From: a virus
IMG/VR virus record: IMGVR_UViG_3300031840_000430
Span: 1 to 26,085 of that record
Direction: 5' to 3' (one strand)
DNA length: 26,085 nucleotides
A program made the translations under genes and the position numbers. The notes under the pieces were generated by a model. That model had not been told where the DNA came from. It saw only the letters and a list, made by a program, of their open reading frames with translations, and did no database searches. Positions 1 through 26,085 of this stretch are shown piece after piece. Every line of letters starts with the position of its first letter. The stretch's first letter is position 1.

Positions 1-86
1 GGGAACTCAGTTTTGCGGCTTATCGGTTCATGCAATCCGGTGGCGAAGGTTCTGCCTCGCCATTTTATTTGATCAAATTCCACCAT
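1..86 (-). CDS. Partial unknown protein running off the left edge
   Basis: An open frame starts at ATG 86 and stays open to the window edge, giving about 28 residues (begins MVEFDQIKWRGRT). A good Shine-Dalgarno, AAAAGG, lies 7 bases before the ATG. The start lies inside the end of the upstream lipoprotein gene, an overlap of 14 bases, the same tight packing as elsewhere in this operon. Too little is visible to name a family. The position after a lipoprotein and a protein with a possible membrane segment would suit a lysis or surface gene, but that is only a guess from context. Confidence 0.6.
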   Translation of the reverse strand, partial: MVEFDQIKWRGRTFATGLHEPISRKTEF

Positions 87-504
87 TTAGTAACCTTTTG
101 ATCTGGTTGATCAGGTCAGAATCAGCGGCAGGAACCGACGCAAGGACCGAGCCATTTCCGTTAAGAAAAACCAATTGGGGCAAGGCTTGAGACTCAATCT
201 CTTGCATCAGTTCCGCACCTCTTTCGCTCGTCACGTCATAGACCAAAGGACGGTTGTAGCCGTGGGCCTGAATTTCTTCAAGCCAGAAACCACTTGCCAA
301 CAGGATTGATACTTCAGCTGATTGGTTTGCAGGATCTTGAATCAGGGCTAGGTAACCGTCGGCAGTCAGTTGGATCGGGTCGTCGCTGATTGGCGACTCA
401 TCCGGCTGGCAGTTGCAGCTATTGCAACCGACGCAACTTGAGAGCATCAGCAGGGCAACCAACTGGACTAAAAGAATCAGCATTATTTCTTTTCGTTTCG
501 CCAT
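73..504 (-). CDS. Predicted lipoprotein with thioredoxin-like C-terminal part
   Basis: 143 residues. Residues 1-24 form a lipoprotein signal: a basic start (MAKRKE), a hydrophobic core and the lipobox LSSC, with Cys24 as the lipidated residue. Three more cysteines follow at once (27, 30, 32). The C-terminal part contains an LPQLVFLNGNG stretch (about 108-118), which resembles the cis-proline strand and turn of thioredoxin folds, but the CxxC active site is absent, so a redox enzyme is unlikely. The ATG at 504 is preferred over ATG 483, which would form a neat TAATG overlap with the gene before it but would remove the basic N-region. The chosen start overlaps the upstream gene by 22 bases. It would sit on the outer face of a membrane. 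A role in lysis or in excluding other phages is possible but unproven. Confidence 0.7.
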   Translation of the reverse strand: MAKRKEIMLILLVQLVALLMLSSCVGCNSCNCQPDESPISDDPIQLTADGYLALIQDPANQSAEVSILLASGFWLEEIQAHGYNRPLVYDVTSERGAELMQEIESQALPQLVFLNGNGSVLASVPAADSDLINQIKRLLNGGI

Positions 505-905
505 TCTCGGATCAGTTTGTAGAGTTCGAAACCGATGGTTATGATGACCGACCAAGGGAGCTTGGTTTTTCGCTTATCTAGCACTCCTTCAAGTTCTGCA
601 AGGGCGGCACTGTCAATTGATTCTAGTTTGCTGTCACCCTCGAACAGGTGGGAAACCACATCAAAAAGTTGGGCGAAATCTTCGCCGTCAACAATCGTTT
701 CAATGAACAGTACTATCTCGTCATCCTTTTCGGTCGGCGTGTAATCGACTACCACGGAGAGTATATCAACGCCCGCTCGAATCTTATCGAGCAACTCGCC
801 ATCTGATTTGATCGTGTTGATTGCCAGCATCACTTTGGCGAAGTGTTCGTGCTTGACGTTTTGCAAGACTGAAAGGATCGAGAATATGTTCTTCAATTTG
901 TCCAT
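483..905 (-). CDS. Unknown protein with a hydrophobic segment near its C-terminus
   Basis: 140 residues, no family recognised. The middle is acidic and helix-rich (FIETIVDGEDFAQLF, AALAELEGVLDKRK). Near the end lies a hydrophobic stretch, LPWSVIITIGFELYKLI, followed by a charged tail, which could be one short membrane span. The start ATG 905 comes only two bases after the T-run of a terminator-like hairpin. The only ribosome-binding candidate, AGGG, lies in the 3' arm of that hairpin, so translation may depend on the hairpin being open. It overlaps the lipoprotein gene downstream, and the two may act together at the membrane. The start could be internal, but the whole frame looks coding. Confidence 0.6.
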   Translation of the reverse strand: MDKLKNIFSILSVLQNVKHEHFAKVMLAINTIKSDGELLDKIRAGVDILSVVVDYTPTEKDDEIVLFIETIVDGEDFAQLFDVVSHLFEGDSKLESIDSAALAELEGVLDKRKTKLPWSVIITIGFELYKLIREWRNEKK

Positions 906-906
906 G

Positions 907-944
907 AAAAAACCCTGATAGAATCGGTGTGATCCTGTCAGGGT
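907..944 (-). terminator. Intrinsic terminator-like hairpin directly before a start codon
   Basis: On the minus strand ACCCTGA (944-938) pairs with TCAGGGT (918-912) around a loop of about 19 bases and is followed by six T (912-907). It sits after the DUF3310 gene and two bases before the ATG at 905. Confidence 0.7.
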
Positions 945-982
945 AGTGATTTCAGCAGTCTATTGCAAACCAAATAGGTTTG

Positions 983-1381
983 CTATTCCCCCTCAAATTG
1001 AATCAGCAGGTCAATATAGTGGCGAGCCTTTTGCAGATCCTCAACCCCGCCTTTTGACTTGTAGCGGGTCACGTACTTGACCACGTTTCCCGCCGCGAAT
1101 CCAAGATTATTCTTTTCCGCGTACTCCGTCGGCTGAATTGCAAGATCCTTGTAGTGAGATCCGCCAACCTGTTTGTCGGTTGCTTTGGTGGTTTCTGCCT
1201 CTCCTCCAGCAATCCACCAGACATCTCGGCCCGTTATTGATTCCCAGTGTCGAAGTCCTGAGCGGGTCATCACTTGCCCGTTTGCATTAGCGTCTGATTT
1301 TGTCGGCAGCATGTAGTTCATTAGTTCCCTTTCGGTTTTTGGTTCGTTAATTGGTTCAGCTTGAAAGCCCCAGTCAAGCAT
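983..1381 (-). CDS. DUF3310-family protein
   Basis: 132 residues. The C-terminal half has the features of the phage DUF3310 family: VGGSHYKDLAIQPTEY, then GFAAGNVVKYVTRYKSKGG and an EDLQKARHYIDLLIQ helix. As far as I recall the nucleotide kinase gp1.7 of phage T7 belongs to this family, but most members have no proven function. The N-terminal 70 residues are not part of the family core. Two in-frame starts each have a ribosome-binding sequence: ATG 1381 after GAAAGGGTAAAGG, and ATG 1321 (residue 21) after GAAAGGGAACTA. Two products are possible. The gene overlaps the small gene before it by 8 bases and is followed by a terminator-like hairpin. Confidence 0.85.
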   Translation of the reverse strand: MLDWGFQAEPINEPKTERELMNYMLPTKSDANANGQVMTRSGLRHWESITGRDVWWIAGGEAETTKATDKQVGGSHYKDLAIQPTEYAEKNNLGFAAGNVVKYVTRYKSKGGVEDLQKARHYIDLLIQFEGE

Positions 1382-1547
1382 CCTTTACCCTTTCATTGTC
1401 AGAGATGTATTTCACTATCTTTTTGACCGCTTTATAAGCCTGCTCGATTTCAACAAGCCAGTGATCTGATCCGTTTTGTTCAGAAAGAACCTTTGCCATC
1501 GTGACCACTCGCGTTAGCAGCCTAATCTCTGGTTGTAGATGCATCAT
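1374..1547 (-). CDS. Small unknown protein, 57 residues
   Basis: Starts at ATG 1547 (an ATGATG doublet, so 1544 is also possible) after the leader GAAAGGGAAACT, the phage's standard early ribosome-binding sequence. The product begins MMHLQPEIRLLTRVV and is helical and charged, ending NERVKDA. Its stop overlaps the next start (1381) by 8 bases, so translational coupling is likely. No family is recognised. The strong leader and the exact overlap are the evidence that it is real. Confidence 0.7.
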   Translation of the reverse strand: MMHLQPEIRLLTRVVTMAKVLSEQNGSDHWLVEIEQAYKAVKKIVKYISDNERVKDA

Positions 1548-1584
1548 AGTTTCCCTTTCAAGTTTGTTGGTTTAAATATCCGTT

Positions 1585-1612
1585 GGGGGGGGGCAAATTA
1601 GCCCCTCCCCCC
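1585..1612. other. G/C-run inverted repeat
   Basis: Nine G and a C (1585-1594) face GCCCCTCCCCCC (1601-1612) across the loop AAATTA, a very stable hairpin in either strand. It spans the stop codon of the gene 1598-1861. No T-run follows on the minus strand, so it is not a classical terminator; transcript protection or polymerase pausing are alternatives. The G run is also a place where sequencing errors are likely. Confidence 0.6.
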
Positions 1613-1861
1613 GCCTGTCTTAACCGTTACAAATTTTGTCGTAGGCGTTACAGTCTGGTTGTGATAGTCCACTTGGTGAAGCGTGCCGATTCCCATGCGG
1701 CCCGTTTTGTAGCCGCATGATATCAGCGATCTAGTCCACTCGGAGCCAGCTTGCCGGACGGGCCCCATGAAGTCCCGCCAGATTGATACGCCCAATCCTT
1801 CAAAAAGCGTTTTGCTCGCTGCCTCTTGGGCTGTCGAGCTGATCTGTTTACCCGCTGTCAA
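1598..1861 (-). CDS. Unknown protein, start uncertain
   Basis: 87 residues from a TTG at 1861, which has no clear Shine-Dalgarno. The body (for example TLFEGLGVSIWRDF, SLISCGYKTGRMGIG) looks coding but matches no family I know. The frame is closed upstream by a TAA near 1880. The other frame just upstream, from a GTG at 1899, reads VFKQPDKRL and would join smoothly to LDPDDLTAGKQ in this frame, which hints at a one-base frameshift near 1876 or a sequencing error. The gene before it ends at 1934, so a start near 1899 would suit the operon's usual tight spacing. The start is unresolved. Confidence 0.45.
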   Translation of the reverse strand: MTAGKQISSTAQEAASKTLFEGLGVSIWRDFMGPVRQAGSEWTRSLISCGYKTGRMGIGTLHQVDYHNQTVTPTTKFVTVKTGGGRG

Positions 1862-1933
1862 ATCATCAGGGTCAAGCGTTTATCCGGCTGCTTGAACACC
1901 GTTGCAACTTTTAGGCGTTGCTATTTCGTTCCA

Positions 1934-2212
1934 CTATCTTATCAAAATCTCGCTTGCCGCCATCTTTTCAGCCTGTTTGCGACTCATCCTACCAATCCCT
2001 TGCAGGAACCGGACCCGTCCAGTAAATCGATACCAATCCTGATTGGCAAGGTACTGGCTCTTGAAATAAAACGTGTCTCTGGAATAGGGACCGCAATCGC
2101 ATTTGGTTCCAATGTACCAGTAGACTGTATTAAAAACTCCAAATTCTACATCCCTGCCACAAGTCTGGCAAGTCTGATTTGCCCCCTTCGCTATTGTCTG
2201 CCCGTCCAACAT
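1934..2212 (-). CDS. Small zinc-ribbon-like protein
   Basis: 92 residues from ATG 2212 after GAAAGGGAAGTG. The start shares one base with the stop of the gene before it (TGATG). Residues around 14-40 contain C-x2-C (CQTC) and later a CDC pair in TKCDCGPY, a pattern that could hold one zinc ion. The C-terminal part is basic (RMSRKQAEKMAAS). No specific family is recognised. A small nucleic-acid-binding or regulatory protein is a reasonable inference from the zinc ribbon, nothing more. Confidence 0.7.
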   Translation of the reverse strand: MLDGQTIAKGANQTCQTCGRDVEFGVFNTVYWYIGTKCDCGPYSRDTFYFKSQYLANQDWYRFTGRVRFLQGIGRMSRKQAEKMAASEILIR

Positions 2213-2664
2213 CACTTCCCTTTCATGAATTTTGTGAATTGATTGATTGGAATCTTGGCAATCAAATCCTGATCCCATTGATCCCGCATGTTTTCAGTGC
2301 TTCGCCCGTCGAAGTGTAGCGGCTGGATTCCAAGGGCGGTCAGGTCGCAATATCTAACCTCCTGATGGGTGTCTCGAACAGCAAACAGCACCGGCAAGTT
2401 CCAGCAGATCCGAATTTTGTTTGCCGCTTCGATTTTCGAGGCCGAACAAAACACGTCGGGAAAATCTCCCCACACGAACGACCTCTGCCGAATTTCAATC
2501 AGTCCGGTGATCCGCTTTGGATCATCCTTTCTAGCGATTGCGTAATCAATTACCCAGTGCGGGTTGAGCTTATACCGGACCAGTTTCCATTCGCTGCAGA
2601 GCCAGCGGCAGATCGATTCTTCGTTCTGCCGGTCCCGCTCAGACTCGTATTGTTTGCGAATCAC
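2212..2664 (-). CDS. Unknown protein, possible PD-(D/E)xK-like fold
   Basis: 150 residues from a GTG at 2664 that overlaps the stop of the previous gene (GTGA), after the leader GAAAGGCATCAA. Around residues 38-62 the sequence WVIDYAIAR...GLIEIRQRS recalls the D-(spacer)-E-x-K core of restriction-endonuclease-like folds, with Arg in place of the usual Lys. Later strands (PVLFAVRD, VRYCDL) would fit the same fold. If so, it may be an inactive or unusual nuclease relative. The match is from pattern only. It sits in a block of small accessory genes next to the CsrA-like gene. Confidence 0.65.
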   Translation of the reverse strand: MIRKQYESERDRQNEESICRWLCSEWKLVRYKLNPHWVIDYAIARKDDPKRITGLIEIRQRSFVWGDFPDVFCSASKIEAANKIRICWNLPVLFAVRDTHQEVRYCDLTALGIQPLHFDGRSTENMRDQWDQDLIAKIPINQFTKFMKGK

Positions 2665-2870
2665 TTGATGCCTTTCTGCAAGTCGCGGACATCATCCCGA
2701 AGCCCGCTGATCTGCTGCTCAATGTTACCGATCCTGACTTGCATGTCCATGATGTTCTTCACGATCAACTGCTTGCCCATTGGCAAGACTAGATTTTCAA
2801 ACATGTCTGAAAATGATTCTTTGACATCAGCAACCAGTTGCCGCAGGTCGTCATTTGTTTGGTGGTCCAT
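2661..2870 (-). CDS. Small coiled-coil protein
   Basis: 69 residues from ATG 2870, which follows GAAAGGATCGGGACG. A longer in-frame reading to 2960 exists, but the upstream portion is occupied by another small gene in a different frame and the ribosome-binding sequence favours 2870. The product is almost all helix, with heptad-like spacing in its second half (MQVRIGNIEQQISGLRDDV), so oligomerisation through a coiled coil is likely. It overlaps the gene before it by 20 bases and the GTG start of the next gene by 4. No family is recognised. Confidence 0.65.
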   Translation of the reverse strand: MDHQTNDDLRQLVADVKESFSDMFENLVLPMGKQLIVKNIMDMQVRIGNIEQQISGLRDDVRDLQKGIK

Positions 2871-2964
2871 CGTCCCGATCCTTTCTGTCCAATTCTGCCA
2901 TCTCAGCATCGATCTTTTCAATCGCGTAATCCTCGCGATAGTATACTTCGCCATCCTCATCCAT
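2851..2964 (-). CDS. Very small acidic protein, 37 residues
   Basis: ATG 2964 is preceded by GAAAGGGAAGAGAA, a full copy of the early leader. The product starts MDEDGEVYYREDY and continues IEKIDAEMAELDRKDRDDG. It is strongly acidic and probably helical. It overlaps the stop of the CsrA-like gene by 8 bases and the next start by 20. Small acidic phage proteins often bind and block host proteins or mimic nucleic acid, but nothing here shows a target. Directly after a CsrA-like gene, a partner of that protein is one possibility to test. Confidence 0.6.
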   Translation of the reverse strand: MDEDGEVYYREDYAIEKIDAEMAELDRKDRDDGPPNK

Positions 2965-3142
2965 TTCTCTTCCCTTTCTTGATATTGTCGCGCCGGATAT
3001 CCACGGCAATCGGAGCCGTGAATCCGATCTTGGTTGCTTTGCTGGTTGTCATCTGGACGACCAGCTCGACAACGGTCGGTTCGGTTGATGGCGGCACAAT
3101 CACAGTAACCGCCTCCTTTTTCTTGCGAGTCAAAACTAGCAT
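2957..3142 (-). CDS. csrA: CsrA-like RNA-binding translational regulator
   Basis: 61 residues. The N-terminus MLVLTRKKKEAV matches the first strand of CsrA (MLILTR...E), and IGFTAPIAVDIRRDNI (39-54) matches the IGVNAPKEV-x-VHREEI segment of the family; Arg51 aligns with the RNA-contacting Arg44 of E. coli CsrA. The middle is about seven residues longer than in bacterial CsrA. Family members are dimers that bind GGA in mRNA leaders and block or alter translation. ATG 3142 is chosen because CsrA proteins begin at ML[IV]L and it follows GAAAGGAATCAA; the frame could extend to 3166. The gene's own leader has an AAGGA core, so self-regulation is possible. Many early genes here have leaders containing ANGGA. 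Confidence 0.85.
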   Translation of the reverse strand: MLVLTRKKKEAVTVIVPPSTEPTVVELVVQMTTSKATKIGFTAPIAVDIRRDNIKKGKRNG

Positions 3143-3171
3143 TTGATTCCTTTCAATGTGCATCAACAGTG

Positions 3172-3321
3172 TTATTGATCTATCTTTTTAATTTTAAGAA
3201 TGTGATCTTCTTCGATATTAAGCAATTCTGCCGCTATTTCGAACAGGCTATATTCTTCGAGGTAGTAGCGGGAGATTGAGACAAACAGTACTTTTTGAGA
3301 TTTAAGTTTTACTTCAAACAT
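3172..3321 (-). CDS. Small unknown protein, 49 residues
   Basis: ATG 3321 follows CGAAAGGGAAACG, and a copy of the repeated GC hairpin lies just upstream (3342-3357). The product begins MFEVKLKSQKVLFVSISRYY and continues with a helix, LFEIAAELLNIEEDHILKI, that may be a small DNA-binding or dimer helix. The sequence SLFEIAAELLNI loosely recalls the first helix of a helix-turn-helix, but the domain is too short to be sure. It ends 29 bases before the CsrA-like start. No family is recognised. Confidence 0.65.
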   Translation of the reverse strand: MFEVKLKSQKVLFVSISRYYLEEYSLFEIAAELLNIEEDHILKIKKIDQ

Positions 3322-3341
3322 CGTTTCCCTTTCGTTTATAA

Positions 3342-3357
3342 GCGGAGCTAATCCCGC
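3342..3357 (-). repeat. Leader hairpin repeat, copy 1
   Basis: Minus strand GCGGGATTAGCTCCGC. GCGG pairs with CCGC; one loop base differs from copies 3 and 4. It is preceded by the shared GCCATAAC and followed by TTATAAACGAAAGGG and a start codon at 3321. This copy lacks the long T-run. Confidence 0.75.
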
Positions 3358-3373
3358 GTTATGGCTACAGGGA

Positions 3374-3601
3374 CTAGTCCCAGATGGTATATAAAACTTT
3401 ATTATCCCGCTTCAGTTGCCGCATTTGTATGACGGGAGTTCCGCCATGCCCTGATGGATGGAGGCCATCAACAGTATGCTCCCCACGGCGACGGAGCTTA
3501 GCCCACGCCTGCTTGGGGGACTTCCCGAAGGCAACTGCTCGCACGTTGCAATACGCGCCACAGGGATGGGCTTCAACATTAGTACGTGTGACTTTAAACA
3601 T
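3374..3601 (-). CDS. Small basic unknown protein
   Basis: 75 residues from ATG 3601, preceded by CGAAAGGGAGATAATAG and by copy 2 of the leader hairpin. The product is basic, with VEAHPCGAYCNVRAVAFGKSPKQAW near its N-terminus. The K-x-P-x-x-A-W-x-x-L pattern (SPKQAWAKLRR) looks like a helix that packs against a small beta sheet. No family is recognised. It forms a single-gene unit between two copies of the same leader hairpin, an arrangement that suggests the unit can be gained or exchanged. Confidence 0.65.
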   Translation of the reverse strand: MFKVTRTNVEAHPCGAYCNVRAVAFGKSPKQAWAKLRRRGEHTVDGLHPSGHGGTPVIQMRQLKRDNKVLYTIWD

Positions 3602-3625
3602 CTATTATCTCCCTTTCGATTAAAA

Positions 3626-3641
3626 GCGGAGCCGATCCCGC
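3626..3641 (-). repeat. Leader hairpin repeat, copy 2
   Basis: Minus strand GCGGGATCGGCTCCGC followed by TTTT. The stem GCGG/CCGC is kept and one loop base differs. The upstream AGCC (in AGCCATAACG) can pair with GGCT of the hairpin, an alternative fold. Confidence 0.75.
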
Positions 3642-3661
3642 GTTATGGCTGTTAAATCTAT

Positions 3662-4084
3662 TTAGCTGACATAGCAGGCCGTCGGCTTGCCGTCTATGTC
3701 GACCATAATCACACCGGACCCTTCCAGCGAATCTTCAACCTCTGTGATGGTCGCTTGCCGTATGTATTCGCCAGTTGAATGCTCACTTAAGTCCATCGGC
3801 GTAAAGTGGCAATCTGAATTGACTTGTCGACTGATTTGATGCTGTTGCCAAGTGATGGCGAAAGCAAGTTCAGCGTTTTCGTTTACCCAATCCCGCTCTG
3901 CTTTCCACGATTCGTGCATCAGGTGGTCAGCAAGTTCTGAATCATCGCCAGCCGCTTGATACCGTTCGTGCAGGCGGTCAAGATGGTCGACGTCAAGCCG
4001 CATCATCTCGCGTAGTTCTGAATCGCCCCAATTTGACTCGTTTACGATCTGGGCCAGTGACTTTAATTCGGTTCGTTTGTTCAT
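3662..4084 (-). CDS. Unknown acidic protein, first gene of the leftmost cluster
   Basis: 140 residues from ATG 4084 after AGAAAGGGAAAACG. The N-terminal two thirds are helical and acidic (LREMMRLDVDHLDRLHERY, HLMHESWKAERDW). The last 40 residues look like beta strands (EYIRQATITEVEDSLE, GVIMVDIDGKPTACYV). No family is recognised. It is the first gene after the promoter/operator copy at 4118-4177, so it is probably the earliest product of this cluster and may be a regulator or host-takeover protein. That is inference from position only. Confidence 0.7.
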   Translation of the reverse strand: MNKRTELKSLAQIVNESNWGDSELREMMRLDVDHLDRLHERYQAAGDDSELADHLMHESWKAERDWVNENAELAFAITWQQHQISRQVNSDCHFTPMDLSEHSTGEYIRQATITEVEDSLEGSGVIMVDIDGKPTACYVS

Positions 4085-4117
4085 CGTTTTCCCTTTCTTA
4101 ATGTTGCTGATAAGGAC

Positions 4118-4177
4118 TACATTACACTAGATCGGCTCTGTGTAATACCCCAATCTAGCCTTTTTCAGAAAATAATC
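4118..4177 (-). promoter_or_regulatory. Promoter/operator element, copy A
   Basis: A 24-base dyad, TTACAC-N12-GTGTAA (4122-4145), with the core ATCGGCT, then 23 bases and AAAATAATC (4169-4177). The same parts recur at 9959-10014 with exactly the same spacings. On the minus strand ATTACA and AATGTA, 17 bases apart, could act as weak -35 and -10 boxes, giving a start some 30 bases before the ATG at 4084. The dyad would then be an operator overlapping the promoter. Confidence 0.65.
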
Positions 4178-4191
4178 AAAATCGCTGAAAA

Positions 4192-4217
4192 CTAGGTAAT
4201 TCATTGCAATTACCTAG
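4192..4217. repeat. Perfect 10-base inverted repeat
   Basis: CTAGGTAATT and AATTACCTAG flank the loop CATTGC. On the minus strand it is followed by TTTT, so it could be a modest terminator for the helicase operon ending at 4326. It could equally be an operator or part of a replication origin. Confidence 0.6.
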
Positions 4218-4369
4218 CCCCCGCCACATCCCTGCATTTGCCCTGTAGCGAACCGGACCCGATCCAGTGCATGATTTGCCGACAGTCCAGCAATACGCCA
4301 GCAGGCGTAAGCTGTGGCGATCTGATCAGAATTCCAGAGCGATCGGCTTGGGCTGCCAAGAGAATCCAC
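4214..4369 (-). other. Possible small frame after the helicase gene
   Basis: A 51-codon frame from GTG 4369 to a TAG inside the inverted repeat at 4214. The stretch DQIATAYACWRIAGLSANHA looks protein-like, but there is no Shine-Dalgarno, it overlaps the helicase end by 44 bases, and no family is recognised. It may be a remnant of a lost gene. I record it only because the 108 bases between the helicase and the inverted repeat hold nothing else visible. Confidence 0.2.
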
Positions 4370-5174
4370 CAAACGATTCTTGGTAATACATCAAGATCGG
4401 CTTGTCCGCATCAGTCGGCTTGCCGCCTGATCTGACCGACTTGATTTTGCAAACGTGCATCTCCATCCGGTTTGCCAGTTCCTCGTTCTGAACCTGCCTG
4501 TGCATCATGACAAGTGAATCACTTCGGTTGCACCACATCACGCCCATTTCTAAATGACTGGAAAGCGGGACGGCAATCCCTTGTTTTATCTCGCGCCTTG
4601 CCGCGTCGGTCGATGCGTGCATCGTGACAATCAGCTTTGCCTCTTGCTTGTTGATCCAGTCCCGCATCCGGCCAGCGTTATCGTAATGCTCTTTGTATCC
4701 GCCGTGTTTAAGTGACGAATAAGGGTCGATCAGAAAACCGTTGAACGCCCAATGCTTTTTGATCCAAGACGCTTCTTCCAAAAGTTCTTCGAGACTTGGA
4801 AAGCCTTCGTTTTTCATGAATACAAAATGCTCATCAATCCATCGGATTGCCTCAGCTCGTTGAACTGGTGTCTGTTCGTGGACCGGCAATTCATGGAACC
4901 ATTCGATCAGTAGAACCTTTGTTTCAATGTTGTTATTCTCGCTTGAGTAAATCAGCCATTTCGGTTTCAATGGAAGCAACATTGACCAGCTAAACATCAG
5001 CCACAAAGTGCCGACCGTTTTTCCAACATTGGCAAGTCCGCCAACGATTAACAAGTCGGGTCCCTTGTAGAGCAAGTGGTCATCTAGTTGCCTGATCCCT
5101 GTTTTGATTTGGCGAGATTTTCGATTATTAAAATACGGATGCAGATCCTCAATTGTAATTTTGTCAACGGTCAT
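4326..5174 (-). CDS. RecA/DnaB-fold ATPase, probable replicative helicase
   Basis: 282 residues, one RecA-type ATPase domain. Walker A is GGLANVGKT (45-53), a glutamate in SSEN (79) stands where DnaB-type enzymes have their catalytic Glu, Walker B ends in FLIDPYSSL (Asp150), and LIVTMHAST (182-189) carries the sensor His. The order and spacing resemble the C-terminal motor domain of DnaB/gp4 helicases and RepA-like hexamers. It lacks a primase or N-terminal DnaB domain. In the phage it would unwind DNA at the fork or move along ssDNA. It follows the ERF, exonuclease and ssDNA-associated genes but is separated from them by a strong terminator-like hairpin. ATG 5174 follows GAAAGGAATGAATCAAA. 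Confidence 0.8.
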   Translation of the reverse strand: MTVDKITIEDLHPYFNNRKSRQIKTGIRQLDDHLLYKGPDLLIVGGLANVGKTVGTLWLMFSWSMLLPLKPKWLIYSSENNNIETKVLLIEWFHELPVHEQTPVQRAEAIRWIDEHFVFMKNEGFPSLEELLEEASWIKKHWAFNGFLIDPYSSLKHGGYKEHYDNAGRMRDWINKQEAKLIVTMHASTDAARREIKQGIAVPLSSHLEMGVMWCNRSDSLVMMHRQVQNEELANRMEMHVCKIKSVRSGGKPTDADKPILMYYQESFGGFSWQPKPIALEF

Positions 5175-5191
5175 TTTGATTCATTCCTTTC

Positions 5192-5238
5192 AAAAAAAAA
5201 CGGCTTGGCACTGACGCAAATGTCAGCACCAAACCCGT
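5192..5238 (-). terminator. Strong intrinsic terminator-like hairpin before the helicase
   Basis: On the minus strand TTTGGTGCTGAC pairs with GTCAGTGCCAAG (three G-T pairs), extended by ACGG/CCGT with one bulge, then nine T (5200-5192). Only 17 bases separate the T-run from the helicase ATG, so helicase mRNA must come from read-through. Confidence 0.85.
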
Positions 5239-5255
5239 GATTGCGTTTGTAGCTG

Positions 5256-5528
5256 CTAGAACGGTGAACCGTCTCGCTGGCCTGAAATCGCGACTGGACT
5301 TCCCTTAGTCTTATCGTCGCTTGACGATTCATATTGATTGAGGTCTGCGTATGGCCTGCCGCTTCGCCCTAGTTTTATTTCAATTTTTACTCGACCTTTC
5401 TTTTGATAAGTCTCAAGGAATTGAATGAATTGCTTCACGTCAATACCTACGTTGCACACTACGAAATCCGGTTTCTTTTCATGGATTTCAGGATAGAAAC
5501 CCTTAGCAAAAATCTTATCATCAGCCAT
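5256..5528 (-). CDS. Possible ssDNA-associated phage protein
   Basis: 90 residues from ATG 5528 after AAGGAG, a consensus Shine-Dalgarno. It overlaps the exonuclease stop by 8 bases. The N-terminal 65 residues have beta-strand character (DKIFAKGFYPEIHEKKPDFV, VKIEIKLGRSGRPYADL). The low-complexity, flexible tail ends in DGSPF, resembling the acidic DD(I/L)PF tip of single-stranded DNA-binding proteins. Similar small proteins next to phage recombinases are known, but I cannot confirm the family. Lying between the exonuclease and a helicase, a role in coating or handing over ssDNA is plausible. Confidence 0.65.
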   Translation of the reverse strand: MADDKIFAKGFYPEIHEKKPDFVVCNVGIDVKQFIQFLETYQKKGRVKIEIKLGRSGRPYADLNQYESSSDDKTKGSPVAISGQRDGSPF

Positions 5529-6141
5529 TCGTGTTCTCCTTCAGGAAATTAGTTAATCGGTCCACCTCATCGGCAAACCTGTTTAGGTTTCGCAGAACCT
5601 TGTTTTGCTTTTCTTCGTCCCTTTCTATACGAACTTGAAACGGTCTAAGCTCCTCGGCTGGATGGTATGCGTAGAAGTCACACCAATCCCGCCCAGTCAC
5701 CAACAACTGACCGTAGATTTGCTGGATGTATCGCGTTGGCAATTTGCCATCTTTCTGGAACTTCAACAACGTCTTTGGCTGCGGACATTTGATTTCCAGA
5801 ATCCCATCTTCGCCAACCATACGGTCAGGCGATACGCCGAACCTGCGACGGTCATCGAAATAACAGAAACCAACCTCACGCACGTCCTCGCTAGAATCCA
5901 TGGAATAACATAACGCAGCCTCATCCTCATAATCAATCCCATGTTGCATTGCCGGATTGATATGGGTCTCGACCCGCTTTCCTGTAATCCTTTCAGTTGC
6001 CAGTTCAATTCCGTATTCAGCTCGTTGAGCTGATATCTCGAATTTGCTCGTCATGACTTTGGAGAATCCGCTTGCCGTGGCAATGCCAAGACGACAAGCA
6101 AACCACACCTCAGACCGTTGCTCGCAAACAATCTCAATCAT
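5521..6141 (-). CDS. YqaJ/lambda-type recombination exonuclease
   Basis: 206 residues. The N-terminus EQRSEVWFACRLGIATAS (7-24) is the typical start of the YqaJ viral recombinase domain. Catalytic residues of the PD-(D/E)xK core are visible: Glu72 (YEDEA), Asp106 (VSPDRMV), Glu116 and Lys118 (LEIKCP) and Gln141 (IQQIYGQLLVTG). These enzymes degrade one strand from a double-strand end to leave ssDNA for annealing. ATG 6141 overlaps the ERF stop (ATGA), so the exonuclease and annealing protein are made together as a two-part recombination system like lambda Red. Length is normal for the family. Confidence 0.92.
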   Translation of the reverse strand: MIEIVCEQRSEVWFACRLGIATASGFSKVMTSKFEISAQRAEYGIELATERITGKRVETHINPAMQHGIDYEDEAALCYSMDSSEDVREVGFCYFDDRRRFGVSPDRMVGEDGILEIKCPQPKTLLKFQKDGKLPTRYIQQIYGQLLVTGRDWCDFYAYHPAEELRPFQVRIERDEEKQNKVLRNLNRFADEVDRLTNFLKENTNG

Positions 6142-6719
6142 TTGTCAGCTTTCTTTTTCAAGGCGTTGATCGCCTGTTGAAGTTTGGCAGGATCTGATTT
6201 TAAGTCGTCGCATTTTTTGATTGAAAATGCTTTGAAAAACTTGTCACTATCGAAATCCTTCTTGTCGAAAAGCACACTAAATTCGTCAAACAGTTTCGCC
6301 GGTTCAGCAAGCGGTTGGCGGTGGCTTTCGCCATCGTCATCTTCTTGAGCAATACCAAGGATTGAAGCCAGTGAATATCTGCGAGCGTAGGTAATGGCTG
6401 ATCCTATCTGTTGCGGGTCCAACTTGGTTGGCGTTAAAAGCAATTTGCTTTTGAGCCATTCCCCGCTTTCGTGGATTACCATCGTTTCAACTCCCGCCAT
6501 GATCGTGCCTTCAACCATTTCAGTCATCGGCGACTGAGTGACAGCAAGCCCGTTATTAGCAAGCGGTTTGCTTGCCACGTCCAGACATTCAGACAGGTCC
6601 GCATACTTGGATTTGAAATAAGGATTAGCTGAGGATTTCTTTGCCCCTCCCATCTGGGATTGTGCCGCAACCAATGCGGCTGCTAGATTGGCAATTGATT
6701 CAGATTGAGTAGTAGTCAT
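6138..6719 (-). CDS. erf: ERF-family single-strand annealing protein
   Basis: 193 residues. Family marks: NPYFKSKYADLSECLD (32-47), the strand LLLTPTKLDPQQIGSAITYA and the highly characteristic YARRYSLASILGIAQEDDDG. ERF proteins form rings on ssDNA and anneal complementary strands during phage recombination and genome circularisation. The C-terminal tail is lysine-rich. ATG 6719 is chosen because GAAAGGAACCTC precedes it and the conserved domain begins soon after; the frame is open to 6791 but that stretch lies over the divergent gene. Its ATG is only 12 bases from the ATG of the plus-strand gene, so its promoter must lie inside that gene or further upstream. Confidence 0.92.
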   Translation of the reverse strand: MTTTQSESIANLAAALVAAQSQMGGAKKSSANPYFKSKYADLSECLDVASKPLANNGLAVTQSPMTEMVEGTIMAGVETMVIHESGEWLKSKLLLTPTKLDPQQIGSAITYARRYSLASILGIAQEDDDGESHRQPLAEPAKLFDEFSVLFDKKDFDSDKFFKAFSIKKCDDLKSDPAKLQQAINALKKKADK

Positions 6720-6731
6720 GAGGTTCCTTTC

Positions 6732-7028
6732 ATGGAATTCAGAAATTGCAAAAACATCTTTGAGTATTTGAGCCAAGGAATAATCTACCAAAGGCTGTAT
6801 GATTTTAAACCGCCGAGAGGGATTGATTCCTTTTCGATAACCAGAATTGGATCGGTTGAGCGAATCGAAGCCTACCGCAAGCGGTTAGAATTAGGTTATG
6901 AATTGTTTGCCTCGACCGATGTTGATGAAGCCTTGGCAATTGAAAAATCAATTGCTGACCAGAAGCAGTTCGATGCTGATATGGACCAATCATTTTTCCC
7001 CAATCGTAAAGGCAGACGCATCAGATGA
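6732..7028 (+). CDS. Unknown protein, first gene of the plus-strand island
   Basis: 98 residues from ATG 6732, with GAGG eight bases upstream. A TTG at 6705 in frame is less likely. The product is charged and helical: IFEYLSQGIIYQRLYDF, then VERIEAYRKRLELGYELFAS and DEALAIEKSIADQKQFD. No family is recognised. Its stop overlaps the next start (ATGA at 7025), so it is translationally coupled to the RusA-like gene. It is one of only three genes on this strand in the window. Its promoter must lie in the antisense of the ERF gene; a poor TTGTGC/TAGATT pair with 18 bases between is the best I see. Confidence 0.7.
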   Translation: MEFRNCKNIFEYLSQGIIYQRLYDFKPPRGIDSFSITRIGSVERIEAYRKRLELGYELFASTDVDEALAIEKSIADQKQFDADMDQSFFPNRKGRRIR

Positions 7029-7332
7029 AGCGTAAAAAAAAAGTAGTAGAAATCGTCGTCCCCGTTCCGATGCCAACGTGGAATCGAATCTTGTCAATGA
7101 CCCGATTCAGCAGAATGAAGTTGCGACATTTAATTCACCAACTCATCTGGAAATCATCCATCACCGCAAACGGCCAACCGATCCCGATGGTTGTTCCGCC
7201 AAAGCAGCAATCGATGGAATCGTTGCTGCTGGAATACTTCCAGATGATTCGGCCAAGTGGATTGAATCGATCAAAATTACAGTCATACAAAGCGTCGTTG
7301 AAAAAACAATTTTTCGGTTCACGGAAGTCTAG
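7025..7332 (+). CDS. RusA-like Holliday junction resolvase, split over two frames
   Basis: The gene starts at ATG 7025 (overlapping the previous stop), with a RusA-type beginning: EIVVPVPMPTWNRILSM and a basic helix. That frame loses similarity after about 7140. In the frame one base back, the catalytic half appears: RPTDPDGCSAKAAIDGIVAA, then GILPDDSAKWI and a final strand, ending at TAG 7330-7332, two bases before the next ATG. Asp codons at 7180, 7186, 7243 and 7246 match the metal-binding cluster of RusA. Both ends fit the operon perfectly while 308 bases is not a multiple of three. A mutation, sequencing error or -1 recoding between about 7120 and 7165 would explain it. If left unshifted the first frame runs to 7357 and yields a basic non-RusA tail. 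About 102 residues, slightly shorter than RusA (120). Confidence 0.65.
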
Positions 7333-7334
7333 CG

Positions 7335-7682
7335 ATGGCAAAAAACGAAAAGCATAGTTGTCGAGTTTGCTCAGTCAACTACACGATCCAGCCGAAGGAA
7401 AAGCTCGGCCTTGCTGACGGATGCTTCGGAACTTGTGACAACAATCGGGAGCTGATTGAGTTTGAGAAATCTCAAACGAAGGATCAACTATTCCGCACCA
7501 TTATCCACGAATTGCTCCACGCTGTCTGCCACCAAACGAGCCTTGCCCTTGCTGACGAGGAATTAACGGTCAGTCAAATCACCGCTGGCATCTTCTCCAT
7601 CGTCGAGGATCCCAGAAATAAACCCGTCATCGACTGGCTCATATCCCTCAGGCAAACCGCTGACCCAGATTCGAATAAGTAA
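7335..7682 (+). CDS. Zincin-like small phage protein with HELLH motif
   Basis: 115 residues. HELLH (58-62) preceded by a hydrophobic helix is a zinc-metallopeptidase motif, and Glu75 or Glu76 (ADEELT) is well placed as the third ligand. The C-terminal helix NKPVIDWL (95-102) and the G-x-C turn near 29-34 fit a group of small phage proteins related to ImmA/IrrE or SprT-like zincins. ImmA-type enzymes cleave or activate partner proteins such as repressors. No partner is visible here. An extra CRVC pair lies at 9-12. The last 120 bases overlap the minus-strand gene 7563-7781 in antisense. The ATG 7335 follows the RusA-like stop by two bases. Confidence 0.75.
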   Translation: MAKNEKHSCRVCSVNYTIQPKEKLGLADGCFGTCDNNRELIEFEKSQTKDQLFRTIIHELLHAVCHQTSLALADEELTVSQITAGIFSIVEDPRNKPVIDWLISLRQTADPDSNK

Positions 7683-7781
7683 TTTGTGAAGTTGTTTGAC
7701 GTCTGGACTCCAGTCATCCCTGACCATTTCAGCGGCCTTGACGATAGCCGCAATCAGCATCCGTTCCTGTTCTTCGTTCAT
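7563..7781 (-). CDS. Small unknown protein overlapping the zincin gene in antisense
   Basis: 72 residues from ATG 7781 after TGAAAGGATTGAC, the early leader. The N-terminal half is helical (EEQERMLIAAIVKAAEMV) and the C-terminal tail acidic (GILDDGEDASGD). The 3' 120 bases lie opposite the end of the HELLH gene, so the two genes converge and overlap. It follows the small membrane gene by ten bases. No family is recognised. The ribosome-binding leader and position in the minus-strand series are the reasons to accept it. Confidence 0.65.
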   Translation of the reverse strand: MNEEQERMLIAAIVKAAEMVRDDWSPDVKQLHKLLIRIWVSGLPEGYEPVDDGFISGILDDGEDASGDLTDR

Positions 7782-7791
7782 GTCAATCCTT

Positions 7792-7902
7792 TCAAAAAGT
7801 GTAGGCAAGGTAAATTTCGGCCAGTCCCAATAGCATAGTTGCGAGTGAGATAAGGCCGAAGCAGAAAAACGTCAGGTAGCTTGGAAGTTCTTTGATCTTC
7901 AT
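7792..7902 (-). CDS. 36-residue single-span membrane peptide
   Basis: ATG 7902 overlaps the HNH stop (ATGA). The product starts MKIKELPSYL and then runs through a hydrophobic segment, TFFCFGLISLATMLLGLAEI, long enough for one membrane span, ending LAYTF. The stop at 7792 lies just before the leader of the next gene. There is no Shine-Dalgarno beyond AAAG, but coupling through the overlap would supply ribosomes. Small phage membrane peptides can inhibit host functions, exclude other phages or take part in lysis; nothing here decides. It is not adjacent to recognisable lysis genes. Confidence 0.6.
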   Translation of the reverse strand: MKIKELPSYLTFFCFGLISLATMLLGLAEIYLAYTF

Positions 7903-8234
7903 TTCTTTGTCCGTTCGTTAAAGTGAATTTCCGCATGGCAGTTTTTACAGACCACCTTGCACTTTTTAATCTCGTCCAGCATCCTCTGGCGAGAGTATCC
8001 GCCGTGGACCATTTCGGATATGCCCATCGACTTTTCATCTTGGTGATGAAAGTCTAGACAGTAGTACCGATCCTCTCCGCAGCTTTCGCAGCTCACCACC
8101 TTTTTAAATTCGATAATCCATTCCCTTGATCTTTGGATCCTAGCCTTTCGCAGGCTGGTTTCCTTTTTCTGATTCGACTTTTTTGAGCGGTACTTCTGCA
8201 CTGCAATCCGATTCGCTTCTTGGTCTTTTGACAT
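7899..8234 (-). CDS. HNH-type endonuclease with zinc-binding cysteines
   Basis: 111 residues. After a very basic N-terminus (residues 1-40) come Cys49-x2-Cys52 (CESC), then LDFHH (60-64) with the catalytic first His of the HNH motif, and Cys96-x2-Cys99-His-x3-His (CKNCHAEIH). This is the beta-beta-alpha-metal nuclease fold stabilised by a zinc ion held by two CxxC pairs. It is a free-standing small protein and not fused to an intron or intein, and could be a homing nuclease or act in packaging or recombination. It is far from the terminase genes, where packaging-associated HNH proteins usually lie. ATG 8234 follows CAGAAAGAAATC and a terminator-like hairpin. Confidence 0.88.
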   Translation of the reverse strand: MSKDQEANRIAVQKYRSKKSNQKKETSLRKARIQRSREWIIEFKKVVSCESCGEDRYYCLDFHHQDEKSMGISEMVHGGYSRQRMLDEIKKCKVVCKNCHAEIHFNERTKK

Positions 8235-8249
8235 GATTTCTTTCTGTTG

Positions 8250-8286
8250 AAAAACCGGCTAACCTTTTCGATTGCTGCTACGCCGG
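8250..8286 (-). terminator. Weak terminator-like hairpin before the HNH gene
   Basis: CCGGC (8286-8282) pairs with GCCGG (8259-8255) around a loop of about 22 bases, followed by five T (8254-8250). The T-run is 15 bases before the HNH ATG. The long loop makes this the least certain of the set. Confidence 0.45.
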
Positions 8287-8308
8287 AAGGTCACAGCAGT
8301 TAATTGAG

Positions 8309-9190
8309 TTACGCACTAATTGCAAGAGCTTCTGCCTGTTTCACGAGGCTGTCCGAACTGGCTGCGATCACCCGATCGTAGTCGGTCGATCCTTTAGCCC
8401 GTGACTTGTCATGTTGTACGAATCCCTGCACGCCATTGAATGCTTCCCACGCTGAAACCATCCAGTCTGATCCAATTTCAGGACGTCCAGTTGCCCATCG
8501 TTCCTTTTGGATTCGCGTGAATATTTTGGCAATCTTCTTTTCTGCCCTTCCTTTTGTGATGGCAGAGTCTTGCTCATTCACTGGAATCAACTTACTGATA
8601 AATTCAGTCAATTGCACCTTACGGGATTCCATCCCGCGTACCGCTTCGACGATTGAATCCCAACGGTTCCGCAAAGTTGCAAAGTCAGCTATCAGGCCGT
8701 CCATATTTGCCCTCAGGTTCGAGTCGTGTCGGATCATAATCGATGTGGACTCAACCGATCTTAGTTCCATCATATTTCGGCAAGCGTCACGATACATACC
8801 CATCTGGACCCGATAACCACCGTTGCCGTACCGACCAGCAATTGAGAATCGCGGAAAGATATTGTCAGAACTTCCGAAGATTGATTGCCTGAATTTCTTG
8901 GTAGGCTGTAATGATATGTGGTGACCATCGCGGAACGTTCCGCTTATCTGAATCTCATCGTTAAATGCAGTCGCTCCCGCTTCGGCCAATGTGATAACAT
9001 CGCTCGTCTGATGAGGTACATAAGATCCGCGAACGGATCTCGATGAACAGTACTCACCGTTGTCATCTCGCCAGAGTCCGTATTCTGGCGAACGCAATCC
9101 ATCCGGTCCATTTAGTGGCAGCTTCAAAACTTGGAATGGAAACATTTCGTGAAGTGTATCGCTGATCTTTTCTGTTGTCGTGATAGTCAT
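8309..9190 (-). CDS. DUF932-family phage/plasmid-like protein
   Basis: 293 residues. The layout SPEYGLWRDDNGEY (about 34-47), VRGSYVPHQTSDVITLAEA (53-71), then FRDGHHISLQP and a later helical half (RWDSIVEAVRGMESRKVQL, SDWMVSAWEAFNGVQGFVQH) matches the DUF932 family found in phages and plasmids. Its biochemical role is unknown; members often lie near recombination and replication genes, as here. ATG 9190 is chosen because it follows GAAAAGGAACCAGACT and the longer frame to 9259 would have to cross the leader hairpin repeat. It forms a single-gene unit flanked by leader hairpins and terminators. Confidence 0.82.
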   Translation of the reverse strand: MTITTTEKISDTLHEMFPFQVLKLPLNGPDGLRSPEYGLWRDDNGEYCSSRSVRGSYVPHQTSDVITLAEAGATAFNDEIQISGTFRDGHHISLQPTKKFRQSIFGSSDNIFPRFSIAGRYGNGGYRVQMGMYRDACRNMMELRSVESTSIMIRHDSNLRANMDGLIADFATLRNRWDSIVEAVRGMESRKVQLTEFISKLIPVNEQDSAITKGRAEKKIAKIFTRIQKERWATGRPEIGSDWMVSAWEAFNGVQGFVQHDKSRAKGSTDYDRVIAASSDSLVKQAEALAISA

Positions 9191-9212
9191 AGTCTGGTTC
9201 CTTTTCGTCGTT

Positions 9213-9235
9213 AAAAAAAGCGGAGCCAATCCCGC
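9213..9235 (-). repeat. Leader hairpin repeat, copy 3, with T-run
   Basis: Minus strand GCGGGATTGGCTCCGC (9235-9220) followed by seven T (9219-9213). GCGG/CCGC pair. This copy lacks the upstream GCCATAACG shared by the other three. The DUF932 ATG is 22 bases further on. Confidence 0.8.
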
Positions 9236-9255
9236 TGGAAGGCTGAATCTGTCAG

Positions 9256-9648
9256 TCAAACCAATTCGAGCGAATGCTCTTTTGCCATTTTTCTCAGCAA
9301 AGCATTCTGCCCATCAGTCCCAATGTTGAATCGATGTCGACCGCCTTCGCCAGTGCCAAATTCGGTCATCTCGAAACTAGTTAAAAACCAATCCTTGGAG
9401 CCACGGACTATCGTGGCCACATTTCCATCGCGTGAATACTTATATTGGCCCGCCACCGCTTCGCTCGATTCGATGCGGAGTGTTACGCCTGATCGATGAT
9501 TCTTCGGCAACTCCATTGCCTCCAATTTTGATTCGGCCCATTCGCCAAGACACCGCACATCATCACGATCAAAGGTGTGGGCTGTTTTGCGACCGTTTGT
9601 GTCATCGACTAACTTGAGGATCTTAGGATCTGTGATTTTGATTTTCAT
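9256..9648 (-). CDS. Unknown protein with a leader hairpin
   Basis: 130 residues from ATG 9648 after TGAAAGGGAAAACG and leader hairpin copy 4. The longer frame to 9717 would cross that hairpin and is rejected. The product opens MKIKITDPKILKLVDD and has strands such as GQYKYSRDGNVATIVRG and a last helix, NALLRKMAKEH. No family is recognised. The mixed alpha/beta pattern with a helix DDVRCLGEWAESKLEAMEL in the middle suggests a compact single-domain protein. It is the second gene after the promoter/operator copy B, so is probably made early. Confidence 0.7.
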   Translation of the reverse strand: MKIKITDPKILKLVDDTNGRKTAHTFDRDDVRCLGEWAESKLEAMELPKNHRSGVTLRIESSEAVAGQYKYSRDGNVATIVRGSKDWFLTSFEMTEFGTGEGGRHRFNIGTDGQNALLRKMAKEHSLELV

Positions 9649-9661
9649 CGTTTTCCCTTTC

Positions 9662-9685
9662 AAAAAAAAGCGGAGCCAATCCCGC
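9662..9685 (-). repeat. Leader hairpin repeat, copy 4, with T-run
   Basis: Minus strand GCGGGATTGGCTCCGC (9685-9670) followed by eight T (9669-9662), identical to copy 3 in the hairpin. Preceded by GGCCATAAC, which can pair with GGCT as an alternative. The next ATG (9648) is 13 bases after the T-run. Confidence 0.82.
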
Positions 9686-9709
9686 GTTATGGCCGTTGGT
9701 TGTTTTGCT

Positions 9710-9919
9710 TCACCCAACTACACAAACACCCTTATGAACTAGGCCGATTTTGTGATGATCGCGATTGTGCCAGTCGGTAACAACTGGAACGAATCGACCT
9801 TCCTCATTCACGGCAATGACCCAGTCCATTTCCTCTATTTCATCTCCGGCCACTTTGCGAAGTTTTTTTTCTGCGTTTTCAGGTGTTGCGTAACTGCTCG
9901 CGTCGTTAAACAATCTCAT
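9710..9919 (-). CDS. Small unknown protein, first gene after promoter copy B
   Basis: 69 residues from ATG 9919 after CGAAAGGGAAAACG. Content: an N-terminal helix with KKLRKVAGDEIEEM, a strand-rich middle (WVIAVNEEGRFVPVVTDWH) and a glycine-rich end. The strand EGRFVPVVT recalls small SH3-like or KOW-like barrels, but the resemblance is weak. It is the first gene behind the control element at 9955-10014 and so should be among the earliest transcribed. No family is recognised. Confidence 0.68.
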   Translation of the reverse strand: MRLFNDASSYATPENAEKKLRKVAGDEIEEMDWVIAVNEEGRFVPVVTDWHNRDHHKIGLVHKGVCVVG

Positions 9920-9954
9920 CGTTTTCCCTTTCGATTAATAAATTTGATATACCT

Positions 9955-10014
9955 ATCATTACACTGTATCGGCTACGTGTAAACCCCATCTTTACCGCGT
10001 TCACAAAAATAATC
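9955..10014 (-). promoter_or_regulatory. Promoter/operator element, copy B
   Basis: Dyad TTACAC-N12-GTGTAA at 9959-9982 with core ATCGGCT, then 23 bases and AAAATAATC at 10006-10014, the same parts and spacings as copy A (4122-4177). On the minus strand TTTACA (9983-9978) and AATGAT (9960-9955) are 17 bases apart and could be -35 and -10 boxes, placing the ATG 9919 about 30 bases after the transcript start. Confidence 0.68.
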
Positions 10015-10053
10015 GTCATTTGCAGTTTTAGCCAACTATACATTGGCGGATCG

Positions 10054-10078
10054 TCAGAAAGTTTTCTGATTTTTTTTT
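10054..10078 (+). terminator. Orphan plus-strand terminator
   Basis: TCAGAAAGTTTTCTGA (10054-10069) folds as a 6-7 base-pair hairpin followed by nine T (10070-10078). It faces right, yet no plus-strand gene ends before it. It would end any rightward transcript from the control region and protect the late operon's end from antisense transcription. Confidence 0.7.
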
Positions 10079-10094
10079 GCCCCAGACAAGAAAA

Positions 10095-10203
10095 GGGACA
10101 AGTTTGTCCCTCAATCTGTCCAGCTTTTACAGCATAAGGCGATGCCTAGCAGATAGTTCGGACAGGGTAACCGACAACCTTGTCGGTTTATCTGTCGGAC
10201 AAG
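10095..10203. promoter_or_regulatory. Cluster of GACA/TGTC half-sites
   Basis: Within about 110 bases: GGGACAAGTTTGTCCC (10095-10110), CTGTCC (10116), CGGACAG (10159-10165), AACCGACAACCTTGTCGGTT (10169-10188) and CTGTCGGACAAG (10192-10203). Two are near-perfect dyads. The density of [G/C]GACA half-sites suggests repeated binding of one protein: a repressor, activator or replication initiator. No gene is visible here; the rest of 9920-10254 holds the promoter copy B and two terminators. Confidence 0.5.
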
Positions 10204-10208
10204 AAAAG

Positions 10209-10233
10209 AAAAAAGCCCGAACGGATCGGGCTT
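10209..10233 (-). terminator. Terminator of the late structural operon
   Basis: AAGCCCGA pairs with TCGGGCTT around a five-base loop, followed by T-rich sequence TTTTTTCTTTTC on the minus strand. It lies 22 bases after the last structural gene (10255). Confidence 0.88.
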
Positions 10234-10254
10234 GGCAGATAGTCAGCGGATCAA

Positions 10255-10677
10255 TCAAGCTGACTTGGTTTGGCCATAATGGAGGATGTCCAAAAGAAAA
10301 TCCTGATTGTCATCACAGTGGCCGAGCTGCACCAAAGCGTCACCATTTGCAACGTCGGAATATTCTCCGACCGTTCCCAATCCGGTCAGCCAATACGTCG
10401 TGCCTTTAGTCAAAGCAACTCCGAAATCAATGATCGTCCCTTCGTTGGCCACATAGGCAACGTACTTGTCAGCTTCAGAGATCGTGATTGTAATTCCGAC
10501 AACCGTATTCTTTTCTGTGTCAGCTGGATCTGCGTCAGCTTTGTAATACTTGCCATCTGACGCCTTCCGGTAAATCGGCACAATCATTCCAAGAGCTTCG
10601 CCCGCCTGTCGGCTTAACGGTCTTTCAGAAGTTTTGACGATGACTTGAGTTCCGACGGGAATTGTAATATTTGCCAT
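10255..10677 (-). CDS. Structural protein, possibly decoration or tail-tip beta domain
   Basis: 140 residues from ATG 10677 after AAAAGGAACACAC. The sequence is almost all beta: GTQVIVKTSERPLSRQAGE, then GMIVPIYRKASDGKYYKADA, VVGITITISEADKYVAYVA and LTKGTTYWLTGLGTVGEYSD. The repeated pattern (pay-in residues, 'Gia' strand, 'ltkGt-Ywl' turn) is like small phage capsid decoration or fibre-tip domains of the DUF2190 type. Its position as the last gene of the tail block argues for a tail-associated role. Terminator follows directly. The exact family is not certain. Confidence 0.65.
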   Translation of the reverse strand: MANITIPVGTQVIVKTSERPLSRQAGEALGMIVPIYRKASDGKYYKADADPADTEKNTVVGITITISEADKYVAYVANEGTIIDFGVALTKGTTYWLTGLGTVGEYSDVANGDALVQLGHCDDNQDFLLDILHYGQTKSA

Positions 10678-10688
10678 GTGTGTTCCTT

Positions 10689-12494
10689 TTATGGTGGCGG
10701 GTTGACTGCTCCACCGCTCAATTTAATTGTTAACCGAAACGGTGATGGGATCATGTTACCAGACTCGTTGTGCGTCACGGAAATAGTTGATTGGGAATTA
10801 ATCCCCAACATCCCTGTTGGTCCAGTGTAGTTGATTGGCTTTCGCTGGTATGCCGAAAAAGTATCTGTGGTTTTATTCGTGGCCGTAATCACTGATCCGG
10901 TGAACGTGTTGCCCGTCATTGTGACGGTCACCAGTCCAAGGTTATCGAAATACAAATCGAGAGAATCGCCGACGTATCCGGTCCCGATATCCCAAACGTA
11001 ATCATCGGGAATTGTGTCGGCTAGAAAATCATCAAACGAATCAAGCGATTGATTTCCGCCCGCTAGACTGTTCCACCTTGCATGCTGCAACCGAAAGCCA
11101 GCCTCCTCCGTCATGGTCCCATCAACTGAAAAGTGATTGATCGCAGGACAGTACTGGACCCGCTTCAACTCATCCCTCAAACCTTCGTTGACAAGCTCGC
11201 TCCACTGCTCAGAGCAATTGTTACTAAGCAGCGTCCACCAACCTTCGTTTTCAACAAGCTCATTATTGATCGTCCGGCTATCAGCAGACCCGCCAAAGCC
11301 AAGACGAACAACCGTCTTTGCTTTTGCTAAAACTCTCGCCGCTTGGCATCTGCCAATTGTTGTCGTTACGTTTTCAATTGACTCATCAAATTTCAGCAGC
11401 GTTGGAACTTGAATCCGGTGAGTGTACTTGACCTTGAAGTTGCCGCCAGAAGATGCCGGAGTATAGCCTGTCTGCGTTATGGTTTCAGTAATTCTAAAAC
11501 CCCCTTGATAGGCTCGGTAAAGATGGCAGCCCGTTGGATAGAACAGACCGTACCTCAGAAATGCGTATTGGTTTTCAGGCCTTGTCGTGGGGTTTGTCAC
11601 TCGGACAAACAGCTCGCGGTCATGCTCAACGGTATCAACCAGATCCCTTGCCCGATGCTCTTGACCATAGCCATCAGTAAAGTATCCGTCAGGCATAAAG
11701 TCTGGCACGCCGGAGAAATAACCAACGGCGATGATAGTGCCGAACATGGAATGGATCTGCTCTGCGATCGTGACAAAATTGCTCCTGTCTGGATAGCCAT
11801 CTGGGACAACGTCACTGCTCCCAATGATTAGCGGATTCAGTTCGTTTTGTGTTATCTGATCGGTTCCGCCAAACCTGTCGAATTGAAAACCAGACGATAC
11901 TGTTTTTTCAAAATCGCCATGGAGGAAAGCATCTGGAGAAGTCGCATAAAATCCAACCAGCTCAACATCTGAATGATTCTTCAAATGTGTAACAGGCTCA
12001 GTACCTCCGACCGGATTGCCTACATTCTTTTTACCGATAGGGCTTGTGACATGCTGCTGGATCGTTGAACCCCATAACGCCTGCCGTGAAAATGTGTGAG
12101 TGAATAGCGGATCAAACTCCCTGTCACCTACCCAGTTTCCAAAGATTGGCGGATTGTACGGGTCGTCTGTTGCCGTGAAAATGTTGCTGTCGAGGAGTCG
12201 GAAATTCTTTGCAGGCACTCCGCCGTTGCTATAGACGTGGCTGTTGAATCCATCCGTTGAATTGCGGTCACCAATAACTGACGCACCGCAGGTGGCGGTT
12301 GCGTCTGAGAACTCAGGCGGGAAATGATCCCAAGCATTACCAAAGGTGTTTAGACCTGTTCGAGGGTCTGCCTTTTCAACTGGACCCTGTAGGATTGCGG
12401 TCCATGATTGCGATGAAAAACATCGAGTGCAGGTTCTGTCACCAGTCCCTCCGTCGTCATCGTTATCAATACAATCAGAACAGCATCTGCTCAT
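10689..12494 (-). CDS. Large tail protein with cysteine-rich N-terminus, possible receptor-binding protein
   Basis: 601 residues, the largest protein in the window. The first 25 residues carry six cysteines in RCCSDCIDNDDD...RTCTRC, a zinc-binding or metal knuckle pattern. The body is rich in Gly, Asn, Thr and aromatic residues with many short strands, for example GFRITETITQTGYTP and DSLDLYFDNLGLVTVTMTG; the last 100 residues look like beta sandwich repeats. No enzyme motif is seen. Its size and its place after the tape measure and distal tail genes suggest a receptor-binding or tail-tip protein, which is inference. ATG 12494 is preceded only by GTAAGAAA, but the 4-base gap to the previous stop favours coupling. 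Confidence 0.6.
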   Translation of the reverse strand: MSRCCSDCIDNDDDGGTGDRTCTRCFSSQSWTAILQGPVEKADPRTGLNTFGNAWDHFPPEFSDATATCGASVIGDRNSTDGFNSHVYSNGGVPAKNFRLLDSNIFTATDDPYNPPIFGNWVGDREFDPLFTHTFSRQALWGSTIQQHVTSPIGKKNVGNPVGGTEPVTHLKNHSDVELVGFYATSPDAFLHGDFEKTVSSGFQFDRFGGTDQITQNELNPLIIGSSDVVPDGYPDRSNFVTIAEQIHSMFGTIIAVGYFSGVPDFMPDGYFTDGYGQEHRARDLVDTVEHDRELFVRVTNPTTRPENQYAFLRYGLFYPTGCHLYRAYQGGFRITETITQTGYTPASSGGNFKVKYTHRIQVPTLLKFDESIENVTTTIGRCQAARVLAKAKTVVRLGFGGSADSRTINNELVENEGWWTLLSNNCSEQWSELVNEGLRDELKRVQYCPAINHFSVDGTMTEEAGFRLQHARWNSLAGGNQSLDSFDDFLADTIPDDYVWDIGTGYVGDSLDLYFDNLGLVTVTMTGNTFTGSVITATNKTTDTFSAYQRKPINYTGPTGMLGINSQSTISVTHNESGNMIPSPFRLTIKLSGGAVNPPP

Positions 12495-12498
12495 TTTC

Positions 12499-13080
12499 TT
12501 ACGCCGGACATTTCGCGTTAATCAGGTCAAAGGTTCCATCATCATCGGCATGATAATAAACGTAAACAGGCCCGCCAAGATCGCCACTCATTTGCAGGTA
12601 ATTGTTAGCCGTTATTGATTCACCATTTGCAACGCCATCAACATGCGAAAGGACAACGCTACAGTCGACCGTTGAAGTCGACGAAGTGAATGCAACCTCA
12701 GCCGTCGCACGAACAATCCCGCCACCATTGCCAACACTAGGCGAAACAAAAAAAACGCCGTTCTTATCTCGAATCGCAGCAACATAAGTGTCGCCAGCAA
12801 TTAGAGTTTCTGACAAGTTGAAAACTTCCAATGCTACGCCGTTCGAGATGTCGTCCGTGGTCCGGTTCAATACCTGCGTTTCACAGAACGCTTTCCCTAG
12901 AACCGTTCCCGCCCTCGCTGGGATGCCAAGTGATGGCGTTTTGATAATTACTGAACCTTGGTTCGTAATCAAAGAAGTCGATGCTGTTGGCTTGGTGTTG
13001 TTCAGAAAGGTTTCACTCTTTCTGAGATTGCGACTGAGCCGAACCGCTGACTGTCTATCAAATGCAATTGGGGTTTCCAT
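12499..13080 (-). CDS. Beta-rich tail-associated protein
   Basis: 193 residues from ATG 13080, with GAGG eight bases upstream. The frame is open to 13188, but the added residues are arginine-rich and overlap the previous gene, so they are rejected. After a basic helix (SAVRLSRNLRKSETFLNN) the protein is beta-rich: SVIIKTPSLGIPARAGTVLG, YVAAIRDKNGVFFVSP, then CSVVLSHVDGVANGES and VYVYYHADDDGTF. It resembles fibre- or tail-tip-associated domains in general character but matches no named family. Likely forms part of the distal tail with its neighbours. Confidence 0.62.
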   Translation of the reverse strand: METPIAFDRQSAVRLSRNLRKSETFLNNTKPTASTSLITNQGSVIIKTPSLGIPARAGTVLGKAFCETQVLNRTTDDISNGVALEVFNLSETLIAGDTYVAAIRDKNGVFFVSPSVGNGGGIVRATAEVAFTSSTSTVDCSVVLSHVDGVANGESITANNYLQMSGDLGGPVYVYYHADDDGTFDLINAKCPA

Positions 13081-13090
13081 AGCTATTGCC

Positions 13091-13456
13091 TCAATTGTCG
13101 TAAGCATCAACCCGAAGTTTGACGGACGCCGTGTCAGCCTGCGCCTTGATTGTCGCCGATGGATCGACGCGAAAAACTGCAACCTCACCAGCGTTGATTT
13201 TAATCATTGCAACAAGCCCGCCGGAGTCTGGTCCAACCGTCACGTAATTCGTTGAATCAGTATTCTGAAAACAAACAAGACCAGCAGAAGTCAGGTCGCC
13301 GAAAGAAATAGTTTCGGCAGTGGTTCCGACGTCTACGATTCTATCAGAGAACCTTGCATTGGTTTGATCAACTGAAACAGAGGCAGGTTGAAAGTCATTT
13401 TCAACCGTCCCATTCCTTAACGTCACATCAACTAAAATCTCAATTTCTTCTGCCAT
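13091..13456 (-). CDS. Small beta-rich tail-associated protein
   Basis: 121 residues from ATG 13456 after AACAAGGTAAAACG. The layout, with AEEIEILVDVTLRNGTVEND at the start, then LVCFQNTDSTNYVTVGPDSG and INAGEVAVFRVDPSATIKAQ, fits a single jelly-roll-like beta domain. The last part resembles the common phage 'presents a numeric value with x, y and weight' type of small structural domain: 'NtD-tnyv-vG-dsg' and 'ikagE-avfR'. Such proteins are often found between tape measure and tail fibre genes in phages of this type. No catalytic residues are evident. Confidence 0.62.
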   Translation of the reverse strand: MAEEIEILVDVTLRNGTVENDFQPASVSVDQTNARFSDRIVDVGTTAETISFGDLTSAGLVCFQNTDSTNYVTVGPDSGGLVAMIKINAGEVAVFRVDPSATIKAQADTASVKLRVDAYDN

Positions 13457-13460
13457 CGTT

Positions 13461-14498
13461 TTACCTTGTTAAATTGGTGTACAGTTTTGAATGGTCGCCG
13501 ATTGGATAGCCTAGATAATCATTGTACGTTACGGCGCTTGCATCGCTCAATTCACCACCGTAACCGTTCAACATTCCGATCGTTCGATTCTGTTCCGCAT
13601 CCTTAAATGGGATCTTGTCAGTTGACGCAGGAAAGACAAAATCACTGTCTCTGATTCTAGCTTGCAGCGAAGTGGCTGGAACCGGATCGAGATGATAGGT
13701 TCCGTAATCAAGAATCGAAGTCATCCAGCCTTCCTCCTTGATGCAGAATTGGCATTCAATTTCGGCATATGGAATGGTCTTGCCCGTTCTCGATTTGTAC
13801 TTCTGAACTTCTCCGATAGCCACTTTCAATCGAGACTGTAAAAGCTCAACATCAATCAGGCTGACGCCTTGTTTGCCGCCAAGCCTGACCGTGAACGGAC
13901 CATTGTTGACCGTGTTCCTCAATGCCGTTACATCTTTGAATTTTTTTCTTGCGCTCAGTCGAAAGTTTCGACGGACCACAAGCGTTGCATTCTGTCTGAA
14001 TACTTCAGGCGGTGGATCGTATGGCTCAAGGTTTGAAGCTACACAAGGAGTCTTCTTAGGCTTTTTGAGTGCGTTCTTTTTTAGATCGATCTCTGAGCCT
14101 ATCAACTCGTAGGCGTTAGATACCAGCAGAGGCGTTGAGTAGTCCTCAAAAGTCAGCGAGATATGCGGATCAAAATCGGGAACTTGCGACTCTTGCTTAG
14201 TCACATCCTTCGTAGGTTCTGGCTTTTTCTCGTCTTCGTCGAGCTTTTCAAACTTGGCTGTAACTGTCCATTTACTCCACTCGCTACCGCTTCCCTGTGC
14301 GATTGTAAGCCCACCGTTTTTGATATACAGGAAATCATAGTCAGGGTGTTGCCCGCCTATTCTAGGGCATTTCCGATGACGTGCGACAACAGGCGATCCA
14401 TCACGCCGATTATCAGAACGGAACAGGTAACTGAGAGTTTCATCAGCACCCAAAGTTCCAGACCTGCCCGCAAGTTGTCCTTCGTAATATATGGTCAT
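13461..14498 (-). CDS. Putative distal tail or tail-tip protein
   Basis: 345 residues. ATG 14498 overlaps the tape measure stop by 4 bases (ATGA). Strands such as WTVTAKFEKLDEDEKKPEPT (with an acidic, proline-rich linker at about 85-110), ISLTFEDYSTPLLVSN, then ATLVVRRNFRLSARKK and TIPYAEIECQFCIKEEGWM suggest a baseplate-hub or distal-tail fold. The order tape measure then this gene is where siphoviruses place distal tail proteins. I see no family-specific motif, so the name rests on position and length. Confidence 0.58.
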   Translation of the reverse strand: MTIYYEGQLAGRSGTLGADETLSYLFRSDNRRDGSPVVARHRKCPRIGGQHPDYDFLYIKNGGLTIAQGSGSEWSKWTVTAKFEKLDEDEKKPEPTKDVTKQESQVPDFDPHISLTFEDYSTPLLVSNAYELIGSEIDLKKNALKKPKKTPCVASNLEPYDPPPEVFRQNATLVVRRNFRLSARKKFKDVTALRNTVNNGPFTVRLGGKQGVSLIDVELLQSRLKVAIGEVQKYKSRTGKTIPYAEIECQFCIKEEGWMTSILDYGTYHLDPVPATSLQARIRDSDFVFPASTDKIPFKDAEQNRTIGMLNGYGGELSDASAVTYNDYLGYPIGDHSKLYTNLTR

Positions 14499-15703
14499 TG
14501 CGTAATGCTCAAAAGGCTGACGGTTTCTTTCTTATCCTTGACTGCATCTTCAGCAACTTTTAGTTGCTTTTTCATAACTTCAAGTTGTTCTTTCTGGTTC
14601 TCTATTTCTTGGTTGTGCTTCTTCAATATCTGATCCTGTTTCGACTGCCGCTTGAAGTTGTTAAGGAATGAAATCTGTGCAGCCGTTCCTTTTCCGAGAG
14701 CTTGAGGCAGCGGGGCCAGTTGGCTATTCTGCTTCTCCAATTCCTGAATCATTGTTTCTTGATTGGCGATCTGCTTGGCGATCGACGCCTGTTCTTTTTC
14801 GGCTATCGTCAACTCTTTGTTTGCAGTATCAAACATAGTCGTGTCGACTTGCCCACCACCAGCAGCAGCCTTTGTGGTTGCATCAAGACCCTTGCCAATT
14901 TTATCTACCGACTTAGTTGATTCAGCTCCGGTGAACCATTTGAAAGCATCGATCATAAATTGGATTTTTTTAGTCACTGAGATGATAATATCACCAATTG
15001 TCATAAAGATCGGAGCAAGCGACGACCCGATTTGGGCGGTCACTTTCATGAACATTTTTTTCATGTTATTAAACTGGTCTGTCAGTTCTTCCGCTGCCTC
15101 TAATTCTTCTCCGGTAATCTCCGCACCGAGATCCTTGAAACTATTTTCTAAGCCTTCGACATCTCCCGCCATTGTCGCAAAGGTAGGTCCTGCCCTACCA
15201 AGCAATGCCACGGCAATTTCCGATCTCATGCCTTCATTTGCAACGGTAGCAAGACCCTTGGTGATAGCCCGCAATTTATCGGCCGAATTCATCTTATTGA
15301 CATCCTGCATGTTCAGACCCAGAAACTTGAACATCTTCGCAGACTTTCCGCCAGTGGTTAAACCTGTCATCAGTTCTGTGTTGAGTTTTTTAACGCCCGT
15401 GCCAATCATCTGAGCAGATCCACCAGACTGCTCGAGCGCATAGCCTAAGCTCTGAAAGTCACTGGTTCCCATCATTGCCCGCTTTGCACCTTTTGCGATC
15501 TCGTCGCCCATTGATGCAAACTTGGTAACGATTGCAGTTGCGGCGGTAGCAGCAGCAACACCAACTCCAGCGATTCCCAAGCCGAGAGTTTTGAACCCAG
15601 CAGAGAAAGACGTTGTGTCGGACTTGGCTTGTTTCAAACCCTTGGAATATCCAGCAGTATTCACTTTCATGAATACCTGCATTGAACCAATTGTTCCAGC
15701 CAT
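14495..15703 (-). CDS. Short tail tape measure protein
   Basis: 402 residues. Tape measure marks: MQVFMKVNTAGYSKGLKQAK at the start, a hydrophobic stretch LGIAGVGVAAATAATAIV (about 44-61), ALLGRAGPTFATMAGDVEGL, and helical coils to the end (EKEQASIAKQIANQETM, QEIENQKEQLEVMKKQL). It sets tail length and is ejected with DNA. By the usual 1.5 angstrom per residue relation, the tail would be near 60 nm, short for a siphovirus, but this is an estimate. It follows the frameshifted chaperone pair, as expected. Start is ATG 15703, with GGATTAGAAAA upstream. Confidence 0.85.
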   Translation of the reverse strand: MAGTIGSMQVFMKVNTAGYSKGLKQAKSDTTSFSAGFKTLGLGIAGVGVAAATAATAIVTKFASMGDEIAKGAKRAMMGTSDFQSLGYALEQSGGSAQMIGTGVKKLNTELMTGLTTGGKSAKMFKFLGLNMQDVNKMNSADKLRAITKGLATVANEGMRSEIAVALLGRAGPTFATMAGDVEGLENSFKDLGAEITGEELEAAEELTDQFNNMKKMFMKVTAQIGSSLAPIFMTIGDIIISVTKKIQFMIDAFKWFTGAESTKSVDKIGKGLDATTKAAAGGGQVDTTMFDTANKELTIAEKEQASIAKQIANQETMIQELEKQNSQLAPLPQALGKGTAAQISFLNNFKRQSKQDQILKKHNQEIENQKEQLEVMKKQLKVAEDAVKDKKETVSLLSITQ

Positions 15704-15707
15704 TTTT

Positions 15708-16354
15708 CTAATCCTTAGACGCCATCGATTTCAACAAGTTGCTCATCTGTTCCGCGCTCTGCTCGTGCGAGCATGACAGAACAAGCAAGTCTTTAAGGTT
15801 GCCGCCGCACATCGCCTTAGCAACTATTGCCAATGGGATCAGAGGTGCATCTGACCCAACTGGCTCCTCATTTGCAATCGCTCGAAGCTCTTGCAATTCT
15901 TTTGAGGTCATCGACTCCAACCATTTTTTGCGAGTGGTTCCGGCGTCGATTGCTCGCCGCCATTCCCAACGGTAGTTGGAATCGTTCTTTACTTTTTTTC
16001 CAGTTCATCAACCTCCGCATCAGAGAACCCATTCACCGTCATAGCTTCCGAAAAAAGTGGTTGGACTTTGCCCGCTGGAAGATTGCCGATCCTGACAACC
16101 GCCTCGCAAAATTCGCTACTTGGTTTTGACTTCTTGCCCGACTCAAATTGCCTGTCGCCTTGGCTATCGCAAAGACAGAAGGCAACCATAAACGGACGGA
16201 TGCCGATAACAGAATCAGCTTCCTTATATCCCAGCCATTGAGTCTCGAAAGCATCGCGATCCAATGCCGACAAAACCTTAACGAAAAAGTCCTTGCCATC
16301 GATTGAAACTTTACTGGCTGGCGAATCGTCAGCAAGCGAAAAAATATCTGTCAT
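15708..16354 (-). CDS. Tail assembly chaperone GT fusion, made by -1 frameshifting
   Basis: A ribosome reading the G gene from ATG 16354 that slips back one base at A AAA AAG (15998-15992) continues as VKNDSNYRWEWRRAIDAGTT and on through SMTSKELQELRAIANEEP to the stop at 15708, about 215 residues. The extension is in frame from the slippery site to the end without stops, and it includes the helical T domain with AIVAKAMCGGNLKDLLVL. This is the lambda G/GT type of arrangement: the fusion links tape measure and tail tube during assembly. There is no separate start with a good leader for the 15708 part, which supports fusion. Expression level is unknown. Confidence 0.85.
15989..16354 (-). CDS. 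Tail assembly chaperone G
   Basis: 121 residues, ending ELEKK at a TAA immediately after the slippery site. The product, with FFVKVLSALDRDAFETQW (about 23-40), then RPFMVAFCLCD and VRIGNLPAGKVQPLFSEAM, matches siphovirus gpG-type chaperones of similar length. It is the major product; a minor fraction becomes the GT fusion. The gene follows the tail tube gene by three bases, the usual order. ATG 16354 has no good Shine-Dalgarno, so coupling to the tube gene is likely. Confidence 0.85.
   Translation of the reverse strand: MTDIFSLADDSPASKVSIDGKDFFVKVLSALDRDAFETQWLGYKEADSVIGIRPFMVAFCLCDSQGDRQFESGKKSKPSSEFCEAVVRIGNLPAGKVQPLFSEAMTVNGFSDAEVDELEKK
15992..15998 (-). other. Programmed -1 frameshift site A AAA AAG
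   Basis: Minus strand ...GAA AAA AAG TAA: a perfect slippery heptamer, the same as in E. coli dnaX, with the zero-frame stop directly after it. The -1 frame is open for 94 codons downstream. The stop itself may act as the stimulator. Confidence 0.88.
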
Positions 16355-16357
16355 GAA

Positions 16358-16762
16358 TTAGACCGTGGTTATCGTGAATGTGGTTGTCATGATTACCTTG
16401 AAAGTGACCTCCAAAGCATCACCCGAAGTAACTTCAGAAACTTCGTCGCCGTAAATCTTACCAGAAAAAGTGTAAGTATTATTTGAAGCCCACGGAAAAG
16501 TGATAACAAAAGCCTGAGCGGTGTCTGTGCCTACGTCATCATAGATCGCTTTCTGCGCGGCAACTGAACTATCAAGCAGAACTGTGAATTCCAATTCACC
16601 AGCATCCATCACAGGCGACAAGTGCATCTGCTGAACCGTATCACCAAGCACCGTAAAATCAACTCTTGCGTGTTCCCTTGGCGGAACCGTAATTGTTTTA
16701 ATTGAGCCAACGCTTGCACCGTCAGCACTTAGCGTAACCGAATTTCCGAAATAACTTCCCAT
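16358..16762 (-). CDS. Probable major tail tube protein
   Basis: 134 residues from ATG 16762 after AAGGAGTTGAGCG, a strong leader that suits an abundant protein. The protein is beta-rich, opening with GNSVTLSADGASVGSIKT and followed by ELEFTVLLDSSVAAQKAI and a strand pair, TYTFSGKIYGDEVSEV. These features, including the A-D-x-x-S-V-G-x-I start and the late FSGKI-x-G, resemble lambda gpV-like tube subunits. It lies between the tail terminator and the chaperones, the standard place. It polymerises into the tail tube around the tape measure. Confidence 0.8.
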   Translation of the reverse strand: MGSYFGNSVTLSADGASVGSIKTITVPPREHARVDFTVLGDTVQQMHLSPVMDAGELEFTVLLDSSVAAQKAIYDDVGTDTAQAFVITFPWASNNTYTFSGKIYGDEVSEVTSGDALEVTFKVIMTTTFTITTV

Positions 16763-16765
16763 CGC

Positions 16766-17179
16766 TCAACTCCTTGAATCTGTGCCGATGAAGCAGGTCA
16801 GCCCGCAAATGTGGTAATCGTCCAAATCACCCATTGCTTGCCGTGAAATGTAAGAATCATCTAACGAATCAACGCGAATGAATGCGGTTGATTGCGTCCC
16901 AATGGTTCCCGTGTAGCCTTGTAAACGGGATTGGATTGCTGTCTGAATATCTTTGGCAACGTCCAAAGATGTCGACGTTCCTTCAATCGAAAACGTGGTC
17001 AAGGTTGGACCCGTTGAACCGTCGAGATTGAGTTCTGTTTCTGTGTCTGTGGTTTGAATCCAGATGTATGGATTCGTCTTATTTTCTGGCACTCGATTGA
17101 TATGGATCGAAGTCGTCAATGCGGCAACCGTTGCATCGGCGAGCAGGAACGTCCTGAGGTTTTCGTCAAGATCAGCCAC
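16766..17179 (-). CDS. DUF3168-like tail terminator/completion protein
   Basis: 137 residues from a GTG at 17179, preceded by AGGTGG and overlapping the previous gene by 8 bases. Family features are the N-terminal helix ENLRTFLLADATVAAL, the NPYIWIQTTDTETELNL strand (about 36-52), the TTFSIEGTSTSLDVAKDIQT helix and a final GLTCFIGT. Such proteins cap the tail tube during assembly (lambda gpU relatives). The order neck protein, terminator, tube is as in other siphoviruses. Confidence 0.82.
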   Translation of the reverse strand: MADLDENLRTFLLADATVAALTTSIHINRVPENKTNPYIWIQTTDTETELNLDGSTGPTLTTFSIEGTSTSLDVAKDIQTAIQSRLQGYTGTIGTQSTAFIRVDSLDDSYISRQAMGDLDDYHICGLTCFIGTDSRS

Positions 17180-17684
17180 GGGTTGCCACCTGCATCGTTA
17201 ATTTTTTAATTCTCATTTCAGCCAATTGAACCAATCGCTTTTTGCGTAATGCGTAAGCTCTTGAGAATGGTTTCATGGCTGGCATCGAGCCACGGTTTAA
17301 AGTTTGTGAACCAATTGCAGAAACAAAAACAGGAACAGATACGAACCTTTGTTTGGTCCCATATTCAACCATTCCGCCATAGTAAGCATCACCAGAAAAG
17401 TTCGCCCCAAGCCCGCCGCCTTTTGTCTTCTTGTCGGAATTTGAAACCATAAAACCATAGGCTTTTCGGCTTCGCTTCATTGCTCGTACCTTGGTCAGTT
17501 TCGCAAGGTTGCCTGTTCTTGTGGGCAGATTTCGTTTAACGACTGGAAGCAATCTTTCGGCTAAAGTTTTTTTAATCGCAGGCTTGAGAATCTCTTTCTT
17601 GACAATCTTCATTTCCATTTTTTGAAGTTTGCGGTTGAGCTTTTTGTCTCCTGTCAACTCCCAAATCTTTTTTCCAACGCTCAT
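17172..17684 (-). CDS. HK97 gp10-like neck/tail completion protein
   Basis: 170 residues. ATG 17684 shares a base with the previous stop (TGATG) and follows GGAGGTGGTTTG; a start six codons earlier is possible but lacks a leader. The protein is strongly basic, with LPTRTGNLAKLTKV (about 54-67) and YYGGMVEYGTKQ, both typical of the HK97-gp10_like family, then an alanine/arginine-rich C-terminal helix. The family members join the tail to the head. Neighbours on both sides support this. Confidence 0.85.
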   Translation of the reverse strand: MSVGKKIWELTGDKKLNRKLQKMEMKIVKKEILKPAIKKTLAERLLPVVKRNLPTRTGNLAKLTKVRAMKRSRKAYGFMVSNSDKKTKGGGLGANFSGDAYYGGMVEYGTKQRFVSVPVFVSAIGSQTLNRGSMPAMKPFSRAYALRKKRLVQLAEMRIKKLTMQVATRG

Positions 17685-18007
17685 CAAACCACCTCCGAAC
17701 AAAGCAGTTGATATTCCTGATTGCGTTCCTTCACGTTGGTGACTGAACCTATCAGCAGATAGATGTCACCGTATTTGATCCGGTAGTTCTCGCTGATGGT
17801 CAGATCGCGTTCCCATCGCAACCGAACCCGCCAAGTAGCCTGAGCATATAACTGATTACTTGCTGTGGCTTCTCGCCCACTCATCTTGATTAGATGAGCG
17901 TAACGAGTCGCAACGTCTGACCACTCGCCCGAAATCTGACCACGAGCGTCGACTGTTTCGGCATTCTTTTGGATCGTTATTTTCTGCCGGAGATTTCTAG
18001 CAACCAT
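17684..18007 (-). CDS. Head closure (head-tail joining) protein, gp16-like
   Basis: 107 residues from ATG 18007 overlapping the connector stop by 11 bases. Features of the phage head-tail joining family are RQKITIQKNAETVDARGQI near the N-terminus, GEWSDVATRYAHLIKMSGRE (about 27-46), and TISENYRIKYGDIYLLIGSV late in the protein. It closes the portal exit after packaging and provides the tail docking surface. Length is normal for the family. Confidence 0.85.
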   Translation of the reverse strand: MVARNLRQKITIQKNAETVDARGQISGEWSDVATRYAHLIKMSGREATASNQLYAQATWRVRLRWERDLTISENYRIKYGDIYLLIGSVTNVKERNQEYQLLCSEVV

Positions 18008-18620
18008 AAGTCAGAAAGTCCTCTCCCACTTTTAGCTGGCTTATCAAATTCTGATAAGCCTTTTCGATCCTGACGGCCTCATCTTTAACGATCAATTCAC
18101 CATCGAATTGCAGCGAGCAATTCAGCTTGATTGCCTGCTTGATTCGCTCGTCGATGACTGCTGTAGTCGCTGATCCGCAGACGTACTTAATTTCGATTTG
18201 GTCTTGGACTGATCGATGAGCCGGATACGTTACGCCAAACTTACATTGCAGATAGTTCGGGCTTCCCTCTTGAAGGTTGTAGTTACTCGCTGCCCAAGTC
18301 TGCTGGACACCATCACCATCGTAATACTTCACATGGTCAATCGATTGGACTGGTGAACCGTAGAGGTAAAGCCGGTAGAAATTGTTGTCAGGAAACCGAT
18401 CCAAAAACATCTTGCGAGTTGATGTGAAAACTGCCAAGCCGGTTGCGATCTCCAAAGACTTACGGGCAACAGAAATCAACGATTGGAGTTCTAAATCAAA
18501 GTCGTTTGTTTCGACTCTCAAATGGTCTTTCAATTCGTCAACCGTAATCGGTTCGATTGCTGGTGCGGTCGACTCGATGAAGTCGAATCCGTAAATGTCT
18601 GAAGAACTAACGTGGCTCAT
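17997..18620 (-). CDS. Head-tail connector (phage adaptor, phiE125 gp8 type)
   Basis: 207 residues. The N-terminal region ITVDELKDHLRVETNDFDLE (25-44), the helix LISVARKSLEIATGLAV and the strand YLYGSPVQSIDHVKYYDGDG are characteristic of the gp6/gp8-like adaptor family. The C-terminus has a helix (KQAIKLNCSLQFDG, AYQNLISQLKVG). It binds under the portal ring. ATG 18620 overlaps the previous stop (ATGA). The length suits the longer phiE125 gp8-like members. Confidence 0.85.
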   Translation of the reverse strand: MSHVSSSDIYGFDFIESTAPAIEPITVDELKDHLRVETNDFDLELQSLISVARKSLEIATGLAVFTSTRKMFLDRFPDNNFYRLYLYGSPVQSIDHVKYYDGDGVQQTWAASNYNLQEGSPNYLQCKFGVTYPAHRSVQDQIEIKYVCGSATTAVIDERIKQAIKLNCSLQFDGELIVKDEAVRIEKAYQNLISQLKVGEDFLTYGC

Positions 18621-18826
18621 TTTTCAGCTTTCCTGAAAACCCTTTTGGCTTTCGGCTTGTCTTGTGATTCGAATTTCAATTTGCTGGTTTCTTTTGCTCC
18701 AGCATCTTCGCGGACCTGCCACTCTGAATCACTCAACAGTTGCCAATAGATTCGCTTTGCAACGTAGGAATGGGTTGGCGTGTCGGTCGCGCTATCGAAC
18801 GAAAAGTATTTGCTTGATTTGCTCAT
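18617..18826 (-). CDS. Small protein after the major capsid gene
   Basis: 69 residues from ATG 18826 after CTCAAGGATAACT. The product begins MSKSSKYFSFDSATDTPTHSYV and ends with a lysine-rich tail (KPKAKRVFRKAEK). It is preceded by the capsid terminator-like hairpin only 13 bases upstream, so its mRNA arises from read-through of that hairpin. Positions like this often carry small head accessory proteins. I recognise no family. A longer frame to 18928 lies mostly over the hairpin and capsid end and is rejected. Confidence 0.65.
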   Translation of the reverse strand: MSKSSKYFSFDSATDTPTHSYVAKRIYWQLLSDSEWQVREDAGAKETSKLKFESQDKPKAKRVFRKAEK

Positions 18827-18839
18827 AGTTATCCTTGAG

Positions 18840-18873
18840 AAAAACAGGGGAGAGGAATCACCTCCCCCCTGTT
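18840..18873 (-). terminator. Strong partial terminator after the capsid gene
   Basis: On the minus strand AACAGGGG...GAGG pairs with CCTC...CCCCTGTT around TGAT, then TTTTTC. It lies 12 bases after the capsid stop. Such hairpins let capsid mRNA be made in excess over downstream genes. Confidence 0.85.
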
Positions 18874-18884
18874 GAAGTGAAAGA

Positions 18885-20198
18885 CTACGCAGCCAAAGTT
18901 GCGTACTTAACCGGATTGGTTCCTGCATTCAACAAGTCCCCATTCGCACGCAAGAAGGCAAGGAATCCAACTTGGTGGTAGTCAGCGTATCGCTCATTCA
19001 GTTGCAGGAATTCCATCCCGACAACTTCGCGAACGATGTACTTGCTAAGGTCACCAAACAAGACAGCCTTGGCAGATGCGCCGGTTGGCATGTCGTTGTT
19101 GATGACATACGGAGCGCCGAGAATGGTGTCCCCAATGGGTCCATTCTGTCCCGGCAACCATAGCGGTTGGTTAGTTGCATCCGTCAGCTTCAATATCTGC
19201 TGAAGGATGGTATCGCTAATCATCCACTTGCCATCACGTCGGTATGATGCGTCAACACTCATCATCGTGGAAACCAATTCATCGCGAGTGATTGCGGTAT
19301 TGCTCGCAGTCGTTACGCCTGAATCGGCTGATCCAGTCACGATACCGTTCGGCTGATTGGTTCCGGTTCCGGTCGTGAAATGCTCATTCAAGATCCGACC
19401 AAGACGCTCGCCCAATGCTGCACCCAAGAAGGCTGGCAGATTGATGGAGGAATCTTGCAACAATTCAACCGAAGCCTTCACCTGCTTCGAGCTGTACTTG
19501 TAGCTCTGGAGCACCAACTGCCCGAACGTGACATCGACGTCTGAAACCTGAGTATTCTCCGCCAAGATCGCACCCTTGTTGCTGGTGTCATTGACCGTAG
19601 GAATAGGAAGGTCCGCACCAGTTGCGGTTCGAATGATAGTTGCATTTTCCCGCACTCCACCGTAAGCCAACAGAGCAACCTCAATCGCTTGCATCATCTC
19701 ATCAGGAACTGTAAAGCCACCCTCAGAATTTGTGCCGACTGACTGCGCCCGTTGGTCACCTTCGAATGAAGCGTTGCGGGCTTCTTCGATTGACTTGGGA
19801 GCAGACGACAACAGACCTTGAGCAGAACCTTTTGAGTTTCCGACTCGACTGATCAGGCTTCTTTCTTCGTCAGAAACGAGCGACTCTGGCTTGCAGAATT
19901 TGGCAACGAATGCACGTTGTCGATCAGCCACAGAAAGCTCTCCGCTGGATCTCTTTGCATGATGGTCACGCTCAACAGAATCACGATTGGCATCAAGACC
20001 AGCGACAAACGCGGCAGCGTCGGCAGCTTCTCGAAGCTCCTCAACTTTGCCATCAATTTCGATGATCCGTTCTTTGCTCGCACTGAATTCAGATCGTGCC
20101 TCATCGCTGAATACGCCGCCATCTCTTTTAGCGTCGAGTTCTTTGCATTTGTTAGCGAGATGCTTCCGCTCGTCTTGTAATTGGGACAGATTGTCCAT
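18885..20198 (-). CDS. HK97-type major capsid protein
   Basis: 437 residues. Residues 1-65 form a coiled coil (LQDERKHLANKCKELDAKR, RIIEIDGKVEELREAAD), the scaffolding delta domain usually removed by the prohead protease. The body has the family marks SEGGFTVPDEM (158-168), AENTQVSDVDVTFGQLVLQS, the E-loop and spine helix region and DRILNEHFTTGTG-like GRILNEHFTTGTGTNQPNG, and DMPTGASAKAVLFGDLSKYI. ATG 20198 follows AAGGAGAAATTCA, one of the strongest ribosome-binding sites in the window. It lies between protease and connector in the standard order. Confidence 0.95.
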   Translation of the reverse strand: MDNLSQLQDERKHLANKCKELDAKRDGGVFSDEARSEFSASKERIIEIDGKVEELREAADAAAFVAGLDANRDSVERDHHAKRSSGELSVADRQRAFVAKFCKPESLVSDEERSLISRVGNSKGSAQGLLSSAPKSIEEARNASFEGDQRAQSVGTNSEGGFTVPDEMMQAIEVALLAYGGVRENATIIRTATGADLPIPTVNDTSNKGAILAENTQVSDVDVTFGQLVLQSYKYSSKQVKASVELLQDSSINLPAFLGAALGERLGRILNEHFTTGTGTNQPNGIVTGSADSGVTTASNTAITRDELVSTMMSVDASYRRDGKWMISDTILQQILKLTDATNQPLWLPGQNGPIGDTILGAPYVINNDMPTGASAKAVLFGDLSKYIVREVVGMEFLQLNERYADYHQVGFLAFLRANGDLLNAGTNPVKYATLAA

Positions 20199-20330
20199 TG
20201 AATTTCTCCTTGGTTTTGCCCTCGGAGAAATGCAGAAATCTCCTAGGGCGATTAAATAAATCGCGTGGAAAGTTTCCGCGTCTCGCAGATGTATTTGCTC
20301 CGAAGCATCTCACTCCAGAAGTCTTATTTG

Positions 20331-20350
20331 TAGCCGGATCGATCCGGCTA
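20331..20350. repeat. Perfect 20-base palindrome between protease and capsid genes
   Basis: TAGCCGGATC and GATCCGGCTA make a perfect dyad that can fold as a seven-base stem. No T-run follows on the minus strand. It lies in the only longer gap (160 bases, 20199-20359) in the head genes. The rest of the gap contains an unconvincing 18-codon frame (ATG near 20309) and the capsid Shine-Dalgarno. A processing site or operator is possible. Confidence 0.6.
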
Positions 20351-20359
20351 AGTCAACGA

Positions 20360-20959
20360 CTACCAAACAGAATTTGCAAGATCGTCGTCGGCTTTTATTT
20401 GATCACTGGTATCGTTATCCGAATTGGTAGAATCCATTTGGTTTATTTGCTTAGCTCTCATCTCGCTGACGGTCGCTTCGTATGCTGGGAAGGTCACCGG
20501 ACCAACTTCCCGCAGTTCAAGATTCTCAATCGTGTAAATAATGTTACCCGCTGAATCGCGAGATTCGCTCTCTGCCGTGGGTTTGAACCAAAAGGATGAA
20601 CCCGTTACATCACCGCGAGCAATCGCCTCAGCGACGTCCTGACGACTCTCCGGCAGGTCTACCTCGTATCGCAGGCCAACGTCATCGACGGATAGCCGCA
20701 AAGTGCCTGCCGACTTCCGGCCCAGTACATAATTCTGGTCGTGGTTGAATAGGCTTCGGACGTCATCACGTTCAAGTGATTCATCAAATGCAGTCGGAGC
20801 TATCCGCTCCTTCACGTTGCTGGCAAGTTTGAACTCGGTACCTGCTTCGCCTTCGCGATACCAGACCGCGCCATAGCCCACGAGCTTGCTGTTGCCGTTC
20901 TCATCAGATCGCACCAGTTCAGGCAGGCGGTCAACCATTCGCTTTTCAAAATCACTCAT
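20360..20959 (-). CDS. HK97-type prohead protease (peptidase S78)
   Basis: 199 residues. The N-terminal strand LVGYGAVWY (26-34), IAPTAFDESLERDDVRSLFN and His73 (FNHDQ), and Ser122 in VTGSSFWF (118-125) make the catalytic pair of the U35/S78 family. The end of the domain, LRE-V-G-PVTFPAYEATVSEMRA, is also typical. It cleaves the capsid delta domain and itself inside the prohead. ATG 20959 follows CAGGAGCAAACAA and overlaps the portal stop by 8 bases. An acidic tail (NSDNDTSDQIKADDD) follows the domain. Confidence 0.93.
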   Translation of the reverse strand: MSDFEKRMVDRLPELVRSDENGNSKLVGYGAVWYREGEAGTEFKLASNVKERIAPTAFDESLERDDVRSLFNHDQNYVLGRKSAGTLRLSVDDVGLRYEVDLPESRQDVAEAIARGDVTGSSFWFKPTAESESRDSAGNIIYTIENLELREVGPVTFPAYEATVSEMRAKQINQMDSTNSDNDTSDQIKADDDLANSVW

Positions 20960-22682
20960 TTGTTTGCTCCTGTTTTTTAATTGGGATTGTCAGCCCTTCG
21001 CTAAACTTGTCAGCTACCCATTGCTCGAATTGTTCCGGCGTCTTCTTTTTAGATCGCTCGGAAAGTATTGTCTTGAGTTTGGCGAGATGGCTTTCAACTT
21101 GCTGACTGATTGCGGCAAACGCCTGACCTTCAATCGTATCGGATCGATCTTCTTGAACGGCTGGCAACTCATTAGGTGATTCCTTTTTCTGGGCGCCTGC
21201 AACAATCGATTCGGCTTGTTCTTTTGGGATGGTTGGAAATGCTACAAGAATCATTTCAACGGCGGCATCATTGGTAAGGCCGCCAAGTGAAACGACTTCA
21301 AGAATTTCAAGCAGCCCGCCAATCTGCGCACCGTTCAAAGCCTGTGCAGATACGGGTCCAGCTTCAAAAACTTCTTCAACTTGTTCAACTGGCTCAATCA
21401 CTTCCTCAATTACTTTGACCGACTCCACAGGTTCATCGGTTGGTATCGATTCGCTGTCAGTGGTTGAATTGGAAGTTCCTTCAATCAACACACCAGATGG
21501 CAGGCGATAGCCATCGCCGCCTGCCCTTGGCGGTAGTCCATTTTCACGCCTTGCTTCGTTGGGCGATATCTCGCCCATGTCGATTCTAATTTTGTTCGTT
21601 TCTGCTCGCAGCTTTGGATTCAGTGCAAGCAGTTGTGAGGTATCAAAAACGAAATACTGATTGAGCTGTTGGCTTTGGCTCAATAGCTTGAAGGATAGCT
21701 CAGAAGTTAAACCGGCCATCCAAGGGGAAAGTGTCTGGTCTAAATAGTTTTGGTTGTCCTCCGACTTGCTGTTGTATGAACTTGCAGTCGGCAATCCCAA
21801 TCGACTTGGCGAAAGGTTGAACCAGCGAGCAACTTCAAATACCTGATCTGTTCGTACCTGCGAGAGCTGGCTTTTCTCTGGATCGGCTCCGGTCTGTTGG
21901 TACTTAACACCATCCCGCAGAATCGCAGTCTTAAACCATGCGTTTTCGTTTTCGTATTTTCGACGCCATCCCTGTTCCAACTTCTCACTGGCTTCCTTGC
22001 TGACCTGTGGTGGTATCATCAGGATGCCACCCATCTGGCCACCGTTTCCGAAGAACCTCGCATTGTGTCCTTGTGCAGCAAGAGCCAAGCCAATCGACTC
22101 GCGGAACTTCTCCAGCAGTTCGCACTTGTTGGCATTCTCAAGTTGAATGCCTTCAACCTCGATGACCTGTGACGGGAACAGGCCCACCGTTTCGGACGAT
22201 TCCAAAAGTCGCGTTGTATAGATCCCCTGCTTCTGGTCCCATTGTGTTTGATCGCTCATCAAAACGTACATGCTCATCGGCTTGCCGTTGCGATTCCGCT
22301 CAACGTAGATGTAGCCACGATTGTACAGCAACGACTGAACCCAGAACCGCCGCCAGAACTTGTTCCAATTCTGATCGGGGTTAGGCTGTCGAACCAGCTT
22401 TGAGATGTCGTTTGTCAGTTTCTGCCGGATCAGATTGTCATCTTCCTCGACGTCTTCAAACAAGTTAATCCGCATCTTGGCAAGGTCGCCGGATATCATG
22501 GTGATTGCTTGCCAGACTGGCGACGATGTGAACACCGTTTCACGATTCACATTGATGCCAGATCGATTGGTTCCTTGGTTGCCAAGGTATCCAATGATGG
22601 ATTCGCTCGTCAGCGGGACGGCTGGATTGTTGATCGATCTCGCAGAATGCAAACCAAACCAACGCTTAAGTGCGGTCATCAT
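20952..22682 (-). CDS. HK97-family portal protein with C-terminal extension
   Basis: 576 residues. The first 400 residues are the HK97/lambda-type portal: SSPVWQAITMISGDLAKM (53-70), the wing strands, GHNARFFGNGGQMGGILMI and the LPTASSYNSKSEDNQNYLDQ region, then ISPNEARRENGLPP. After an acidic Glu/Val-rich linker (VIEEVIEPVEQVEEVFEAG) comes AQALNGAQIGGLLEILEVVS and a helical end. Such tails are found in other portals and may guide scaffolding, but the function is unclear. It forms the DNA channel of the head. ATG 22682 follows the terminase stop directly. Confidence 0.93.
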   Translation of the reverse strand: MMTALKRWFGLHSARSINNPAVPLTSESIIGYLGNQGTNRSGINVNRETVFTSSPVWQAITMISGDLAKMRINLFEDVEEDDNLIRQKLTNDISKLVRQPNPDQNWNKFWRRFWVQSLLYNRGYIYVERNRNGKPMSMYVLMSDQTQWDQKQGIYTTRLLESSETVGLFPSQVIEVEGIQLENANKCELLEKFRESIGLALAAQGHNARFFGNGGQMGGILMIPPQVSKEASEKLEQGWRRKYENENAWFKTAILRDGVKYQQTGADPEKSQLSQVRTDQVFEVARWFNLSPSRLGLPTASSYNSKSEDNQNYLDQTLSPWMAGLTSELSFKLLSQSQQLNQYFVFDTSQLLALNPKLRAETNKIRIDMGEISPNEARRENGLPPRAGGDGYRLPSGVLIEGTSNSTTDSESIPTDEPVESVKVIEEVIEPVEQVEEVFEAGPVSAQALNGAQIGGLLEILEVVSLGGLTNDAAVEMILVAFPTIPKEQAESIVAGAQKKESPNELPAVQEDRSDTIEGQAFAAISQQVESHLAKLKTILSERSKKKTPEQFEQWVADKFSEGLTIPIKKQEQTNE

Positions 22683-24350
22683 CTAGGCAAACTCCACGCC
22701 GTTGCTTTCGTAATAATCGAATTTAACTTGAGGTTCTGAATACCATGATAGAGAAAGAGCCATGACTGCTGCAACTATCCCGTCGATCTTCCTAACGTCG
22801 CCATGCTTTGGCTTAACCGGAATCTGCCCTCCATAGCTGCCGGTCTTCACTTGCACGTGTCCCGCCTGCCAATTGAATACCGGATTATCATTATGTTGCA
22901 GCCTGCCCGAAACAATCAGCTCCTCGAAGTTGGCAACAGGCCCGGCGTAGGTTGCGATTGATTGGTTGAACTGGACGCAATCCCAGCCAAGGTTGCCTTC
23001 ACAGTGGTCCGTTATCAAGTCGAATGCGTAGGTCTTGTCGTATGCAATTCCCTGAACTTGAAACTTAGAATCGATCCATTCCATCTTGTCGCGTATAAAT
23101 GATTGCTTGATTGTCTCGCCTTCGATCAGGTCCAAGTGACCTGATTTTTCCCATTCCAAAAACGATGCTTTGTCGTTGTTTTCCTTAGCGTATTTCTCCG
23201 GCAGCCAGAAAAATGGGTGGACGTGGAACAGCGGGTCGTCATCCTCGGACTTGAATATCAAGCAGAGCGATGACATGTCGCGAGTCTTGGAAAGGTCCAG
23301 CCCCAACCAGACAGGCTGGTTGTAGAACTGGCTCAGTTTAAAATCGCTCTCGCATTGCTTCCAATCTGCTGACCTGATCCAAGGGCTTGCCGATGCGATC
23401 CATTTATTTAGACGATACATTTGAAAGTTGTTCCAGTCGCTCAGGCTTCGCCTTGCTCTGCTGCATGCTGCTTTCAATTCTGATTCAAAGATGGTGACGC
23501 CCAAACTAGGATTGCACTTTTTCCAAGTGGCTGGATCTTCCATGTCTGAATCAGTTGCATCCTCAGGCAGTTCATAGGACTGATGGAGGAAAGATTCATC
23601 AACCACGTTACCACCTTCGACCGCCTTGCCGTAGTCGCAATCCTTTTTGGCTTGGCATTCTGGATCGTTTCCATAGGTGGAAACTCCAAAGTCTAAAGGC
23701 TGTGCGCGGCTGGCTCCCATGTGTTCCAGCACATCTGTCAATCGCTTTGGGATAACGTGCATCTCGTCCTGAATAGTCGAACCGTTCAGTCCTTCCTGCG
23801 ATCGGTAGTTCTCGCCTGAGAGGATCGAGTAGCTTGCTGATAATGGCTTAAACAGAATCGTTCCATCTATCTTTCGGAACTTGCATCGCTTCGAAAGGTA
23901 TGGCGATCTCTGTGCCATCTCGATTGCATGGTTGTGGACAATCCTTGCCTGTTTACCATCGCGAGCAACCGAGAAAACTTTTTGCCCTTGCTCGTTGTCG
24001 CCAGCCAAAAGATACAAACCAACAGCGGCAGCCAGTGGGCTTTTGCCGTTCTTCTTTGGACACCACAAACGAGCCTTGGTAAATCGGCGAACCCACCGCT
24101 CTCGATCTTTTGAGTATTTAAGCCAACCGAAACACCTCATCAGGAAAGACTTTTGCCAAGGCATCAGCTTGAACGGTTGTCCAGCGGCATCACCTTCATA
24201 CAGAAACAAATTGGATTCAATCCAATCGACAACGTGCATCGCTGCCTTCTGGTTGAACTGGCATCCTGACTCGACTGCCTTTTCGTCTGATGAATTGAGT
24301 ATCCATTTTTCGGTTACTCTTTTGGCGGTTCTAGTTCTTCCGGCGTCCAT
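22683..24350 (-). CDS. terL: Terminase large subunit
   Basis: 555 residues. The ATPase has Walker A CPKKNGKS (97-104) and Walker B STIQDE (191-196). The nuclease half has acidic metal ligands at Asp352 (GLDLS), Asp438 (AYDKT) and Asp523 (KIDGIVA). It belongs to the Terminase_1 group that pairs with P27-type small subunits. It pumps DNA through the portal and cuts the concatemer. ATG 24350 is preferred to a TTG at 24365 because GGAG precedes it; it overlaps the small subunit gene by 37 bases. Confidence 0.95.
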   Translation of the reverse strand: MDAGRTRTAKRVTEKWILNSSDEKAVESGCQFNQKAAMHVVDWIESNLFLYEGDAAGQPFKLMPWQKSFLMRCFGWLKYSKDRERWVRRFTKARLWCPKKNGKSPLAAAVGLYLLAGDNEQGQKVFSVARDGKQARIVHNHAIEMAQRSPYLSKRCKFRKIDGTILFKPLSASYSILSGENYRSQEGLNGSTIQDEMHVIPKRLTDVLEHMGASRAQPLDFGVSTYGNDPECQAKKDCDYGKAVEGGNVVDESFLHQSYELPEDATDSDMEDPATWKKCNPSLGVTIFESELKAACSRARRSLSDWNNFQMYRLNKWIASASPWIRSADWKQCESDFKLSQFYNQPVWLGLDLSKTRDMSSLCLIFKSEDDDPLFHVHPFFWLPEKYAKENNDKASFLEWEKSGHLDLIEGETIKQSFIRDKMEWIDSKFQVQGIAYDKTYAFDLITDHCEGNLGWDCVQFNQSIATYAGPVANFEELIVSGRLQHNDNPVFNWQAGHVQVKTGSYGGQIPVKPKHGDVRKIDGIVAAVMALSLSWYSEPQVKFDYYESNGVEFA

Positions 24351-24826
24351 CCGTCCACGCTCCAATCGATGTCGTTGCTCCTCATAACCGAATCTTCTGT
24401 TGGGATATCATCGATAACAATTGCCTGACGTGCAACGGGAGTTAGCCCGCACTCGATCAGGATTTTAATCATCTGATCGCGTAGCCTGTGCAGGTCGCTA
24501 TTAGCTGGAAACTTCTCGAAAGTAACTTTACCCTCTCGCTGTTCCTTCGCTTTCGTTACCCAGAAATTGTTTGCATAAACCAAGTGGCGTCTGTAGTCGG
24601 AATAGATTTGAGCGTACAACTCAGTCAGATATCGATCCTGTTCGGTCAGAACTTTCATTTCTGAAAGCACTTCCCGAATTCCATTAAGTGCTTCAAGTCC
24701 AATGTCGTCAAGATGTTTCGGCGGTCCTGACCTTGGCGGTATTGCCTTCGGTTCGTTCATGTTAATCCGGTCTTTGCGTTCGCCTTCGGCTAGTTTTACA
24801 GCGGTTGGTTTGGGTCGTCTTGCCAT
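24314..24826 (-). CDS. terS: Terminase small subunit, P27 family
   Basis: 170 residues from ATG 24826, two bases after the methyltransferase stop. Features of the P27-type small subunit: a basic start (MARRPKPTAVKLAEGERK), PPRSGPPKHLDDIGLEALNG and LTEQDRYLTELYAQIYSDYR, and a DLHRLRDQMIKILIECGLTP helix near the C-terminus. It recognises the packaging start site and regulates the large subunit. An extended reading upstream would run over the methyltransferase end and lacks a leader. Leader here is a weak GAAAG nine bases before the ATG. Confidence 0.9.
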   Translation of the reverse strand: MARRPKPTAVKLAEGERKDRINMNEPKAIPPRSGPPKHLDDIGLEALNGIREVLSEMKVLTEQDRYLTELYAQIYSDYRRHLVYANNFWVTKAKEQREGKVTFEKFPANSDLHRLRDQMIKILIECGLTPVARQAIVIDDIPTEDSVMRSNDIDWSVDGWTPEELEPPKE

Positions 24827-24828
24827 TA

Positions 24829-26049
24829 TTATTTTCTTTCTAACGCAGCTTTTTTGCCTGTAAATTCTTCCCATCGTTTGACTATTACATCGCAATATTG
24901 AGGGCTGACTTCTATTCCGTAAAACTTACGGTTGAGTTGTTCCGCTGCAATTAGAGTCGATCCTGATCCAGCGAAAACATCCAATACCGTTTTGCTCGAA
25001 TGATTACCTATAGCCTTTCCCGCCAATGCTACTGGTTTCTGTGTTGGATGAAGGTCGTTTACTCCGTCACGATCCTGACTCCACAAAGTTGATTCAGTTG
25101 TTTTGCCGCACCAGCGAAGGGTCGAGCCTTTTGGCTTGAAATACAAACATGGTTCGTGTCGTTGCTTGTATTGTGCGTTCATGGCTGCATACGTTGCGTT
25201 CGTTTTATGCCAGATAATAAGCGCGTGAACTTCGCATCCGTTTTCAAAAACTGCGTTATAAATGTCTCTTGCCTTGCTGCCTGCAAACCACATATAGCAA
25301 GGTCCATCGACTGCATTTAAAACAACTGGAAGGAATGCCTTGTAAATTGCAGTCGTGTCATCATGCCCTAGCTTTTCACGTCTGCGTTTTATTTTTACGT
25401 CGCCGCTATGGAAATGACCCCCTTCATAATTTACTCCATAAGGCGGATCAGTGAACAACATCTCAGCCTTTTCATCACCTATCAGACGTTGCACATCTTC
25501 CGCCTTCGTCGAGTCACCACAAAGCAGCCGATGGTCGCCCATGATCCAAAGGTCGCCATTTTTTGTCACGGGATCTTTTGGGACTTCTGGTATATCATCC
25601 GCATCCGTCAAACCTTCTTTTTCTTCTGCTGGCATCAACTCGCTCAAGTCGTCAGAATCAAAACCGAATGACTCGATATCAAAATCACCGTCAAGCTCTT
25701 TAAGTTGCTCCGCTAAAATCTCAGAGTCCCATTCAGCCAGTTCGCTTGCTCGGTTGTCGGCGATGGCATAGGCCATTGCCTCAGCTCCTTTCAGATCTGT
25801 TCGTTTGACTGCGATCAACTCACTGCCGTCAGTCTCGATGATCCTGACTTTGCCGCCAGTCTCTTGCCACGCTTCAGCGGTTCCGTTGCCCGCGCGGATC
25901 ACGTTATCAGCGTCCACCAAAATCGACCGTCCAGCCTTGAACTGCTTTACTGAATTCCGGATCGCCTTTTTGTTTTTGTCACCGTGGGTGCGGACGTTGG
26001 CGGCATCAAATACCAAATCATCAACAGTTGTTTCTTTATTTCTGCTCAT
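24829..26049 (-). CDS. ParB-domain DNA methyltransferase (adenine-N6 or cytosine-N4)
   Basis: 406 residues from ATG 26049 (GGAATTGAG upstream); a GTG at 26082 extends it by 11 residues to the window edge and cannot be ruled out. The N-terminal 110 residues are ParB/Srx-like: FDAANVRTHGD, NSVKQFKAGRSILVD and AGNGTAEA (53-60). The methyltransferase follows with the catalytic DPPY (201-204) and the SAM-binding FAGSGST (359-365), so motif IV precedes motif I (beta class). Such fusions are found near terminase genes in many phages and may modify phage DNA against host restriction. Target sequence is unknown. Confidence 0.92.
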   Translation of the reverse strand: MSRNKETTVDDLVFDAANVRTHGDKNKKAIRNSVKQFKAGRSILVDADNVIRAGNGTAEAWQETGGKVRIIETDGSELIAVKRTDLKGAEAMAYAIADNRASELAEWDSEILAEQLKELDGDFDIESFGFDSDDLSELMPAEEKEGLTDADDIPEVPKDPVTKNGDLWIMGDHRLLCGDSTKAEDVQRLIGDEKAEMLFTDPPYGVNYEGGHFHSGDVKIKRRREKLGHDDTTAIYKAFLPVVLNAVDGPCYMWFAGSKARDIYNAVFENGCEVHALIIWHKTNATYAAMNAQYKQRHEPCLYFKPKGSTLRWCGKTTESTLWSQDRDGVNDLHPTQKPVALAGKAIGNHSSKTVLDVFAGSGSTLIAAEQLNRKFYGIEVSPQYCDVIVKRWEEFTGKKAALERK

Positions 26050-26085
26050 CTCAATTCCAAAATTCTGCCCAAAAAAGCGCACGCT

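Follow-up and report, generated by a model that had tools for sequence, protein, structure and literature searches.

Proteins of the CsrA/Rsm family recognize the RNA motif ANGGAN; in RsmA, R44 is essential to RNA binding and Glu46 takes part in an R6-E46 salt bridge between the dimer subunits (PMC3791407). RsmN is a member of the same family that is not domain-swapped; an insertion of 16 residues after its strand 2 forms a helix (PMC3791407). Members of the family are also encoded by phages: 30 of 2517 phage genomes were reported to carry csrA alleles (PMC7366521), and Burkholderia phage JC1 carries a csrA gene whose product is perhaps present in the virion (PMC9144972). A tblastn search with E. 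coli CsrA matched 85 of the 50,697 records of a phage collection, the 85 including at least one non-phage genome (a 691-kb Salmonella record). The phage-borne CsrAs that resemble the present case, in being encoded by a csrA-family gene in a tailed-phage genome, are RsmM of Pseudomonas phages, JC1 gp47 and that of Vibrio phage VvAW1, where an annotated exonuclease gene overlaps the CsrA match. No established function was found in the literature for any phage-borne CsrA.

The DNA analysed here (the window) is a linear IMG/VR virus record of 26,085 bases. Genes for the small and large terminase, portal, major capsid and tape-measure proteins are located on one side, and genes for an Erf-type annealing protein, a RecE/lambda-type exonuclease, a helicase-like protein, an HNH endonuclease and a PDDEXK endonuclease on the other. 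The csrA-family gene lies between the helicase-like and the PDDEXK gene, and it counts as phage-borne because the same virus record contains the terminase, portal, capsid and tape-measure genes just listed. All the identified phage genes of the window are on the minus strand, as is csrA, which lies downstream of the genes for the helicase, the exonuclease and the Erf-type annealing protein; this position suggests that it belongs to the early region. The original prediction regarded CsrA as no usual part of phage genomes; it is indeed uncommon there, but was already known from the genomes cited above. Thus, carriage of csrA by a phage is not new, and the extended-loop CsrA described below is a new form. 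Most of the known phage-borne CsrAs found are 60–80% identical to E. coli CsrA, whereas a tblastn search with the window protein against the 50,697 phage records gave no meaningful relative (best E about 6). The identity of the window protein to the cellular CsrAs compared is about 30–43%.

The open reading frame read from the sequence runs from 3142 to 2957 and encodes a protein of 61 amino acid residues (MLVLTRKKKEAVTVIVPPSTEPTVVELVVQMTTSKATKIGFTAPIAVDIRRDNIKKGKRNG). Its existence and coordinates agree with the original prediction, which did not give the strand; on the plus strand the same frame contains a stop codon. The same protein was found in two other contigs, L002 (IMGVR_UViG_3300031839_001080, 100% identical) and L003 (IMGVR_UViG_3300040985_000917, 90%). 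The ATG at 3142 is the likely start, since the GAAAGGAA site 12 nt upstream of it is kept in L003, where the region of an alternative upstream TTG start is replaced by other sequence. The coordinates of the gene and of its neighbours are listed in the table.

Table. Features of the csrA-family locus and of the repeated leader elements (window positions unless a contig is named).
Feature	Position	Strand	Remarks
csrA-family CDS	2957..3142	(-)	ATG at 3142, TGA at 2957-2959, 61 aa
csrA ribosome-binding site GAAAGGAAT	3146..3154	(-)	AAGGA (ANGGA core) inside; 12 nt ahead of the start codon; same sequence in L003
37-aa acidic ORF MDEDGEVYYREDYAIEKIDAEMAELDRKDRDDGPPNK	2851..2964	(-)	start overlaps csrA stop by 8 nt (ATGGATGA)
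Small ORF, start MDHQTNDDLRQ	2661..2870	(-)	after 37-aa ORF, same direction
PDDEXK_14 phage endonuclease (PF24579)	2212..2664	(-)	next gene downstream
49-aa ORF	3172..3321	(-)	immediately upstream of csrA, between leader and csrA, in window and L002
Leader element AGCC-N5-GCGGGATTAGCTCCGC	3342..3366	(-)	before 49-aa ORF; one base off consensus in window, consensus in L002
Leader element	3626..3650	(-)	before 75-aa ORF (3374-3601)
Leader element	9220..9244	(-)	before ORF ending at 8309
Leader element	9670..9694	(-)	before ORF ending at 9256
Further leader locations	L021 522-1617; L108 5660-5730

Translational coupling of csrA to the 37-aa acidic ORF is likely, because the start of the latter overlaps the csrA stop and its ribosome-binding site, GAAAGGGAA, falls within the csrA 3′ end. 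L003 holds a counterpart sequence of this ORF, and one may speculate that its product is a partner or an antagonist of CsrA. The following ORF (2661..2870) gave no convincing family match in profile searches. At the edge of the contig (24829-26082, minus strand) a protein of 417 amino acid residues is encoded, whose C-terminal part has an N6/N4 DNA methylase domain (residues 208–401) and whose N-terminal half has no assigned domain.

Profile matches, conserved residues and selection all supported the reading of the product as a CsrA-family protein. Pfam PF02599 (CsrA) matched residues 1–56 over profile positions 1–49 of 53 (E 2.5e-7) with 31 bits, above the curated cut-off of 27 bits, in the HMM search by which the original prediction was to be checked, and PHROG 9500 (CsrA-like regulator) matched with E 7e-4. 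An hhalign comparison of a profile of the window protein and three viral relatives (A2) with a profile of twelve canonical CsrAs, query excluded (A5), gave a probability of 98.8 and E 9e-17; the comparison of A2 with A1, in which the query was included, was set aside as circular. A PDB profile search, with a profile that includes canonical CsrAs, returned CsrA/Rsm entries only. The NCBI csrA equivalog cut-offs were missed (TIGR00202, 24.3 versus 70.1 bits; NF002469, 23.4 versus 73 bits). Since PF02599 was passed and the canonical profile matched while the equivalog cut-offs failed, the window protein is a member of the CsrA family, yet, as judged from these profiles, no orthologous CsrA.

In length, and in its N-terminal MLxLTR (here MLVLTR), its IGxxAP motif (IGFTAP, residues 39–44) and its Arg44 equivalent (Arg51), the last three as originally predicted, the protein resembles the CsrA/RsmA family. 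Alignment with E. coli CsrA showed that L4, R6, E10, G40, A43, P44 and R51 are kept, and thus that the RNA-contact residues L4, R6 and R44 of the family are present in the corresponding columns. The differences are an insertion, a substitution and a short, basic C-terminal tail (KKGKRNG). The dimer-bridge residue Glu46, conserved in at least 90% of the aligned sequences, is Asn53 in the window protein and in L003; this was counted as a deviation, Glu46 being no defining residue of the Pfam family. Between E10 and the conserved Gly the window protein is 7 residues longer than E. coli CsrA, and the extra 6–7 residues are located at the turn that joins strand 2 to strand 3 (PPSTEP). The longer central loop that had been predicted is therefore real, and it marks a small viral subfamily: a PST motif occurs at the same insertion site in L025 (IMGVR_UViG_3300031227_000017, 46% identical) and L026 (IMGVR_UViG_3300033233_000794, 39%), which differ from the window in retaining Glu46 and in their gene neighbours. 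The first of these is a 111-kb viral contig (G017) with both a canonical CsrA gene (57396-57545) and the extended-loop one (91981-92148). Looser insertions of similar length were present in a Planctomycetota chromosome (L045) and a Sulfuriflexus MAG (L032). Two scans of genome contigs for relatives gave none in the first and only ordinary or loosely similar CsrAs in the second. A long strand 2-3 loop was also observed in a chromosomal CsrA of Planctomycetota (L116, 7870-9471); the adjacent 434-aa ORF may encode a helix-turn-helix protein. We found no published description of an extended-loop viral CsrA subfamily. As the original prediction had proposed, the loop may affect RNA choice.

Between the window and L003 the csrA genes differ at 25 bases, of which 18 are third positions of codons; dN is 0.049, dS 0.596 and dN/dS about 0.08, and the ribosome-binding site is identical. 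The gene is under purifying selection. The profile match together with the dN/dS value ruled out a chance ORF.

The ribosome-binding site of csrA is one of a set. The coding strand of the window has 19 copies of GAAAGGRA, 16 of them at 7–23 nt before an ATG (15 of the 16 in the first 10 kb), and the other strand has two, the number expected from composition being about 1.6 per strand. Most of the sites carry the ANGGA core. Within 1333-9932 (minus strand) GAAAGGRA is common to the genes of the early region, and the late genes are largely without it. The shared site is in itself no demonstration of CsrA binding, because a strong Shine-Dalgarno sequence yields ANGGA by itself. For the same reason, and because three of the start positions entered were off by a few bases, an enrichment of ANGGA upstream of genes (23 versus 11.7 in a mononucleotide shuffle) was not used.

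The hypothesis that the window CsrA gives the phage control of translation or of the host CsrA network can be stated in several forms. The best explanation, which we favour tentatively and short of holding it probable, is a dimeric CsrA-family regulator of translation, with the phage's own early mRNAs as its likeliest targets. A protein with a lengthened strand 2-3 hairpin, most likely a dimer, would repress or re-tune translation by binding to GGA within ribosome-binding sites, and the early mRNAs that share GAAAGGRA would be its most plausible targets. Given the GAAAGGRA-type site before csrA itself, the regulator could exert negative autoregulation and serve as a brake on the early genes. 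Family membership, the conserved RNA-contact residues, purifying selection and the shared site were observed directly, and from there we infer dimerisation, RNA binding, targets and timing. Two observations speak against this explanation: Glu46, the dimer salt-bridge residue of RsmA, is replaced by Asn53, and the csrA leader in the window has a single GGA within 60 nt upstream, that of the ribosome-binding site.

The RegA protein of phage T4 is a translational repressor of early genes. The mode proposed here, with early mRNAs repressed at their ribosome-binding sites, would be similar; the analogy concerns the working mode, and no homology or sequence relation is claimed.

The phage's own mRNAs as target are weakened by the likely host, which probably has CsrAs of its own, so that the target may be the host's. 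The window TerL gave its best match (347 bits, 38%) to a Planctomycetota genome, with five matches of at least 270 bits among 343 genomes; the best scores were 219 bits in the phylum to which the Sulfuriflexus MAG belongs (299 genomes) and 265 bits in the phage collection among the matches listed. Because TerL scores higher there than in the comparison sets, Planctomycetota are moderately favoured as the host. One Planctomycetota MAG (G016) contained 12 CsrA matches, and there were genomes in which the subfamily profile matched as many as 8 times. The window protein could then compete with, titrate or hetero-dimerise with host CsrAs and re-program metabolism or defence, a possible but somewhat unlikely course of action. 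The several csrA paralogs in the likely host phylum and the TerL similarity to Planctomycetota copies are consistent with it, as is the control of CRISPR-Cas by Rsm/Csr indicated in an account of Serratia (PMC8450108). Against it stands the low identity to cellular CsrAs given above; moreover, the host call is based on TerL comparisons with samples of 343 and of 299 genomes. A more specific form of the phage-directed explanation, which we consider doubtful, is that the extended-loop CsrA would be a phage-dedicated early repressor reading GAAAGGRA, including its own site, with the PPSTEP hairpin separating its targets from those of host CsrAs.

The position of the insertion is also that found in RsmN (PMC3791407), and the protein might accordingly be a rearranged member of the RsmN type, in which the insertion after strand 2 blocks domain swapping, so that the dimer is connected in another way. 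The monomer model of the window protein (mean pLDDT 78.7, pTM 0.55) had three strands assigned, and its eight best Foldseek matches in the PDB were all CsrA/Rsm chains, at weak E values of 0.97–2.9. The top two were RsmN and RsmF of Pseudomonas aeruginosa (4kji, 4k59), with TM 0.50 and 0.49 at a non-significant E of about 1, so that the ranking is weak; the best match in a viral structure library was a phage CsrA (E 0.022). An extended C-terminal helix is absent, in agreement with the reduced one of RsmN/RsmF. In contrast, their insertion of 16 residues forms a helix, while that of the window protein has 6–7 residues with the PST motif, and neither the alignment nor the model showed a helical insertion of about 16 residues. 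A short hairpin extension need not alter the topology, and a rearranged dimer of this type is improbable.

A further candidate for the RNA partner of CsrA was a repeated leader element, AGCC-N5-GCGGGATNGGCTCCGC, present before genes in four copies in the window, one with a mismatch and one with a GGCC start. Three copies occur in L008/L003 (L008 6140-6163, 11800-11823 and 12083-12106), one of them directly before csrA, the 49-aa ORF being missing in L003 and the leader joined to csrA there. The element also precedes small genes in L013 (four copies), L076/L085/L090/L094, L077, L108 (two in tandem) and L114; L085 and L090 are related phages with the leader before different genes in each. Its general form is AGCC-N5-xxGG-GATN-GGCT-CCyy, with compensatory pairs in the second stem (GCGG/CCGC, GAGG/CCTC, TGGG/CCCA and GGGG/CCCC). 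Over 14 distinct copies, found by fixed patterns, 90.5% of cells were paired in a structure resembling a pseudoknot (GCC with GGC, xxGG with CCyy), the three core pairs of helix 1 being invariant. Three pairs were changed on both sides, and none of 500 shuffles reached the covariation score, copies within one phage being related and the shuffles ignoring relatedness. Thermodynamic folding of single leaders was unremarkable. Rfam searches of the window, L013 and L008 gave chance-level matches only, none of them at the leaders; the pattern was not found in 392 Planctomycetota genomes, and a 42-nt leader gave only two chance-level matches among the phage records, both to Sulfolobus viruses.

That csrA and these leaders form one regulatory system, with the leaders as dedicated CsrA RNA targets, would fit their number in the window and L008/L003, the copy abutting csrA and the GGGA in each, and is nevertheless hardly probable. 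In the leaders GGA is preceded by CG, lacks the A of ANGGA and overlaps a stem, CsrA binding does not account for the conserved GCC and GGCTCC, and five other CsrA-bearing viral contigs are without the element. The contigs L013, L076/L085/L090/L094, L077, L108 and L114, which are fragments, gave no CsrA match, and pairwise tblastx of six representative leader contigs showed no similarity save two short, weak matches between the window and L114. Because unrelated phages with no detectable csrA carry the covarying element, the leaders are probably not dedicated CsrA targets, and the leader looks like an RNA or DNA element separate from csrA.

That the gene is cargo, passive or in decay and of no use in infection, would be in line with the failed equivalog (24 bits versus 70) and the lost Glu46, but is very improbable in view of the purifying selection (third codon positions account for 18 of the 25 changes), the kept ribosome-binding site and the retention of the gene in all three related contigs.

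The locus is a compact case, with a csrA-family gene in an early-type region, a shared ribosome-binding site that contains the CsrA core motif and a likely host phylum rich in csrA. Whether such a regulator would act on the phage's own mRNAs or on the host network is directly testable here, because the shared site with the CsrA core and a host phylum with multiple csrA genes occur together. The extended-loop subfamily is, in addition, a natural variant in which the effect of the strand 2-3 hairpin on dimer topology and RNA choice may be studied.
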